Assembly: GCF_007751715.1 (NCBI RefSeq)
Contig: NZ_CP036292.1
Coordinates: forward strand, 4,595,339 to 4,659,338
DNA from: Rosistilla oblonga
GTDB taxonomy: Bacteria; Planctomycetota; Planctomycetia; Pirellulales; Pirellulaceae
Length of the DNA stretch: 64,000 bases
Direction: 5' to 3'
Below are positions 1 to 64,000 of the stretch, piece after piece. The notes under the pieces are model-generated. The model was given only the letters and a program-made list of their open reading frames with translations, ran no database searches and had not been told where the DNA came from. How positions within the stretch are numbered: the stretch's first letter is position 1; every line of letters starts with the position of its first letter. The position numbers and the translations under genes are program-made.

Positions 1-563
1 CGATTGAGGATTCGGCCGCGAATATCGCGGATCACCAGCGGCCGAGCATCGGGATTGACCGAGTCGATGATCGCAAGCGATCCCCGCTCCAGTTCGATCG
101 TTTCGGCACCGGGACCAAAGTTTGGCAACGGCAGCAACTTTTCGAGCGCCAGCTTGCCGTCGGGAGTAACATGCGACTTCAGTTCGATTCCGCGAAGGGT
201 CACCTTCTTCGGAGTGAAATCGAAATCGGCAAGCCGTTGGAGATTGAGATCGGTGTCGACCAAGATCTGTTCGACCTGAACAAACGCTTGGCACTCGGAC
301 TGGCGGCGAGCATCTCCCAAGACAAGTTGCTCGATGATGATCCCACGCCCCGGTTCGTACCGGGCCGCACGGATATCGACGTAGGCGTCGCGGTAATGCG
401 CCCGCAACTTGGCCAACAGATGCCGGCGAACCTGTTCCCCGGCGGTCATCGGCAGCGCAGCCCAACATGCTGCGGCGACCGCGACCAATAACAACAACAC
501 GAGCACCCACACAGAGACCTTCCCTGTGTTGGCGCGATGTCGAATTATTGTTGCCGTCAACAT
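1..563 (-). CDS. AsmA/TamB-like envelope protein, N-terminal part (runs off window)
   Basis: Reading the minus strand from an ATG at 563 gives an open frame to the window edge (about 187 codons). It begins with a short basic segment, then one hydrophobic helix (VSVWVLVLLLLVAVAAACW). This is followed by a beta-rich soluble part with lines such as DAYVDIRAARYEPGRGIIIE and a repeated pattern of scaffold strands ending in VIRDIRGRILN. This layout matches AsmA/DUF3971-type proteins, which are anchored in the inner membrane and reach into the periplasm, where the family moves or organises lipids. The family call is inference from architecture; the C-terminal part is missing. It lies 41 bp downstream of the membrane glycosyltransferase gene and points the same way. 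Confidence 0.6.
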   Translation of the reverse strand, partial: MLTATIIRHRANTGKVSVWVLVLLLLVAVAAACWAALPMTAGEQVRRHLLAKLRAHYRDAYVDIRAARYEPGRGIIIEQLVLGDARRQSECQAFVQVEQILVDTDLNLQRLADFDFTPKKVTLRGIELKSHVTPDGKLALEKLLPLPNFGPGAETIELERGSLAIIDSVNPDARPLVIRDIRGRILN

Positions 564-604
564 TCTTTTTGATTGTCGTTACGTTTGTAAGTCGTCGTTT
601 TGTA

Positions 605-1897
605 TTAAGTTGCTGCCGCGTTCCCAGAGCGGCGACCGATGATGCGGTTCATCCAATCCGCCCAGACCGGCGCGGCGAGGATCGTCAGAATCAAAACCGC
701 GGGCAAGCGATACCGCATCGATCCAATAAAGACCGCGTGTAGGCAGGTGAAATAGATCGCGGGAGCCCACAACATCCAGACCTCCCAACCGCGGCGGCGA
801 TGTTGCCACAGCCCGATCAACGCGGGAACGACAACGATCATCATCCCCGCTGCCGAAGCGAAGCGGATCGCAAATCCAGGGATCTCGTCGGCACTGGGCC
901 ATGGTCGCCACGTCCGGCCGACTTTGACCACTGCCAACCGCAGCACCTCGGCCGGATTCTCCAATGCCCACGTTTTTGCAGCTTGCGACATCCGCTGGTT
1001 CAAGCGGTATTCGAAGGTGCTGTCGGGATCTGCCGTTTGCGCATCGTGCAGTCGTTGCTGTTTGGCGAAATCGGAATTGAAGCTCATCCCCGTGTCGCTG
1101 GCTCCCGTCGCACCAGGATGTAATCCGTCGTACATGCTGGGGCCGACCTGCAGCGTCGTCAGCACAAAATGACCGGTGATCTGATAGCTGCGAGCCCACC
1201 AAGGTGACATCACAACGACAAACCCGATCAACATCGCCAATGCCATACTTGCGGTCTTGCGGTACTGCGACGGCACAAACAAGAACTGCAGCAGACACGT
1301 GAAGGGAGCGAACAACAGCCAGCTCGGGCGAGCTAGAACTGCAACAGCCGCGATCGCACCCGCCCCCGAGGCCCACCCGCCAACCGACCGCAGCCGCGTC
1401 GCGTTAAATGCCAATCGCCACAGCAACAGGTTGGCAACCATCATCGGAACAAAGGGGGCTTCGCTGAGAACCAAGATGCTCATCGAGATCGCCCCCGGAT
1501 GCAGCGCCGCCAAGATGCCGGCCCACGCAGCAGCGGTTCGACCGAACAACAGGTGCGCGTAATACATCACTCCGGCGACTGCCAACGTCCCCAACAAACA
1601 GCCCATCCAGCGGACGGCGAGAATGTTCCGATAGGGATCATCCACGTCGATCCAGGGGGCGATCATCAGCGGGTAGATCGGCACGCGGAAGATCTTCGCG
1701 TCGGGACCGCCGTATTCGTAGGGGAGCCCGCGGGCGATCTGCGTCGCTAGGGTCCAATAGCTTTCGGAATCACCGAAGGCAAAATGCTGATCCTGCCGGT
1801 CCAGCCGCTCCTGCCACCAATACGCAGCACCACACCGTGCCGCCAGCGCGACAAGCAGGATCGCTGAAAAAACGTGAATCGATCGGATGGGAAACAT
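605..1897 (-). CDS. multi-pass membrane glycosyltransferase, GT39/ArnT-like
   Basis: A 430-residue integral membrane protein. The N-terminal transmembrane segment is followed by a loop with the acidic pattern FGDSESYWTLATQIARGLPY, typical of the first periplasmic loop of GT-C enzymes (PMT/ArnT). About eight to ten further hydrophobic segments follow. GT-C members move sugars from polyprenyl-phosphate donors on the outer face of the inner membrane. The gene follows a second membrane protein and a dolichol-phosphate-type GT2 gene in the same orientation, a common partnership in which the GT2 makes the lipid-linked sugar and the GT-C protein uses it. Acceptor and donor cannot be told from sequence. 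Confidence 0.65.
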   Translation of the reverse strand: MFPIRSIHVFSAILLVALAARCGAAYWWQERLDRQDQHFAFGDSESYWTLATQIARGLPYEYGGPDAKIFRVPIYPLMIAPWIDVDDPYRNILAVRWMGCLLGTLAVAGVMYYAHLLFGRTAAAWAGILAALHPGAISMSILVLSEAPFVPMMVANLLLWRLAFNATRLRSVGGWASGAGAIAAVAVLARPSWLLFAPFTCLLQFLFVPSQYRKTASMALAMLIGFVVVMSPWWARSYQITGHFVLTTLQVGPSMYDGLHPGATGASDTGMSFNSDFAKQQRLHDAQTADPDSTFEYRLNQRMSQAAKTWALENPAEVLRLAVVKVGRTWRPWPSADEIPGFAIRFASAAGMMIVVVPALIGLWQHRRRGWEVWMLWAPAIYFTCLHAVFIGSMRYRLPAVLILTILAAPVWADWMNRIIGRRSGNAAAT

Positions 1898-1918
1898 CCG
1901 CGAATAGTAGTGGACCGA

Positions 1919-3517
1919 TTAATAGCTAAGCCAGCCCAGATAGTCCCAGTATTGGTAGATCCAGGGATGTTGCCATGGATTTTCTAGGGAACTGACCACC
2001 GAAAACAGCCCCACCGCTAGCATTCCACAGCCGAGCACCCTCCCCACCGGGTGGTTTGATATCCAGTCGGCGGCGGGCAGCAGCAGCCAGATCCACAGCG
2101 GAATGAACCACAGCATCCAGCGAAACGCACAGCTGACGCCACCGTAGTTGCGGTCGATCAATGGCCGAGCGATGTAGAACGCGAAGCAGACGAGTGTGGC
2201 GATAGCAATCGCCGCGGCGAGGTTGCGATAGCAAACCGTCTCGCTGCGAAGCCAGCACAAACAACCGACGATCGACAGCAACCAGATCGGCGTCAGCGAA
2301 AAAATTCCGTGATGCCCAAACGTCGCGTGGAAGGCGTACAGCCCGCGCGACCGCTCCCCTTTGTCGACACCTGCCCGGTACTTCGGCTGCCAATACGTTC
2401 CCGGATATTCGTACCAGTCATCCCATTGAGCGAGGATCCAGCCGGCGCCATCGCGGTTGATCGCGTAACGCATCTGGGAATCGGGCAGCCAGACTTCCAG
2501 CAGATCGGGTTTGGTCGTCTCGCGGATCTCCATCGCTGTTTCTTCGTCGATTGTCAGATCGTCGCCGCGATCCCCTTGAATCAACAGCGGGCGAATCGTT
2601 GCGACATCGGGAGCGTCGGAAACCGATTCGATGCGAGCGATCTCTGGCCCACTGCCGCGATGCGTGTAGGGAGGTCGCAGGCTGCCGTGGGCGTAATAAT
2701 TCGTCCCGAAGAATGCGACAGCAACAACCATCAAGCCCAACGCGTACATCGAAGTCGCTCGCAACCCAGACGACCAGAGCAGCAGAGCGCCCCACAAACA
2801 AGCCATCGAAAGCGCAGGGAGTTCGTTTGCCGCAGCAAATCCACCGGCGAGACCGGCCACAAAACCAAGGGCTGGAGAACTTCGTCGATCGCAGATCGCC
2901 AGCACACAGACCAGCGCAACCGCCGAACTGATCGCGGCCGGCAGATGATTGCTCAACGAGATCGCAAAGGGTACTAACAAGGTGCCACATGTGACCACAC
3001 TCGCGGCTAACAAACGGCCGAAGTTGGTTTTCCCATAACGTTCGATCAGCCCGAGCATGATGGCAAAATAAACGACCATCGGCAGGGCGTTGGTCAGCAC
3101 CAGCAACCAACGGCCAACCATAAACGGTTCGCCAAAAAGACTGGCTCCCGTCAGGGTTTTAAACGCCGCATAGACGCCCGCCAACATCGTCGGATACAGC
3201 GGCGGTTTGCTGCTGTAGTAGTGTTGTTGTCCGTCCTCGCCGCGATGCCGGACCATATCGATCGTGTACCAAACGCGGCGTTTTCGCACCGGTTCGCGAT
3301 AATCGACCTGTCGGTCGATCGCATAGGTTCCATCGTCGACCAGCGACGAAATCGTGCACCATCGGCTGCGATCGTTGGCACTCAGAAATGGGACTTCGCC
3401 GGTGCTCGATCGAACCACCGCGATTCGTCCGCAGATCATCGTCGTTGCGATCACGGTCAGCAGCAGATAGATCATCCGCCGCAGCTGGCGTTCCTTCAAC
3501 TGGGCAAGCTCAGACAT
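1919..3517 (-). CDS. large multi-pass membrane protein, glycosyltransferase-like
   Basis: 532 residues with an N-terminal membrane helix, a luminal loop rich in charged residues (near 45-105, including YYSSKPPLYPTMLAG) and at least eight more hydrophobic segments. A long soluble stretch follows in the middle (about 290-390). The SSKPPLYP motif resembles the first loop of ArnT/PMT-type GT-C enzymes, where a conserved Lys-Pro-Pro precedes the second helix. Its start overlaps the end of the upstream GT2 gene by 8 bp (3510-3517), which points to translational coupling and joint function. Family placement beyond GT-C-like is not possible by eye. Confidence 0.6.
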   Translation of the reverse strand: MSELAQLKERQLRRMIYLLLTVIATTMICGRIAVVRSSTGEVPFLSANDRSRWCTISSLVDDGTYAIDRQVDYREPVRKRRVWYTIDMVRHRGEDGQQHYYSSKPPLYPTMLAGVYAAFKTLTGASLFGEPFMVGRWLLVLTNALPMVVYFAIMLGLIERYGKTNFGRLLAASVVTCGTLLVPFAISLSNHLPAAISSAVALVCVLAICDRRSSPALGFVAGLAGGFAAANELPALSMACLWGALLLWSSGLRATSMYALGLMVVAVAFFGTNYYAHGSLRPPYTHRGSGPEIARIESVSDAPDVATIRPLLIQGDRGDDLTIDEETAMEIRETTKPDLLEVWLPDSQMRYAINRDGAGWILAQWDDWYEYPGTYWQPKYRAGVDKGERSRGLYAFHATFGHHGIFSLTPIWLLSIVGCLCWLRSETVCYRNLAAAIAIATLVCFAFYIARPLIDRNYGGVSCAFRWMLWFIPLWIWLLLPAADWISNHPVGRVLGCGMLAVGLFSVVSSLENPWQHPWIYQYWDYLGWLSY

Positions 3518-4511
3518 CGGTCGACGCCTCGGTTCGCTCGGCGATCGAATACGGTTGCACCTCGCGTCGCGAGGTTGCCGTCAGCAATTCGGCTAACAAC
3601 CCAGCGATCATCAACTGCGTACCAACTAAAAAAGCCATGATGCAGAAGTAGAAGATCGCTCGGGTGTGCAGATGCATGTCGTCTTCAGGCAGATCGTTCA
3701 ATCGGGTGAAGACCCACGAGATCGACAACCAAACCAATCCGGCCAGGCCCAACAGAGTGCTCAAAATCCCTGTCGTCCCCATCAGATGCAGCGGACGCTG
3801 CGAGTACCCGGTCAAAAAATAGACGGTCGCCAAATCCAAGAACCCTTTCACCAATCGCCGCACACCATACTTCGAGTGTCCATACTTCCTAGCGTGGTGT
3901 TCGACAGCGATCTCGCTGACACGCCATCCTTTGGCGGCGGCCAAGACGGGGACAAAGCGATGCAGTTCGCCGTACAGTTTCACCTCGTCGAAGACCTCGC
4001 GGCGATAGGCCTTAAAACCGCAGTTGTGATCGTGGATGCGGACGCCGGTCAACGCACCGACCATCCAATTAAAAACGCGGCTGGGCAAGACCTTGTGCCA
4101 CGGATCGTGCCGGACCTGCTTCCATCCGCTGACGACATCAAAACCTTCGTGCAGCCGCTGCAGGAAACGCGGGATCTCTTTCGGATCGTCCTGCAGATCG
4201 CCATCCATCGTGATGATGAAGGTGCCGCGAGCGGCGTCGAACCCGGCCGCCAAGCCGGCAGCTTTTCCAAAGTTGGTGCGAAAGCGGAGCCCTTGCACGC
4301 GGGGGTCGCGAGCTGCCAAGCCCTGCACTTTTTGCCACGATGCGTCGGTCGATCCGTCGTCGATGAAAATCATCTCGGCGTCGTATCCGTTTTCTTGAAC
4401 GACTTCGCTGATCGCCGCATGCAATTCATCGAGGCTGTCCTCTTCATTGCAGACCGGGATCACAAAGCTGATCGATTCAGCGGCAGCGGCGGGGGGGGTG
4501 GGCTGAGTCAC
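3510..4511 (-). CDS. GT2 polyprenyl-phosphate glycosyltransferase (DPM1/ArnC-like)
   Basis: 333 residues. A GT-A fold starts at ISFVIPVCNEEDSL (about 14-27), with the metal-binding region around FIDDGSTD (near 49-56) and ITMDGDLQDDP (near 94-104), where the DGD is the DXD-like motif. Two hydrophobic segments follow near the C-terminus, as in ArnC/GtrB-type enzymes that transfer a sugar from a nucleotide donor to a polyprenyl phosphate on the cytoplasmic face. It overlaps the next gene by 8 bp and is the first of three minus-strand glycosyltransferase-type genes. The sugar is unknown. The GT2 family call is secure. Confidence 0.85.
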   Translation of the reverse strand: MTQPTPPAAAAESISFVIPVCNEEDSLDELHAAISEVVQENGYDAEMIFIDDGSTDASWQKVQGLAARDPRVQGLRFRTNFGKAAGLAAGFDAARGTFIITMDGDLQDDPKEIPRFLQRLHEGFDVVSGWKQVRHDPWHKVLPSRVFNWMVGALTGVRIHDHNCGFKAYRREVFDEVKLYGELHRFVPVLAAAKGWRVSEIAVEHHARKYGHSKYGVRRLVKGFLDLATVYFLTGYSQRPLHLMGTTGILSTLLGLAGLVWLSISWVFTRLNDLPEDDMHLHTRAIFYFCIMAFLVGTQLMIAGLLAELLTATSRREVQPYSIAERTEASTDV

Positions 4512-4628
4512 TGTAAAATGAAGCTGCGAATTGGAGGGGATAAAGGGTCGGCAAGCGGGCCAACTTGCCAGCTGGGGATCGCGGTGGCGAGCCCGACATC
4601 ATAGCCCAGGGCCTGGGAAAACGCTATC

Positions 4629-5681
4629 TCAAGGGTTTTGTTCGATCGCGTCGGCCAGCGATTTTAGAAACGCTTCGATCTCCTGCTCGGTCGTGTTCCA
4701 GGAACACATCAGCCGCGATTCACCGACGCCAATGAAGTCGTGGAAGTGCCAACCGGCGGACCGCAGCGCCGCGGCGACCGCCGGTGGAAACTGCAGGAAG
4801 ACCGCGTTGGATTCGACATTATTGCGAACGCTGACGCCCGGGAACGCCTGCAACCGCTCGGCAAACAGGCGGGCCATCGCGTTGGCATGCTGAGCGTTTT
4901 TCAGCCAGACTCCCGATTCCAACAGACCAACCCAAGGCGCCGACAGGTATCGCATCTTCGAAGCCAATTGGCCGGCCTGCTTGCAGCGGTACTCGAACTC
5001 ATAGGCGAGATCGTCATCGAAGAAGACGACACAGTCGCCGACCGCCATCCCGTTTTTGGTTCCGCCCAGGCACAGCACATCGACTCCGGCCTTCCAAGTC
5101 AGCTCTTTCGGAGAGACGTTTAATGTCGCCAGCGCGTTGGCGAATCGCGAACCATCCATGTGCAGGTTCAAGTGCAAGCGTCGCGCGGTTTCGTAGATCC
5201 GGTCGAGATCCTCGCTGCGATAGACGGTCCCCATCTCCGTCGCTTGAGTGATGCTGAGCACTTTGGGTTTGGGGAAATGGACGTCCGATCGGCGGCGGAC
5301 CACTTTTTCCACAGCCGCCGGATCGACGCGGCCTCCTTCGCCTTCGACCAACAACAATTTCGTGCCGTTGGAAAAGAACTCCGGGCCACCACATTCATCC
5401 GTCTCCACGTGTGCCAATTGATGAGCCAACACGCTGTGATACGACTGGCACATCGACGCTAGCGCCAACGAATTTGCGGCCGTTCCGTTGAAGATGAAAT
5501 AGACGTGGCAATCGAATTCGAAGATCTCACGGACTAGATCACGAGCCCGTTTGGTCCATGGGTCGTCCCCATAAGAGGCTGCGTATCCGCTGTTGGCTTC
5601 CAACATCGCATTCCACGCTTCGGGACAGACTCCCGAAGTGTTGTCGCTGGCAAACTGAAATCCAGGTTCGATGGCGTTCAT
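4629..5681 (-). CDS. threonine aldolase family PLP enzyme
   Basis: 350 residues in the beta-eliminating lyase / low-specificity threonine aldolase family (fold type I PLP enzymes), which split L-threonine or L-allo-threonine into glycine and acetaldehyde. The visible landmarks are FASDNTSGVCP at the N-terminus, FNGTAANSLAL (near 64-74), HMDGSRFANA (Asp176, contacts the pyridine ring) and LGGTKNG with the Schiff-base Lys209. Length fits the family. It stands alone, 117 bp upstream of the glycosyltransferase cluster. Members of this family can act on other beta-hydroxy amino acids, so the substrate is not certain and I do not assign ltaE. Confidence 0.85.
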   Translation of the reverse strand: MNAIEPGFQFASDNTSGVCPEAWNAMLEANSGYAASYGDDPWTKRARDLVREIFEFDCHVYFIFNGTAANSLALASMCQSYHSVLAHQLAHVETDECGGPEFFSNGTKLLLVEGEGGRVDPAAVEKVVRRRSDVHFPKPKVLSITQATEMGTVYRSEDLDRIYETARRLHLNLHMDGSRFANALATLNVSPKELTWKAGVDVLCLGGTKNGMAVGDCVVFFDDDLAYEFEYRCKQAGQLASKMRYLSAPWVGLLESGVWLKNAQHANAMARLFAERLQAFPGVSVRNNVESNAVFLQFPPAVAAALRSAGWHFHDFIGVGESRLMCSWNTTEQEIEAFLKSLADAIEQNP

Positions 5682-5913
5682 CGTCTTCGTCGATCCCGAG
5701 GTTGAAAAGTCTTCGCAAACGTTCGGATCCTAGCTTAACGAGAATGAATCATTGCGATAGTGCGTAGATGTCTTTCATTTCGCTGCGATTCATGTCACAA
5801 TAAAGCACCCCCGCCTCCAATCCTCCTTCCTATTCCCGCTGCCTCGCGACTGCGAAGTTTCGCTTCGCACGATGCGTCTGCGTATCGGGCCCCTCCTTCC
5901 CGTCAGGTTTGCG

Positions 5914-8556
5914 ATGCATCAGAAACCTTTCGTCACCCTAGGCTTGATTGTCGCTGGGATCAGTTTCCTGCTGCCCCAAGTTGTCGCTGGCAGCGAGCCA
6001 GCCGATTCACCGCAGTTCGAAACGCACGTCCGCGCGATCTTTAAAAAGCACTGCTTCCATTGCCACGGCGAAGAGGAGCATCCCGAGGGATCGTTGGATC
6101 TACGGCTGGTTCGCTTCATGCACTCCGGCGGCGATTCGGGCCCCGCGATCATCCCCGGTGCCGCCGACGAAAGCGTTCTTTTCCAACGGATGCGCGATGG
6201 CGAGATGCCGCCGGACGAGAGCAAGCTGTGCAGCGAAGAGGAGCTTGAAATCGTGCGACAGTGGATCGAGGCGGGAGCGACAACGCTTCGCCCCGAGCCC
6301 GAATCGATCGATGACACGATGTTGATCACCGAAGAGGAACGATCGCATTGGTCGTTGCAGCCGATCGTTCGGCCTTCCGTTCCGCAAGTTGCCGACGCTG
6401 AGGCGGTTGCCAACCCAATCGACGCCTTTTTGTTGGCCAAGCTGGAAGCGAGAGGATTTGGATTCAGTCCTCGCGCCCCTGCAAATGCCTTGATTCGCCG
6501 GCTGTTCATCGATCTGCACGGCGTGCCGCCAACGCCGCAAGATGTCGAAGCGTTTGCCGCCGACAACGATCAGGTCGCCTGGCAGCAATGGATCGATCGC
6601 TTATTGAGCAAACATGAGTATGGCGAACGCTGGGCCCGGCACTGGCTGGACGTCGCCGGTTACGCCGACAGCGAAGGCTACAACGATGTCGACGCGCCGC
6701 GGCCCCATGCGTGGCGATACCGCGACTATGTGATCCGCGCCTTTAATAACGACAAGCCGTTCGATCGTTTCATCCACGAACAACTGGCTGGCGACGAAAT
6801 GATCTCCACGCCGCTGAACAACTTAAGCGCCGAAGACGCCGAATTGCTGACCGCGACCGGATTCTTGCGGATGGCTCCCGATGGGACTGGCGGCGCTGTC
6901 GACGACGTCAACGTGGCTCGCAACGCAACGATCGCCGACACCGTCACGATCGTTTCATCTTCGTTGCTGGCGATGACTGTCGGTTGCGCGCAATGTCACG
7001 ACCATCGCTACGATCCGATCTCGCACGAAGACTACTTCCGTTTCCGAGCGATCTTCGAGCCGGGATTCGATTGGCAGAAATGGCGTAGCCCGCCGAAGCG
7101 TTTGGTTTCGCTGTACACCGATGCGATGCGAGCCGAGGCGGCGAAGGTGGAAGCCGAAGCTAAAAAGCTCGACGCCAAGCGAATCGCCAAACAGACCGAA
7201 TTCATCAACGCTACGTTCGAAAAACAACTGGAGAAGCTGCCCGAAGAGACGCACGAACTGGCTCGCGAGACTCACAAGACGCCAGCAAAAAAGCGAACCG
7301 ATGAACAGAAAGCTCTGATCAAAAAGTACCCCAAGCTGAACGTGACGGCCAGTTCGCTGTACCTTTACGATCGCAAGGCCTCGGACGAATTGAAGGCGAT
7401 GGCGGCAGAGGCGAAGAAGGTTCGGGACACGAAGCCGAAACAAGAGTTTGTCCGCGCGTTGACCGAAGTTCCCGGACGCGTGCCGGTGACTCAATTGTTC
7501 TATCGCGGCGATCACGAACAACCCAAGCAGGAACTGCAGCCGGGAGGGCTGACCGTCGTTTCGATGAACGTCGACCTTCCCGAGGTCCCCGCCAACGACA
7601 CCGCGTTGCCAACCACAGGGCGACGGCTGGCATTCGCCAGGCGGTTGACCGATCCCAAACATCCGTTGACGGCGCGGGCCTTGGTCAACCGAATCTGGAT
7701 GCATCACTTCGGCCGCGGCTTGGTCACATCCCCCAACGATTTTGGCGTCCTCGGGCAACCGCCGTCGCATCCGGAATTGCTCGATTGGTTGGCGTCAGAG
7801 TTTATCGACAGCGGTTGGAGCCTGAAGCACATCCATCGATTGATCCTCTCTTCGACAGCATGGCAACAACAATTGCGCGTCGCCCCCGACCAGATCGCAG
7901 CCGATCCGGACAACGAACTCTACGGCGGAGCGCGTCTGTTGCGTCTCGATGCCGAAGCGATTCGGGACAGCATGTTGGCGATCGCCGACCAAATCAATTC
8001 CAAGCCGTTTGGACCGGCCATTCCAGTGATGCCCGATCCCGTCGGACGCTTCGTCATCGGAATCGAAAACAGCAGCGCTGGCCGCCCCGGTGCGGTGATC
8101 GACATGAAGGGTGAAGATCTGCGACGCAGCGTCTATGTCCAGGTCCGACGAAGCCAACCGTTGAGCGTGTTGGAAGCGTTTGATCAACCGATCATGACTC
8201 CGAATTGCGACCTGCGACGGCCTTCGACCAGTTCAACGCAGTCGCTGATGATGCTCAACAGCGATCAAGTGCTCGAGTACTCACGGTTGCTTGCCGAGCG
8301 ATTGCAACGCGATGCCGCAGATGATCTCGACACGCAAATCCAGCTCGCTTGGCGACTGATCTTCGCTCGCGATTGCAGCGACGACGAACGGGCTGCCGCA
8401 AAAGATTTGGTCGCCGAACAGGCAGCCATTTTTGCGACACAGCCAGCTTACAAGGCCGATGCAAAGAAGAAGCCTCAACGAACTCCGGACCAGGAAGCGC
8501 TGGCGACATTGTGCCAGATGTTGTTCAGCTCTAACGAATTCTTGTACGTGGATTAA
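5914..8556 (+). CDS. planctomycete cytochrome protein, PSCyt1-DUF1549-DUF1553
   Basis: About 880 residues. The start at 5914 puts a signal peptide (HQKPFVTLGLIVAGISFLLP) at the N-terminus; an in-frame ATG 14 codons earlier would push it inward. The PSCyt1 domain carries haem motif CFHCH about 47 residues in. The DUF1549 part has a second CAQCH motif followed by DHRYDPISHEDYF, and the C-terminal DUF1553 part begins around GRRLAFARRLTDPKHPLTARALVNRIW. A charged, probably helical insert (Lys/Glu-rich) separates the two. The family is expanded in planctomycetes, is presumably periplasmic or exported, and almost always precedes a DUF1501 gene, as here with a 6 bp gap. The reaction is not established. 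Confidence 0.85.
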   Translation: MHQKPFVTLGLIVAGISFLLPQVVAGSEPADSPQFETHVRAIFKKHCFHCHGEEEHPEGSLDLRLVRFMHSGGDSGPAIIPGAADESVLFQRMRDGEMPPDESKLCSEEELEIVRQWIEAGATTLRPEPESIDDTMLITEEERSHWSLQPIVRPSVPQVADAEAVANPIDAFLLAKLEARGFGFSPRAPANALIRRLFIDLHGVPPTPQDVEAFAADNDQVAWQQWIDRLLSKHEYGERWARHWLDVAGYADSEGYNDVDAPRPHAWRYRDYVIRAFNNDKPFDRFIHEQLAGDEMISTPLNNLSAEDAELLTATGFLRMAPDGTGGAVDDVNVARNATIADTVTIVSSSLLAMTVGCAQCHDHRYDPISHEDYFRFRAIFEPGFDWQKWRSPPKRLVSLYTDAMRAEAAKVEAEAKKLDAKRIAKQTEFINATFEKQLEKLPEETHELARETHKTPAKKRTDEQKALIKKYPKLNVTASSLYLYDRKASDELKAMAAEAKKVRDTKPKQEFVRALTEVPGRVPVTQLFYRGDHEQPKQELQPGGLTVVSMNVDLPEVPANDTALPTTGRRLAFARRLTDPKHPLTARALVNRIWMHHFGRGLVTSPNDFGVLGQPPSHPELLDWLASEFIDSGWSLKHIHRLILSSTAWQQQLRVAPDQIAADPDNELYGGARLLRLDAEAIRDSMLAIADQINSKPFGPAIPVMPDPVGRFVIGIENSSAGRPGAVIDMKGEDLRRSVYVQVRRSQPLSVLEAFDQPIMTPNCDLRRPSTSSTQSLMMLNSDQVLEYSRLLAERLQRDAADDLDTQIQLAWRLIFARDCSDDERAAAKDLVAEQAAIFATQPAYKADAKKKPQRTPDQEALATLCQMLFSSNEFLYVD

Positions 8557-8562
8557 GACGCA

Positions 8563-10017
8563 ATGACTAAGCTCCCAAATATCGATAGCGTTTCGGCACG
8601 CCGACACTTCATGGCCTCGAGCGCGATGAGCGTTGGATCGCTGGCGATGGCATGGATGAACCAACAGGAAGCCAAGGCGAATCCGCAGCAGCCGAACCTG
8701 GAACCGCTCTCTTTCGACACGCTCCCCAAGCAACCGCACCATCCGCCCAAAGCCAAGGCGATGATTTCGTTGTGGATGCAGGGCGGGCCCAGCCACCACG
8801 ACATGTTCGATCCGAAGCCGGAGATGGTCAAACATGACGGCGAAGATTTTCCCGACGAGATCAAATATGACGACGCGGCTAACGCAAGTTCCAAGATCTT
8901 TGCATCGCCATGGAAATTCTCGCCGCAGGGCGAGTGTGGGATGGAATTGTCGGAACTGATCCCGCACACCGGGTCGATCGCCGACGAAATCTGCCTGATC
9001 CGGTCGACCAAAACCGGCGTCAACAACCACGGCCAATCGATCCGCGCGCTGCAGACCGGCCGAATCACCGCCGGCCGCCCCTCGCTGGGCAGCTGGCTTA
9101 ACTACGGTCTCGGCAGCGAAGCGGATAACCTTCCGGCGTTTCTGGCGCTGATCGATCCGGGCCAGCTGCCGGTGATGGGAGTGGAAAACTGGTCCAACGG
9201 CTGGCTACCATCGGTCTATCAAGGAACAGTGATCCGGCCGACCGAACCGCGAATCCTCGACCTAACTCCGCCAGCTCACTTGAAGGGAAAAGCCCAAGCG
9301 CGAGCGCTCGAATTTCTGGAGCAATTGAACGAACAGCATCGCGCCCAGCGACCGGGGCAACACGATCTGCAAGCTCGGATCGCCAGTTACCAATTGGCGG
9401 CGAAGATGCAAGTTGCCGCGACCGATGCGATGGACCTGAGCCAAGAGAGCCGGGCGACTCAGGAAATGTATGGGATGCACGAAAAGGAGACCGCCGATTA
9501 CGGCAGCCGTTGCCTGATCGCTCGACGATTGATCGAACGGGGCGTCCGTTTTGTGCAGGTCTACACCGCGAACCAATTGTGGGACAGCCACGGCGGCATC
9601 ATCAAGGGCCTTCCGGCCGCGTGTCGCAAGGTCGACCGACCGAGCGCCGCGTTGGTGCGGGATCTAAAACAGCGCGGCCTGCTCGATTCGACCGTCGTCC
9701 ACTGGGGCGGTGAGATGGGGCGATTACCTGTCGTGCAAAACGATGCCGGACGCGCTAAATACGGTCGCGATCACAACACCCACGGATTCAGCATGTGGGT
9801 CGCCGGCGGCGGCTTTAAAGCCGGCCACGTGCATGGCAAGACCGATGAGTGGGGTCACAAAGCGATCGAAGATGTCGTCAACCACTTCGACTACCACGCC
9901 ACGCTATTGCATTTGTTTGGCCTGGATCACGAGAAGTTGACGTTCCATCGCGCCAACCGCGACCAAACGCTCACCGATGGCCAACCGGGCCAAGTGATCC
10001 CAGGACTGTTGGCTTAA
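8563..10017 (+). CDS. DUF1501 protein (alkaline-phosphatase-like fold), Tat-type leader
   Basis: 484 residues. The N-terminus has ARRHFMASSAMSVGSLAMAW, a twin-arginine-like leader. The body shows the DUF1501 signatures: SLWMQGGPSHHDMFDPKPE, LIPHTGSIADEICLIRS, WGGEMGRLPVVQND, GRDHNTHGFSMWVAGGG and a His-rich HFDYHATLLHLFGL near the end. These recall metal sites of the sulfatase/phosphatase superfamily, but the activity is unproven. It is probably cotranscribed with the PSCyt gene 6 bp upstream. Its last 106 bp recur, diverged, at 20931-21036, marking the far edge of the island that starts directly after this stop codon. Confidence 0.85.
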   Translation: MTKLPNIDSVSARRHFMASSAMSVGSLAMAWMNQQEAKANPQQPNLEPLSFDTLPKQPHHPPKAKAMISLWMQGGPSHHDMFDPKPEMVKHDGEDFPDEIKYDDAANASSKIFASPWKFSPQGECGMELSELIPHTGSIADEICLIRSTKTGVNNHGQSIRALQTGRITAGRPSLGSWLNYGLGSEADNLPAFLALIDPGQLPVMGVENWSNGWLPSVYQGTVIRPTEPRILDLTPPAHLKGKAQARALEFLEQLNEQHRAQRPGQHDLQARIASYQLAAKMQVAATDAMDLSQESRATQEMYGMHEKETADYGSRCLIARRLIERGVRFVQVYTANQLWDSHGGIIKGLPAACRKVDRPSAALVRDLKQRGLLDSTVVHWGGEMGRLPVVQNDAGRAKYGRDHNTHGFSMWVAGGGFKAGHVHGKTDEWGHKAIEDVVNHFDYHATLLHLFGLDHEKLTFHRANRDQTLTDGQPGQVIPGLLA

Positions 10018-10018
10018 G
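9913..10018 (+). repeat. left copy of 106 bp direct repeat (DUF1501 gene tail)
   Basis: The last 35 codons and stop of the DUF1501 gene align without gaps to 20931-21036 in the same orientation. I count 7 mismatches in 106 bp: five silent, plus D to E and K to Q. Together the two copies bracket the 10.0-20.9 kb island. Confidence 0.85.
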
Positions 10019-10065
10019 CACGTCGTATCATATTTTCTCGTTGCAGCGCGAGCGTACCCCGCCGC

Positions 10066-10269
10066 GCGTCCTTCCAAAAGGCGTGGCGATGTCCACGCAG
10101 TGAAACCGCTTGCTGTAAAGCCACCGGCTCCAAGGCATTCAACTGGCACGTAGTCTCGACATTCCCCGTGCTTTGGCTTCTTGTTTTGCATTGTGCTTCA
10201 TTCGACAACAATGACAAAACTGCCTGTCCCCCAGTTTCCGCTGGAGTGAAGGCTTCAGCCGACCGCGCG
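10066..10269 (+). repeat. about 200 bp repeat element, copy A
   Basis: Shares an ordered series of blocks with copy B at 10405-10596: GCGTCCTT, GGCGATCTCCACG-like, AGTGAAACNGCTTGCTG, AAAGCCACC, CCGTGCTTTGGCTTCT, TTTGCATTGTG, ACAATGACAAAACTGCCTG, then GTCCCC and GCTGGAGTGAAGGCTTCAGC. No reading frame is shared. It is probably a non-autonomous mobile or REP-like unit. Confidence 0.7.
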
Positions 10270-10404
10270 CATCGTTTCAATGAAGGCCCAAAAAAATTGG
10301 GAAGAAAAAATTGGAAGTAAAAATTGGGGACAGGCATACTTTGGCCGGGCGTCACGATTGAGGGACAGCCACATTTTGCCAGGCCTCTCGGGTTGTCCCC
10401 TTCT

Positions 10405-10596
10405 GCGTCCTTGGCGATCTCCACGTAGTGAAACTGCTTGCTGAAAAGCCACCAGTTCCATGGCTTTCAACAGAAACGCAATCTCGGCATTCCCGTGCTT
10501 TGGCTTCTAGCTTTGCATTGTGTTTCATTCGATAACAATGACAAAACTGCCTGTCCCCCAATTTCCGCTGGAGTGAAGGCTTCAGCCGACCGCGCG
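10405..10596 (+). repeat. about 200 bp repeat element, copy B
   Basis: Diverged second copy of 10066-10269, in the same orientation. It is followed by a short partial repeat of its own end: ATGACAAAACTACCTG, GTCCCC and AATTTCC at 10598-10627. Confidence 0.7.
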
Positions 10597-10667
10597 AATG
10601 ACAAAACTACCTGTCCCCCAATTTCCCTCCAGTATATGGCTGTCCCCAAAATTGATTGTTAGCCGCT

Positions 10668-11051
10668 TTAATCATTCGCTTTATCGATTAACGGAAGCCG
10701 CCTTACTGCGATGCGGCGCTCGGTTACGGTCACAGTTGCTCCGGCTGTCAGATCGGCTGCAGCCCCCGCGACGACAGCGACGATGATATTTGCGACCGCC
10801 TCGCCTTTCAAGCCTTCGATACGGATGCGAATGACCGACGGTGTTGAAGCATTCGAGAGAGCCAAGATCGCGTGGAAGTCCGAATCGAGTGTAACGACCA
10901 CCGCGCCGCGATCGCGTCCAACAGACAGGATTTCGTCGTCGCTGGCCGTCGCTAACCCCAACGCGCCGACGTGCTCGGATTCGACACCTGAGTCTCGCAG
11001 ATAATCGACGGTCGAACGGGGCAGCCCCTGATCCAGCAAGAACTTCATCAC
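10668..11051 (-). CDS. DUF5615 PIN-like protein (putative toxin)
   Basis: 127 residues starting MMKFLLDQGLPRSTVDYLRDSG. Asp7 in LLDQ and VVTLDSDFHAILAL (Asp56 and Asp58) give the acidic cluster of the PIN-like DUF5615 family, whose members are presumed metal-dependent RNases. The preceding gene encodes a DUF433 protein, and the two overlap by 4 bp (11048-11051), the arrangement usual for this toxin-antitoxin-like pair. Toxicity is inferred from family pairing, not shown. The C-terminal part (Ala/Val/Thr-rich, then RRLPLIDKAND) is atypically long. The stop lies right beside the GTCCCC repeat cluster. Confidence 0.75.
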   Translation of the reverse strand: MMKFLLDQGLPRSTVDYLRDSGVESEHVGALGLATASDDEILSVGRDRGAVVVTLDSDFHAILALSNASTPSVIRIRIEGLKGEAVANIIVAVVAGAAADLTAGATVTVTERRIAVRRLPLIDKAND

Positions 11052-11278
11052 GCCCCGCGAAGTTCGAGAACTTTGTCATCAAGGTTTGCAGCTGCGTAGG
11101 CTAACGCTTGCCGGATGTCTTCCTCTTCGAGTTCAGGATATTCCGCCGACAACTCCTGACGATCAGGGTAAGTGGCTAACGCTTCCAACACGCGGCGCAC
11201 CGTCACACGCATTCCGCGAATACACGGTTGTCCATTCATCACTGAAGGATCACTGGTGATGCGATCAAGTCCAGGCAT
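11048..11278 (-). CDS. DUF433 small protein (putative antitoxin)
   Basis: 76 residues: LDRITSDPSVMNGQPCIRGM at the N-terminus is the DUF433 hallmark (ITSDPxVxxGxPxIRGTR-like). It is followed by RVTVRRVLEAL and a short acidic stretch (YPELEEEDIRQALAYAA). DUF433 proteins have a helix-turn-helix-like fold and sit upstream of DUF5615 PIN-like genes as presumed antitoxins, probably autoregulating. Here the downstream partner overlaps by 4 bp. Confidence 0.8.
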   Translation of the reverse strand: MPGLDRITSDPSVMNGQPCIRGMRVTVRRVLEALATYPDRQELSAEYPELEEEDIRQALAYAAANLDDKVLELRGA

Positions 11279-11563
11279 ATTTGCCTCCTTGGTTGAGATG
11301 TGTCACGCCAGGCTTCATTGTAGCCAAGCCCCTTGGCCCAGGCGACGGCGCAGCCAAGCGGCTCAGGGCTAATCCGAACGGCCGAAAGGGGACATCCACT
11401 AAGGGGCGATTTGGGGACAGGCACACTTCGGGCTCTTCGCCCGTCCTGCGGAAAGTTAGCGACAGTCATGCATTGGCCGGGTGATGTCACGAATCTGAGC
11501 CGTCGGCGAAAGGGGACATCCACTAAATGATTGCCTTTGCAGAGGCACTTGCCTAGAATTCCC
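11279..11563. other. gene-free stretch with GGGGAC motifs before the transposase array
   Basis: No credible gene. It contains GGGGAC at 11388, 11413 and 11512. The block CGAAAGGGGACATCCACTAA occurs twice, around 11384-11403 and 11508-11527. The motif faces opposite to the GTCCCC found at the 3' end of transposase unit 1 (12929), so the array is flanked by inverted motif copies. Confidence 0.6.
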
Positions 11564-12942
11564 TTGCAAGCTAATGAAGCAGCAATTGCATCGACATTTG
11601 ACTGGGCTCGTATCGGGAGGGCTTTGCGATGGCTCGGCAAGCGCGGGGTGAGGTGATCGATCCGGAGCAGGTGCAGATCGTGCACTGTATCGAGCGATGT
11701 GTCCGTCGCGCTTACTTGTGTGGCGAGGATCCCTATACCGGACAATCGTTTCAGCACCGCCGTGGTTGGATCCGAGAACGACTCGAATTCCTGGCCTCCT
11801 GCTTTGCAATCGATTGCCTGACGTTTTCGATTATGAGCAATCACCTGCACTTGGTGCTTCGCAGCCGTCCCGATGTCGTCGCTGCCTGGTCCGACGAGGA
11901 GGTCGCGCGGCGGTGGCTTCGCTTGTTTCCCATCCGCCACAATGATGACAGGACGCCCGCCGAGCCGTCTGGTGCAGAGATTGCGGCGATCGTCAACAAC
12001 GAACAAGTTCTTGCTCAGCGCCGTCGTCGGCTCTCGGATATTAGTTGGTGGATGCGGTGCACGGCGGAAAACATCGCCCGACGCAGCAACGCCGAAGATG
12101 ACGTGAGTGGTCACTTTTGGGAAGGACGTTTTAAAGCCCAATTAATTCTCGATGAGGCGAGTTTGATGGCCTGCGCAGCCTATGTCGATTTGAATCCAAT
12201 TCGAGCTACGATCGCCCAGACGCTCGAATCGAGTGAATACACGGGAGCCAAAGAGCGAATCGACGATATCACTTGCGCTTCGGAGCAAAACCGCCAGCAC
12301 GTTCATGATTGGGAGCGGAGCCGAATACCGCACAACAGCGGATGGATGAGTCCAGTGGAGATCAACGAGCGAGACGATCCGATCGGCGCAGACATCGATT
12401 CGAGCCATCGGCGGTCGAGCAGCAAAGGATTCTTATCGATATCCTTGTCCAAATACCTCGCACTGATAGATTGGACAGGGCGTCAGTTGCGAGACGACAA
12501 ACGAGGTTCGATCCCCGCCGAACTCGCACCCGTTTTGACGCGCATCGGACTCGACGCCCCCGCTTGGTGCGATTTGGTCAAACGATTCGGACGTCTGTTC
12601 AAACGAGCTGCTGGTACATCGCAGAGTCTCTGCCAAGAAGCCGCTCGGCGCAGGCAAGCATGGATGCAAGCTCCCCAAAATCCATTAGTTGGTCCAGCCC
12701 CTCCGTAAAGCTCCTCCACCGTCCCTCAAACTCAGCTGAACTGCGGCCGCTTTCAAACCGAACAACCGAGTATCGCTCCTAGCAATAGCTTTGGAGCGGA
12801 CATAGCACACTCAACTCACATTGAGGCCCGGTCGCAGTGTCTCCTCTCCACTAAAAATTCCCCATCCAACCTCACGCAAAATATCAGCTCCCACCACCGC
12901 ATTGCCTGAGTAAACCAAAAGTTTGGCTGTCCCCAAAATCGC
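11564..12942 (+). mobile_element. RAYT transposon-like unit, copy 1 of tandem pair
   Basis: A 1379 bp unit running from TTGCAAGCTAATGAAG to GGCTGTCCCCAAAATCGC, joined head-to-tail without spacer to copy 2. It includes the transposase gene and about 235 bp of 3' flank (12709-12942) with no other gene. The unit limits were set by comparing the two copies; no target-site duplication was recognised. Confidence 0.8.
11629..12708 (+). CDS. REP-associated tyrosine transposase (Y1/RAYT), copy 1
   Basis: 359 residues. A Y1 transposase domain covers about residues 15-200. The metal-binding HUH motif is N-HLH (His72, His74) in IMSNHLHLVLRSR. GHFWEGRFKAQLILDEASL and AAYVDLNPIRA follow, the latter carrying the likely catalytic Tyr185. 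These are marks of IS200/IS605-related RAYT enzymes, which nick and rejoin single-stranded DNA and act on REP-type palindromes. The C-terminal 150 residues are an extension beyond the core domain. There is no accessory TnpB. The frame is intact and differs from copy 2 at 7 residues. The GTCCCC/GGGGAC motifs around it are candidate substrates. Confidence 0.85.
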   Translation: MARQARGEVIDPEQVQIVHCIERCVRRAYLCGEDPYTGQSFQHRRGWIRERLEFLASCFAIDCLTFSIMSNHLHLVLRSRPDVVAAWSDEEVARRWLRLFPIRHNDDRTPAEPSGAEIAAIVNNEQVLAQRRRRLSDISWWMRCTAENIARRSNAEDDVSGHFWEGRFKAQLILDEASLMACAAYVDLNPIRATIAQTLESSEYTGAKERIDDITCASEQNRQHVHDWERSRIPHNSGWMSPVEINERDDPIGADIDSSHRRSSSKGFLSISLSKYLALIDWTGRQLRDDKRGSIPAELAPVLTRIGLDAPAWCDLVKRFGRLFKRAAGTSQSLCQEAARRRQAWMQAPQNPLVGPAPP

Positions 12943-14322
12943 TTGCAAGCTAATGAAGAAGCAATTGCATCGACGTTTGACTGGGCTCGTATCGGGAGGG
13001 CTTTGCGATGGCTCGGCAAGCGCGGGGTGAGGTGATCGATCCGGAGCAGGTGCAGATCGTGCACTGTATCGAGCGATGTGTCCGTCGCGCTTTCTTGTGT
13101 GGCGAGGATCCCTATACCGGACAATCGTTTCAGCACCGCCGTGGTTGGATCCGAGAACGACTCGAATTCCTGGCCTCCTGCTTTGCAATCGATTGCCTGA
13201 CGTTTTCGATTATGAGCAATCACCTGCACTTGGTGCTTCGCAGCCGTCCCGATGTCGTCGCTGCCTGGTCCGACGAGGAGCTCGCGCGGCGGTGGCTTCG
13301 CTTGTTTCCCATCCGCCACAATGATGACGGGACGCCCGCCGAGCCGTCTGGTGCAGAGATTGCGGCGCTCGTCAACAACGAACAAGTTCTTGCTCAGCGC
13401 CGTCGTCGGCTCTCGGATATTAGTTGGTGGATGCGGTGCACGGCGGAAAACATCGCCCGACGCAGCAACGCCGAAGATGACGTGAGTGGTCACTTTTGGG
13501 AAGGACGTTTTAAAGCCCAATTAATTCTCGATGAGGCGAGTTTGATGGCCTGCGCAGCCTATGTCGATTTGAATCCAATTCGAGCTACGATCGCCCAGAC
13601 GCTCGAATCGAGTGAATACACCGGAGCCAAAGAGCGAATCGACGATATCACTTGCGCTTCGGAGCAAAACCGCCAGCACGTTCATGATTGGGAGCGGAGC
13701 CGAATACCGCACAACAGCGGATGGATGAGTCCAGTGGAGATCAACGAGCGAGACGATCCGATCGGCGCAGACATCGATTCGAGCCATCGACGGTCGAGCT
13801 GCAAAGGATTCTTATCGATATCCTTGTCCAAATACCTTGCACTGATAGATTGGACGGGGCGTCAGTTACGAGACGACAAACGAGGTTCGATCCCCGCCGA
13901 ACTCGCCCCCATTTTGACTTGCATCGGACTCGACGCCCCCGCTTGGTGCGATTTGGTCAAGCGATTCGGGCGTCTGTTCAAACGAGCTGCTGGTACATCG
14001 CAGAGTCTCTGCCAAGAAGCCGCTCGGCGCAGGCAAGCATGGATGCAAGCTCCCCAAAACCCATTAGTTGGTCCAGCCCCTCCGTAAAGCTCCTCCACCG
14101 TCACTCAAACTCAGCTGAACTGCGGCCACTTTCAGACCGAACCGCCGATTATCACCCCCAGTAATAGCTTTGGATCGGACATAGCACACTCAACTCACAT
14201 TGAGGCCCCGTCGCAGCGTCTCCTCTCCACTTAAGATCCCCCATCCACCCTCACACAAAATATCAGCTCCCAGCACCGCATTGCGTGAGCAAACCGAAAG
14301 TTTGGCTGGCCCCGAAATCGCT
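12943..14322 (+). mobile_element. RAYT transposon-like unit, copy 2 of tandem pair
   Basis: A 1380 bp unit directly abutting copy 1. Its terminal motif has decayed to GGCTGGCCCCGAAATCGCT. Over the 3' flank (14088-14322) I count about 24 differences from copy 1 in roughly 235 bp, far more than in the gene itself. Confidence 0.8.
13008..14087 (+). CDS. REP-associated tyrosine transposase (Y1/RAYT), copy 2
   Basis: 359 residues, the same length as copy 1. Replacements are Y29F, V92L, R108G, I121L, and S to C, V to I and R to C in the C-terminal part. The HUH motif (His72, His74) and Tyr185 are kept, so both copies look functional. It is 1379 bp downstream of copy 1 in the same orientation. No partner gene is seen. 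Confidence 0.85.
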   Translation: MARQARGEVIDPEQVQIVHCIERCVRRAFLCGEDPYTGQSFQHRRGWIRERLEFLASCFAIDCLTFSIMSNHLHLVLRSRPDVVAAWSDEELARRWLRLFPIRHNDDGTPAEPSGAEIAALVNNEQVLAQRRRRLSDISWWMRCTAENIARRSNAEDDVSGHFWEGRFKAQLILDEASLMACAAYVDLNPIRATIAQTLESSEYTGAKERIDDITCASEQNRQHVHDWERSRIPHNSGWMSPVEINERDDPIGADIDSSHRRSSCKGFLSISLSKYLALIDWTGRQLRDDKRGSIPAELAPILTCIGLDAPAWCDLVKRFGRLFKRAAGTSQSLCQEAARRRQAWMQAPQNPLVGPAPP

Positions 14323-14452
14323 GCTCACATGGGCTACTGCTCCGAATGCCGACAAGCCGATTCCTAAATCGGCTGTCTCAGGTTGATCCCACGTCACCGG
14401 AGCCATAGATTTTCCTTCACATCAGTTAAATGGTTAAAGGTTATGCAAAGCT
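14323..14452. other. short gap downstream of transposase copy 2 and STAND gene
   Basis: Holds a 7 bp inverted repeat, AGCCGAT / ATCGGCT (14355-14361 and 14368-14374), downstream of the STAND gene stop. There is no U-run on the minus strand, so it is only a weak terminator candidate. Confidence 0.3.
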
Positions 14453-17400
14453 TCAATGGTCTCGAGAGCGTTGAGAGTCAAAAGTTCTTTTGGTTTCGAG
14501 CTTACCGAAGACTTCAGTCGCATTCTCAAGAGCAGTTGTTTTAACGATCCATCGCTGTAAAACGGGCTGGCGATGGCCGTCGCTTCTCGATGCCCCCTCT
14601 GTTGAAAGTCGCTGGTATTTGGCGACTTCTTCACCGTCTATTTCCCAGACCGTTGCATTTGTTGACGATTGTTTCCAGCCTAACCGCTCGGACCAATGTT
14701 TTGCGGGTTGTACAGCAAAACTACAGTGAGGCAATCGGTGATGCCCTCCAGAAAAGGAAACCGAAACAGAAGCGAATTGCATTTCACCAGATTCAAAAAC
14801 GACATCGTTCCACCAAACGAATGATCGGCCGCTTGCGGATGTCAACATTTCCGGAAGGCCAAGCCCAAAGATGTTGGCCGGTGCCTCTAACCAACATGTC
14901 AACATCGAGTCACTTGGGTACTGGAAATCCAGTGCGACGCCGCCCAACAACGACCAATCGGACGGAATTCCATACACGAGTCGATCAAACATTTCGTTTT
15001 CTTTATCGTCAAGATCATCTGGGTTGGATTCCCATGCCTCAGATAGACAAAGCTGTTGTGGCCGCGTCCGATAAATCCAAGGATCTTCATTGACAAGCAG
15101 TGCGAGTGCGAGCGCAGGGATTTGGGTTTGGTCTAGGTTGCCAGTGGATACTGTTTGACACAACGCGTTTCCAACCGCGATCTCCGTTTGGAAATCGCTC
15201 ATGAAAGTACCGTCGTACCTTTTGGGACCATATGGCTTTGTCGAACTGTCACGTGGTTCAAATTTCCCCAATTCTCGAGAGACGATCGCTTCAACATCTG
15301 GCAAGCCTAGGCCGAAGCGTTCTATGAGTTTTAAAACCGAAAGGGCAGCTCGATTTCGATCTGTGCAAGCAATTTTGCCAACAATGTTGGCTGGCACTGA
15401 TAAAATCCTCTGAGTAAGGCCAGCCAACTCTATTTCGCCAATGTTAGGATTCTCCGGCAGAGGAAATTCGCAAAACTCCTCGTTCAAATTCTCCGACAGT
15501 TTCTTAAGAACAAGCCAAGCCTGAAGGCGAATGTCGAAGTGTTCGCTCGATAATTTGTCCTCAAGGATAGGCTTCACCGCGTTCAAAGCTTCCGAGTGCA
15601 GCGTCGCCCATACTTCCGCCGAATTGAGTAACCAGCGTTCAGACCTTCCGTCTGTCAATGTCTCGAAAAGTATGCGAATCGCGGCCGGATTTTGGTCTAC
15701 GAGTGCATGCATTCCTTCCAAGCCCGCACAGACCACTTCGTTACTGAATGAGTCAAGCAACAATCGAAACAACCTCGCGGCTCCCTCTTCCCACGTTACA
15801 TTTTCGATATCAGGGCGTGCATTCCAAGTCGGATTGGCTCCGAAAGACCACCGACTATGCATTTGGATTTGAATTTCCAAACCAGCCAACACAACCTCTA
15901 CTCCTCTTGCGAATGCTCGACCTCGGGCAATCTGAAACAAGTCTTGGTGACATGAATGGCGGTACTGGTCGGCTGCCGTTTTGCTTACTGCATCGCAAAC
16001 TGCACTCCAAAGCTCTGCATCCGTCCGATTGTCGGCGGCTGCCGGGTTGAACACTGCGCTGTGCCGATCAATTGTCTGATCGGAGGCTTCGGAGTCAGAA
16101 CATTGAACCTGAACGATTCTTTTCAACAGTTCGCTTTCTGGTTTGCAATCCAACTTGCTAATTAAGCTTTTTCCTAGAATCAGAAGATCGCTATTGTCGG
16201 TGTCACTGAACCAGTAACTAAAACCAACCGCCAATGCCCAAAGCGCTTCAGGCTGACGATCAGCGAATTCAAAAGACTCAACCGTGCTACTGAAAATTGT
16301 GCCTGAAACAACCCAATCACGAGCCCATTGGTGCCAACTCTCGTCATCCACATTGTCCAAAGTTGACTCAATCAAACTCAGCCAACCTGCGGCTCCGAAA
16401 TTCATTGCGGCTCCAAGAGTCGCGTGATAGACCGAAGAACTAAACGAGTTGTGGGCGTATTTCAATCGGCAGTTTTCGCAAAGCTGCCAGAGTTTCCAGC
16501 CTTGGTCGGTCCAAATATCTGGTTGTTGTGCAATTGCAAACTCGAACCAGAGGCCAACTTCCTGAAACGCGTACTCTTTTCGATCTCTATAGTCGATCAG
16601 CATCCAGCGAGTGCGTTCACTCGCCGAATTAAACAATTCGTCTAATCCGATTTCCAAAGCATAGGGTTTCAAATCATCAATCGTTTCGACGACAGACGAG
16701 TTCGAATGCTTGAATGCAGCGCCCTCGTCGCCAATATGGTGTGACATCCAATTTCGAAGCAACTCAGGTTTTCCGGCATTTCGAACCAAGTTCCAGATTG
16801 ATTTCATGCGTCTACCAAGCGGGCAGTTTGGTGCAACTGCGACGGCAGCTTCTTGGGCAATGGCTTCGTATTCACCTCCAAGACGCTTGCAGACGCCAAC
16901 AATTTGTTCAGCGAGTTCAGCAGCGTGCTCGAATAATCCAGCCCAAAAACTATTTCCCCAAAGAACTCGAAGGATCTCACCTATTCTCACTGGTGAGATT
17001 GTCGTTTTCTGGCCAGCGGAGTCACCCAAGGCATCTCGTTCCAAGCGGCCAACACAACCTGCAGCAAGCAGTAGAGTCTTAACTTGGGCTTCAAATCGTT
17101 TTTCAATCTGGCCGAGCTGTCGAAGTATGACTGACGGAATGTCGATCGGGTCAACATCAGATCTTGTCCAGCCAATCGCACCTGCAACACATGTAAACGC
17201 TCGAATGTTACCACGTGAGTAGTTATCCATTCCGTTCGTATTTAGATCCTGAAGCCCCATGGTGAGAGATGACAGTGGGGCCAACCATTTTTCTTTATTC
17301 GCGACGCCTGATTTAAGGGCGTACCACGTGGTTTCCGCGAGAAACTCTGATGTTAACAAGTCAGCCGAAAGCGTCTCTAGCCATTCGCAGACTAAGCTCC

Positions 17401-20140
17401 AATCCTCGTTCGATGCGAGATTGCGAATCGAGGATTCAATATTAGATATGAAGAACGGCTTGTTGATCCCGAAGACATCATCGAGCGAAGCATTAGAATT
17501 CGAATCCGAAGTTTTTTCATTGCAGAACCCTTCTTCGAAGGATTTCAACGCTGTTCGTTCGATCTTGTTAAGATCCTTAAGATGCGGACACTGGATAGCA
17601 ATATTGAGCTGCGCGCAACATGCCCCAAGATCTCGAAAAGCGATTTTTAGAGACTCGTCCAGCTCTCCCTCCTTCGATGCGAACAAACTGATGCTTTGTG
17701 TTGTACTGTCAGGAATCAAATCCAAAATCTCTTTTAGATTTAAGCCTTGAAACCAACGCTGAATGAGTCCCTTGGCACGAGCCAGTTCAGACCCGCCGCA
17801 AAGCTCACCAATGTCTCGGACAACACTGCAAACCAGCTTGCTTGTCCAGTGGTCGGTAGGGCGCACCAATGATTCCGTAGACAAAATCGTTGGCACAGAA
17901 ACGGGGGCTCGTGTTGGCCCATGATCCGCATCGTCAGTCAGCCGGTCGAGTGTTTGCATTCCGCAGGCAACCGAGACGACGTTGTTCCAGCATCCATTTG
18001 CCGAAAGCTGTTCCGCCGCCGCCGCTGCCTCGTCCCAAAGTTGCTTATACGGAATATCAAGGCTCACTCCTTCAAGCACCCAGTCGGTATCAAAGATGTC
18101 GGCTAGTCGCTGCGGCTGTCCTGCCAAGCGTAAAAGTTCTGGGAGCTGCAAGTGGGCAGAAATGCGATTTGCCGCCGGATCGCTGCAGTAGAAGTTCGCA
18201 AGCTCTTCACATACCGATCGCTTTTGCTCAGGAGGAGACCCTTGAAATTTTTGAGCAAGAAACACTCTTACGTCGTTGTGCCGAATTCGGTAGCCGTCAG
18301 CGTGTTGTTCAAGGAGCGGCTTCAGTTTGATCAGGCAGGCCTGCCACATTGCCTCCGGCAAATCCCAGCTTTGGAAAGCTATCGCCAATTCAGCTGCAGT
18401 AATGTGCGTACGCGATAGCGATATCGCGCAGGCCAAACAGCAGCTAACCTCCGGCCTGTCTGAGAGCGCGCTAGTCCATATTGATTGGTAATAATCCGTA
18501 AGTGTGTCGCTCAATCGTCGTTCTTTGAGACTGGCTTCAAGCTCATCAACAGTGGATGCCATCGAAGCCTCAGCGACAGAGAAGACCGTGGCCAACGTGC
18601 TCCCTTTGGTCAGCTCAAAAATCATGCGTGCTGCGGTTTCGATTTGATCGACCGGGATAGTTAGGTCGCAATCGTGAAGTAACTGTTCAACATCCTTTAC
18701 CTTGATCGCGGGCAGAATTCGTCCGTCCACATTAGGATGATCGAGTTTTAGCCAATTTGGATATTGATCTGGGTAAAATTGTTCAGGCTGACCGGCGATC
18801 AGCAAACGAACATTTTTGTCCGCAAGCTGATCTGGGCTCGGAATCGAACGAAAGAATTCCCGAACTTGATCGGGGTTGACTTGAGCCGCTCTCGCCGCGT
18901 GGTCAATTCCGTCAATGGCAATTACGAATTTGGCTCCTCGCTCGGCTCCGATGAAATCTGCGAGTCTCAGCACGTGCTCACGCATCTCGGACCATTTGAG
19001 CAAATCATTGCGAACAGGCACGCGACATTCGCTGAGTCTCCCTCTCAGAAGTATTCGGATTTGAGTAAGCAAACTTCCCCACAACTCTACGGCAGTCACT
19101 TTGGAAGCATCCGGATCAATGAAAGGCTTTTCGGGCCTGATCGGTTCAAAACAGAAAAAGCGAGCATTCACAGCACAGTCAAAAAATTCGTCTTTCCTTT
19201 GTGTTGTCAGCCAACTAACACAACTGGTTTTTCCGCTCCCCGCATCGCCGCTAAGAAACACGACCGGCAACCCAGCTTGCTTTTTTAATTCGCTTTCGAG
19301 ATCTTTCGCAAAAGGAACTCGGGACTCAAAGTAGGGAGTGGGCGGCGGCGGAGGCGTTCCATAATCTAACTCACTAGGTTCAATAGCCAGTGCTTCACAG
19401 ACAGATTCACTAACGACAGTTCTCGAAGTGTCGTCTGCATGCCAACCGGTCGTAGTCCACTTTCGGAGCGCAGTGACCAAGCTCTTGTAAAGAGTTTCCG
19501 TCAAGGCAGCGCTACTCCCTAGCGAGTCGGTCAGCATTGACTTGATGCGGCTTTCAATCCCCTCAAGTTCGTCTTCACTGGTCTTTATTTCCAGCAACTT
19601 CAGGAATTTCGCAACTTCAGGTTCCTTGCCGCTTGGAAAACACCCAAGCCATTCTTTCCATGCAGGTTGGTCATCAACATCGACTGTCACTGCCCCAATC
19701 GGTACGTCGCTGTCAATCTGCTTCTTCAGTGCCTTCCAAAATTTAAGCAATTTCGGTCGAGCATCGCCATTCTTTCGCTTTGATCGCTCCGAGCCCGCTT
19801 TTCGATTCGTAAAGAGAATGAGCCTGTTCTTTGAGTCAAGAAGTCCCGACTCGACTGCACCTTTAAACAAATCGCCAATTAGCGTTCGGCCTTTATCATC
19901 TTTTGCAACTAAATCTCCAAATGTGATGCTTGCGTTTTCTCGTGTATGCTTGATTTGATAACAACGCTTGCCTCCATCTTTGAGGCCAGCCGAAACGTCG
20001 TCCCACTTGATGGTATCTGAACCCTGAAAAAGAACGCTCGCTACGTCTTCATCAGGGTTGAGAAGTTTGACGACCTCCAGAAGTCCTACAAACGATTCGT
20101 AGTAGTACGGATCGTGCAAACCAGATGTGTCTTTAGCCAT
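14453..20140 (-). CDS. STAND NTPase with Cap4/DUF4297-like nuclease N-terminus (Avs-like defence candidate)
   Basis: 1895 residues. The N-terminal part has SDTIKWDDVSAGL followed by KRCYQIKHTREN (Asp47, Asp48, Gln62, Lys64), a D...QxK pattern as in the dsDNA endonuclease domain of Cap4/DUF4297 effectors. A linker with GTPPPPPTPYFESR leads into a P-loop NTPase. Walker A is GDAGSGKTS (298-306), Walker B FVIAIDGIDH (about 405-414), and RLLIAGQPEQF (445-455) is a sensor-like strand. From about residue 640 to the end there are 1200 residues of mostly helical, Trp/Leu-rich sequence, probably repeats that sense a target. This effector-STAND-repeat order is that of antiviral STAND (Avs) proteins, which cut DNA after binding phage proteins. 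The gene is visibly lower in GC than its surroundings and lies in an island beside transposases. Defence function is inference. Confidence 0.75.
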   Translation of the reverse strand: MAKDTSGLHDPYYYESFVGLLEVVKLLNPDEDVASVLFQGSDTIKWDDVSAGLKDGGKRCYQIKHTRENASITFGDLVAKDDKGRTLIGDLFKGAVESGLLDSKNRLILFTNRKAGSERSKRKNGDARPKLLKFWKALKKQIDSDVPIGAVTVDVDDQPAWKEWLGCFPSGKEPEVAKFLKLLEIKTSEDELEGIESRIKSMLTDSLGSSAALTETLYKSLVTALRKWTTTGWHADDTSRTVVSESVCEALAIEPSELDYGTPPPPPTPYFESRVPFAKDLESELKKQAGLPVVFLSGDAGSGKTSCVSWLTTQRKDEFFDCAVNARFFCFEPIRPEKPFIDPDASKVTAVELWGSLLTQIRILLRGRLSECRVPVRNDLLKWSEMREHVLRLADFIGAERGAKFVIAIDGIDHAARAAQVNPDQVREFFRSIPSPDQLADKNVRLLIAGQPEQFYPDQYPNWLKLDHPNVDGRILPAIKVKDVEQLLHDCDLTIPVDQIETAARMIFELTKGSTLATVFSVAEASMASTVDELEASLKERRLSDTLTDYYQSIWTSALSDRPEVSCCLACAISLSRTHITAAELAIAFQSWDLPEAMWQACLIKLKPLLEQHADGYRIRHNDVRVFLAQKFQGSPPEQKRSVCEELANFYCSDPAANRISAHLQLPELLRLAGQPQRLADIFDTDWVLEGVSLDIPYKQLWDEAAAAAEQLSANGCWNNVVSVACGMQTLDRLTDDADHGPTRAPVSVPTILSTESLVRPTDHWTSKLVCSVVRDIGELCGGSELARAKGLIQRWFQGLNLKEILDLIPDSTTQSISLFASKEGELDESLKIAFRDLGACCAQLNIAIQCPHLKDLNKIERTALKSFEEGFCNEKTSDSNSNASLDDVFGINKPFFISNIESSIRNLASNEDWSLVCEWLETLSADLLTSEFLAETTWYALKSGVANKEKWLAPLSSLTMGLQDLNTNGMDNYSRGNIRAFTCVAGAIGWTRSDVDPIDIPSVILRQLGQIEKRFEAQVKTLLLAAGCVGRLERDALGDSAGQKTTISPVRIGEILRVLWGNSFWAGLFEHAAELAEQIVGVCKRLGGEYEAIAQEAAVAVAPNCPLGRRMKSIWNLVRNAGKPELLRNWMSHHIGDEGAAFKHSNSSVVETIDDLKPYALEIGLDELFNSASERTRWMLIDYRDRKEYAFQEVGLWFEFAIAQQPDIWTDQGWKLWQLCENCRLKYAHNSFSSSVYHATLGAAMNFGAAGWLSLIESTLDNVDDESWHQWARDWVVSGTIFSSTVESFEFADRQPEALWALAVGFSYWFSDTDNSDLLILGKSLISKLDCKPESELLKRIVQVQCSDSEASDQTIDRHSAVFNPAAADNRTDAELWSAVCDAVSKTAADQYRHSCHQDLFQIARGRAFARGVEVVLAGLEIQIQMHSRWSFGANPTWNARPDIENVTWEEGAARLFRLLLDSFSNEVVCAGLEGMHALVDQNPAAIRILFETLTDGRSERWLLNSAEVWATLHSEALNAVKPILEDKLSSEHFDIRLQAWLVLKKLSENLNEEFCEFPLPENPNIGEIELAGLTQRILSVPANIVGKIACTDRNRAALSVLKLIERFGLGLPDVEAIVSRELGKFEPRDSSTKPYGPKRYDGTFMSDFQTEIAVGNALCQTVSTGNLDQTQIPALALALLVNEDPWIYRTRPQQLCLSEAWESNPDDLDDKENEMFDRLVYGIPSDWSLLGGVALDFQYPSDSMLTCWLEAPANIFGLGLPEMLTSASGRSFVWWNDVVFESGEMQFASVSVSFSGGHHRLPHCSFAVQPAKHWSERLGWKQSSTNATVWEIDGEEVAKYQRLSTEGASRSDGHRQPVLQRWIVKTTALENATEVFGKLETKRTFDSQRSRDH

Positions 20141-20349
20141 AGGTTTTTCGAAGTTTCGTGCTTGGTAGATTTGAATTTCCCAAACAGCCTAAAGTTCGAT
20201 GAAGCCAGAGGCAAGAGTAACGATTCAACCTGCTTCGGTCCGACACACCGGAGTTGAGAGTAGCGTTGAGCACTTCGCTTGATCATGAACGGGATCAGCG
20301 GAATCCTATTGTCGGTACGAAAGTCAATCCTGCACTGAATCGAAGGGGT
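20141..20349. other. upstream region of the STAND gene
   Basis: AT-richer than the flanks. It should hold the STAND gene promoter, but I see no clear -35/-10 pair and no Shine-Dalgarno before the ATG at 20140. Confidence 0.3.
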
Positions 20350-20643
20350 TTAGGATTGCTCGGCGTAGTATAATCGCGGCTGGAAAAGTTCGTCGTAGTT
20401 TTGTTTTGATCCGACATTGTTTACCGATCGGAGAATGTCCAAAAGCTGCCGACGGACTGGGGCGTAGCGAGCGTACGGTACGCGGGCGAAGTCTTGAGCC
20501 AGTGTTTTCGCGTTTCGATGGGTTGCCCGTTCGAGGAAGTAGCTTTTGAGTTGCTTGTAGGTCGGACCGTCGATGCGGACGCAGGCGTGCCACTTGGATT
20601 CGCCGCCGCCCTTGGGGGTGATCGGGCTGCGGCGGAAAGGCAA
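20350..20643 (-). CDS. hypothetical protein, probably a truncated gene remnant
   Basis: A 97-residue frame with a TTG start directly after an in-frame stop that lies in a TTAGGGACAGGCAT sequence (a GGGGAC-type motif variant). The sequence is basic and well formed (SKWHACVRIDGPTYKQLKSYF, then ARYAPVRRQLLDILRSVN), more protein-like than a shadow frame. I do not recognise the family. The abrupt start at a repeat motif suggests it is the C-terminal remainder of a longer gene cut by repeat insertion. It lies upstream of the STAND gene in the same orientation. Confidence 0.4.
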   Translation of the reverse strand: MPFRRSPITPKGGGESKWHACVRIDGPTYKQLKSYFLERATHRNAKTLAQDFARVPYARYAPVRRQLLDILRSVNNVGSKQNYDELFQPRLYYAEQS

Positions 20644-20930
20644 TTAGGGACAGGCATAATTTGCGGGGAGGCAGGCCCCAGCATCCCCGTCCAGCAGGTG
20701 GTGGAAAAACTTGCTATCGCCGCCACTTGATCAACGGGCGGAATGAAGTTGCGGAATGATATTTTCGTTTCGATCACTCCCATTCCGGATCAACCGGACG
20801 ACGATGGTCCACTGGACACAGGCACGATCGATCTACCAATCGGTTCGGACCATCCACGATGGTGCTTGGCCAGCGTTTTCGACAACGTGCGCAAGTTCAG
20901 ATGCCCACAACGGTCCATCCGCAGGGGCGA
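20644..20930. other. gene-free segment between remnant ORF and DUF1501 tail copy
   Basis: No gene seen. It opens with a GGGACAGGCAT motif variant (20647) and ends where similarity to the DUF1501 gene begins, at TTGTTTGG (20931). It is probably the right-hand end of the island. Confidence 0.4.
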
Positions 20931-21036
20931 TTGTTTGGACTGGAGCACGAACAGCTGACGTTCCATCGCGCCAACCGCGACCAAACGCTCACCGACGGCC
21001 AGCCGGGCCAAGTGATCCCAGGACTGTTGGCTTAAG
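20931..21036 (+). pseudogene. detached 3' end of a DUF1501 gene (right copy of 106 bp repeat)
   Basis: Reads LFGLEHEQLTFHRANRDQTL and onward to VIPGLLA plus stop, in the frame of the DUF1501 gene 11 kb upstream. It has only two conservative replacements and five silent changes in 106 bp. No upstream coding sequence is attached, so it is a tail fragment. The bias to silent change suggests it was part of a working gene until recently. Its stop overlaps the end of the convergent PQQ gene by 5 bp. Confidence 0.8.
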
Positions 21037-22321
21037 AGCCGGCCGAGGTCGCTGCAGACTTGGCGGGCAAGCGTGCACAGACGATCTTGCCTGCGGCGTT
21101 GCGGCCATAGATGTGGCCGCCCACCAGTACCGGAACCGTCCAACATCGCCCTTCGAGAAAGGGGGAACTCGCCAGCTGACGGTATTCCTCGGGATTGGCT
21201 TCCGCCAAAACGAGCCTTCCATCGTCGGCAAGGATGACCAGCTTGCCATCGGCGATCATTAGCGATCCACATCCGAACCCGCGCTCGCGCCACGCGACCT
21301 CGCCGGTTTCCAAATTCATGCAGACCAAATGGACGACGCGGCCTAGGTTTGAATTGCCGTCGATACCGTAGAGGTAGCCGTCGTACAGGATGCAGTTGTT
21401 GAAGTGGTTTCGCATCGATCGATTTTCATAGATCAAATCGAGGCCATCCTCTTGCAGCTGGAACAGACCACATCCAACCTGATATCCGGTCGAGATGAAG
21501 ACCTTGTCGCCAGCCAAGATTGGCGTCGTTGAATTCGTACCAAACGGAGACTTCCACGGAAACGAAGCGATCTCCGATCCGTCGGTAGCAGCGGTGATCC
21601 GGACCGCATCGCAGTCGAGCGTCGCCAACAAGCCCGAACGCTCACCGGCGAAGCGGGCAACCGATCCATAACCCGCGCGATGCGGTTCGCTCTGCCAGTT
21701 CTTTTCACCGGTCAGCTTGTGGTAGGAGACGACGCGGCCGGCTTCGAAAACAACGGCATCATCGACGACGCGTGCCGAGCTATTAAATCCCCATTCGGGC
21801 ATGGAGATCTCGAGGTCGACTTGCAAATCCTTCTGCCAAACGATCTCCCCGTCGGCGGCGCGAAAACAGAACAACTGGCCCTGTTTGCCGAGCGTATAGA
21901 CGAGTTCGCCATCGATCGTCGGCGTGCTGCCGGGGCCACCTTCATAGAGGTTGTCGACCAATTCGCAAGCGTACCGATGCGTCCAAATCGTTTTGCCGGT
22001 GGCGACATCCAAACAGTAGACAAACTCTTCGCCATCGACATGCCCCATCGAAAACAATCTTCCGTCGGCGATGGAGATCGAACTGAAACCGATCCCCAAC
22101 TGCTGGGTCCAGACAATCGGCAGGCCTTCGTCGGGCCAATCGGCCGACCAATTGGCTTCCGTTGAAATCCCGTCGTACCGCGGGCCCATCCAGCAAGGCC
22201 AAGAAGCAGTCGACAATGCTTGCGTCCCGCCCGAATCGGCGACCGGAACGGGATCGGCTGCGTCACAGCCAGGAATTACAATCAGCAGACACAAAGAACA
22301 GCGGGCAAGCAAATCAAACAT
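21032..22321 (-). CDS. PQQ-like beta-propeller lipoprotein
   Basis: 429 residues. The start MFDLLARCSLCLLIVIPGCDAAD gives a lipoprotein signal peptide with the probable lipidated Cys19 (VIPGC). The body repeats blades of the PQQ-binding-like (BamB/quinoprotein) type: WTQQLGIGFSSISIADGRLF, VYCLDVATGKTIWTH, LVYTLGKQGQLFCFRAADGE and so on, ending in VLVGGHIYGRNAAGKIVCA. Many planctomycete members have no known enzyme activity and may be scaffolds; PQQ binding cannot be assumed. It ends just inside the DUF1501 tail copy, with which it converges. Confidence 0.8.
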   Translation of the reverse strand: MFDLLARCSLCLLIVIPGCDAADPVPVADSGGTQALSTASWPCWMGPRYDGISTEANWSADWPDEGLPIVWTQQLGIGFSSISIADGRLFSMGHVDGEEFVYCLDVATGKTIWTHRYACELVDNLYEGGPGSTPTIDGELVYTLGKQGQLFCFRAADGEIVWQKDLQVDLEISMPEWGFNSSARVVDDAVVFEAGRVVSYHKLTGEKNWQSEPHRAGYGSVARFAGERSGLLATLDCDAVRITAATDGSEIASFPWKSPFGTNSTTPILAGDKVFISTGYQVGCGLFQLQEDGLDLIYENRSMRNHFNNCILYDGYLYGIDGNSNLGRVVHLVCMNLETGEVAWRERGFGCGSLMIADGKLVILADDGRLVLAEANPEEYRQLASSPFLEGRCWTVPVLVGGHIYGRNAAGKIVCARLPAKSAATSAGS

Positions 22322-22464
22322 GATCGTCTACCAAGCAAGCGGTAACGGCGGGGCCAACAGGAAACCGCTATTGTAGACCGAAAGCGTGGGCCCCGATGCG
22401 CCGCAAACGCCCTGTGCGATCGCACACCGACCGCAACAAAAAATGACACAGCCAAAGAGCCGGA

Positions 22465-23163
22465 CTAGCTTCGCTCGACAGCTTGGCCGGTGCGAATACG
22501 GGCTTCGACAACCATCCGAACCAACACCGCCACCGATTCGGTTCGCATCTTTTCATAGATCCGCTTGCGGCGATTTTCGATCGTGCGAATGCTTACATCC
22601 AACCGGTTAGCGATCACCTTGTTCGTGACCCCTTCGATGATCAACTCCAAGACCTCGGTTTCATTTGGCGATAGCGTCGCCAGCCGCGTGAAAACCTCGC
22701 GCGTTCGCATATCCTGCTGACGGTGCATGCGATCGATTCGCAGCGACGATTGAATCGCTTCGATCAGTTCGTGATCGCGGTAGGGTTTCTCAATCAACGT
22801 CACCGCACGGTTTTGCATCGCACGCACCGCAAGCGACGCATCCTCGACCGATGCGGTAATGATCAACGGCAGCGAGATCGGTGACCGTGCCAAACGCGAT
22901 TGCAATTCGATCCCCGCCAATCCCGATGGCGTCCGAATGTCGGTAATCAAACAACCTGGAGAACCGTCGTACGCCCTCAAAAAAGCTTCCCCCGACGGAA
23001 ATGTTCGCAGCGGTAAACCAATTGCTTCTAACAACTGGTCCAGCGAATCGCGAACACCTTCATCGACATCAACATAAAAAACCGTCGGCGAATCGATCCG
23101 AAGAATAGGTTTGGTAGATCGATCGACATCTGCCTCGCTCGAGTAATCATTCACAAAAACCAC
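22465..23163 (-). CDS. FixJ/NarL-type response regulator
   Basis: 232 residues. A receiver domain (about 26-145) has the phospho-acceptor Asp75 in CLITDIRTPSG, Thr103 in IITAS and Lys126 in LIEKPYRD. The usual acidic pair is VDVDEGVR. A LuxR-type helix-turn-helix follows (about 165-225: LSPNETEVLELIIEGVTNKV, then RTIENRRKRIYEKM). Such regulators bind DNA as phospho-dimers. No histidine kinase is nearby, so the sensor is elsewhere. The residues before 25 are poorly conserved, and the start could be later. Confidence 0.85.
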   Translation of the reverse strand: MVFVNDYSSEADVDRSTKPILRIDSPTVFYVDVDEGVRDSLDQLLEAIGLPLRTFPSGEAFLRAYDGSPGCLITDIRTPSGLAGIELQSRLARSPISLPLIITASVEDASLAVRAMQNRAVTLIEKPYRDHELIEAIQSSLRIDRMHRQQDMRTREVFTRLATLSPNETEVLELIIEGVTNKVIANRLDVSIRTIENRRKRIYEKMRTESVAVLVRMVVEARIRTGQAVERS

Positions 23164-23726
23164 CTGATGTCATTGTCGGATTGTTAGAAAAGTGCGCTCC
23201 GCGAGTCCTCTACCGTACAAACGGCGTCGAAACAACAACCGGAGCGGCGTGCTCGATACACAACCGCCTTCAGCCCAAACTAAGATCCAGCACGTTCCGA
23301 AGAGGGCAATCCCTCCCACATCCTGTGGTTTACGTCGAACCAGCCAACATTAGATCCGATGTCAGCGAAGAATGCAAACATTTCAGTTGGAAAGCACTGC
23401 GCGGGGCAGACACCTAGGTACATCCCCACGCTACCGCGGTTTCAGCTTGCTTTGCTGTCGCGCGTTGGCTCGCGGATGTCCCGATCTATCGCGCCGCAGA
23501 TTTTTGTGAACTGCGGCACTTGTTTGCTCTCGCCACAAACGCACCCTCGCTCAAACTGGCAGGAGAAAGGACGGGAGTTTGATAGATTGGAAAACTCGAG
23601 TTGCGCCGCGGCAGCGCGACAACTCGACTGATCGCCATGCAGCGGCGAAGTAGAATAGATCCCTGGCCGAAGGCTTCAACGCGACACCGTCCTCCGATTT
23701 TGACTTCCAATAGAGATCCGCCCCCG
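23164..23726. other. 560 bp gap upstream of the agarase-like gene
   Basis: An open frame continues upstream of 23727 to 23601, but the added sequence (MRRGSATTRLIAMQRRS) looks non-coding. I see no RNA gene, repeat or clear promoter. It presumably holds the divergent promoters of the response regulator and the glycosidase-like gene. Confidence 0.4.
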
Positions 23727-24896
23727 ATGTTCGAAACGCAGCGTCGCAACTTCCTTCGCCTCCCAATCCTGGCCGCAGCGACGATCGGGATGCAGCGTTT
23801 TAGCGACGCAGACGAACCGCGGCAGAAGACAACGCAAATCGATCCGCGGGGCTATTTCACCGTCGACCGCCGGAACGATCGTTGGTGGATGATCCAACCG
23901 GACGGCAGCGTTAACTTTTCGCTGGGGCTGAATCACATCGATCCCGAGCCATTGCGGCAGGGTGAGGATGATCGCTTGTGGCAGAAACGCTACGCCGCCG
24001 ACGTGCAGCGATGGCTTGCCGAAAGCGTTCGAAAGAACCTGCTGGATTGGGGCTTCAATACGGTGGGACTAGCCGCCGACGTGGTCGCTTTGGAAAACGA
24101 TGACCGGCGACTTGGCGGCGGACTCTCCCCGGCACAGCTTCGCTCGCTTCAGATGCCGTACGGTTACCTGCTGCCATTCGCGCAGCCCGATCCGGAGACC
24201 GGCGAACTGCCACCAAACGATTACCTCGGCCAACCGTTTGCCCGCTGGTGCGATCGGATCGCAAGGCAGCACTGCGCGGCGGTTCGCGACGACCGCCAAT
24301 TGATCGGGTATTGGTCGGCCGAGCGCCCCGACTGGCGCCAAGCTCGATTCTCCAGTCGATCGGAGATGGCAAATCAAGCGACCGGATATTACCAAACGAT
24401 CCGCACCGCGATCCGGCGCTACGACCCGCATCATCTGATCTTGGGAGACCGCTACGATGCCGGCCGGTCGCTATCGGCGACCGTCGTCCGCGCGGCGCTG
24501 CCGCACGTCGATCTATTGAGTGTCGATTGCAGCGGAGACGCCGTGAACGTGCATCGCCAATTGTCGAAGATGGCTCAACTGTTCGATCGGCCGATCTTGG
24601 TCGCCGATCATGCGATCGATCGCCAGCCACACAACAACGCGTGGCCGCCGCAGGAGAACCGTTTCCACGATCCCCGTGGCTATCGAAGGACCGTCGAGAT
24701 GCTTACCGCAATTCCGCAGGTCGTCGGCTACCATCTGTGCGGCGGATATCTGCCGAGCCAACTGCTACGCCGCGGGCTACTGGATGCCCAAGAACGCCCC
24801 GACCGTCTGGCGATCGAAGGGATCCGCACCACCAACGCCGCGGTAAAACGGTGGGTCGCCGACACGGGCGATTCGCCGCTCGAACCACCGGGTTAG
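23727..24896 (+). CDS. agarase-like TIM-barrel glycosidase family protein
   Basis: 389 residues from the ATG at 23727, which gives a Tat-like leader (ETQRRNFLRLPILAAATI). GYFTVDRRNDRWWMIQPDGSVNFSLGLNH (split across strands 1-2), NLLDWGFNTVGLAAD, IGYWSAERPDW and YHLCGGYLPSQLL resemble beta-agarase-like GH proteins widespread in planctomycetes. The usual acid/base site in this group is a DNE-type motif; here the position reads SAERP. The expected nucleophile segment reads ILVADHAIDRQ without an obvious Glu. It may therefore be a diverged or inactive member. Substrate unknown. Confidence 0.6.
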   Translation: MFETQRRNFLRLPILAAATIGMQRFSDADEPRQKTTQIDPRGYFTVDRRNDRWWMIQPDGSVNFSLGLNHIDPEPLRQGEDDRLWQKRYAADVQRWLAESVRKNLLDWGFNTVGLAADVVALENDDRRLGGGLSPAQLRSLQMPYGYLLPFAQPDPETGELPPNDYLGQPFARWCDRIARQHCAAVRDDRQLIGYWSAERPDWRQARFSSRSEMANQATGYYQTIRTAIRRYDPHHLILGDRYDAGRSLSATVVRAALPHVDLLSVDCSGDAVNVHRQLSKMAQLFDRPILVADHAIDRQPHNNAWPPQENRFHDPRGYRRTVEMLTAIPQVVGYHLCGGYLPSQLLRRGLLDAQERPDRLAIEGIRTTNAAVKRWVADTGDSPLEPPG

Positions 24897-24929
24897 CTTT
24901 GAAACGCCGACGCCGACCACGATTCAAGA

Positions 24930-26588
24930 TCAGACGCAGACCAAGTTGAGCACGTCGTCGTCGAGCTTCTTCTTGTCGGGGCAGCCGTTCGACTTCCACC
25001 ATCGCTTGGCTTGATTGCGATCCCAAAGATCGCCGGCACTGCACTGCCGAATCGCGTCTCCCAACTCTTGAACGTCGGCAAAACGATTGTTGCGATCTTT
25101 TTGCAGACACCGCAACACAATCTCCTCGAGATCCGCAGGGACGTCGTCGACAAGCTCCGACGGCGGAATCGGTTGTTCGTTTGCCTGAGCCAACAGGATC
25201 TTCATCGGCGTACTGCCTTCGAACGGAGGCTGACCGGTCAGCAGAAAATAAGCGACCGCCCCCAGCGAATAGATATCCGATCGGTGATCCGGCGTATCGC
25301 CCAAAGCTTGTTCGGGAGACAGATACAGCGGCGAACCGGTCACGGTGCCGTCGCGAGTCAGATCCAAGTTATCGTTTTGCGTCATCGGTTTGACCAAGCC
25401 GAAATCCAACAGCTTCGCCACGTCCGAAACGCCGCCGCGATGAGCTACAAAGATGTTCGCAGGTTTGACGTCGCGATGGACCAGCGATTCCCCGTGAGCT
25501 TCGACCAACGCGTCGCAGACCTGGCTCAACAGAAACGCAGCCCGCGACGCCGGCATCGGACCGTGCATCTTGACGACCTGTTCCATCGTCAACCCAGGCA
25601 GGTATTCCATCACGTAATAGAAGGTCCCGTCGGCAGCGTGTCCGTAGTCGAAGATCTCGACGGTGTTCCAATGAGTCAACTTCGCTGTCAATTGCACCTC
25701 GCGTTCGAAGCGTTCGATCGCCAATTGATCGCCTGCCTTCTCGGGGCGGATCAGCTTGATCGCACAAGGTCGTTTCAGCATCATGTGTTCGGCTAGATAG
25801 ACTTCGCCCATGCCGCCAGAACCTAACAATCGCTTCAAGCGGTACTGGCCCAACTGTCGCGCTTCGAACGCTTGGCGTCGCAACCGGCCGATCGTGTAGA
25901 CGCCCCAAGTCGCGGCGGTCGCGGCGATACTTAAGATCAACGCGACCTCGACGGTCCCAGGGCGGATCTCGGGATTCCCCGCCGTCATCGCCTGAAAGAA
26001 CGGGCACGTCTGGTAGACATATAACCAAGTTCCAAATCCCATCGCCGCGAAACAGCTGTTCACCACCGCCGCCCGCTGCCAGGAGTTAGGGATCAGCAAC
26101 GAATAGGTGAAGATCAGAATGATCCACATCGGTGAGATCGGCGCGATGAAACCATTTCGGGCTCCGTGCAGCAGGAACGTATAGCCCAGCACCACAAAGT
26201 AGACGGCGGTCGAACCAAACAGCAACAGCTCGGTCAAGCGAACGTGCGTCACCATTTTGGAGCAGTTCATGCACAGCCGTAGACCGATCGTACCGCAGAT
26301 CGCCGTGACGACCGCGTGCAAGACGAAGGCGACCCATTCGAGCCGCGTGTCGATCGAACCGATCTCAAAGATCCGGCGTACGAGAAATGCGCCGAGAGCC
26401 ACAAACATGATCAGCCCCGCCGCCCGCAACCGCTCCGCCAGCAGCGATTCCGTCTCGGCACTGAGCCCCAATCCGCTCCCCGCGACCAATTGAGGTGCAG
26501 CGCAAACGACAGCTTTCGGTTGCGCCACCTGCTCCACGGGGCCATCGAGAGTTTGAGCGATATGGATCGATTCGGATACGGTAGCCAT
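24930..26588 (-). CDS. membrane-anchored serine/threonine protein kinase
   Basis: 552 residues. The first 245 residues hold about six membrane segments (for example LIMFVALGAFLVRRIF, VVTAICGTIGLRL and VALILSIAATAATWGVY). The C-terminal part is a complete Hanks-type kinase: P-loop LLGSGGMGEVYLA (254-266), Lys278, catalytic HRDVKPAN (371-378), DFG (395-397) and the activation segment GTVTGSPLYLSPEQ. All catalytic residues are present, so it should be active in the cytoplasm. The order (membrane part first, kinase last) is the reverse of PknB. It converges with the agarase-like gene, 33 bp apart. Confidence 0.9.
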   Translation of the reverse strand: MATVSESIHIAQTLDGPVEQVAQPKAVVCAAPQLVAGSGLGLSAETESLLAERLRAAGLIMFVALGAFLVRRIFEIGSIDTRLEWVAFVLHAVVTAICGTIGLRLCMNCSKMVTHVRLTELLLFGSTAVYFVVLGYTFLLHGARNGFIAPISPMWIILIFTYSLLIPNSWQRAAVVNSCFAAMGFGTWLYVYQTCPFFQAMTAGNPEIRPGTVEVALILSIAATAATWGVYTIGRLRRQAFEARQLGQYRLKRLLGSGGMGEVYLAEHMMLKRPCAIKLIRPEKAGDQLAIERFEREVQLTAKLTHWNTVEIFDYGHAADGTFYYVMEYLPGLTMEQVVKMHGPMPASRAAFLLSQVCDALVEAHGESLVHRDVKPANIFVAHRGGVSDVAKLLDFGLVKPMTQNDNLDLTRDGTVTGSPLYLSPEQALGDTPDHRSDIYSLGAVAYFLLTGQPPFEGSTPMKILLAQANEQPIPPSELVDDVPADLEEIVLRCLQKDRNNRFADVQELGDAIRQCSAGDLWDRNQAKRWWKSNGCPDKKKLDDDVLNLVCV

Positions 26589-27241
26589 GCGGTAGGCTCA
26601 TCGGGGGTGGGCGGAGACGAATTGCATGTCCGATCGCTCGCTCGCCGGTTTGGCGGGCCAGCTTTAAAACGAATTATAGACGTCGTGCGCGGTTTTGCGC
26701 ATCGGTCACGGCGAATCGCGCCGCGACGGCGACGCCGATTCACTCGATTCGTGGAAGGAAAGTTGGCCGATACGTTCCATAAATCTCTCCTGTTAAGACG
26801 TAAGTTTCAGCAAAAAGGTTCAGCTGGCAGCAACATCCGGGGGGCGATAGCAACCGCGGCGGTTCGCGAAATCACGTCGGCTGTCCTTGCGATAGCTGCT
26901 CAAAAACTCAGCCTGCCCAAATTCCAACCCCTCCGTTTTTTTGGGGGTATCTCACGGCAGCCCGCCGGCATCGCTATTATCATGAGACCGCCGGCGGCCG
27001 ACTTTCCGCAGGCGTCGGCGTTGACCTAAACCGCGGCGACCACGTGGCTTGCGACAACCCGACGGCGAGTCCACAGCGACCTGCGGAGAGCATCGTCCTT
27101 TTGTTTCGCAGGGTGAACCACGGCTCCAGTCTCCCCCAAGAGACGTGCCAGTGTTCGCCTGGCCCGGATTTGCCCCTCCGGCGGTACTCGCTGCGTCCGA
27201 CTGCCAACTAAGATCTCCCATCTCCACCTAACCTGGATAAA
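26589..27241. other. 650 bp gap between divergent kinase and beta-helix genes
   Basis: No convincing gene. An 8 bp inverted repeat, CCGCCGGC / GCCGGCGG (26962-26969 and 26990-26997), lies in it without a U-run. Presumably it holds the divergent promoters and the leader of the beta-helix gene. Confidence 0.4.
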
Positions 27242-29572
27242 ATGCCTAGACTCACTCTGAAGCTTCCCATTTATTTTCTTTTAAAATCCAACGATTTCAC
27301 CGGCTCGCGCGACTCAGCCGCACCGCGAAGCCCCCGCAAAACTGGGGCGACAAAACGCTCTCTGGCGGTGTGGATGTTCGGTCTGCTTTCGATAGCATTT
27401 GCCGCCAGCGAATCGATGGCGGTCGATATCTATGTCGCAGCCGACGCCGAAGCGGCGGGCAATGGAAGTCGCGGCAAGCCGTTCCAGAACCTGGTCGAGG
27501 CTCGGGATCGAATTCGCACTGCGCGGAAAGCGGGACAGTTGGACGAGGGTGTTGCGATCACCGTTCACGTCGCTCCGGGAACCTACCCGGTGACCGATTC
27601 GTTCGAATTGAAAGCCGAGGACAGCGGCACCGCGGCGGCACCGATCACCTACCGCGCACAGCAACCGGGAACTGCAACGATCAGCGGCGGGATCACGATT
27701 CCGGCCTCAAGCTTCGTGCCGGTCACCGACGCCGCGATCAACGATCGGATCGACACATCGGTTCGCGATAAAATCCGCGTGGCCGATCTCTCGCAACTCC
27801 TGCCCGAAAAGGTCGCCTCGTGGAAAAAATCGTTCCGCGGCGCACCGGCGGGCCCTTGGCTGTATGTCGACGCGCAGCCGATGACGCTGGCGAGGTGGCC
27901 CAATGCCGACGCGGAAAACGAAGGCTGGGCTGATTTTTCAAAAGCTATCGATTCCGGGCTGGCAGAACCCGATTCGGACGACCCTGAACGGCGGAAAGCT
28001 CGACCGGGATCATTTGAATTCAATGATCCTCGCCCCGCACGATGGGACTTGGACCAAGGCGTTTGGCTGCTGGGATACTGGACGCACGATTGGTCCGACG
28101 AAGTAATCCAAATCGGCGGCTACGATCCGCAGAACCAAGTGATCCAACTGGCGGCACCTCATCACTACGGCATCATGGCTGGCACCTGGGGTGGATCCAA
28201 ACGCCGCTTCTTCGCCTTCAACGTCTTGGAGGAACTGGACACTCCGGGCGAATGGTATTTGGATCGCACGGCGCGGCGACTGTATTACTACCCGATCGAA
28301 GCGGCTCAACCGCAGTCGATCGTGTTGGCGACGCTGAACAAGCGATTGGTTCGCGTGGAAAAAGCGGAGCACATCAAACTGGAAGGCCTTCGATTTGAGT
28401 ACGGTGTTGCCGGCGGGATCGAACTGAAAGATACGCACCAGATCGAGATAAACGGTTGCACGATCGCCAACATGTCCCGCGATGGCCTTTCGATTTCGGG
28501 AACCGAAAACGTCGTCCGCTCTTGCGAGCTTTACAACCTTGGCACCTCGGGCATTTCACTGCGTGGAGGCGATCGCAAGTCGCTGACGCCGGCCAAAAAC
28601 TTGGTAGTCAACACCCACATCCATCACTACGGCAAGTTCCAACGCAGCTACGCCCCCGGGATCAGCGCCCACGGGTGCGGGCAGATCGTCCGCAACAACT
28701 TGATCCACGACGCGCCACACAACGCGATCTTGTACGGTGGCAACGAACATCGCTTTGAACGCAATGAGATCTATCGCGTCGTGATGGAAACCGGCGATTC
28801 GGGAGCGTTCTACACCGGACGCGACTGGACCAGCCAAGGCAACATCCTGCGGCATAATTACATCCACGACCTCGGTGGCGGCGACGACAAGCACGTCAAC
28901 ACGATGGGCGTCTATCTCGACGACTGCGACAGTGGCGACACGATCGAAGGAAACCTCTTCGTTCGAGCCGGACGCGCGATCATGATCGGCGGCGGACGCG
29001 ACAATCACGTGCTCAACAACTTGGTGATCGATTGCCCGATCGGCCTACATCTGGATGCTCGCGGAACCAGTTGGAAACAGTGGAATAATCCCAAATACTC
29101 GGGTTGGAATCTGCAAGCCAAAGCCGAAGCGATGAATTACCAATCACCGCCGTGGAGCCAACGGTATCCGAACCTGGCGAAGATCATGGACGATTCGCCT
29201 AAACAGCCGCTGCACAACGTGATCCAACGCAACGTTTTTGTCGATTGCGCCAAACAAGTTTGCAGCTTCAACAAAAACGTCGACTCGGTTTTGGACAAGC
29301 TCGATATCGCCAACAACCTCGCTGTAAACAGCTCGGGCCAGGCCGAAGGGATCGCGACGACCGACGGGATCCAAGGTTTCACTAACGTTGCCGGAACCGC
29401 CGAAAAACCGATCGCGATCGAGGTTCCCGACGCGTCCGCCGAATCGGTCTCGCTGCCAGCCGATCCGCGATTGACCGATCCGCTGCCCGGCTTCGAAGCG
29501 ATCCCGCTGGACAAGATCGGATTATATCAAGACGACTACCGACACAATCTCCCCACACGAAACGAACTCTAG
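27242..29572 (+). CDS. secreted right-handed parallel beta-helix protein
   Basis: 776 residues from the first ATG. A second ATG at 27374 sits inside the hydrophobic signal segment (SLAVWMFGLLSIAFAASESM), so the basic residues before it argue for the longer start. The mature part opens DIYVAADAEAAGNGSRGKPF, with a short Gly/Asp spacer, then DRIRTARKAG, as in pectate-lyase-fold carbohydrate-active proteins. The middle has repeated strand turns (VENAEHIKLEGLRFEYG-like, NGCTIANMSRDGLSISGTEN, VNTHIHHYGKFQR, RNNLIHDAPHNAILYGG). It is probably an exported glycan-binding or -cleaving enzyme (GH141-like is possible). It is followed 18 bp later by an SGNH esterase in the same direction. Confidence 0.75.
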   Translation: MPRLTLKLPIYFLLKSNDFTGSRDSAAPRSPRKTGATKRSLAVWMFGLLSIAFAASESMAVDIYVAADAEAAGNGSRGKPFQNLVEARDRIRTARKAGQLDEGVAITVHVAPGTYPVTDSFELKAEDSGTAAAPITYRAQQPGTATISGGITIPASSFVPVTDAAINDRIDTSVRDKIRVADLSQLLPEKVASWKKSFRGAPAGPWLYVDAQPMTLARWPNADAENEGWADFSKAIDSGLAEPDSDDPERRKARPGSFEFNDPRPARWDLDQGVWLLGYWTHDWSDEVIQIGGYDPQNQVIQLAAPHHYGIMAGTWGGSKRRFFAFNVLEELDTPGEWYLDRTARRLYYYPIEAAQPQSIVLATLNKRLVRVEKAEHIKLEGLRFEYGVAGGIELKDTHQIEINGCTIANMSRDGLSISGTENVVRSCELYNLGTSGISLRGGDRKSLTPAKNLVVNTHIHHYGKFQRSYAPGISAHGCGQIVRNNLIHDAPHNAILYGGNEHRFERNEIYRVVMETGDSGAFYTGRDWTSQGNILRHNYIHDLGGGDDKHVNTMGVYLDDCDSGDTIEGNLFVRAGRAIMIGGGRDNHVLNNLVIDCPIGLHLDARGTSWKQWNNPKYSGWNLQAKAEAMNYQSPPWSQRYPNLAKIMDDSPKQPLHNVIQRNVFVDCAKQVCSFNKNVDSVLDKLDIANNLAVNSSGQAEGIATTDGIQGFTNVAGTAEKPIAIEVPDASAESVSLPADPRLTDPLPGFEAIPLDKIGLYQDDYRHNLPTRNEL

Positions 29573-29590
29573 AGGAACATGAGGAACACC

Positions 29591-30907
29591 ATGACAAATA
29601 GGAATTTCAAAACTTGTTGGCGTGGGATCGCAGCATTAGCGATCTGCGCGGCGACGCTGATGCCCCAGTTCCCTGCGAGCGCTGCCGACGCACCTGAATA
29701 CGCTCCGGTCGCCGCGGAACTCGTCCGCCCACGCGGCGGGATGGGAAACGTGCTTGAAAAGCTACGCGCCGGAGAGCCGGTCAAAATTGCTTACCTCGGC
29801 GGTTCGATCACCGCCGCGGCTGGATGGCGTGTGAAGACGCGAGAGTGGTTCAGCGAGCAGTTTCCGCAGGCAAAGGTGGAAGAGATCCATGCGGCGATCG
29901 GCGGCACAGGTAGCGATCTGGGCGTGTTTCGCGTCGGTCGCGACGCTTTGCAGCACAAACCCGATCTGATGTTCGTCGAATTTGCAGTCAACGACGGCGG
30001 TGCGGCACCCGAGCAGATTTGGAAAGCGATGGAGGGAATCGTCCGGCAAACCTGGGCGGCTAATCCACGCACCGACATCTGTTTCGTCTACACCTTCCGC
30101 ACCGGTTACGAGAACGACCTCGGCAAAGGGATGTGCCCGCGAGCGGCTTCGGCGATGGAGATGCTGGCCGACCACTACCAGATCCCATCGATCAACGTCG
30201 CGTTGAAGATCGTCGAACTGCAACAGGCGGGCAAGCTGATCTACAAATCGGATCAACCGACCGAAGCGGGAATCGTGCGATTTTCGTCCGACGGGGTCCA
30301 TCCGCTCGACGATGGTCATCAAATCTACACCGACGTGATCGCCGACGCTGTCGAGCAGATCGGCAAAGCGTCGACGCCGGTCGATCACGGCACCAAGCTG
30401 GACAAGCCATTTGTCGAAGACCATTGGCAGGCGGCGAAAATGGTCCCGCTGACCGCCGCGATGCTTTCACCGCAATGGCAGCAGCTGCCAGCCGACAACA
30501 CGTTGGCGAAGCGATTCGGAAATCGAATGGGAACGATTTGGGAAGCCACGCAACCGGGCAGCAAGCTGACTTTCAAATTCCGCGGCTCGATCGCCAAGCT
30601 GTACGATCTGTTGGGCCCTGACGGCGGGCAGGTACTGATCACTGTCGACGGCAAGCCGCGGCCGAAACCTGCGCCCCGATTCGACAGCTACTGCACCTAC
30701 CATCGGATCGCAACGTTGTCGGTCGCCAATGGGCTCGATCCGAACGAGGTTCACACGGTGACTGTCGAAGTCGATTCGCAGCAGCCCGACCGACAGAGCG
30801 TTGCGTTTCGCTTGAAAGATCCCGAGACGGAACTGAAGCAACCCAAGTACCAAGGAACCAACGTCCGCGTCGGACAGATCCTGGTGCTCGGCGACGTCAT
30901 CCCTTAG
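29591..30907 (+). CDS. secreted SGNH/GDSL-type esterase
   Basis: 438 residues from the ATG at 29591, preceded by GAGG six bases upstream. An ATG at 29579 has a poorer spacing. Signal peptide: [27 protein letters not shown] blocks are [11 protein letters not shown] (Ser nucleophile), GGTGSD (Gly), VEFAVNDGG (Asn) and [10 protein letters not shown] (Asp/His). The last 130 residues form a beta-rich module. Members remove acetyl or other acyl groups from polysaccharides. It follows the beta-helix gene closely and is probably in the same operon, consistent with stepwise glycan breakdown. Confidence 0.8.
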
Positions 30908-30938
30908 ACGTTGCAGAAGACGCTGACGCGAGCCTGAA

Positions 30939-31014
30939 GCTCGACGCGCGGCCCAGCGATTCTCTGGCCCCGAGAATCGCAACCGGCACGCGCGTCGGGC
31001 TTTTTCTTTTTCTG
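30939..31014 (+). terminator. probable intrinsic terminator after the esterase gene
   Basis: A long hairpin: a 12 bp outer arm GCTCGACGCGCG (30939-30950) pairs with CGCGCGTCGGGC (30989-31000) with one G-T pair. An inner 8 bp arm, CGATTCTC/GAGAATCG, lies between them. CTTTTTCTTTTTCT follows. Confidence 0.7.
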
Positions 31015-31183
31015 TCGCGACACCGCTCGGCTGCGTCCCGACGTCGCCGCCGTTTTGCTTGTCCCGGCCCGGCGCGGCCGGTAGGATTGGAACGCCCACT
31101 CAGCTTTGAAGCGATTCTCCGCGACGCGTGGGCGTTTACGCAGCGATCGATACGACGTCTGGCCTCCTGAATCCCAACCGACA

Positions 31184-32170
31184 ATGCAACCACTCCATCG
31201 ATTCCCACCGACGCAACCGCACTGCAGCACCGCGACGGCGGACGCCTCGGACGCCGAATTTCTGCAAGATGTCCTGGCTGGGCTCTCAAAAAGTCAGAAA
31301 CATTTGCCCTGCAAATATTTCTACGATGAACGCGGTTCGAAGCTGTTCGATCAGATCTGCGAACTCGACAGCTATTATCCGACGCGGACCGAAACGGGAA
31401 TCATGGTCGACAACGCTGAAGCGATCGGCAGACGCTTAGGGCCCGAAGCCGTTCTCGTCGAATACGGCAGCGGCAGCAGCACCAAGACGCGGCAGCTGTT
31501 GGATCATTTGCAGAACCCGACCGCCTACATTCCCGTCGACATCTCCGAAGACCATTTGTTAGCGACCGCCGAGCGTTTGAAAGCGGATTACCCCGATCTG
31601 GACATCCATCCGATCGTCGCCGATTTCACCCAGGGCTTTGAAATCCCGACAGCCTACCGCGACTCGCAGCTGACCGTCTATTTCCCAGGATCGACGATTG
31701 GCAATCTCGAACCCGATGCCGCGATCGAACTATTGCGGACGATCGCGAGGCAGTGCGATTCGCATGGCGGTCTGTTGATCGGCGTCGATTTGGACAAAGC
31801 CGAACAAGTGCTGTTGGATGCCTACGACGACGATCTCGGCGTCACCGCCGAATTCAATCTCAATCTACTGCATCGCATCAACCGCCAGCTGAACGGGAAT
31901 TTTGCTGTCGACAAGTTCCGCCACGTCGCGATCTACAACGCGGCAAAGGCTCGGATCGAGATCTACTTGGAGAGTCGTTGTGATCAAGCGGTTGCGATCG
32001 GCGACGCCCAGTTCACGTTTGCTGAAGGGGAACGCATTCTGACCGAATACTCGCACAAATACGACGTCTCCAGCTTCGCCGACCTCGCCCGCCACGCGGG
32101 TCTGAGCGTCGATGAGGTCTGGACCGACCCACGCGACGATTTTGCAGTAATGCACTTCAGCGCCACGTAA
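31184..32170 (+). CDS. egtD: L-histidine N-alpha-methyltransferase (EgtD)
   Basis: 328 residues from the ATG at 31184; an earlier in-frame ATG at 31106 adds low-complexity sequence. It belongs to the Methyltransf_33 family, which trimethylates histidine to hercynine, the first step of ergothioneine synthesis, using S-adenosylmethionine. Visible blocks are CKYFYDERGSKLFDQICELD and YYPTRTE near the N-terminus, VEYGSGSSTKTRQLLDHL (SAM site), YIPVDISEDHL and VYFPGSTIGNLEP. No EgtB, EgtC or EgtE lies in the window, so the rest of the pathway must be elsewhere or absent. It converges with proB, 23 bp apart. Confidence 0.9.
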   Translation: MQPLHRFPPTQPHCSTATADASDAEFLQDVLAGLSKSQKHLPCKYFYDERGSKLFDQICELDSYYPTRTETGIMVDNAEAIGRRLGPEAVLVEYGSGSSTKTRQLLDHLQNPTAYIPVDISEDHLLATAERLKADYPDLDIHPIVADFTQGFEIPTAYRDSQLTVYFPGSTIGNLEPDAAIELLRTIARQCDSHGGLLIGVDLDKAEQVLLDAYDDDLGVTAEFNLNLLHRINRQLNGNFAVDKFRHVAIYNAAKARIEIYLESRCDQAVAIGDAQFTFAEGERILTEYSHKYDVSSFADLARHAGLSVDEVWTDPRDDFAVMHFSAT

Positions 32171-32193
32171 GCTTCCGCCGACGCCAAAACAAC

Positions 32194-33354
32194 TTAGCGA
32201 GGCAGCGGCAGCCCGTTGTTAATTGCAATGTTGTCGCAATGGACCACGGTGTCAAAGGGACAGTGCCCCAGGACGTCGTCGATCTGACCGCTTGGCAAGC
32301 CGATGATTTTTGTCGCTTCCTCGGAAGTGTAGTTGATCAGCCCGCGTGCGAGTTCATTTCCCTGAGGGTCGATGATGGCAACGACTTCGCCACGATCAAA
32401 GATTCCCTCGACGCGGCGGATTCCGATCGCCAGCAAACTCTTTCCTCGCTCACCCACCGCGCGAGCGGCTCCGAGGTCGACGTGCAATTCCCCCGCCAGT
32501 GCCGCGACCGAATCGATCCAACGCAACCGGCCGCGGATCGGTTTCTCTTCGGGTTGAAACAGCGTTCCGATCGATTCGCCCGCCAAGATCTTTTCCAACA
32601 CGCGATCGTCGCGGCCGGGGCCGATGATCACCGAGTGGCCGTGGGAGGTGGCGATCTGAGCGGCGACAAGTTTGCTGCTCATGCCACCTTTGCTGACACT
32701 GTTTTGTGTGTCGCAAGCCATCGCGATCACTTCGTGGTTGATCGTTTCAACCGTCGACATCCGCTTGCTGTTTGGATCGCTGGGGTGGCAGGTGTGCAGG
32801 CCGTCGATGTCGGTCAGGATCACCAACATCGCATCGTTGATCAGACTGGCGACCGAAGCGGCTAAGCGATCGTTGTCGCCAAAGGTGGTCATCAGTTCCT
32901 CGACCGCGACGCTGTCGTTTTCGTTGATGATCGGAACCGCTTTATAGGCCGCGATCTGTCGCAGCGCATTCCGCAGGTTCAAAAAGCTGGAACGATTTCG
33001 CAGATCCTCGGCGGTCAAAAGGACCTGTGCTGCGTGCCGCCCATGTTGGGCGAAGGCGTGTTGATAGGCTTGCATCAGGTCGGTTTGCCCGATGGCTGCG
33101 ACGGCTTGCAGATCGGCCAGCATCCGTGGTCGCTCAGTCAATCCCAGCTTGCCGATACCCGCGCCGACAGCACCGCTGCTGACCAGCACAACGGTACGCC
33201 CGGTGTCCATGACTTTGCATAATTGTTCGGCGAGGATCGCGATCCGCTCGCGATCGAGACAGCCGTCGGGAGATGTTAGAACGCGCGTGCCGACCTTAAC
33301 GACTAAGGTTTCAGCCGCGGCGAGTGCTTCAATTCGATTGATGTCGGTTGACAA
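32194..33354 (-). CDS. proB: glutamate 5-kinase
   Basis: 386 residues. Start is the TTG at 33354, fixed by the AAAGGAG six bases upstream; an ATG 12 codons further up would place this RBS inside the gene. It catalyses ATP-dependent phosphorylation of L-glutamate, the first step of proline synthesis. An amino-acid kinase domain (LVVKVGTRVLTSPDG, VLVSSGAVGAGIGKLG, PIINENDSVAVEEL, FGDNDRLAASVA, VILTDIDGLHTCHP and SKGGMSSKLVAAQIA) is followed by a C-terminal PUA domain (about 290-386). No proA is adjacent. Confidence 0.93.
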   Translation of the reverse strand: MSTDINRIEALAAAETLVVKVGTRVLTSPDGCLDRERIAILAEQLCKVMDTGRTVVLVSSGAVGAGIGKLGLTERPRMLADLQAVAAIGQTDLMQAYQHAFAQHGRHAAQVLLTAEDLRNRSSFLNLRNALRQIAAYKAVPIINENDSVAVEELMTTFGDNDRLAASVASLINDAMLVILTDIDGLHTCHPSDPNSKRMSTVETINHEVIAMACDTQNSVSKGGMSSKLVAAQIATSHGHSVIIGPGRDDRVLEKILAGESIGTLFQPEEKPIRGRLRWIDSVAALAGELHVDLGAARAVGERGKSLLAIGIRRVEGIFDRGEVVAIIDPQGNELARGLINYTSEEATKIIGLPSGQIDDVLGHCPFDTVVHCDNIAINNGLPLPR

Positions 33355-33360
33355 ATGGTA

Positions 33361-33367
33361 CTCCTTT
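33361..33367 (-). promoter_or_regulatory. Shine-Dalgarno that sets the proB TTG start
   Basis: AAAGGAG on the minus strand, six bases (TACCAT) before TTG at 33354. It is one of the clearest RBS sites in this window. Confidence 0.75.
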
Positions 33368-33448
33368 AAATGGCAACCATTCTGTACCAACCGACCCCAT
33401 CGCGCAAAGCCCCCGCCGCCGCGAAGTTCTGTTCGACGAGGCGCCAGC

Positions 33449-34858
33449 CTACGTCAAAATTCCTTTCACGACTTTACCAGCGACGTCGGTCAACCGGAAA
33501 TCGCGGCCGGCGTGGCGGTAGGTCAGCCGCGTGTGATCCAAGCCCATCAGATGCAAAAGCGTGGCGTGAAGATCGTGCACGTGGACCTTATCGACGGTAG
33601 CGTAATAGCCGTAATCGTCGGTCGCACCATACTGAATCCCGGGCCGCACTCCGGCACCGGCCATCCACATCGTGAAGCCTTCGGGATTGTGATCGCGGCC
33701 GTCGTTGCCGCTCCCCTGGCAGGTCGGCGTCCGACCGAATTCGCCTCCCCACAGGACCAGCGTATCCTTCAACAGGCCGCGAGCCTTAAGATCGCGCAAC
33801 AGACCGGCGATCGGTTTGTCGACCTCTTTCGCGTTCTGCTCGTGCCCCTTCCGCAGCGAACCGTGCTGGTCCCATTGGACCTCGGTATTGCTGTGCGTGA
33901 CTTGCACAAACCGCACGCCACGCTCGACAAATCGCCGCGCCATCAGGCACTGGCGGCCAAAGTCGGCGGTCTTCGGATCATCCAGTCCGTACAGATCGTG
34001 CGTGGGTTTTGTCTCCGCCGCGAGATCCAACGCGTCGGGCATTTCGGTCTGCATCCGGAACGCCAACTCGAACGATTTGATCCTCGCTTCCAATGCGGAA
34101 TCGGGGCCGGTCGAATCGAGGAAGTTCTGGTTCATCGATTGCATCAGTTCCAACTGCATCCGCTGGCTCGCTCGGTCGAGATTCGCGTTCTGCATATATT
34201 TGACGCGAGCTTGATCCGACGGCTGACTAGCGTTCCCCAGCGGAATCCCAGTGTGACTGGCGGGCAGGAACGCGGAGCTCCAGTTTTTGGTGCCGCCATG
34301 AGCCAAAGTCGGACAGATCGTGATGAAGCCCGGCAGGTTCTGGTTTTCCGTTCCCAAGCCATACGAGATCCACGATCCCATGCTCGGCCGCACAAACACG
34401 TCACTGCCGGTGTGGATCTTCAGACAGGCACCGCCGTGAGCCGAATTGGAACCGTACATCGAATTGATAATGCACAGATCGTCGACACATTCTGCGACAT
34501 GCGGGAACAGCTCGCTGACCGCGATCCCACTCTCGCCGTACCGCTTGAACTTCCACGGCGATCCTAGCAGATTACCGGTCGGTGCAAACTGGACCCGCGG
34601 CTTTTCGAAGGGCAACGGCTTGCCATCGTCCTTCTGCAACTGCGGCTTGTAATCGAAGGTGTCCATGTGCGATGGACCACCTTTCATAAACAGAAAGATC
34701 ACCCGGCGGGCACGCGGTGCAAAGTGAGGCGCCCGTTCGGAACCCGACAGTCCGGGCAGGTTGCTTCCCTGCGACTCTTCAGCCAACAGCGATGCCAAGG
34801 CCAGCGATCCGAAACCCGCTCCGGTCGTCTTCAATAGTTGTCGTCGTGAAAAATTCAT
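33449..34858 (-). CDS. DUF1501 protein (alkaline-phosphatase-like fold), Tat leader
   Basis: 469 residues. The twin-arginine leader is FSRRQLLKTTGAGFGSLALA. DUF1501 signatures are IFLFMKGGPSHMDTFDYKPQ, LFPHVAECVDDLCIINSMY, WGGEFGRTPTCQGSG, GRDHNPEGFTMWMAGAG and VHVHDLHATLLHLMGLDH. It is the last gene of the sigma / FecR-LamG / cytochrome / DUF1501 run, 8 bp after the cytochrome gene. It belongs to a different subgroup from the DUF1501 protein at 8563 (their tails differ clearly). Function is unknown; export by Tat suggests a bound metal or folded cofactor. Confidence 0.88.
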   Translation of the reverse strand: MNFSRRQLLKTTGAGFGSLALASLLAEESQGSNLPGLSGSERAPHFAPRARRVIFLFMKGGPSHMDTFDYKPQLQKDDGKPLPFEKPRVQFAPTGNLLGSPWKFKRYGESGIAVSELFPHVAECVDDLCIINSMYGSNSAHGGACLKIHTGSDVFVRPSMGSWISYGLGTENQNLPGFITICPTLAHGGTKNWSSAFLPASHTGIPLGNASQPSDQARVKYMQNANLDRASQRMQLELMQSMNQNFLDSTGPDSALEARIKSFELAFRMQTEMPDALDLAAETKPTHDLYGLDDPKTADFGRQCLMARRFVERGVRFVQVTHSNTEVQWDQHGSLRKGHEQNAKEVDKPIAGLLRDLKARGLLKDTLVLWGGEFGRTPTCQGSGNDGRDHNPEGFTMWMAGAGVRPGIQYGATDDYGYYATVDKVHVHDLHATLLHLMGLDHTRLTYRHAGRDFRLTDVAGKVVKGILT

Positions 34859-34866
34859 GGCTCTAC

Positions 34867-37470
34867 CTATCGGATGTAAACAAATTCACTGGATGCAACA
34901 ATCGCTTGGCACAACCGCTGCCACGCCTGACGTTCCGCTTCCTCGCGGTCGGTCGACGTTTTCGATAGCGATGCGAACTGCGAAACAAAGTCGAGCGAGC
35001 GGTCTCGTTCGTCGGCGGTCGCCGGCCGGCCAAACGACTGCATGTACAGCTGATCGATCCGCGCGGCGGGATCGCTGCTGTCCTGCAGCAAGCGATCGGC
35101 GATCGACAGCGCGAGCTCGGAGACCCATTCGGAGTTCATCAGGAACAACGCTTGCGGTGCGATCGTGCTGACGTTGCGATTTCCGTTGAGCACGCTCGCG
35201 TCGCTGTAATCGAACAACTGGAACATGTCGTACAGATGGTTCCGAATCACCGGGACGTAAATCGAACGACGATAGCTGTCGTAGGTCGATTTATCTTGCG
35301 AGGTGTGGTTGAAGACATACTCGCGGTTTTTGTACTGCGAGATGTTGCCGCCAACGGTCCGGTCCAATTGGCCACTAACCGCCAACAGACTGTCGCGGAT
35401 CGCTTCGGCCTCCAACCGGCGAAGGTTGAACCGCCAGTACAGCGAGTTGCCTGGATCGGCTTCCACGTTCTTAGGATCGTGTTGGCTGCTGCGTTGATAG
35501 GCCTCCGAGAGCATGATCGTGCGATGCATCGTCTTGATCGACCAGCCCGATTCAACAAATTGATTCGCAAGCCAATCCAACAGTTCCGGATGCGTCGGAG
35601 GAGCCCCTTGCAAACCAAAGTTGTCGACAGTTGTCACCAGCCCCTTGCCAAAATGGCCGTGCCAGATTCGGTTGGCCATCACACGTGCCGTCAGCGGATG
35701 TTGGCCGTCAGTCAACCATTGGGCGAACTGCAGCCGACCGCTGGTCTCCGGCGGCAATGGCGGCTGGTCGGTCGACGCCAGCACCTCGGGGAACCGACGC
35801 GGCACGACATCGCCCAGCGTTAAATGGCTGCCTCGCAGATGAACACTCGTGTCGGCGACTTCGCCATCGATTACTCCCATCGCCATCGGACGTTCGGGAG
35901 CCGAATCCTTCAGCTTCTTCAGCGTCTCGCGTTCGGCTTTCAGAACAGCCGTTGTTTCGGCGGGGAACTTTTTCTCACGCTCAGCTAACGCCAATTCGCT
36001 GTCCGGTTTCTCCAACAGCTTCGTCGCCTCGGCGATGACTTCCGCGATCTTCTTTTCTTGCGCGGCGACTTCGGCGAGATGCTCGTTGTAACGCTGTTCT
36101 TCTTCCGGCGTCTCGATCAGATTTTCGTGCCACTTCGCTACCGTCTTGTAGCTGTCCATGCTCTTGGTGCTTTTGAAGATCCCGGCCAGCCCGTAGTAGT
36201 CGTGGTGGCTGATCGGATCAAACTTGTGCGTGTGGCAGCGAGCGCATCCAAGAGTCAGCCCCAGCATGCTGCGGCCGATCGTGTCGAGCTGTTCATCGAT
36301 GATGTCCATCTCCATCTTGGCTTCATCCTGTTCCGCCAAAACCTTGGGCCCCAACACCAGGTAGCCTGTTGCGATCAGACGCTCGTGCTCGCGAGCGATC
36401 TCGTCTCGCGGTGGCAAGAGATCGCCGGCGAGTTGCTCGACAACAAATTCATTGTACGGCTTGTCTTTGTTAAACGCGTTGACGACATAATCGCGGTAAC
36501 GCCATGCGTGGCCATGGACAACATTTTCGTCCAACCCGTTGGAATCGGCGTATCGGGCGACATCTAACCAGTGCCGGCCCCAACGCTCACCATAATGCGG
36601 CGACGACAGCAAGCGATCGATCACGTTGGCGAACGCTTCCTCCGAATCATCGGCCAAGAAATTCTCGATATCCGCCGGCGTTGGTGGCAGCCCGGTCAGA
36701 TCGAACGTGGCGCGGCGAATCAGTGTCCTCTTGTCGGCTGCGGGAACCCGTTGCAGCCCCTCGGCTTCCAGTCGCGACAGCAGGAATGCATCGATCGGAT
36801 GCCGAACCGGTTCGTCGCGACGCTCTTCAGCCGCGATCGCCGGGCTGGTTTGGTTGACCGTCGGCGGATCGACCTTCGCGACCGGGCGGAATGCCCAGTG
36901 TTGTCGTCCCTTTTCCAGATCGACATCGCCGCGTGGCTTGATCGTTTGCATCCCGTCGCGGCCGGGGTGAGGTGCTCCCATTTCGACCCATCGCGTCAGG
37001 TCGGCGATCTCTGCGTCGGACAGCTTTTCATCGGGCGGCATCTGCAACGTGCTGTCGCGATAACCGACCGCTGCGACGATCAAACTGCCCTGCGGCTTTC
37101 CGGGGATCAAAGCGGGCCCGGCCAAACCGCCGGTGATCATCCCTTCATACGTATCGACTCGCAGTTCCGATTCCGCCGTGTTCTCATCGTGGCAATCGTA
37201 ACAACGCTCCGCCAACAACGGGCGGATCTTCGTTTCGAAGAACGCCATCTGCTTGGCAGCATCGACGGGGGCGTCGCTCGGTTTGGCAGCGGCATCGACC
37301 GGATCGTCGGCCCAAGCCAGATTGCCAACCGCCAGGCAGGCGGTTGTCAGAACGAGCGTTTTCAAAATGGTCCAGCGACACACAGCGAGATTCGCCGTCA
37401 GCAGTGTCGTTTGGGGAGGGGGAGGGAGGGGATGCTGACTGTTAAGGCGGGATGTCATAACTTCTACCAC
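34867..37470 (-). CDS. planctomycete cytochrome protein, PSCyt1-DUF1549-DUF1553
   Basis: 867 residues. A hydrophobic export segment lies around 33-52 (RWTILKTLVLTTACLAVGNL), and an internal Met5 is an alternative start. Haem motif CYDCH (90-94) in PSCyt1 is followed by LQMPPDEKLSDAEIADLTRW. The DUF1549 part has LGCARCHTHKFDPISHHDYY, then a coiled Lys/Glu-rich linker. The DUF1553 part starts at GRLQFAQWLTDGQHPLTARV and ends KTSTDREEAERQAWQRL. It is the partner of the DUF1501 gene 8 bp downstream and starts 1 bp beyond the end of the FecR-LamG gene. Redox role not established. Confidence 0.88.
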   Translation of the reverse strand: MVEVMTSRLNSQHPLPPPPQTTLLTANLAVCRWTILKTLVLTTACLAVGNLAWADDPVDAAAKPSDAPVDAAKQMAFFETKIRPLLAERCYDCHDENTAESELRVDTYEGMITGGLAGPALIPGKPQGSLIVAAVGYRDSTLQMPPDEKLSDAEIADLTRWVEMGAPHPGRDGMQTIKPRGDVDLEKGRQHWAFRPVAKVDPPTVNQTSPAIAAEERRDEPVRHPIDAFLLSRLEAEGLQRVPAADKRTLIRRATFDLTGLPPTPADIENFLADDSEEAFANVIDRLLSSPHYGERWGRHWLDVARYADSNGLDENVVHGHAWRYRDYVVNAFNKDKPYNEFVVEQLAGDLLPPRDEIAREHERLIATGYLVLGPKVLAEQDEAKMEMDIIDEQLDTIGRSMLGLTLGCARCHTHKFDPISHHDYYGLAGIFKSTKSMDSYKTVAKWHENLIETPEEEQRYNEHLAEVAAQEKKIAEVIAEATKLLEKPDSELALAEREKKFPAETTAVLKAERETLKKLKDSAPERPMAMGVIDGEVADTSVHLRGSHLTLGDVVPRRFPEVLASTDQPPLPPETSGRLQFAQWLTDGQHPLTARVMANRIWHGHFGKGLVTTVDNFGLQGAPPTHPELLDWLANQFVESGWSIKTMHRTIMLSEAYQRSSQHDPKNVEADPGNSLYWRFNLRRLEAEAIRDSLLAVSGQLDRTVGGNISQYKNREYVFNHTSQDKSTYDSYRRSIYVPVIRNHLYDMFQLFDYSDASVLNGNRNVSTIAPQALFLMNSEWVSELALSIADRLLQDSSDPAARIDQLYMQSFGRPATADERDRSLDFVSQFASLSKTSTDREEAERQAWQRLCQAIVASSEFVYIR

Positions 37471-37471
37471 G

Positions 37472-39187
37472 TTAGCGATTGGGATTGCCCGTTTCGTAGA
37501 TTTCTAAAATTTCCGCGTCTTGCAACGCGCCATCGATCAAGATGAATTCGTCCATGCGACCGTTGAAGTTGCGGATCGCTTGGGAGCCTTGCCATTGCGG
37601 CCGCCCCCAGTTGCCAAGTTCCGCGTTGCCGATCCGCAAGCGGCCGTCAAATTGTAGCGATTCTTCGTCGCCAACTCGCTGGCCATTAAAGTAATGTCGA
37701 ACCGTTTGCCGACCGCCATCGAAGACCGATGCGACATGGATCCATTGGCCCAGCTGAGTCAGGTCGACTAACGGTTTCGTGTACCGCCACTTGACGTCGG
37801 GTGCACCGCCGACCGAAAGTCCAAGTTGGCCCAATTGGTCGAACTGCCAATGCACTTCGCCATTGTCCCACTGGTCGGTCAAAAGGAGCGAGCTGAGCAT
37901 TCGGTCGAGGCCATCGACGCGGACCCAAGCGGCCAGCGTGAGCGATTCGAAGTCGCCGGCGACATGGAACCGAACGCGATCGCTGGGGCGTTTGAAGTCC
38001 AACGCTCCCTTTTGCGGCCAGCGGCCCTGTGTCCACGCGCCCCCAACAACCGCTCCGTCCAGCTTCCGCGTGTCGGAAGCTTGGTTGCGAAGCGTCGATG
38101 TCGTGGCATCTGGAGATTCAAAGTTGTAATAAAGCAGCAGTCGCGGGTCGTTGCGGAACTCCTCGCTCCAGCGTTGCCAGCGGCGATAGCCTTCGCGGAT
38201 CTGCTGCGAACGTTTTTCACGCAGCAACAATTCCGAAGGCATCGCCGTGACCTGGTCCGACAGCGGCGTCGAGCGTCCCTGGACGTCGACGCTGATCGCT
38301 TGCCCGGTTTCCAACGAGTGCAACATGTCGCCGTCCGGCTTGCTCGCCGGTTCGTACAATTCGACCAAACCATCGAAGACGCGAACCTCGGTCCGCTGGC
38401 CGGGAGTCGCCGAAACGCCAAACTCTGTCCCGAGGTCGACGATCTTGGTTTCGGAGGTCAGGACGGTGAAGCCGCGAGCCGGCACGGGGACCTGAGCCCA
38501 AGCCTGTCCCGAGTGCAACATGACTTGATCCGGGTCGTTGATCTCCAACCGCGCCGGACCTTCCAGCGTCAGCGTCGCACCGCGGAAGAACTGCATCTGC
38601 ACCAAACCCGATTCGAGCTCGATGATCTCGCGCGGCGAGACCGAATCGCCCACCTCGTATTGATTTGTCCCAGCCCAGGTGACGTCGACGACCTGCTTGA
38701 GAATCGCAACTGAATCGTCGACAGGTTCCTGAGGGATGACCGCTGGTTGAGGCGGTTCGGGCAATTGTCCGCCCGCGGCATTGGCGATCGAGGGTGCCGA
38801 ATGTCGTCCCTGCCACAGGCCAGTCGACAGACCAGCGCCAAACGCGATCACGATGCTGGCCGCCAAGGCACCCGCGACGATGGGAGCCCAGCGGCGGATA
38901 ACGCTCCGTTCGGCAAGCTTCCCCGAACGGTTGAGCACTCGGTTAAGGAAGTCGAACTTCTGCGATTCGGCTTCCAGTCGTTGATCCAACCGCTCCGCGA
39001 ACAGCTCCGCCGATCGATCTTCTCCGGCGACCATCGCCAGCGCCTCGGCCATCTGGACCTCTTCGCGATACCGCTGCCGCAGCGATTCATCGCCCGCGAT
39101 CATCTTTCCCAAGCGATCGAGATCCTCGTCGCCGATCGCGTCATCCAAAAACTGGCTCAGCAGTTCATCAAAGGTATGTTCGTTCAT
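37472..39187 (-). CDS. FecR-like transmembrane regulator with C-terminal LamG domain
   Basis: 571 residues from the ATG at 39187, whose ATGA overlaps the stop of the sigma gene. A cytoplasmic anti-sigma-like part (EHTFDELLSQFLDDAIGDED, about 1-95) precedes one membrane helix (APIVAGALAASIVIAFGAGL, about 106-125). A FecR-like domain comes next (GLVQMQFFRGATLTLEGPAR, then TSETKIVDLGTEFGVSA). The last 180 residues form a LamG/concanavalin-like fold (ALDFKRPSDRVRFHVAGDFE, LTLAAWVRVDGLD and FNGRMDEFILIDGALQDAE). This type links sensing of an outside ligand, probably a sugar, to the ECF sigma factor encoded just upstream. Confidence 0.85.
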   Translation of the reverse strand: MNEHTFDELLSQFLDDAIGDEDLDRLGKMIAGDESLRQRYREEVQMAEALAMVAGEDRSAELFAERLDQRLEAESQKFDFLNRVLNRSGKLAERSVIRRWAPIVAGALAASIVIAFGAGLSTGLWQGRHSAPSIANAAGGQLPEPPQPAVIPQEPVDDSVAILKQVVDVTWAGTNQYEVGDSVSPREIIELESGLVQMQFFRGATLTLEGPARLEINDPDQVMLHSGQAWAQVPVPARGFTVLTSETKIVDLGTEFGVSATPGQRTEVRVFDGLVELYEPASKPDGDMLHSLETGQAISVDVQGRSTPLSDQVTAMPSELLLREKRSQQIREGYRRWQRWSEEFRNDPRLLLYYNFESPDATTSTLRNQASDTRKLDGAVVGGAWTQGRWPQKGALDFKRPSDRVRFHVAGDFESLTLAAWVRVDGLDRMLSSLLLTDQWDNGEVHWQFDQLGQLGLSVGGAPDVKWRYTKPLVDLTQLGQWIHVASVFDGGRQTVRHYFNGQRVGDEESLQFDGRLRIGNAELGNWGRPQWQGSQAIRNFNGRMDEFILIDGALQDAEILEIYETGNPNR

Positions 39188-39702
39188 CCGCCCGCCTGCT
39201 GGAATCGAGTTTCTACGCATTGCCGCAACAATCCCCGAAATCGCGACAGCGCTTGTCGCACCGCTGCGGGGGTCATGTCGGTTTGGTCGGCCAGCTGGGA
39301 TGCGTTTTGCCCCTGCTGATACCGGCCGTCGACCAACGCTCGGCCGTGTTGAGGCAGCTTTTCCAAGCAGACCTTTAACGCGGCGAACCACTCCTCGGTC
39401 CAAGCGTCCGAATCGGGCTCGTCGGCCAATCCCAGCATCACGTCGGTTAGCGAGGTGTTGACCACTCGGCGGCGGCGAGTCGATTTCCTCGCCTCGTTGC
39501 GGACCAAATTCCGGGCGATCGCACGCAGCCATGGACCAGCCTGATCGATGTCTTCGAGCATCTCCAGCCGTTCGTACGCGATCACAAAGACATCCTGGGC
39601 CAGGTCGTCGACAGCATCTGGCGCCGCACCCAACATCCGGATAAACATCCGAATGCGGCCTTGGTGCTCTAAGACGATCTTTGTGAAGTCACCGCGTTGC
39701 AT
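39184..39702 (-). CDS. ECF RNA polymerase sigma factor
   Basis: 172 residues from the ATG at 39702, which has AAAGGGA four bases upstream; an ATG at 39759 lacks one. Sigma region 2 is visible (IVLEHQGRIRMFIRMLGAAP, DDLAQDVFVIAYERL, WLRAIARNLVRNEARK). Region 4 follows (LEKLPQHGRALVDGRYQQGQ, ASQLADQTDMTPAAVRQALS). It is the first gene of the operon with the FecR-LamG protein (4 bp overlap), cytochrome protein and DUF1501 protein, so it probably drives that operon, with the FecR-like protein as its membrane regulator. Confidence 0.88.
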   Translation of the reverse strand: MQRGDFTKIVLEHQGRIRMFIRMLGAAPDAVDDLAQDVFVIAYERLEMLEDIDQAGPWLRAIARNLVRNEARKSTRRRRVVNTSLTDVMLGLADEPDSDAWTEEWFAALKVCLEKLPQHGRALVDGRYQQGQNASQLADQTDMTPAAVRQALSRFRGLLRQCVETRFQQAGG

Positions 39703-40700
39703 CGTTCCCTTTCGTTGCTTGCTATTACCATGTCGCGACGCCATCCAGTGTGACAGCATTTTTTCGGAAATGCAGGTTTACGCGGCAAATCACTACTCGC
39801 AAGCAGCCAACCGGCGGTCGATCGCACACAAATCCAGACAAATCCCCAAGGTTGAGCCCTCGCGACGCCTCGGTTAGCTTGCCAAGTTATCAAAACCAGC
39901 CTGATTTGGACCGCGAATCGCCCCCCAGGTCTCGGTTCGCCAGTCGTCCCGCACCGATCGACGGCATTACCGCCCCCCATCAGAGCTGTCCGAAAAGAGA
40001 CTCTCTCCGATGCTTCGATCCCCGACGCTGCACAACTCTCGGTCGCCTTGAAACAAGCACACTGATATCGAGAAGACGGGCGCCACTTGTGGGACGCCGG
40101 ACGCTGCTTTGGGTCGATTCATTAGGTCTCGAATACCAACATGTCCGCGGCGACAAAAAAAAGAACTCGAATATCAGCGATATTTTCCGGTGCAACTACC
40201 GTCACCGCATGGGTGGATGCTGAGGCTAATCAACGCCCCGCCGTCGGTTCGTTCTCCAGGTGAACGACCGAAAACGCTCAGCAAGCTCAACGCTCTTGCG
40301 AACACTGACACAGACACGCATAACGCGGCAGCAAACGGCCGGCACTGTCTGACATCTGCAGCGGCCGGACCTCCCCTAACGAGTCGTCTCAGGGCAGCCA
40401 TTCGCCTTTTGAGCTTCCCGCGCCGCTGGACACATACGCCTATGCTGCCATCGAACGCGTGCCTAAGATTCCCTTGTACCGCTCATCTCAAAGCAACAAC
40501 TCAGCCGCACCGACTGCTCCTCATCTTCGCGGCCGAGATTGACGACACGCTATGCCACTTGCAACCACACGTTGCCGGTGTGCACTACGCGTCGCACAGC
40601 TTACCAACTCGTTTCGCCGTGACGTCAGGCGTCGCTGCGAAACGGTTACTTTTCCGAAACGAAAGTTTCGCTATTCCCCGAATCGTTGGAGTATTCGCCG
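39703..40700. other. 1 kb gap between divergent sigma and lipoprotein genes
   Basis: Several long frames cross it, but their products (Arg/Ser/Pro-rich, no domain) look like chance. Near its right end lie two inverted repeats: CGTTTCGC / GCGAAACG (40610-40617, 40637-40644) and the hairpin CGAAAC-GAAA-GTTTCG (40655-40670). They may form a structured leader of the lipoprotein/DUF1559 transcript. Confidence 0.5.
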
Positions 40701-40862
40701 ATGAATCTAGCGCGCACCGGTCTTTCGATCCTTCTACTTAGTTTTGTTTTTGTCGCCGGTTGCCAAGAGCAACCAGCAGACCCTAACGACAACTACACCC
40801 CGACCCCCGATATCGAAACACCGTCGCCAGGGGGAATGGAGTCGACACCGACACCTTCGTAG
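40701..40862 (+). CDS. small lipoprotein (53 aa)
   Basis: A short gene starting at an ATG with GGAG nine bases upstream. The signal peptide ARTGLSILLLSFVFVAGC carries a lipobox (VAGC, Cys20), and the remaining 33 residues are Pro/Thr/Glu-rich (QPADPNDNYTPTPDIETPSP). It is therefore probably a membrane-anchored low-complexity tail. Small lipoproteins of this kind commonly sit directly before DUF1559 genes in planctomycetes; here the gap is 171 bp. Function unknown. Confidence 0.75.
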   Translation: MNLARTGLSILLLSFVFVAGCQEQPADPNDNYTPTPDIETPSPGGMESTPTPS

Positions 40863-41033
40863 GATCGTTTTACCCCGGTCGCCGGATCTCTCACAGATCC
40901 GTTCCCTTTTTCTTCTTATCTGTTCAAAGCTGATCGATTCGCCAGCGGACTGAATTCCTTGAATTCGCGTAGCGTTTCGACTGCTCTTTTCTATTGGTTC
41001 GTGCTTTTCTGTTTTCTTTTCGTGGAGGTTCTT

Positions 41034-42032
41034 ATGAAACGTAGTCGTTCAGGTTTTACATTGGTGGAATTATTGGTGGTCATCGCGATCATCGGTATCT
41101 TGGTGGGGTTGTTGTTACCCGCGGTCCAAGCGGCTCGCGAAGCTGCCCGCCGGATGCAGTGCAGCAACAATCTGAAGCAGATTGGTTTGGCATTGCACAA
41201 CTACCACGACACCTACAAAAAGTTCCCAGCCGCTTGGCTGTCGAACAAAGGGGAAGCGGGCGTCAAAACGACCGACAAATCGTATTGGGGTTGGGGTGCA
41301 TCGATCCTTCCGTTTGTCGAACAACAACCGTTGTTTGATGCGTTGCAAGTCGGGACGATCAAGTTGCACGACGCAGCCAACACGCCCGAACTGTTGGCGC
41401 TGATGCAAACGCCTCTCGCCGCGTTCCGCTGCCCTTCGGATATCGCTCCGGATTTCAACACACACACCGAACGCAAACTGCACTCGGGACTCGGCGGTGC
41501 AAGCGATGCACAGATCGCGACCAGCAACTACGTCGCCAGCAACGATACGTGGGAGCCTCGCGACGATCCACGAGCCGGCGAAAAAGGTCCGTTCGAAGAG
41601 AACGACAACGCTTCATTCCGTGACATCATCGACGGAACGTCAAACACGATCGCCGTCGGCGAACGACGTTGGCAGCACCGCGCTCCCAACGGCAACCTGC
41701 GAATCGAAGCTGCCGGCACGGTGTTTGGAATTGGTGACAAGAAGAACACCGGTTGGACATCTGCGGTTGTCGGCACCGGAATCGTGAAGATGAACACTTT
41801 GCAAGATTCGTGGCGCTGCCAACAAGGTTTCTCCAGCGTCCATCCCGGTGGCGCAATGTTCGTCTTCTGTGACGGCAGCGTTCACTTTGTCGGCGACACC
41901 GTCGAATTCGAAATGAACGCCGAAACGGACGTAGCCAGCGCGAACTACCAAATGAATCTGCACGGCGGATACGACAACGTCTATAACAAACTGATCGCTC
42001 GCGACGACGGCCGCCCCGTAGTGCTGCCATAG
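41034..42032 (+). CDS. DUF1559 prepilin-like (type II pseudopilin-type) protein
   Basis: 332 residues from the ATG at 41034, preceded by GGAGG five bases upstream; an ATG at 40959 would add a hydrophobic leader and has no RBS. The N-terminal methylation/cleavage motif is RSRSGFTLVELLVVIAIIGI, where cleavage after Gly is expected. DUF1559 blocks follow: AVQAAREAARRMQCSNNLKQ, IGLALHNYHDTYKKFP, and near the end SSVHPGGAMFVFCDGSVHF. The family is hugely expanded in planctomycetes and thought to form surface structures. Role unproven. Confidence 0.92.
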   Translation: MKRSRSGFTLVELLVVIAIIGILVGLLLPAVQAAREAARRMQCSNNLKQIGLALHNYHDTYKKFPAAWLSNKGEAGVKTTDKSYWGWGASILPFVEQQPLFDALQVGTIKLHDAANTPELLALMQTPLAAFRCPSDIAPDFNTHTERKLHSGLGGASDAQIATSNYVASNDTWEPRDDPRAGEKGPFEENDNASFRDIIDGTSNTIAVGERRWQHRAPNGNLRIEAAGTVFGIGDKKNTGWTSAVVGTGIVKMNTLQDSWRCQQGFSSVHPGGAMFVFCDGSVHFVGDTVEFEMNAETDVASANYQMNLHGGYDNVYNKLIARDDGRPVVLP

Positions 42033-42064
42033 TCCCCAACAGTTTTGTTGACGCTAACGCGATC

Positions 42065-42101
42065 GGACTTCTCGCCCTCTTGGTGCGAGGAGTCCTTTTT
42101 T
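42065..42101 (+). terminator. intrinsic terminator of the DUF1559 gene
   Basis: An 11 bp stem, GGACTTCTCGC paired with GCGAGGAGTCC (one G-T pair), with a loop of about nine bases. TTTTTT follows at 42096-42101. It lies 33 bp after the stop codon. Confidence 0.85.
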
Positions 42102-42161
42102 ATTGGCCGCGTGGAAACGGCCGGGAGCCCGATTCAACTTGCGCCCGCAGGCTGGAGTCCG

Positions 42162-42737
42162 CTACTTTGCAGGCTTCGCTTCGAGTACCGGGATGCTGAT
42201 CACAAGCCCAGTGAACTTGGCTTCTTTTGTTGGCTTCTTGAAGAAACCATCGTGGCAACCGATGCATCCGCCCGACATCGGGATCGCCGTAGCCCGGCGA
42301 TAGTAGCCATCCTCGACGATGTCGACAGCTGGTTCTCCCTTGGCGATCTCGTCGGCGGCGTGCTGTTCGAACTTCGACTTCGGTTTGTGATGGATGCTCA
42401 TCGGTTTTAGGTTGACCGATATCCAACGCGCTTCGGTGTGGGAGTCGCGCTGAATCTCTTCGAAGATATCCTCCATTGCTCGAGCTGGCACAATCGCTCG
42501 CCCGCCGTGGAAATAGCGATGGTGCATCACATCGAGGGTGGCGGCGTAGATGTCGTGCATCAACCGAGCGCGTTGGCGAGCCTCCGCGACCGGCATCCGC
42601 TGCGCATCGGGGATCGCCTTCGCCTCGGGCTCTGATTTCTCAGCGGCGGGAGGATCGCCGCGGCCGACTTGCACCGCTACGCAGATCAAAACAAAAGCAC
42701 ACGCTCGAATCATCCACCCGCGGAACAACATCGCCAC
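42162..42737 (-). CDS. Tll0287-like (DUF3365) haem-domain protein
   Basis: 191 residues. The export leader MAMLFRGWMIRACAFVLICV precedes a domain of the Tll0287/DUF3365 type (RARLMHDIYAATLDVMHHRY, RDSHTEARWISVNLKPM). The C-terminal CIGCH motif (158-162) should bind haem c. Such periplasmic domains are sensor or redox parts. It follows the Rrf2 gene with a 15 bp gap and is probably cotranscribed, which suggests redox or nitric-oxide-related control. The ligand is unknown. Confidence 0.75.
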   Translation of the reverse strand: MAMLFRGWMIRACAFVLICVAVQVGRGDPPAAEKSEPEAKAIPDAQRMPVAEARQRARLMHDIYAATLDVMHHRYFHGGRAIVPARAMEDIFEEIQRDSHTEARWISVNLKPMSIHHKPKSKFEQHAADEIAKGEPAVDIVEDGYYRRATAIPMSGGCIGCHDGFFKKPTKEAKFTGLVISIPVLEAKPAK

Positions 42738-42752
42738 TCTCCTACACGTTGA

Positions 42753-43172
42753 TTAAACTTCACACAGCGGCACGATCGGGCTGGTCGATTCGACCAACTG
42801 CTTAATCGTGACACCTTGAAACGCCTCTTCTGTCGCGGCATAAGCGCGATCGAGTTCCGCATGCAGCGGACATAACTGAGTATGGGAAGCGAGGCCCAAC
42901 GGACACTTGCGAATCCGCTCCAGCGGCCCCACCGCGTTGACGACCTCCAAGATCGTAACCTCTCCGGTTTCGCGAGCCAGCAGATAACCGCCGCCCGGAC
43001 CGGGACGCGATTGAACCAGCCCCGCTGCTGCAAGATCCTGCAACACGCGGTTTAGATAACGACGGGGGACTTTCGTTTTTTCCGCCAGCGCGTCGGCGGG
43101 AGAAGTCGTTCCCGGCTGGGCTCCCAAGCAGGCGACCGCTCGCAGCGCGTATTCAGCTGTTTTAGAAAGCAT
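42753..43172 (-). CDS. Rrf2-family transcription regulator
   Basis: 139 residues. The winged helix spans about 1-80 ([48 protein letters not shown]). The iron-sulfur loop region holds Cys90 and Cys101 ([20 protein letters not shown]), with further Cys at 15 and 137. NsrR and IscR use three Cys in this loop; only two are seen here, so a cluster, if present, would use another ligand. It is divergent from the haem protein gene at 43395, and a 9 bp perfect inverted repeat sits between them. Confidence 0.85.
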
Positions 43173-43233
43173 GTTGGCTTCTCTCGATGGGCTCGCAAGG
43201 ACCAGGTCTCGGCAGCAGAAATCGACCTGTTTC

Positions 43234-43262
43234 TTGACACAGGAGGCTCAATTCTATACACT
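43234..43262 (+). promoter_or_regulatory. sigma-70-type promoter for the haem protein gene
   Basis: -35 TTGACA (43234-43239), 17 bp spacer, -10 TACACT (43257-43262). An overlapping TATACA gives a 15 bp spacer. It would give a leader of about 125 bases before the ATG at 43395. Confidence 0.65.
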
Positions 43263-43268
43263 TTGGTG

Positions 43269-43295
43269 CAGGTTCGCAACCATTTCGCGAACCTG
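43269..43295. promoter_or_regulatory. inverted repeat, probable operator at the transcription start
   Basis: CAGGTTCGC (43269-43277) and GCGAACCTG (43287-43295) form a perfect 9 bp inverted repeat with a 9 bp centre, just beyond the -10 box. It is a good candidate site for the divergently encoded Rrf2 regulator. Confidence 0.55.
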
Positions 43296-43394
43296 GTGCC
43301 CCTCAGACTAACTTGCCTTCCCCGATCAACGCCAGGCGTGATCTCCGCCTAGTCCCCTCCCCACCTTCAAAGCGTTGCTGGAGCAAAAGATCTC

Positions 43395-44705
43395 ATGACC
43401 AAAGTACTCCGAATCATCCGCTCAGCAGCTCTGTTGAGCATCGGCTTGTTCGCTGTTCCCTCCCCCGCCAACGCGCAAACGGACACGTACGAGAGCCCGC
43501 CGATCGATTACCACAAGGCTTCGGTCGACGATCGGATTACTCATTTGTCGGCGAAGATCGAATCGGGCGAACTGCAGCTTCAGTTCGATCGGCAGCACGG
43601 CTATCTGGAGTCGGTGCTCGAAGCGTTAGATGTCCCGATCAGTTCGCAGACGCTCGTTTTTTCGAAGACCAGTTTGCAGCGTTCCCGAATTGCACCGCGG
43701 ACTCCGAGAGCACTTTACTTTAACGACGACGTCTACGTCGGTTGGTGCGTGCGCGGCGATGTGTTGGAGATCGCGGCGACCGATCCACAGCAGGGAGCGA
43801 CCTTCTATACGCTCGAGCAGACCGAATCGAAGCCGCCCAAATTTGTGCGAGATCGCGGCCAATGCCTCTCGTGTCACGCCAGCAGCCGCACCCAATATGT
43901 TCCTGGATATTTGGTCCGCAGCGTCTATCCCGATTCCGATGGCCAACCGATTTTGGGGAGCGGTACGTTCACGACCGACCAGACGAGCCCGTTGGAGGAG
44001 CGTTGGGGTGGATGGTATGTGACGGGGCAGCACGGCACGATGCGGCACATGGGGAACATGCTGTTCAGCGAAGCGGAGAGTCGCGAACCGGAGCTCGACC
44101 GAGGTGCAAATCTGCAAACCCTCGACACGCTGCTATCGACAAACCGCTACCTGTCGCCGCACAGCGATATCGTCGCATTGATGGTCCTTGAACACCAAAC
44201 GCAGATGCACAACGCGATCGCCGCGGCGAACTACGAAACACGTCAAGCGTTGCATCAGTCGTTTCAAATGAACAAGTTTCTGGAACGCGAAGAGGGACAC
44301 ATCAGCGAGAGCGCCAACCGGCGGATCGACGCGTCGGCAGAGCGCGTGCTGCGCTACCTTTTGATGCGTGACGAATTCGAACTGAGCGATCGCGTTGCGG
44401 GCAGCAGCACGTTTGCCAAGGATTTCATGGATCGTGGCATCAAGGATTCCAAGGGGCGTTCGCTCCGCGACCTCGACCTAAAACAACGGCTGTTCCAGTA
44501 CCCGTGCAGCTACCTTATTTACGCTCCCGCGTTTGACGGACTGCCGGATCAAGTCCGCACCCGCGTGCTCGACAAACTTGCGGGCATCCTGCAAGGGACC
44601 GTCGAGTCGCCCGACGACGAACATCTGACGCCAGAAATGCGAAAGCAGATCCTCGAGATTCTCCGCGACACAAAGCCGGAATTTGCCAGTCGGCTGGCCG
44701 GCTAG
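43395..44705 (+). CDS. exported c-type haem protein of unknown function
   Basis: 436 residues. Signal peptide KVLRIIRSAALLSIGLFAVP, then SPANAQ. The haem motif CLSCH (157-161) is in RDRGQCLSCHASSRTQYVPG. The C-terminal half is mostly helical (VALMVLEHQTQMHNAIAAAN, LREDLDLKQRLFQYPCSYL-like). Most of the protein has no domain I recognise. It is transcribed away from the Rrf2 gene through the promoter described at 43234 and may be under its control. It is probably a periplasmic electron-transfer or sensing protein. Confidence 0.75.
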   Translation: MTKVLRIIRSAALLSIGLFAVPSPANAQTDTYESPPIDYHKASVDDRITHLSAKIESGELQLQFDRQHGYLESVLEALDVPISSQTLVFSKTSLQRSRIAPRTPRALYFNDDVYVGWCVRGDVLEIAATDPQQGATFYTLEQTESKPPKFVRDRGQCLSCHASSRTQYVPGYLVRSVYPDSDGQPILGSGTFTTDQTSPLEERWGGWYVTGQHGTMRHMGNMLFSEAESREPELDRGANLQTLDTLLSTNRYLSPHSDIVALMVLEHQTQMHNAIAAANYETRQALHQSFQMNKFLEREEGHISESANRRIDASAERVLRYLLMRDEFELSDRVAGSSTFAKDFMDRGIKDSKGRSLRDLDLKQRLFQYPCSYLIYAPAFDGLPDQVRTRVLDKLAGILQGTVESPDDEHLTPEMRKQILEILRDTKPEFASRLAG

Positions 44706-44848
44706 TCATTGCAATACCAACGGCTCTCCGCACATGCACTTGCTGTAATTTGGCAGCTTCTTTGCTGCAAACCGGCTATCATCGTCAGCTCCCAGGCAGC
44801 CGATACCGTCTCGCCAGCCGCAGTTTGTTTGTTTCGAAAGAGTCAACG

Positions 44849-46060
44849 ATGAAAGAGCTCATCCGATTTGCAGCGATCTTTTTGGCAACGTCGTTAGCAA
44901 TCTCCGGTAACGTCGCCGCTGCGGGGCCACCGATCAAGGTGTTTGTTCTCGCGGGCCAGTCGAACATGGAGGGCCACGCCCGGGTCGAGACGTTTGATTA
45001 CATCGGCGACGATCCCGCAACCGCACCGCTGTTGCAGAAGATGCGGAATGCCGACGGTACACCGCGCGTTTTCGACGACGTGGCGATTTCCTATCTGACC
45101 GGGCTGGGATCGAACAACGGCGAAGGCTTTGGCAAATTGACAGCCGGCTATGGATCGCGGAGAGATCCCGCGCGAGACGGTGGCAAGATCGGCCCCGAGT
45201 TCACCTTTGGGCTGGCGATGGACGAAGCCTTCGATCAACCGGTGCTGATCATCAAAACGGCCTGGGGTGGCAAGTCGCTCTATTACGACTTCCGTCCGCC
45301 GAGCGCTGGCGTCTACCAACGGACGCAGCAGGATATCGATCGCGATCGCAATCCCGAGAGCGGATCGGGGCACTATTACCGATTGATGATCGCACATGTC
45401 GATCGGGTACTCGCGGATATCCAACGCGTCTACCCAGAATACGACACCGAGCAAGGGTATCAGCTAGCCGGATTCGTCTGGTTCCAAGGCTTTAACGACA
45501 TGGTCAACCGGGACGTCTATCCGATCTTGCCAAAAGAGAGTTCCGAAAATCGGTTCGCCAAATACAGCGACTGGATGGCTGATTTCATCCACGATGTTCG
45601 CAAAGACCTCGACGCACCGCGGATGCCGTTTGTGATCGGCGTGATGGGAGTTGGCGGCAGGACGGCGAATCGCGACAATTTGCAGTTCCGCGAAGCGATG
45701 GCGGCCCCTTCGCTGTTGCCGAAGTTCCGCGGCAATGTGACCGCCGTACCGACGGCGCCATTCTGGGACGAACCGTTGGCAGCGATCCAGGAGAAACGCG
45801 ATCGAGTGCGGCAGATGGGCTATCTGTTGCGGACAAAGAACAAGAACCACGCCAATGCCGACGGCTCGATGAGCGAAGCGCAGCAGCGAGAGTACTTAAA
45901 AGAGATGGAAGCAAAGTTGATCACTCCCGCAGAAGCTGCGCTGTGGGATCGAGGTGCCTCCAACGCCGGTTACCATTACCTCGGCTGTGCCAAAACGTTT
46001 GCTCTGATGGGAGTCGCGTTTGCCGACGCGATCCTGCAAATGCCGCCAGCGAACGATTAG
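44849..46060 (+). CDS. sialate O-acetylesterase-type (SASA) secreted esterase
   Basis: 403 residues from the ATG at 44849, which begins a signal peptide (KELIRFAAIFLATSLAISGN). The SASA hallmark VFVLAGQSNMEGH holds the catalytic Ser38. Later blocks are LIIKTAWGGKSLYYDFRPPS, GYQLAGFVWFQGFNDM and GYHYLGCAKTFALMGVAFA (His of the dyad). The family removes O-acetyl groups from glycans (carbohydrate esterase). It is a likely part of the glycan-degrading set of this genome. No linked transporter is seen. Confidence 0.85.
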   Translation: MKELIRFAAIFLATSLAISGNVAAAGPPIKVFVLAGQSNMEGHARVETFDYIGDDPATAPLLQKMRNADGTPRVFDDVAISYLTGLGSNNGEGFGKLTAGYGSRRDPARDGGKIGPEFTFGLAMDEAFDQPVLIIKTAWGGKSLYYDFRPPSAGVYQRTQQDIDRDRNPESGSGHYYRLMIAHVDRVLADIQRVYPEYDTEQGYQLAGFVWFQGFNDMVNRDVYPILPKESSENRFAKYSDWMADFIHDVRKDLDAPRMPFVIGVMGVGGRTANRDNLQFREAMAAPSLLPKFRGNVTAVPTAPFWDEPLAAIQEKRDRVRQMGYLLRTKNKNHANADGSMSEAQQREYLKEMEAKLITPAEAALWDRGASNAGYHYLGCAKTFALMGVAFADAILQMPPAND

Positions 46061-46153
46061 TCACGTCACCACGCGCGATCCCTTCATCTTGACGCGTTGT
46101 AAACAGAAGCGATTCATTCGTTCTGTTTCCGGCTTGATGGATCCGTGCATCTG

Positions 46154-46707
46154 ATGGACCAAGACTCAATCCAGCGGCTCGCCAAGTTTGCTCACGCGTT
46201 CGCAGCGCCGATCTATCGCTCGGTTTCGATTCGACATTCCCGATCGAAGGATATCCTTTCGGGGGAAGGGAGTTTCCGATTTGGCGGCCGTTGGAATCCA
46301 CCCGGACTCCGTGCAATCTACGGCGCGCTTACGCCTGAAGTTGCGATGGCCGAAACGTTGGCAGCCGCTCGCTATCATGCCTAACGGCTCATACCGTGAT
46401 GCCACGGATCTTTGTGGCAATCCATGTCCAGTTGAGTTTCGTTCTCGACCTAACCGCTGCCAACGTGCAGGCCACAGGGCGATTTCGATCCTCCCGATTT
46501 ACACACGTCGATTGGCGGGCCAACGTCGACAAGGGGCAGATGCCCGCGACGCAAGCGATCGGCAGTGCCGCAGCAGCCATCGGCCTGGAGGCGATCCTCG
46601 TTCCGTCCGCTGCGGCAACAAAGGGGCGAAATCTTGTTGTCTTCGTCGATAATTTGGTCGGATCAAGCTTGGTCGAGGTCCTTTCGGCGAACGACCTCGA
46701 GCTTTGA
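46154..46707 (+). pseudogene. RES-domain toxin gene, apparently frameshifted
   Basis: The first part (46154-46384, frame 2) reads PIYRSVSIRHSRSKDILSGE, SFRFGGRWNPPGLRAIYGAL and TPEVAMAETLAAARYHA, then a stop. The second part (about 46384-46707, frame 1) continues as MPRIFVAIHVQLSFVLDLTA and on to the natural C-terminus LSANDLEL. Together they match one RES-domain protein (NAD-degrading toxin of RES-Xre pairs), with the usual GGRWNPPG and acidic helix, so a single reading-frame shift near 46375-46395 is the simplest reading. It could be a true pseudogene, a sequencing error or a programmed shift. The adjacent Xre antitoxin gene is intact. Confidence 0.6.
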
Positions 46708-46732
46708 CTACATGCAAATTTGCATGTAGAAT
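46704..46732 (+). promoter_or_regulatory. antitoxin promoter with embedded palindromic operator
   Basis: -35 TTGACT (46704-46709, over the toxin stop codon), 17 bp spacer, -10 TAGAAT (46727-46732). A perfect 22 bp palindrome (46708-46729, halves CTACATGCAAA and TTTGCATGTAG) fills the whole spacer and touches both boxes. A bound dimer would block RNA polymerase. It is the expected target of the downstream Xre-type antitoxin. Confidence 0.75.
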
Positions 46733-46787
46733 GTACTGTTGGCTCGCGGGCCGTAGGTGGCGATCTCGACAGGCGGAGTTCTCAGAG

Positions 46788-47186
46788 ATGACGAAGAAAA
46801 CACCCAACAATCATTCCACTGCAACTTCGCGTACCGGCGGCTTGGCTATCGTTGAGGATACGCGCGGTCGACGCGCGCTCCAGCTCCGTTCCAAGCTGGG
46901 AATGAGTCGGGAGGTCTTTGCGAGACTAGTCCCCACCTCGGTTCGAAACCTTGCCAGTCTCGAATCGGGACAACCACCTTCGCCGGTGATCCAGAAGAAT
47001 CTAACCGAGTTGCAACGCGTCATTTCCGCTCTGGAAGATGTCGTCAAGCAAGAAGCGATCGGTCCCTGGATGGATCAACCCAATGCTGCCTTTGAAGGTC
47101 TTAAACCGATCGAAGTGATTGAACGAGGCGAGATCGATCGCATCTGGCGAATGCTCTACCAACTGCAAAGCGGTGACGCTTTTTAA
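46788..47186 (+). CDS. Xre/DUF2384-type antitoxin
   Basis: 132 residues from the ATG at 46788. A helix-turn-helix (about 30-75: RRALQLRSKLGMSREVFARL, VPTSVRNLASLESGQ) is followed by a toxin-binding domain of the Xre/MbcA/ParS type (KPIEVIERGEIDRIWRMLYQ). Such antitoxins bind RES toxins and repress their own operon. Here the toxin gene is upstream and the antitoxin has its own promoter, with a 22 bp palindrome between them. The antitoxin looks intact although the toxin frame is broken. Confidence 0.8.
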   Translation: MTKKTPNNHSTATSRTGGLAIVEDTRGRRALQLRSKLGMSREVFARLVPTSVRNLASLESGQPPSPVIQKNLTELQRVISALEDVVKQEAIGPWMDQPNAAFEGLKPIEVIERGEIDRIWRMLYQLQSGDAF

Positions 47187-47200
47187 CGAGTCTCCGAAGC

Positions 47201-48169
47201 TCAGTCGCCCTTCGCGGCATACGTCTGCTTGATCCAGGCGATCGCGGCGTTGTCGACAAGTTCGTGGCCGCCGTCGAACAGGGTTACCGTGGCGCTGCCG
47301 GAGGTCCTACGGAACAACGGCTGCTTCTCACCGAAGCTTGGATCGGAGATCGCCGTTTGCAGATCCGCGGGGACTTTTGCCGTCTGCACGAATTCGCGGA
47401 TTTGTTCTTCGGACAATCGATCCGCGGCTTCGGCGACTTCGTTGAACGCCAGCAGCGAATGGCTGACCGGGACGCTTCCCACATGCCCGTCGCGGATCCC
47501 CGCGTTGATCGACAACCGGACTCCTTTGGCGTCGGCTAGATAGGTCAGCGGCGATCGTTTGCGATACTCTTCGTCGACCTCGGGACTTGTCCCTGGAACG
47601 CCACCACACGACGCGGCGATGTTATTGAAGTAGTTTCGCTTGGCAAGCTTGCACTCGTGATACCACGCGGTCAGATCGGAGATCGGAACCCAAGCCGACG
47701 CGCCCGCCCAGATTTCCGGATGTCGACCAGCCATCAGCAGCGAAGTGTATCCGCCGCCGGAAGTTCCGATCAAATAGACAGCCGACGGATCGATGTTTGC
47801 CGCCGTTTTCGCGTGATCGACGGCGCTGACGATGTCCTGAACGACAAGCTCCGATCCGGTCGCCTCGGGACGGAGATTGGGGCCGCGAAAGTTGGGATGG
47901 ATATAGGCCCACCCCTGCTCGATACACCAAGCTTCGATCTCTTGATGGAGCCGTTGTTTGTAGTCTCCCGACCAACTGTGCAAGGCCACGACCAACGGCA
48001 CCGCAGATTCCGAATCGGGCGAATAGAACATCGCCGGCTGCTCGGTTTTGTCCGCCGAACTGAGATAACGAATCTCGCTCGCCTTCTGTCCGCAAACGAT
48101 TTGCGGGTTGGTGACAGAGACGAGCAACAAGCACAACAACAGCGACGCGATTTTCATGATGGAGATCAA
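47201..48169 (-). CDS. exported alpha/beta hydrolase (prolyl-oligopeptidase-like)
   Basis: 322 residues. Signal segment KIASLLLCLLLVSVTNPQIV, with Met5 an alternative start. Alpha/beta hydrolase marks: VVALHSWSGDYKQRL (oxyanion strand), YIHPNFRGPNLRPEATG, nucleophile elbow LIGTSGGGYTSLLM (Ser in GTSGG), and FDGGHELVDNAAI (catalytic His near the end). This matches peptidase-S9-like or acyl-esterase-type secreted hydrolases. The substrate is not clear. It converges with the antitoxin gene, 14 bp apart. Confidence 0.75.
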   Translation of the reverse strand: MISIMKIASLLLCLLLVSVTNPQIVCGQKASEIRYLSSADKTEQPAMFYSPDSESAVPLVVALHSWSGDYKQRLHQEIEAWCIEQGWAYIHPNFRGPNLRPEATGSELVVQDIVSAVDHAKTAANIDPSAVYLIGTSGGGYTSLLMAGRHPEIWAGASAWVPISDLTAWYHECKLAKRNYFNNIAASCGGVPGTSPEVDEEYRKRSPLTYLADAKGVRLSINAGIRDGHVGSVPVSHSLLAFNEVAEAADRLSEEQIREFVQTAKVPADLQTAISDPSFGEKQPLFRRTSGSATVTLFDGGHELVDNAAIAWIKQTYAAKGD

Positions 48170-48400
48170 AGTGAGTTCGATTATCTAGTCCAGGCCCGCT
48201 GTGGGCGATCCGACGCCTATCATATATCAACTGACGTGGCCGATCCTCCGCGGAACGATACGACACTCAAAAATTGCAACGACGAAATGCAATGGCAAGC
48301 GTCGCGGGCTGCTCGACAAGCACCCTGTCACGCCGATCCGACATCGGTAAAGATTAGCCGGACCCAACGCAACTCATTCTCGATTACTATTTGAAACGCC

Positions 48401-49294
48401 ATGGATGAAATCGTTTATTACGATCGGTACCGCAAGGAAAACTGCGTAGAGAAAGTCTATGGAGACAAGGCGTTGCGATGGACCTACGGGACGGTTGCCG
48501 GACGCATCTCGCTGAACCTCCTGGTCAAACGAGCTTTGTTTTCGCATTGGTACGGATGGCGGATGGATCGCCCAGCGACGCGGCAGAAGATACCGGCGTT
48601 CATCCAAGACTATCAACTCGACGCGTCCGAGTTCGCTCGCGACGTCGATGAGTTCGCAAATTTCAACGAGTTCTTCTTTCGAGAACTGAAACCCTCCGCT
48701 CGGCCGATCGATCCCGACCCTGCCGCTGCCGTCTTCCCCGCCGATGGCCGGCATCTCTGCATCCCCGACCTCTCCCAGGCGGAAGGGCTGTTCGTCAAAG
48801 GTGAAACGTTCGACCTCGGATCGCTGTTGAAGGATCCGGCGTTGGCCGATCGATACGCCAACGGCAGCCTCCTACTATCCCGATTGTGCCCCGTCGATTA
48901 TCACCGATTCCACTTCCCCGCCGCCGGCGTACCGGGACCGACGCGGTTGATCAATGGACCGCTCTATTCGGTCAACCCGATCGCTTTGTGTCAAAACATC
49001 CAGATCTTGGCGACCAACAAGCGGTGCATCACCGAACTGGAAACCGAAGCGTTTGGCACCGTCTTGGTGCTGGAGATCGGAGCGACTTGCGTGGGCAGCA
49101 TCTGCCAAACCTACACCAGCGGTACCGAAGTAGCCAAAGGGAGCGAGAAGGGCTACTTCCGCTTCGGCGGTTCTTCGACGATCACGATCTTTCCCGCCGG
49201 ACGAATCCGATTCGACCAAGACCTGATCGAAAACTCACAGCAGCATCGTGAGCTCTACGCGCGTGTCGGTGACCACCTTGGGACCGCCAGCTAA
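48401..49294 (+). CDS. psd: phosphatidylserine decarboxylase proenzyme
   Basis: 297 residues. It makes phosphatidylethanolamine by pyruvoyl-dependent decarboxylation of phosphatidylserine. The decarboxylase fold is seen at FNEFFFRELKPSARPIDPDP, VFPADGRHLCIPDLSQ, LCPVDYHRFHFPAAGVPG and VLVLEIGATCVGSICQTY. The self-cleavage site lies in RFGGSSTITIFPAGR, where cleavage before Ser forms the pyruvoyl group. No phosphatidylserine synthase is in the window. The call is secure from the motif set. Confidence 0.9.
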   Translation: MDEIVYYDRYRKENCVEKVYGDKALRWTYGTVAGRISLNLLVKRALFSHWYGWRMDRPATRQKIPAFIQDYQLDASEFARDVDEFANFNEFFFRELKPSARPIDPDPAAAVFPADGRHLCIPDLSQAEGLFVKGETFDLGSLLKDPALADRYANGSLLLSRLCPVDYHRFHFPAAGVPGPTRLINGPLYSVNPIALCQNIQILATNKRCITELETEAFGTVLVLEIGATCVGSICQTYTSGTEVAKGSEKGYFRFGGSSTITIFPAGRIRFDQDLIENSQQHRELYARVGDHLGTAS

Positions 49295-49590
49295 GAACCG
49301 GCTCCCGCGGCTTCCAACTCGCGAATCTCTCCGCTGGCGACTAGGCAACGCAGCTCAGCTGAATCGGGAGCGCTCGATTCTCGTTGGTCGGTCTACGCCC
49401 AGGCGGCGTTTCTGCTAAACGCCGCTTCCGCCAAATCGCGGAAACGGTTTGGCTTTCTCACGCCTGCGTACACGCTATCGACAAGCAGGCGCGTTTGTAG
49501 CGGCTGATCGGATTCTGGTTTGCTAGCGTGCACCCGTCCGGCCGATAGATCTATTTGGCCGAAGATCTCGCGAGTTGATTTGCGTGGTCG
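49295..49590. other. gap after psd with a strong hairpin
   Basis: No gene. A perfect 9 bp hairpin, GCGGCGTTT-CTGCT-AAACGCCGC (49403-49425), lies in it, with no U-run after it. It could end transcription of psd by a different mechanism or be part of an unknown RNA. Confidence 0.4.
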
Positions 49591-51633
49591 ATGCCCAACA
49601 TCAGCCTTTCACGATCGGGAATTGTCACTCAAACCGGCTCGCCCAGACGCATGGAAACCCTTTGTCCAAACGAACCGTTCCGCTTTTCGGCGCAGACTCC
49701 TTCGGGGTCTGCCGCCGCAAATGCGTCGAGCGAGGACTTGGTCCATCAGACCCGGCGTGAAATTCAGCTGTTGGTGCGGGAAGCGTCCGACCTGGTGCAC
49801 AGCTGCCGCGACGCAAAGGCGTTCTGGCCTGCGTTCCTCGACCGCGTGCAACGCGCGACCGCCGCCAATTCGGTCAGTCTGTGGCAGTTGAACAACGATC
49901 TGCCTACCGAACTGCAACGTGTCGGTCGGCCTGCTGTTCCGGAATCCGATACGTTTTCGGTTCGCTGCCACGCTCATCTTGTCGGCGAAGTTGCCTTTCG
50001 GGCTGAACCGGTTCTGGTCCCTCCGACCAGCGAAGCCACCGAACCGGACGAAGCTGCCAACACCACCGATTCACTGGCCGTCCTGGTGCCAATTTTGGTC
50101 GATGGCAAGAGCGAAGCGGTATTGGAGGTTTTGATGCCGACCGGCGGCGGGCTGGCGACGCAGCGTGGCTACCTGCGGTTTGCGGCGCAGATGGGCGATC
50201 TGGCGGGCGAGTTTTTACGTACCGAGACGTTACGTCAAGTTCGTCAGGACCAACAGGATTGGATTCGATTGGGTCACAACGTCGCTGGCTTACATCGCTC
50301 GTTGGCCTTTGATGACACAGCGGCAGCGATCGTCGATGTCGCTGCGGCGACGTTTGAGATCGATCGTGTCAGTCTGCTACAACGCGACGGCAACCACTGG
50401 AATGTTGTTGCGATCAGCGGCGTTCCCGATTTCGACAGCCACGCCCCAACCGTCAAAGCCTTGAGCGGATATGTGCAACATCGCCGGCAAACCGACGAAG
50501 GAGCGATCTGGCCCGTCGAATCGATCGACGAAGCGTCGGACATCATCCCCGTCGTCGGCCTCCTGCCGCTGGGCCCCTCGAGCTCGTTGTTGTTGCAATC
50601 GACCGGCGGTCCGCTCTCGCCAGCTGAACGGAAACGCTGGCTCGCCTTTGCCGACCACGCGACGTCGGCGTGGAACAACACCGACCGCTTTGAATCGATC
50701 CCCTATGCATCGCTGCAATCGCAGCTGTTCACCGCCGGGGGCCGCGTCGAGGGATCACGCCGCACGCTGATCGTCGCCGTGTTGATCGCGATGTTGTTGT
50801 CGGCGGTCGCCATGATTCCGGTGCCGTTGATCGTATCGGCTGAAGGAAAGTTGGAACCGGTCGACAAGCAGATCGTCTACGCACCGCGCGACGCGATGGT
50901 TTCGAAGGTCCTTGTCGCCCACGGTGATCACGTGCAACCGGGAGACATCCTGGCGGAGTTGATCGATCCGCAATTGGATCAACAAATCGACGATTGTTTG
51001 GGACAACAAAACGTACTTGAACAGCGGGATCGCGAGCTCAAAGCGTTGATGATCTCGATGGCTGGCAAGTCGAGCGAAGAACGCGAGCGGATCGAGGGGG
51101 AATTTAAAGTCGTCCAACAAAAGCGGGACGGCATCGCGCGGCAGATCCGCTTGCTGCAAACGCAGCGTACCGGACTGACTCTCCGCGCCGCTCAAGCCGG
51201 CCAGGTGATCGGATGGCGGATCCAACAGGAACTTGCCGATCGTCCGGTTCGCCGCAGCCAACAACTGCTGCAAGTTGTCGATCCCGACGGACGTTGGGTC
51301 GTCCGCGCGTCGGTTCCTCAGGAACGAATCGATCATGTTTTGCGAGCTGTCGACGGCAGCGACAAACCTGTCGACGCCCAAGTTGTCTTTCGATCGTTCC
51401 CCAACCAACCAATCAACGGCAACCTGCAAAACGTCGGTTTGGCCGCCTTGACTGCCGAATCGGAACCCGCGACGGGGATGGCGGAAGTTGCAATCGAGAC
51501 CGCCGACCTGCCGATTCGCCAGCCCGGTGCAATCGCAACCGTCGCAATCCCTTGCGGGCAAGAAGCTTTGGTCTACGTCGCCTTCCAAGATTTGATCCGG
51601 GCGGTCTCCGAAGCGATCGGTGTTTATCTGTAG
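49591..51633 (+). CDS. GAF-HlyD fusion membrane protein (adaptor-like)
   Basis: 680 residues; a start at 49651 (ATG) is also possible. The N-terminal half carries a GAF-like sensory fold (about 228-360: AGLHRSLAFDDTAAAIVDVA, ATFEIDRVSLLQRDGNHWNV). One membrane helix follows (about 392-416, LIVAVLIAMLLSAVAMIPVP), then a periplasmic HlyD/lipoyl-like adaptor (KQIVYAPRDAMVSKVLVAHG, VQPGDILAELIDPQL). The adaptor has a coiled stretch and a second lipoyl half (LRAAQAGQVIGWRIQQELAD). It is the first of three colinear genes (next gene 6 bp away). The GAF part suggests control by a small ligand. Transport substrate unknown. Confidence 0.75.
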   Translation: MPNISLSRSGIVTQTGSPRRMETLCPNEPFRFSAQTPSGSAAANASSEDLVHQTRREIQLLVREASDLVHSCRDAKAFWPAFLDRVQRATAANSVSLWQLNNDLPTELQRVGRPAVPESDTFSVRCHAHLVGEVAFRAEPVLVPPTSEATEPDEAANTTDSLAVLVPILVDGKSEAVLEVLMPTGGGLATQRGYLRFAAQMGDLAGEFLRTETLRQVRQDQQDWIRLGHNVAGLHRSLAFDDTAAAIVDVAAATFEIDRVSLLQRDGNHWNVVAISGVPDFDSHAPTVKALSGYVQHRRQTDEGAIWPVESIDEASDIIPVVGLLPLGPSSSLLLQSTGGPLSPAERKRWLAFADHATSAWNNTDRFESIPYASLQSQLFTAGGRVEGSRRTLIVAVLIAMLLSAVAMIPVPLIVSAEGKLEPVDKQIVYAPRDAMVSKVLVAHGDHVQPGDILAELIDPQLDQQIDDCLGQQNVLEQRDRELKALMISMAGKSSEERERIEGEFKVVQQKRDGIARQIRLLQTQRTGLTLRAAQAGQVIGWRIQQELADRPVRRSQQLLQVVDPDGRWVVRASVPQERIDHVLRAVDGSDKPVDAQVVFRSFPNQPINGNLQNVGLAALTAESEPATGMAEVAIETADLPIRQPGAIATVAIPCGQEALVYVAFQDLIRAVSEAIGVYL

Positions 51634-51639
51634 GTTCAA

Positions 51640-52668
51640 ATGACAGACCCTCAAGCGGTAGGCTCAATGCAACAACATCTCTTCAACCTCAAACGGCGGC
51701 TCATCAACATCCACGAGACACAACACATTCACGCACCGTCGCAACCGCAGTCACGGCCCAGACGCACTGCGTTTTTCAAGCTGTCGCTTGGACTGTTGGG
51801 GTTCGCCGTGGCGCTTGCGGTGTCGCCCGCCAACGCTCAGCCCACGTCGACACTGATCGTCGTTGAAGACTGCGCTGTCCGGTTTGCAGAAGAGATTCGC
51901 GTTCCGGCGGTCGAAGCGGGACGTGTTGTCGAAGTCAAAGTGAAGTTGAACGACACGGTTGCCGCGGGACATTCGATCGCCCGACAAGATGATGCTGCGG
52001 CATTGTTGCGTCGTCGAGCAGCCGTTTGGCAACAGACCGCGGCGAGGGAGGAGACTAGCGACGAGGTCGACCTCGATTACGCCAAGGCGTTGTACGCTGA
52101 AGCGGTGGCGCAGCGAGACGCCGACAAAGGGATCTATCAAAAAGGGGGCGGATCGCTGCGAACGGTGCGACAAAGCGAACTAGGCGTCGAACGGGCGAGG
52201 CTGGAGATCGCACGAGCTGAGAAGGCGTTGCGACTTGCGCAAATCCAATACGAACTGCGATCGGCGGAGCTGTCGGCGATCGATGACCAACTGGAACGCT
52301 TGCAAATCAAGTCGCCGATCGCTGGAGTGATCCTGTCGATCGAACGGCGAGCCGGGGAATGGATCAAAGAGGGAGAGACGATCGCGACGGTCGCGCGGAT
52401 GGATCAACTGCGAATCGACGCCTTCCTTTCCGCCCAACAACTGCCGCAACAACAAGCGGTTGGCTCACCCGTCAGCGTTGTCTGGCAGAACGCAGGACAA
52501 ACACATCAGTTAAGCGGTGTGATCGATTCGGTCGACCCGCAGATTTTGACCGGGCAGCGTTATCGACTGCATGCGACGATCGATAACAAACGGCTGGGCA
52601 ACTCGTGGCTGCTGTTGCCGGGAACCGAAGTTGAAATGCGGGTCCATCCGCCACAGAGAGGCCGCTGA
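51640..52668 (+). CDS. HlyD-type periplasmic adaptor protein
   Basis: 342 residues with an export segment at about 48-65 (KLSLGLLGFAVALAVSPANA). A lipoyl/barrel-sandwich first half follows (VRFAEEIRVPAVEAGRVVEV, LNDTVAAGHSIARQDD). Next come a long helical hairpin (KALYAEAVAQRDADKGIYQK, RARLEIARAEKALRLAQIQY), then the second lipoyl half (LQIKSPIAGVILSIERRAGE) and beta-barrel. This is the layout of RND/ABC export adaptors. It sits between the GAF-HlyD gene and the M50 gene with only a few bases between them. No RND pump or ABC transporter is adjacent. Confidence 0.8.
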   Translation: MTDPQAVGSMQQHLFNLKRRLINIHETQHIHAPSQPQSRPRRTAFFKLSLGLLGFAVALAVSPANAQPTSTLIVVEDCAVRFAEEIRVPAVEAGRVVEVKVKLNDTVAAGHSIARQDDAAALLRRRAAVWQQTAAREETSDEVDLDYAKALYAEAVAQRDADKGIYQKGGGSLRTVRQSELGVERARLEIARAEKALRLAQIQYELRSAELSAIDDQLERLQIKSPIAGVILSIERRAGEWIKEGETIATVARMDQLRIDAFLSAQQLPQQQAVGSPVSVVWQNAGQTHQLSGVIDSVDPQILTGQRYRLHATIDNKRLGNSWLLLPGTEVEMRVHPPQRGR

Positions 52669-52670
52669 AG

Positions 52671-54725
52671 TTGAACCCTGCGATCGCCGCTGCCGATCAG
52701 CCACCGCCCGCCGACAAACCATTGGACCGGCCGGCGGTAAACGCTGCGCCGCGGGTACGGCTTCGCACCGATCTGCAAGCGACACCAACCTATCACCAAG
52801 GCCGGCGGTATTGGTTGGTTCGCGATCCATTGGCTCGGCAGGTCGTGCGATTGTCGGAGTCGGACTACCAGCAGCTGCAACATCTGGAAGATGCCGATCC
52901 GCAGCTGATCGCCGAAGCGGCAGAGCAGCAGTTGTTGCAAGGGGTTCCGCAATCGCGGCGTGGCGGATCGCGATCGGGAATCAATCCGTTTTACCTGCGT
53001 TTGCCGGGCATCGATCCGGAGCGGATTCTGAGTTGGCTGGTCCCCCGAACGCGTTGGCTGTTCAGCAAACCCGCCATCGCGTTTTGGATGGCGGTCATCG
53101 GGTTGGCGATCGCGGTGGTGCTGACGCAGGTGCGACAGTTCTCCCAAGCGTTGCCATCCTTCCATGCCTTCTTTGGTCCCCAAAACTGGCTGCCGCTGGC
53201 GATAACGATCATCGTTACCAAAGTCGTCCATGAACTGGCGCACGGTGTCGTCTGCCGTCAGTTTGGGGCGCGATGTCCGGAGATTGGTGTACTGCTACTG
53301 TGCGGTACTCCGTGCATGTATTGCGACGTGACCGATTCGTGGTCGCTGCCCAACCGTTGGCAACGCGCCGCGGTCATGCTGGCGGGCGTCTATGTCGAAG
53401 CGATCCTCGCTGCGGTGGCAACGTTAATTTGGTGGTCGTCGCGCGTCGGACCGGTTCATTTTGGATGCATGAACTTGATGTTCGTTTGCGGCGTCAGCAC
53501 GCTGCTGTTCAATCTAAATCCGTTGATGCGGTTCGACGGATATTACGTACTCAGCGATCTCGTCAACGTCCCCAACTTGCGCAGCCAAGCTGCCGCGGCG
53601 TGGCGGTCGTCGATCGTCGCTCCGCTGGCTGGCGATGCGTTTCGCGATGCGATCCCTTGGCGACCACGCGGTGCGCGATGGTTGGTCTTGTTTCATGCCG
53701 CTTCGACCGCGTGGCGATGGATGGCCGTTGTGGCGATCGCCAGCTGGGTGATCGCCGTCGCCGATACCGCGCGGCTGTTGCCACTGGGATATCTCGCGGC
53801 GAGTGGATTGATCGTCGCTGCGGTCCTGCCGATGTTCCTTAAACTATTCCGCGTGGCGCGCGGTGACGACGCCTGGAAGGGAGTGAATCGAATGAGACGC
53901 GCGGTTTTGATTGGCGCTGCGATCGCAGCGGTCGTAGTGCTGTTTCTCGTTCCGTTGCCGCGACGGATCGCCGCGACGGGAGTCGTCGATTACGCCGACG
54001 CGGCAACCCTGTATGTTCGCAGCGGCGGACGCGTCGATCGTGTCGATGTCGAATTCGGCCAACGCGTCGCCGAGGGAGAATCGGTAGTTCAGTTGGAAAG
54101 CCCTCAATTGTTGCACGAACAGATTCAATTGGTCTCTCAATCGGCGGAAGCTGGCGTCCGCGTCGCTTCGCTCCGCCGCCGGGCGCTCTCGAATCCCGAA
54201 TTGATGGACCAATGGGACAGCGAACAAGCGACGGCGGATCGATTGCAACAGCGGGTCGAATTCCTGCAACGGCAGGTTCAACAGCTGACGATTTGCAGCA
54301 CCACCGCTGGAATTGTCCTCCCGATGATCGATCCGGTTCGGGCGGCAAAGGTTTCACTGCGCGAGTTGACAGGCCAACATCTAGCCGAAGGAACGAAGCT
54401 GTGCCGCGTCGGCGATCCCCAGCGGCTGGAAGTCGTGTTGGAGTTGGACGCCGAGGCACGGGCTTTGATCGACACCGGCAGCCGCGTGCGGATTCGATTC
54501 GATCAGAACGGGATCGGCGTTATCGAAAGCCGCGTCGATTCGATTTCAGAGATCCGCGAAGGGGAGATGCAAGCGGCGGTGCGCGGAGCGGAAAAGTTCC
54601 GGATCATCTGCAAGCTGCCCGACACAACATCCGCTCTTGCCGGAACGCGAGTTAGTGCAAAAGTAACCGCTCCGCCGGAAACCCTCGCTCACCGCGTCGC
54701 TCGCGGATGGCGTGAGACCTTCTAA
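52671..54725 (+). CDS. PqqD-like / M50 metalloprotease / HlyD fusion membrane protein
   Basis: 684 residues; TTG start, two bases after the previous stop, so probably coupled. Residues about 28-92 (LRTDLQATPTYHQGRRYWLV, HLEDADPQLIAEAAEQQLLQ) resemble a PqqD-like peptide-binding winged helix. Membrane segments follow, with the zinc motif HELAH (His187, Glu188, His191) and FNLNPLMRFDGYYVLSDLVN (Asp289 as third ligand), as in M50 site-2-protease-like proteins. The last 270 residues form a HlyD/lipoyl adaptor (TLYVRSGGRVDRVDVEFGQR). Fusion of these three parts is known in peptide-export systems, but no precursor peptide or exporter is visible here. Role inferred. Confidence 0.75.
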   Translation: MNPAIAAADQPPPADKPLDRPAVNAAPRVRLRTDLQATPTYHQGRRYWLVRDPLARQVVRLSESDYQQLQHLEDADPQLIAEAAEQQLLQGVPQSRRGGSRSGINPFYLRLPGIDPERILSWLVPRTRWLFSKPAIAFWMAVIGLAIAVVLTQVRQFSQALPSFHAFFGPQNWLPLAITIIVTKVVHELAHGVVCRQFGARCPEIGVLLLCGTPCMYCDVTDSWSLPNRWQRAAVMLAGVYVEAILAAVATLIWWSSRVGPVHFGCMNLMFVCGVSTLLFNLNPLMRFDGYYVLSDLVNVPNLRSQAAAAWRSSIVAPLAGDAFRDAIPWRPRGARWLVLFHAASTAWRWMAVVAIASWVIAVADTARLLPLGYLAASGLIVAAVLPMFLKLFRVARGDDAWKGVNRMRRAVLIGAAIAAVVVLFLVPLPRRIAATGVVDYADAATLYVRSGGRVDRVDVEFGQRVAEGESVVQLESPQLLHEQIQLVSQSAEAGVRVASLRRRALSNPELMDQWDSEQATADRLQQRVEFLQRQVQQLTICSTTAGIVLPMIDPVRAAKVSLRELTGQHLAEGTKLCRVGDPQRLEVVLELDAEARALIDTGSRVRIRFDQNGIGVIESRVDSISEIREGEMQAAVRGAEKFRIICKLPDTTSALAGTRVSAKVTAPPETLAHRVARGWRETF

Positions 54726-54894
54726 CCAGCGACGCCCTCGTAGCGAGGCAAACGACAACGACTATGCAGCAGTTCACCCCTGCATGCCGCTGCGTTGCGT
54801 TCCCGATTCTTTCATGCGAAACTAGCGACCCTGCCGTTGGCAGTCTCCGGTCAAATCTTTTGTTCTCTTGTTCGAATCTCGGGATCGTTTGCCA

Positions 54895-55761
54895 ATGTCC
54901 GATCGCCCATTGTCCGCGTGTTGTGTTGCCGAAGTGCTAGGCACGTTCCTGTTGATCTTCTTCGGATGTGGCGCGGTCCACGTCGCGGTCCTGATGGGCG
55001 ACTTGCAAGGGTTGTGGCAGGTCGGCATCGTCTGGGGCATCTCGATCATGCTGGCGATTTATGTGGTCGGTTCGATCAGCGGTGCTCACATCAATCCGGC
55101 GATCACCTGCGGCCTGGCGACTTGGGGCCTGTTTCCTTGGGCACGCGTTCCCGCTTACGTGTTATCGCAACTGGCCGGAGCGATCCTCGCCGCGGCGGTG
55201 TTGTTTACTGTCTTCCAGCCGTATCTGGCAGCGAAGGAAAAGCAGAAGGGAGTCGTTCGTGGCCAGCCGGGCAGCGAACTAACAGCGATGTGTTATGGCG
55301 AGTACTTTCCGAATCCCGGCGGGATGGCGGGCACTCCCGATCTATACGACGCGACAGCCCACGCCGAACACAACAAATTGGTCACCGAGCCTATCGCTTG
55401 TCTGATTGAAATCATCGGCACGGCGATCCTTGCCTTGGTGGTGATCGCGGTGACCGATTCGAAGAACCAAGCCGGCCCGGGCAACTTTGCTCCCGTCTTC
55501 ATCGGCTTGACCGTCGCGGCCTTGATCTGCGTGATCGCCCCGCTGACGCAGGCCTGCTTCAATCCGGCTCGCGACTTTGGCCCTCGCTTGTTCGCCTATT
55601 TCGCTGGCTGGGGTTCGATCGCCTTGCCGGGAGCTCAGGGAACAGGATTCCTTACCGTCTACATCATCTCGCCGATCGTAGGATCGGTGTTGGGCATCGG
55701 CATATACCAACTGATGTTAGGCCGCTGGGTTGCCGAAAGCGAAACACCAGCGGGCAACTAA
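54895..55761 (+). CDS. aquaglyceroporin (MIP family, GlpF-like)
   Basis: 288 residues from the ATG at 54895. Six membrane helices and two half-helices carry NPA motifs: SGAHINPAITCGLA and CFNPARDFGPRLFAY. The Asp after the second NPA-R is typical of glycerol facilitators rather than water-only channels. A hydrophilic loop between helices 3 and 4 is longer than usual (KEKQKGVVRGQPGSELTAMC and on). It passes glycerol or small neutral solutes across the inner membrane. No glycerol kinase is nearby, so no gene symbol is given. Confidence 0.88.
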   Translation: MSDRPLSACCVAEVLGTFLLIFFGCGAVHVAVLMGDLQGLWQVGIVWGISIMLAIYVVGSISGAHINPAITCGLATWGLFPWARVPAYVLSQLAGAILAAAVLFTVFQPYLAAKEKQKGVVRGQPGSELTAMCYGEYFPNPGGMAGTPDLYDATAHAEHNKLVTEPIACLIEIIGTAILALVVIAVTDSKNQAGPGNFAPVFIGLTVAALICVIAPLTQACFNPARDFGPRLFAYFAGWGSIALPGAQGTGFLTVYIISPIVGSVLGIGIYQLMLGRWVAESETPAGN

Positions 55762-55821
55762 CGCTCTCTGCCCGCAGCGGTCGCGACGCCGCGGATCGAT
55801 CCGATCGAGCAAGCACTACGT

Positions 55822-55850
55822 TAGCGAAGGCCCGGCGAACGCCTTCGCTA
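55822..55850. terminator. possible bidirectional terminator hairpin
   Basis: A perfect 10 bp inverted repeat, TAGCGAAGGC / GCCTTCGCTA, with a 9 bp loop lies between the convergent porin and PQQ genes, one base from the PQQ stop codon. Neither side has a U-run, so termination is only a possibility. Confidence 0.45.
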
Positions 55851-55851
55851 T

Positions 55852-57096
55852 CTACTGTTCGCCGATACAAACCAGAAACTCTTGCCGATCCGCTCCGTCG
55901 CCTTTGGCATGACGCAGATAGATCCGGTCGTCGACAACCACTGGCGACGCAAACGACGAGTTGCCCCATTGGTTTTCAGCCAGCTCTTCAAACCGCTCCG
56001 GATTCGCTTTGAAGACATACGTGGTTCCACGCTCGTTGCTCGCCATGATCGTGTCGCCAACGGCCAGCGGCGATGCGCTCACGGGCCCCTTCAGCCGTTG
56101 CTTCCACATCTCCTCCCCGTCGGATGCTCGCCAACAATATGCGACACCTGAATCGGCGACGGCATAGAGATAGCCATCGACGACTAGCATCGATTGCTCA
56201 TAACATTTGACGCGGTTCTGCCAGACAACCTCTCCCGATCCATCGCCTCGGACTGCAAAGGTACCCGAGTCGGGGAAACCGCCGCTGGCGAAGACGAGGT
56301 CGCCATCCCAGACCACCGTGCCGCAGGTAGCATCGGTTGTTCCATCGGCTTGCCACAACGACCGACCGGTGACTGGATCAAACGATGCGATCTGGCGTAA
56401 CCCGCTGATCAACAACTGATCGCGGTCTGCGACTTTGGCCACGATCGGCGATGAAAAACTAGAATGCTGGGGCCGCTCGCCTTGCCAACGCGGCTTGCCG
56501 GTCGCGGTATCAAACGCGTACAAACCGCTGTCGGGGCCGTCGTATTCATTGGCGACGATCAAAACGTCTCGGTAGACCACCGGCGATGCCCCGTATCCAA
56601 ACGGGTACTTCTTAGGGGCGAATTCGCCAACCCGTTGCTGCCACAAGATCTTTCCGTCCATCGAGATCGCCGATGCCCAAACCGCTTTGTTGTTCACAAA
56701 CACGGTGTACAGCCGCTTTCCGTCGCTCGCGATCGTTGGGCTGGCATAGGTGTTCTTGCTGTGGATCTTAACGTCCACGCCACCGTCATGCACAACGATA
56801 ACGCCCTCTTCGGCTCCCGTTTGACGATCGAAGGCGACAACCGATTGCACGTCTTTGGTCTTGTCGGCGGTAGCCAAATAGATGCGATCGCCAACGATGA
56901 TCGGCGTGGCGTGGCCGCGGCCGGGAACGGGAGTCTTCCAGAGCACGTTCTCCGTTTCGCTCCACGATGTTGGGACCGATTCTCCCTGGCGGGCATGGTT
57001 GTCCGCAGTTGGACCACGCCAGGCGAGCCAGTCGGAAGCCAGAACCGTGGAAGCTTGGAGCGCGACCAGCAGCAAAAGAAGGCAACATCGCATCAA
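55852..57096 (-). CDS. secreted PQQ-like beta-propeller protein
   Basis: 414 residues. Signal peptide RCCLLLLLVALQASTVLASD, then the propeller with blade repeats: TPVPGRGHATPIIVGDRIYL, VVAFDRQTGAEEGVIVVHDG, SPTIASDGKRLYTVFVNNKA, LYAFDTATGKPRWQGERP and SPVVVDDRIYLRHAKGD at the C-terminus. It is a PQQ-binding-like fold protein without signs of a dehydrogenase catalytic domain. It converges with the porin gene at a 10 bp hairpin. No partner gene is obvious. Confidence 0.82.
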   Translation of the reverse strand: MMRCCLLLLLVALQASTVLASDWLAWRGPTADNHARQGESVPTSWSETENVLWKTPVPGRGHATPIIVGDRIYLATADKTKDVQSVVAFDRQTGAEEGVIVVHDGGVDVKIHSKNTYASPTIASDGKRLYTVFVNNKAVWASAISMDGKILWQQRVGEFAPKKYPFGYGASPVVYRDVLIVANEYDGPDSGLYAFDTATGKPRWQGERPQHSSFSSPIVAKVADRDQLLISGLRQIASFDPVTGRSLWQADGTTDATCGTVVWDGDLVFASGGFPDSGTFAVRGDGSGEVVWQNRVKCYEQSMLVVDGYLYAVADSGVAYCWRASDGEEMWKQRLKGPVSASPLAVGDTIMASNERGTTYVFKANPERFEELAENQWGNSSFASPVVVDDRIYLRHAKGDGADRQEFLVCIGEQ

Positions 57097-57286
57097 AGGT
57101 TCTCCATTCTCGAATATCGATTTGTTACGCTGTGGTGTCCGAATTCCATCGCAATTCCATCGCCACCGGCACCGTCGAGCGTTGCATTAACCGTTATGAT
57201 ACTTGGCATTGATCCGGCGTGTGATGGGATGAACCGGAAGCCCGCTCTGGAAGGCTGCGGCGAGCTAAATCGATGGGGACGGTGGG

Positions 57287-57724
57287 ATGGCTGAATCCGA
57301 TGAAGATCCAATCGTGGCGGAGACTGCCGAGCCGCCGGTATTGGCGGAGCTGAGCGTCTACGGAGCACCGCGGCGATTTGATCTAGCCACGATGTTGACC
57401 GTCACAACTTCTTACGCCCTGATGTTTGCGGTGCTTCGCGGATGTGGAGCCACCGATACGATGGTGCTGTGGGGGGGAGGCTTCGTGACGTTGGTCGGCG
57501 TTGCGCAAGCCGTGCTCTTCGCCGGCGCATCGCCGCGGGCCGCATCGATCCTAGCCAGCGTGGTATCGGTCCTGGCGACCGTTTGGTTTGCCGACGCTGC
57601 CAGCTTGGGCGGCCTGATCGCCGCGGCGATCTTTTTGGGAGTGCCTCTAGGCTATTTAACGGGCGCGTTGATCGGCGGCATCTTTTTGATCGCGCATGCG
57701 GTTCGCCGCCGGATCGAACGTTGA
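57287..57724 (+). CDS. small membrane protein of unknown function
   Basis: 145 residues: an acidic N-terminus (MAESDEDPIVAETAEPPVLA), then RRFDLATMLTVTTSYALMFA as the first of about four membrane segments. The last is YLTGALIGGIFLIAHAVRRR. The start has GGTGGG close upstream. No family recognised. It is convergent with the SRAP gene (10 bp apart). Confidence 0.6.
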   Translation: MAESDEDPIVAETAEPPVLAELSVYGAPRRFDLATMLTVTTSYALMFAVLRGCGATDTMVLWGGGFVTLVGVAQAVLFAGASPRAASILASVVSVLATVWFADAASLGGLIAAAIFLGVPLGYLTGALIGGIFLIAHAVRRRIER

Positions 57725-57734
57725 CCGCGCTCGA

Positions 57735-58370
57735 TTATTGTGCCGGTTCGGCAGGCCAGTGAGTCATTCGATCGTCAGCCAACGGACGGAACAGATCTTG
57801 CAGTTCGCCGCGCCGCGAGATGGCAGGATCCATCCACCGCTTGCGGGCATCTTCGTCGGCCAAGATCACCGGCATCCGATTGCGTGGATGATGCCGCCCG
57901 ACCAATCGGTTGGCTTGAGTCGTGACGATCGTGCAGGTCTCGATCGTCTCTTCCGCGACGGTGCAGCGATCCCAGAGCCCCGCAAACCAGAAGGTCTCGA
58001 CACCTTCCAGACCAAAATAAAAACCGTGTTCAAAAAACGCGGTGGCGGGAATCAACGCTCTGCGGTCGGCGAACGATTGACGGAACGATAGCTTCTCATC
58101 GATCGATTCACTGCGAGCATTAAACGTTGGATACTTGCGGACAAACGACTTCCAAGTCGGATATTTGGCCGATGGTTTCCACGTTCGGGGCAGCAAGCTC
58201 CAGTGGCACGCGACCAGTTCGAGCGACGAACTGGCGTCAGCGCGGATCACAGGAACCGTTGCGAGCGGGAACAATTCCTGCTGGAAAGCTCCCTCCTCAC
58301 ATTGGTTTGTCGCACCCAACATATCGGCGATCGCTTGAGCGCCGGTCTTGATGTGAAATCGGTGACACAT
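57735..58370 (-). CDS. SRAP domain protein (YedK/HMCES family)
   Basis: 211 residues. The start at 58370 places Cys2 at the N-terminus (MCHRFHIKT), which the family uses to form a thiazolidine crosslink with abasic sites in single-stranded DNA after Met removal. Other landmarks are YPTFNARSES (active-site Asn), AFFEHGFYFG (Glu105-type position; usually YYEW) and HHPRNRMPVIL (catalytic His with RMP). These protect abasic sites during replication. The usual MCGRF is MCHRF here, and the acidic helix reads FFEH, so it is a slightly divergent member. It stands alone. Confidence 0.85.
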   Translation of the reverse strand: MCHRFHIKTGAQAIADMLGATNQCEEGAFQQELFPLATVPVIRADASSSLELVACHWSLLPRTWKPSAKYPTWKSFVRKYPTFNARSESIDEKLSFRQSFADRRALIPATAFFEHGFYFGLEGVETFWFAGLWDRCTVAEETIETCTIVTTQANRLVGRHHPRNRMPVILADEDARKRWMDPAISRRGELQDLFRPLADDRMTHWPAEPAQ

Positions 58371-58437
58371 TGGAGAACGAAATCCGCATTTCCAGACGGG
58401 CCGCCGCAATCGGCGGCCTCAATTTACGCGACGTCGA

Positions 58438-59325
58438 CTAGCGACGCTTGGTCGCTTTCTTTTTCGCAACCTTCTTCTTCACTGCTGCCTTCTTCGCGAC
58501 CTTCTTCACGGGTGCTTTCTTGGTAGCTGTCTTCTTAACGGGAGCCTTCTTCTTGACGGCCGCTTTCTTCACAGCTGCCTTCTTCTTGACGGCTGCCTTT
58601 TTCGTCGCCTTCTTAACTGGCGATTTCTTGACCGCTGTCTTCTTCACAGCTGCTTTCTTCTTAGCTGTTTTCTTGACAGGAGCCTTCTTGACCGACTTTT
58701 TCGCAGCCGCCTTCTTTGTCGTGGTCTTCTTCACAGCAGCCTTCTTCTTGACGGGCGCCTTCTTCGTCGCCTTCGTCTCGCCGCCACCACCGATCAACTT
58801 TTCAACCATCTCTTGACGATAAGCCTTCGCCAACTTTTTGGCCGCTGCGTTACCGTGTTGATTGATGCTGAACGACTTCTCCAATTGGCGGCCGTCTTCG
58901 GTCCAGATTGCCACCCAAGCTTGTTCGTCTTTACCGCGACGCACGCGAGTCCGCAGGTAATAACCAGCGGCGTTCAAGCGTGGGCCCTTGCTTCCCTTGA
59001 AGACGCGAGCCGGCAGTTCTTTCAGTTGTTCATCGCGGAACTTCGTCGCCGCGATCTCCGCTTTTCGCGTGCTTCCGTAGACGCCATCGGAGAACAACTT
59101 GCTGACATGCTGGTCACCGCGTTGGATTCGGACCCACCAGCCGCGGCAGCCTTCGTGATCCATCCGCGTGAGGTTCATTCGTTTTTTCACGTTATTTTGA
59201 TCCCATTGGTTTCTAAAGAGAGTTGAGTCGACATTCGGGCCCCTAGTTGTTTGGACTGGCTTGTCCCGTGTCGGTTCCTGTTTTTTTTGAACCTCTTCTA
59301 ACTTGTCGCAACGCCAACGCAGCAC
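58438..59325 (-). CDS. AP2-like DNA-binding protein with histone-H1-like tail
   Basis: 295 residues; later starts (Met50 or Met55) are possible. Two AP2/ERF-like blocks are seen: CRGWWVRIQRGDQHVSKLFS followed by KAEIAATKFRDEQLKEL (about 60-105), and AGYYLRTRVRRGKDEQAWVA then EKSFSINQHGNAAAKKLAKA (about 120-172). From about 183 to the end there is a Lys/Ala/Pro/Val repeat (KKAPVKKKAAVKKTTTKKAA type, many units), as in H1-like tails of bacterial nucleoid proteins. It probably coats or bends DNA. The tail makes the DNA low complexity around 58450-58780. Confidence 0.7.
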   Translation of the reverse strand: MLRWRCDKLEEVQKKQEPTRDKPVQTTRGPNVDSTLFRNQWDQNNVKKRMNLTRMDHEGCRGWWVRIQRGDQHVSKLFSDGVYGSTRKAEIAATKFRDEQLKELPARVFKGSKGPRLNAAGYYLRTRVRRGKDEQAWVAIWTEDGRQLEKSFSINQHGNAAAKKLAKAYRQEMVEKLIGGGGETKATKKAPVKKKAAVKKTTTKKAAAKKSVKKAPVKKTAKKKAAVKKTAVKKSPVKKATKKAAVKKKAAVKKAAVKKKAPVKKTATKKAPVKKVAKKAAVKKKVAKKKATKRR

Positions 59326-60022
59326 CCCTGGCCGAACAAGACGATTCGTCTGTCATAACAAACCGTCAAATTCTATACACCGGTCAAGGGAAATAGCAAC
59401 GATTGAACAACTGTGTACCGGCAAGGTTTTCGACTATTTTCCCGTCGCTGGCAGCTGACTACCGAAACCTTAACACCGTCACCAAGCTTAAGTGCGTGTA
59501 CAAGAGTTAACATCTCGACATCTATGTGCCATGTGAGCACGTTCAACATCCGAGCCCGGCGGGGCTAGCCGGTCGATCGGTAGGAGGTCGCTACCAACCG
59601 CGGCAGGTCATCGGTTGCCTTCGTCTTCACAGCGCGACACCGGTCGGCGATACGCTTCACGAAAATGTACAACCAAAAGAGATGCCGGGAGAAAGTTTCG
59701 GTTAGCGAAACCGCGCAGAGTCGGCAAGAGGCGACGGAGTTTGACGATGTTTCAAGCTACGCTACATCGCAAAACTACATATCCATCGAAGGACACAATC
59801 GCAGAGAGCCCGGCGAGCACAACAAATCACCACCTATGGGCGGTTCCAAGCAGTTCCGCAGGCTACTTGGGCCGCGACATCGCCGCTTGTTCCGCCCCGC
59901 AACCCCAATTTGTTGTGGCGATTGACAACAGCAGCGATCATCGCCACCGCGAGGCGGCCGCGCTGGAGCGGTTCCAGCGTGAGAGATTACGTCGGCGGGC
60001 GACCGACAACACTGTCGATTTC
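59326..60022. other. 700 bp gap between two minus-strand genes
   Basis: One frame on the plus strand (59665-59925, 86 codons, MYNQKRCREKVSVSETAQSR) looks open by chance. I see no RNA gene or repeat. The right part lies downstream of the Gly-rich gene, and the left part should hold the promoter of the AP2/H1-like gene. Confidence 0.4.
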
Positions 60023-61132
60023 CTAGCGGACTTCACGCCACTGAACGACGACCGCCATGTGCCCCTGTTGCTCTCCAGAGCCATCGGTAGCCGTCGACAT
60101 ACCAGCGAGTGTCCATCGATCCTCGACCACGTTGACTTGGCTTTCATATTCCATCGCGGTGAGGTCGATCCTATCGATCGTTGTCCCGTTGCCAAACGTC
60201 GCCGAAAGGATCTCATCGGACCCGATCGAATAAGCAATTCCAATGTCGATCTGTGCCGAACGCGAATCCCCAGACGCACCGCGATCGAGGATTGGTCGAA
60301 CCTTGCCAACCAGTCCGATCATCGGTGTGATCACGCGAGGTGAATAGCCGACGCTTCGTCCGCTCGAACTGTTGCTTCCGTTAGCCCCAACCACCGGGAC
60401 CGCGCTGATCACAAAACTGCGTCGCGCTCCCGATGCGATCGTGCCGATCCGGCCATTACCGCAGCGAACGGTCGCGGAGATCGCATCCTTTCGCTTAGCC
60501 AATGCTTCGATGTCGGCGGTCTCCATGCGGTGGAACTCGCCCGACTCCGCAGACTCGATTGCGACCAACCGCAGCGCGACCTCGATCGTTGGTGTCGACA
60601 GCGAATTTTCCCGCAGCGTTTGGAGCACCGCTTCGAGCTCTTGATGGCCGCGCTGCGTCGCCTTTGCGACTAACAAATGTCCCAAATGCGAAAGCTGTGC
60701 ATCGCCGACGCGAAACTGCGTCAACAGGTTCATCAATTCAAACATGGGATTCGCTGCGGCACCAATCATTCCGCCGCCCATGCCTCCCATACCGCCACCA
60801 CCAAACTGCGGTTGGATGTGAGAGGGGATCGAGAAGAAGCCGCCGCCTCCAGCATCTCCACCCTCCATGCCGGCACCGCCAGACCCGCCGCCGAATCCGG
60901 CACCGCCAGACCCGCCCCCACCTAAGACTCCATGCGAAAGGCCGCTCACTTTCGCTTGATTTTCCCCCGTCAACCAATCACCCAACAAACTCGTCTGCGG
61001 ATCGGTGAGATCGCGGACGTCGTAAACGCGGATAATCGGTTGGGTGTCATCCGCGGATTGGGCCCCGGCCGGGGACGCCAACAACACGAAGCTGGTACAA
61101 AGGATCGTCTTGAAGAATGCCGTCTTGAACAT
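60023..61132 (-). CDS. secreted Gly-rich protein of unknown function
   Basis: 369 residues. Signal peptide KTAFFKTILCTSFVLLASPA. A Gly-rich low-complexity stretch (about 71-127: GGGGSGGAGFGGGSGGAG and GGGGMGGMGGGMIGAAA) follows VYDVRDLTDPQTSLLGDWL. The C-terminal 200 residues are soluble, with ARRSFVISAVPVVGANGSNS and SAQIDIGIAYSIGSDEILSA. No family recognised, though the VYDVRDL start resembles N-terminal strands of secretin-like proteins. Its first 86 bases overlap, in another frame, the end of the anti-sigma-like gene upstream, which points to tight coexpression. Confidence 0.6.
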   Translation of the reverse strand: MFKTAFFKTILCTSFVLLASPAGAQSADDTQPIIRVYDVRDLTDPQTSLLGDWLTGENQAKVSGLSHGVLGGGGSGGAGFGGGSGGAGMEGGDAGGGGFFSIPSHIQPQFGGGGMGGMGGGMIGAAANPMFELMNLLTQFRVGDAQLSHLGHLLVAKATQRGHQELEAVLQTLRENSLSTPTIEVALRLVAIESAESGEFHRMETADIEALAKRKDAISATVRCGNGRIGTIASGARRSFVISAVPVVGANGSNSSSGRSVGYSPRVITPMIGLVGKVRPILDRGASGDSRSAQIDIGIAYSIGSDEILSATFGNGTTIDRIDLTAMEYESQVNVVEDRWTLAGMSTATDGSGEQQGHMAVVVQWREVR

Positions 61133-62342
61133 CGTTTCGACTCCTGGTTTCAGATACCCATTGAAAAGCTTGCGGCCCCCATGTCATCCAACGTCGCCGA
61201 GCGGCCGCAAATGCGGGCGACAATTCAAATTGAACCGACGCGTGCGCCAGAAACTGACGAGCCTCGGTTGTGTTGCGAATGATCAATCCTTGGTAAGCCG
61301 CCATTTGGCTGCGGCCTTGGACAATCAACTGAATCAGTACGCGGTCGACTTCGGGACGCTTCATTGCAGCCAACACAAAGCCGCCGGCGACACGCATAGG
61401 TTGCGAATCGGCATCGATAATCTTCAGCAGTCGCTTCGAAGCTTGAGGATCGAGCGCCGCCGCTTCGATTTGAACCGCGGAACGCCACGCCGCCGCAGAC
61501 GCCAATTCGACAATCCGATCCAGCCCCGCCGCTTGCCAATCGGCAACCAGCTTGCGACACAAGACGCGCTTCTGTTGATCGCTTTTGGCTAGCGGAATCA
61601 AAGCCGACCATTGCGACGCATCGCTGCGATCAACCATCGCTTGCCAAGAATCGTCGCGAGTTGAATCAAACGACAACCAAGCCGTGTGGACTGCCGTCGC
61701 ATCGTTGCCCGCCGCAGCCGTGATCAGCGCCATCGCTTGCCGACGCGTCGCTTGATTTTGCATTTCGGGGACCGCCAACAGGAGTTCGCGCTGCTGAGGC
61801 CGCGGCAAACGACGCAGCTGTTCCACGACCCGGTATCCTTCGCGAAGATCGTTTGATGACAACGCCGCGATCGCCTGCTCAAACTGTTCGACTAACGAAG
61901 CTTCTTTGGCTGCCGGAACGTCGGTCGGCTCGGCAGGCGACTGCTGCTCAGCTTCCGCCAACATTTCGGTTGGTTCAGTTGTTGTTTCCGGTCGCTCAGG
62001 ACGTTGCGGTGGAGTCGTTGGCGTTTGGTTGGTGACAGTTGGCTGCGTTGGAACCGCAACCGGATCTTGCGGAACGTTCGCATGACGACTGTTTTTCAGA
62101 TCACGGCCAAACTCCAGCTGCCAGCCGATCCCAAACGCCAGCAGCAGGCAGGCGGCGGTCGCCAGCCCGCCGTAGCGCAGCCGACGGATCCGGCGTCGGC
62201 GCCCCGCAGCCAACATATCCCACTGCTGACGAACCCGTTCGACGGGGATCGGTTGCCGCGCTGGATCGGCAGCCCGCAACAGCGCGTCCAATTCGGTGTC
62301 CAGCAGATCGCGGTTCGGTTTGGAATTTTGGTCCGACATCAC
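61047..62342 (-). CDS. transmembrane anti-sigma-like protein
   Basis: 431 residues. A soluble N-terminal part (about 1-55, RDLLDTELDALLRAADPARQ) is followed by one membrane helix (LATAACLLLAFGIGWQL, about 60-76). Next come a Pro/Thr/Glu-rich periplasmic linker (VTNQTPTTPPQRPERPETTT) and a helical C-terminal part with no known domain. It is encoded just after an ECF sigma gene (41 bp gap). It is therefore probably the sigma partner, although no zinc-binding HxxxCxxC motif is present. It overlaps the next gene by 86 bp. Confidence 0.6.
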   Translation of the reverse strand: MMSDQNSKPNRDLLDTELDALLRAADPARQPIPVERVRQQWDMLAAGRRRRIRRLRYGGLATAACLLLAFGIGWQLEFGRDLKNSRHANVPQDPVAVPTQPTVTNQTPTTPPQRPERPETTTEPTEMLAEAEQQSPAEPTDVPAAKEASLVEQFEQAIAALSSNDLREGYRVVEQLRRLPRPQQRELLLAVPEMQNQATRRQAMALITAAAGNDATAVHTAWLSFDSTRDDSWQAMVDRSDASQWSALIPLAKSDQQKRVLCRKLVADWQAAGLDRIVELASAAAWRSAVQIEAAALDPQASKRLLKIIDADSQPMRVAGGFVLAAMKRPEVDRVLIQLIVQGRSQMAAYQGLIIRNTTEARQFLAHASVQFELSPAFAAARRRWMTWGPQAFQWVSETRSRNDVQDGILQDDPLYQLRVVGVPGRGPIRG

Positions 62343-62383
62343 TTTGACTCAACTTCGATTACGTGCCTTGGTGAGCTCAAAGC

Positions 62384-62908
62384 TCACTCCTCGCGTAGAA
62401 TCTCTTTTAATCGTTGCCGCGCCACGTGGAGCGTCGCGTAAACGTTCTGCGTGCTGATCTCCAACAGCTCCCCCACTTCGGCAACCGATTTGGCCTCCCA
62501 AATCGTCAACGTCAGCACCTCCCGTTGCCGATCGGGCAACAACCCGATCGCCGTGCGAACCCGCTGCTGTTGTTCGCTCGCCAACAATTCCTCCACGGGC
62601 CCGCGCGACTTCGCCACAACGTCCGGCGCCGCCTCTTGGCATCCGGTTGGTTGCTTGCGAGCGGTCATTCGATCGCGAACACAATGGATTACGATTCGCC
62701 CAACCCAGGTTTGCAGCGTCGCTTGCCCGCGGAACCCTTTCCACGATTTCGCCACGCGAACCAAGGCGTCCTGGACGGCTTCCTCAGCAATTTCCGGGTC
62801 GCCTGAGAGTCGCTGAGCCATCCGCAGCCAATACGGCAACAACTCGCTGACCGCTTGTTCCAAAGTGGCGTGCGACAACGGTTTCCCATTCGAGCTCGCC
62901 TCATTCAT
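62384..62908 (-). CDS. ECF RNA polymerase sigma factor
   Basis: 174 residues from the ATG at 62908; longer starts up to 63046 add sequence unlike sigma factors. Region 2 is at EQAVSELLPYWLRMAQRLSG, EEAVQDALVRVAKSWKGFRG and LQTWVGRIVIHCVRDRM. Region 4 is at LPDRQREVLTLTIWEAKSVA and VGELLEISTQNVYATLHVAR. It precedes the membrane anti-sigma-like gene. The targets are unknown, perhaps the Gly-rich secreted protein that follows. Confidence 0.82.
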   Translation of the reverse strand: MNEASSNGKPLSHATLEQAVSELLPYWLRMAQRLSGDPEIAEEAVQDALVRVAKSWKGFRGQATLQTWVGRIVIHCVRDRMTARKQPTGCQEAAPDVVAKSRGPVEELLASEQQQRVRTAIGLLPDRQREVLTLTIWEAKSVAEVGELLEISTQNVYATLHVARQRLKEILREE

Positions 62909-63139
62909 AACCATCCACTTTGGACATGCCAGCTCGTTCGTTGTTAACCCGAGGTCCATTTGCTCGTTAGACACTCGCAGCGGCAGAAAACTCAAAGACA
63001 ATTTGAAAAGATTTTTTCCGCGCTGCTCGGTTGCGATCTGCGACAATGTTAGAGCAGTGAATTGGCGGATGCAAAAACAGCTTTGCAGCCGTCGACGATC
63101 GCGGGCATCGCCCCGGCAGACCCGTTGGATTTGTTATTC

Positions 63140-64000
63140 ATGAACGCCGCCAGCGAACAGCCGCAATTTGATCCGTATCACCAGTGGCTTGGAATTCCTC
63201 CAGACCAACAGCCAGCCAACCTGTATCGTCTGCTGGGGCTGGAGCGATTTGAGAGCGATGCCGATGTGATCGATGTCGCCGCGAACCGTCAGATCGCTTA
63301 TCTGCGACAAGTCGGCGTCGGCGCAAAACGAGATCCGGCGAAGCGTTTGGTCGCCGAACTCGCCGACGCGCGGCGGGTTTTGTTGAGCCCTCCTCTGCGG
63401 AAAGCCTACGACCGCCAACTGGTCGCTTCCTCGGCTCCGCAAACCGACGACGTCGAGAATCCATCATCCGACCGCCCACCAGCCGAATCGGAAACCATCC
63501 GTCACGGACCGTCGTTGCGGATTCCAACCCGACCGCCCCAAAAGCATTCGCGCCGCAAACGTCAACGCAAGTTTGCGCTCGGCGGTACGGCGATCCTGAC
63601 GGTCTTGGTCGTCGTTGGCGGCGGTTACTTGGCGACCCGCGGACCAACGACGATAGCCACCCCAGCAACGAAAACTGTCACCGCCAAAGTCGATCCAGCA
63701 GCGCCGCGGCGACATATTGTCCATAAGCCGATAATCGCGGGTGTTCCGCAGCCACCACGACATGTCGCATCGGATCCGAAAACGCGAAGTCTGACCGACG
63801 TCTTCGATCAAAAGTTTCGGTCTGCACAGCAGGCAACTCCGGCTGCGACGAGCTCTCCAGACAAACAAACTGATTCACTGCCGATCCTCGTCGATTTCGA
63901 AGGCGATGCCTGGCGGGCAGCGTTGGCGATCGACGACCTCGCGCTCTTCAATCAACATCATTCCGTTCGCGACGGGAAACTATTTGTGCTCCAGGCTGAG
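63140..64000 (+). CDS. planctomycete membrane protein, N-terminal part (runs off window)
   Basis: 287 codons from the ATG at 63140 to the window edge, without a stop. The N-terminus FDPYHQWLGIPPDQQPANLY and RLLGLERFESDADVIDVAAN is a domain often found at the start of planctomycete kinases and membrane proteins. It continues DPAKRLVAELADARRVLLSP and RKAYDRQL, with a J-domain-like look. One membrane helix follows (about 151-165, ALGGTAILTVLVVVGGGYLA), then a Thr/Ala/Pro-rich external part. The end is missing. It is divergent from the sigma gene. Confidence 0.7.
   Translation, partial: MNAASEQPQFDPYHQWLGIPPDQQPANLYRLLGLERFESDADVIDVAANRQIAYLRQVGVGAKRDPAKRLVAELADARRVLLSPPLRKAYDRQLVASSAPQTDDVENPSSDRPPAESETIRHGPSLRIPTRPPQKHSRRKRQRKFALGGTAILTVLVVVGGGYLATRGPTTIATPATKTVTAKVDPAAPRRHIVHKPIIAGVPQPPRHVASDPKTRSLTDVFDQKFRSAQQATPAATSSPDKQTDSLPILVDFEGDAWRAALAIDDLALFNQHHSVRDGKLFVLQAE

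Follow-up and report, generated by a model that had tools for sequence, protein, structure and literature searches.

The window analysed here, a 64,000-nucleotide stretch of the Rosistilla oblonga genome, carries a cassette of three nearly contiguous open reading frames on the plus strand. These encode a GAF-HlyD protein of 680 amino acids, a HlyD protein of 342 and an M50-HlyD protein of 684, and with only 6 bp separating the first gene from the second and 2 bp the second from the third, the arrangement is operon-like. The features of the locus are the following.

49493..49548, + strand: non-coding block, candidate promoter or 5′ leader, kept in three congeneric species (alignment of 900 bp upstream)
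49591..51633, + strand: GAF-HlyD gene; cytoplasmic GAF region, one transmembrane helix (388-419) and a periplasmic adaptor domain (Pfam GAF_3, GAF and HlyD_3, with hydropathy)
51640..52668, + strand: HlyD gene; stand-alone periplasmic adaptor with an N-terminal hydrophobic signal at 43-66 (...SPANA-Q) (Pfam HlyD_3 and HlyD_D23, hydropathy)
52671..54725, + strand: M50-HlyD gene; TTG start, truncated PqqD-like N-terminus (about 30-90), M50 domain and MacA-like adaptor (about 428-684)

The cluster is real, its reading frames lying where the preliminary description had placed them, and the adaptors and GAF-bearing gene named there were recovered as well. The first protein matches HlyD_3 (4e-11) and, at a value under Pfam's cut-off, GAF_3/GAF (1e-4); the middle one matches HlyD_3 (5e-16) and RND_mfp (1.6e-19); the third matches Peptidase_M50 (3.5e-9) and HlyD_D23 (1.4e-11). 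Hydropathy places the GAF domains in the cytoplasm with a single transmembrane helix; it makes the HlyD protein a secreted adaptor and gives the M50 protein several membrane helices and an adaptor in the periplasm. When translations are compared with those of congeners, conservation of the GAF-HlyD protein begins only at METLCPNEPF, so its true start is probably 49651 rather than 49591.

A phosphatidylserine (PS) decarboxylase gene flanks the cassette upstream, while downstream comes an aquaporin gene, followed by genes for an esterase and a PQQ-repeat protein, among others. Upstream, the block of about 56 nt stands out amid otherwise diverged sequence in the three congeners, and no sigma-70 consensus was found for it. 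A search for short conserved ORFs, which had been suggested at the outset, returned none that the three species have in common within 900 bp upstream. Pfam tests of the neighbouring ORFs revealed neither a transporter pump (RND, ABC or MFS) nor a RiPP enzyme, and no outer-membrane channel adjoins the cassette. The statement that no ABC or RND pump and no precursor gene lies nearby thus holds in cis, for the neighbours tested, but does not reach to a pump encoded elsewhere.

The protease, its adaptor half and a truncated N-terminus

In the M50-HlyD protein the zinc motif HELAH occupies residues 187-191, and NPLMRFDG further downstream contains Asp289. Both had been reported as intact and are so: His187, Glu188, His191, Asn283 and Asp289 are invariant in 66/66 M50-HlyD homologues, which makes protease activity likely as far as sequence can indicate. 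With its HExxH motif and the distal Asp of NPxxxxDG set within transmembrane helices, the protein resembles the site-2 proteases (Pfam M50), from which it differs by its C-terminal adaptor domain. This C-terminal part has the lipoyl, hairpin and beta-barrel domains of a HlyD/MacA-type adaptor. In the AlphaFold2 model of the protein (pLDDT 88.8) its best Foldseek matches are MacA and MexA, although these fold searches gave adaptor matches only, the HlyD half dominating, and are uninformative for the PqqD and M50 parts. The adaptor fold is shared with MacA, MexA and EmrA; unlike these, the window adaptors are fused to a membrane protease or to a GAF region, and no ABC, RND or MFS partner was found nearby.

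The preliminary description had also credited this protein with a PqqD-like peptide-binding domain, an assignment that does not hold. The model contains only a remnant, which ends after two helices, the third helix and the next strand being absent. Neither the complete winged-helix fold expected of a PqqD or RRE domain nor a Pfam PqqD match was found in the window protein, and a PDB sequence search with the region found nothing. The N-terminus of a core paralogue forms a complete PqqD-like fold (three strands, three helices and one strand; Pfam PqqD 1.1e-3), the Pfam PqqD values in paralogues ranging, all sub-threshold, from 1.7e-4 to 1.1e-3. The span from Asp34 to Phe131 measures 92-112 residues in 24 window-type proteins versus 130-165 in 42 others, without overlap, and is a clean marker of the window subclade. 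Because the domain is degenerate throughout this subclade, a peptide or RiPP reading is weakened; and since the region is truncated in 24/24 window-type proteins measured, recognition there must differ from that of the sister clades.

A divergent subclade and its relatives

The M50-HlyD profile is matched in 146 of the 149 genomes of the family, with up to nine copies per genome, and the GAF-HlyD protein in 39 of 40 genomes (R. oblonga and relatives); nearly all genomes examined in the family thus have an M50-HlyD system. The M50-HlyD and GAF-HlyD trees agree in placing the window cassette within a divergent subclade, which comprises 25 of the 149 genomes as set by a score gap (482 versus 427 bits). 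GAF-HlyD and M50-HlyD genes are present at all 25 window-type loci and the HlyD gene at 24, being absent from L130. At L028 the HlyD protein scores lower, yet is present. The order GAF-HlyD, HlyD, M50-HlyD is also retained in the loci of other species and in the core clade, and since order and strand recur at the 25 window-type loci and at dozens of other homologous ones, the cassette is more than a chance assembly. No secondary SecA or OEP gene adjoins it at any of the 25 loci, nor is a substrate gene linked to them. A SecA match near the cassette of one congener (L022) is the canonical SecA and was set aside.

Other clusters are more fully equipped. The R. oblonga genome (7.25 Mb) encodes eight M50-HlyD paralogues. 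One of their loci (L014) has a three-gene order identical to that of the window cassette, and another (L012) is a pair of SecA and M50-HlyD. L009 brings together OEP, SecA-like, HlyD, a second HlyD-type adaptor and M50-HlyD, whereas L011 contains SecA-like, HlyD, GAF-HlyD, M50-HlyD and OEP and is divergent from a giant DUF4347/RTX gene. L015, with OEP, two HlyD-type proteins and M50-HlyD, is likewise divergent from a giant gene, of the DUF4347/cadherin kind. The TolC-type OEP gene occurs in L009, L010, L011 and L015, and the complete SecA-like proteins retain their Walker A, DExD and AGRGT motifs. The complete cluster L011 starts only a short way beyond the window, some 32-37 kb downstream of the cassette; the nearest SecA-like gene of the genome is about 37 kb from the cassette, inside a cluster that is itself complete.

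These associations are not confined to one species. Across 18 genomes, a secondary SecA gene lies within 10 kb of an M50-HlyD gene in 19/37 cases against 0.56 expected, and a DUF4347 gene in 12/23 against 0.41 expected, with a P of about 1e-15 that is too small because congener loci are not independent. The DUF4347 link occurs at about seven separate loci, nearly always with the gene transcribed divergently from the exporter genes, and it is one paralogous clade that adjoins the TolC-type OEP and the giant DUF4347/RTX/cadherin exoproteins. The DUF4347 link concerns sister clades and not the window subclade. In the core clade, which is related to that of the window, SecA often adjoins the cassette, while in the genus of the window this SecA has moved away. 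In Schlesneria and another planctomycete, M50-HlyD is directly followed by SecA. The orphan SecA of R. oblonga (L018) branches within the clade of SecAs that adjoin the core cassette in relatives, which indicates that linkage was lost without loss of the gene. A core-type SecA is among the matches listed in 48/48 genomes of one search, and no other secondary SecA is among the matches listed for two of the window-type genomes, G074 and G084. A short SecA subtype, enriched in window-type genomes (9/25 versus 3/124 others; Fisher 4e-6, kinship ignored), was considered as a dedicated partner and rejected: it is absent from 16/25 window-type genomes and is DUF4347-linked in three genomes that have no cassette. 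Being found in only 9/25, it cannot be the general motor.

Loci with a secondary SecA, HlyD, weakly similar M50 and GAF-HlyD proteins were described in PVC and other bacteria by Kamneva, Poudel and Ward (2015; PMC4452313), who proposed SecA as the ATPase motor and the M50 protein as the pore, and called the broader role “completely unknown.” They gave no substrate and made no mention of DUF4347. In the open-access literature searched we found no later study of the SecA/M50-HlyD/GAF-HlyD locus, and no paper on daptide metalloproteases or DUF4347 with SecA. The system is poorly studied, as had been supposed, but not unreported: homologous loci that include OEP and a SecA-like ATPase have been on record since 2015. 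The window cassette shares with these SecA_DEAD/type-I-like loci the presence of GAF-HlyD, HlyD and M50-HlyD in one place and the weak M50 similarity; it differs in its truncated PqqD-like N-terminus and in having, like the 25 window-type loci, neither the linked secondary SecA nor the OEP found in some of them. Without linked SecA, their defining feature, we class the window cassette as a variant rather than a member. A known exporter and a type of substrate in homologous clusters, which the preliminary description had named as grounds against its reading, are present in the sister clades (SecA, TolC-type OEP, giant DUF4347 proteins) but missing from the window subclade. New here are the subclade itself, the truncation of its PqqD domain and, for the sister systems, a statistical association with giant DUF4347 proteins.

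A possible core of a trans-envelope exporter

The reading we prefer, and to which we give about even credence, is that the cassette encodes those core parts of a type-I-like trans-envelope exporter that sit in the inner membrane and periplasm, kin to the PVC SecA/M50-HlyD/GAF-HlyD loci, with motor and channel encoded elsewhere and the M50 protein clipping the substrate. Three HlyD/MacA-like adaptor chains, one on a multi-helix M50 base, one on a single transmembrane helix with a cytoplasmic GAF region and one periplasmic, would form a mixed ring docking onto a TolC-type channel supplied in trans. The zinc protease would hold the substrate, presumably a protein, and cut it in its leader or in a part inserted in the membrane, while a SecA-like ATPase, most probably the single core-type SecA of every genome examined, would push the substrate through, and the GAF region may gate export in response to a small ligand. 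In favour are the three-gene order at the 25 window-type loci (24 complete) and in the core clade, the concordant M50 and GAF-HlyD trees, the genome-wide linkage to SecA with the placement of the orphan and the constant core-type SecA, the invariant catalytic His, Glu, His and Asp, the MacA/MexA-like HlyD halves, and the OEP and DUF4347 genes beside the paralogous clade. Against it stand the lack of any adjoining secondary SecA or OEP, the patchy distribution of the short SecA, the missing substrate gene and the truncated PqqD-like region. HlyD-type adaptors are shared with type I secretion (HlyB-HlyD-TolC); in the window cassette, no ABC transporter accompanies them among the neighbouring ORFs tested, an adaptor is fused to M50 or GAF, and the adaptors are of three different kinds.

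More tentatively, and with more doubt than confidence, the whole family may be a secretion machine of its own kind: the type I ABC transporter would be replaced by a SecA-like ATPase and an M50 protease-adaptor, which export and clip giant DUF4347 surface proteins, the specialised window branch having lost its PqqD reader and either carrying a different cargo or working free of SecA. The link to giant DUF4347/RTX/cadherin proteins gives the sister systems a cargo that can be put to the test, and would establish secretion driven by SecA rather than by an ABC motor. The window subclade, in which PqqD is truncated and neither SecA nor a channel is linked, offers a variant made by nature with which to ask what the system cannot do without.

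The absence of SecA, OEP and substrate genes beside all 25 window-type loci would also fit a complex that exports nothing, in which an M50 protease regulated by GAF and adaptors cuts a regulator in the membrane or processes proteins of the envelope, the HlyD proteins serving as periplasmic scaffolds. An intact M50 site, a GAF domain and a truncated PqqD-like domain agree with such a pump-less role in signalling or proteolysis, which we nevertheless think unlikely: that three separate HlyD/MacA-type adaptors are kept together is difficult to account for unless a channel is involved, and homologous clusters do contain OEP and SecA.

Maturation and export of a RiPP or other peptide of the daptide or epipeptide kind, its leader being cut off by the M50 protein, is improbable. 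The M50 region matches the daptide metalloprotease model NF041824 at 4.6e-51 and LiaK/YydH at 1e-7, and the paralogues share the PqqD-M50 backbone of these proteins and retain the PqqD-like (RRE-type) domain; the window protein, however, reaches 174 bits against a curated cut-off of 300 (unreached in all 18 genomes, top score 205), is fused to HlyD, has lost the PqqD core, and has neither RiPP genes nor an ABC transporter among the neighbours tested, nor a short ORF shared by the three species in the 900 bp upstream. The RND_mfp similarity of the middle gene might suggest small-molecule or metal efflux with an unlinked pump, but with no RND, ABC or MFS pump among the neighbours tested and with sister clusters paired to SecA and giant proteins, that is, to protein cargo, this seems very improbable.

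Finally, the suggested survey for a conserved fourth partner did find one gene, for a release-factor-like (RF-1, GGQ) protein, which is the sole gene kept beside the window subclade across genera. That it works with the cassette, for instance in exporting or clearing stalled polypeptides, is most improbable, since the gene, for all its constancy, also occurs in genomes without the cassette, and we treat it as ancestral synteny. Outside the genus of the window it lies directly downstream, usually overlapping, at 19/22 loci and within 4 kb at 2 more; in the window's genome it is 163 kb from the cassette, and throughout the genus the aquaporin gene takes its downstream place.

Genes adjoining the cassette and its paralogous cluster

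Among the other loci carrying cassettes of the window type (L026, L028 and L122-L141), most genera have a release-factor-like gene of the RF-1/GGQ type directly 3' of the cassette and frequently overlapping it; the window's own genus lacks this arrangement. Just beyond the window, about 32 kb 3' of the cassette, the window's genome carries a complete paralogous cluster (L011, G000:C1:4672700-4692600), made up of SecA, HlyD, GAF-HlyD, M50-HlyD, a TolC-type outer-membrane channel (OEP) and a giant DUF4347/RTX gene. A paralogous cluster is comparably close to the cassette (about 30 kb) in one of two congeners.

DUF4347 loci in related genomes

At locus L151 (G020:C1:9198000-9217900), giant DUF4347 genes stand on either side of a complete OEP-SecA-HlyD-GAF-HlyD-M50-HlyD operon. 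In three genomes of one genus (L142, L143 and L144), a giant DUF4347 gene is divergent from a short SecA-like gene, and the M50-HlyD cassette is absent from the stretch read around this pair.

Other reading frames in the window

11629-12708 and 13008-14087 (+): two successive ORFs of 359 aa each, probably a tandem duplication; their common match is a single L013 protein, at about 32% identity.
14453-20140 (-): an 1895-aa protein with an N-terminal match to LmuA, the Lamassu effector (5.7e-8), and an AAA/NTPase domain; it is likely a STAND-type or Lamassu-like anti-phage defence protein.
46396-47186 (+): probably a toxin-antitoxin pair, in which a RES-domain ORF precedes one that resembles Xre/MbcA/ParS antitoxins; the cassette begins a few kb further downstream.
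58438-59325 (-): this ORF matches the AP2 DNA-binding domain (4.5e-9), which is most familiar from plants but here occurs in a bacterial genome.
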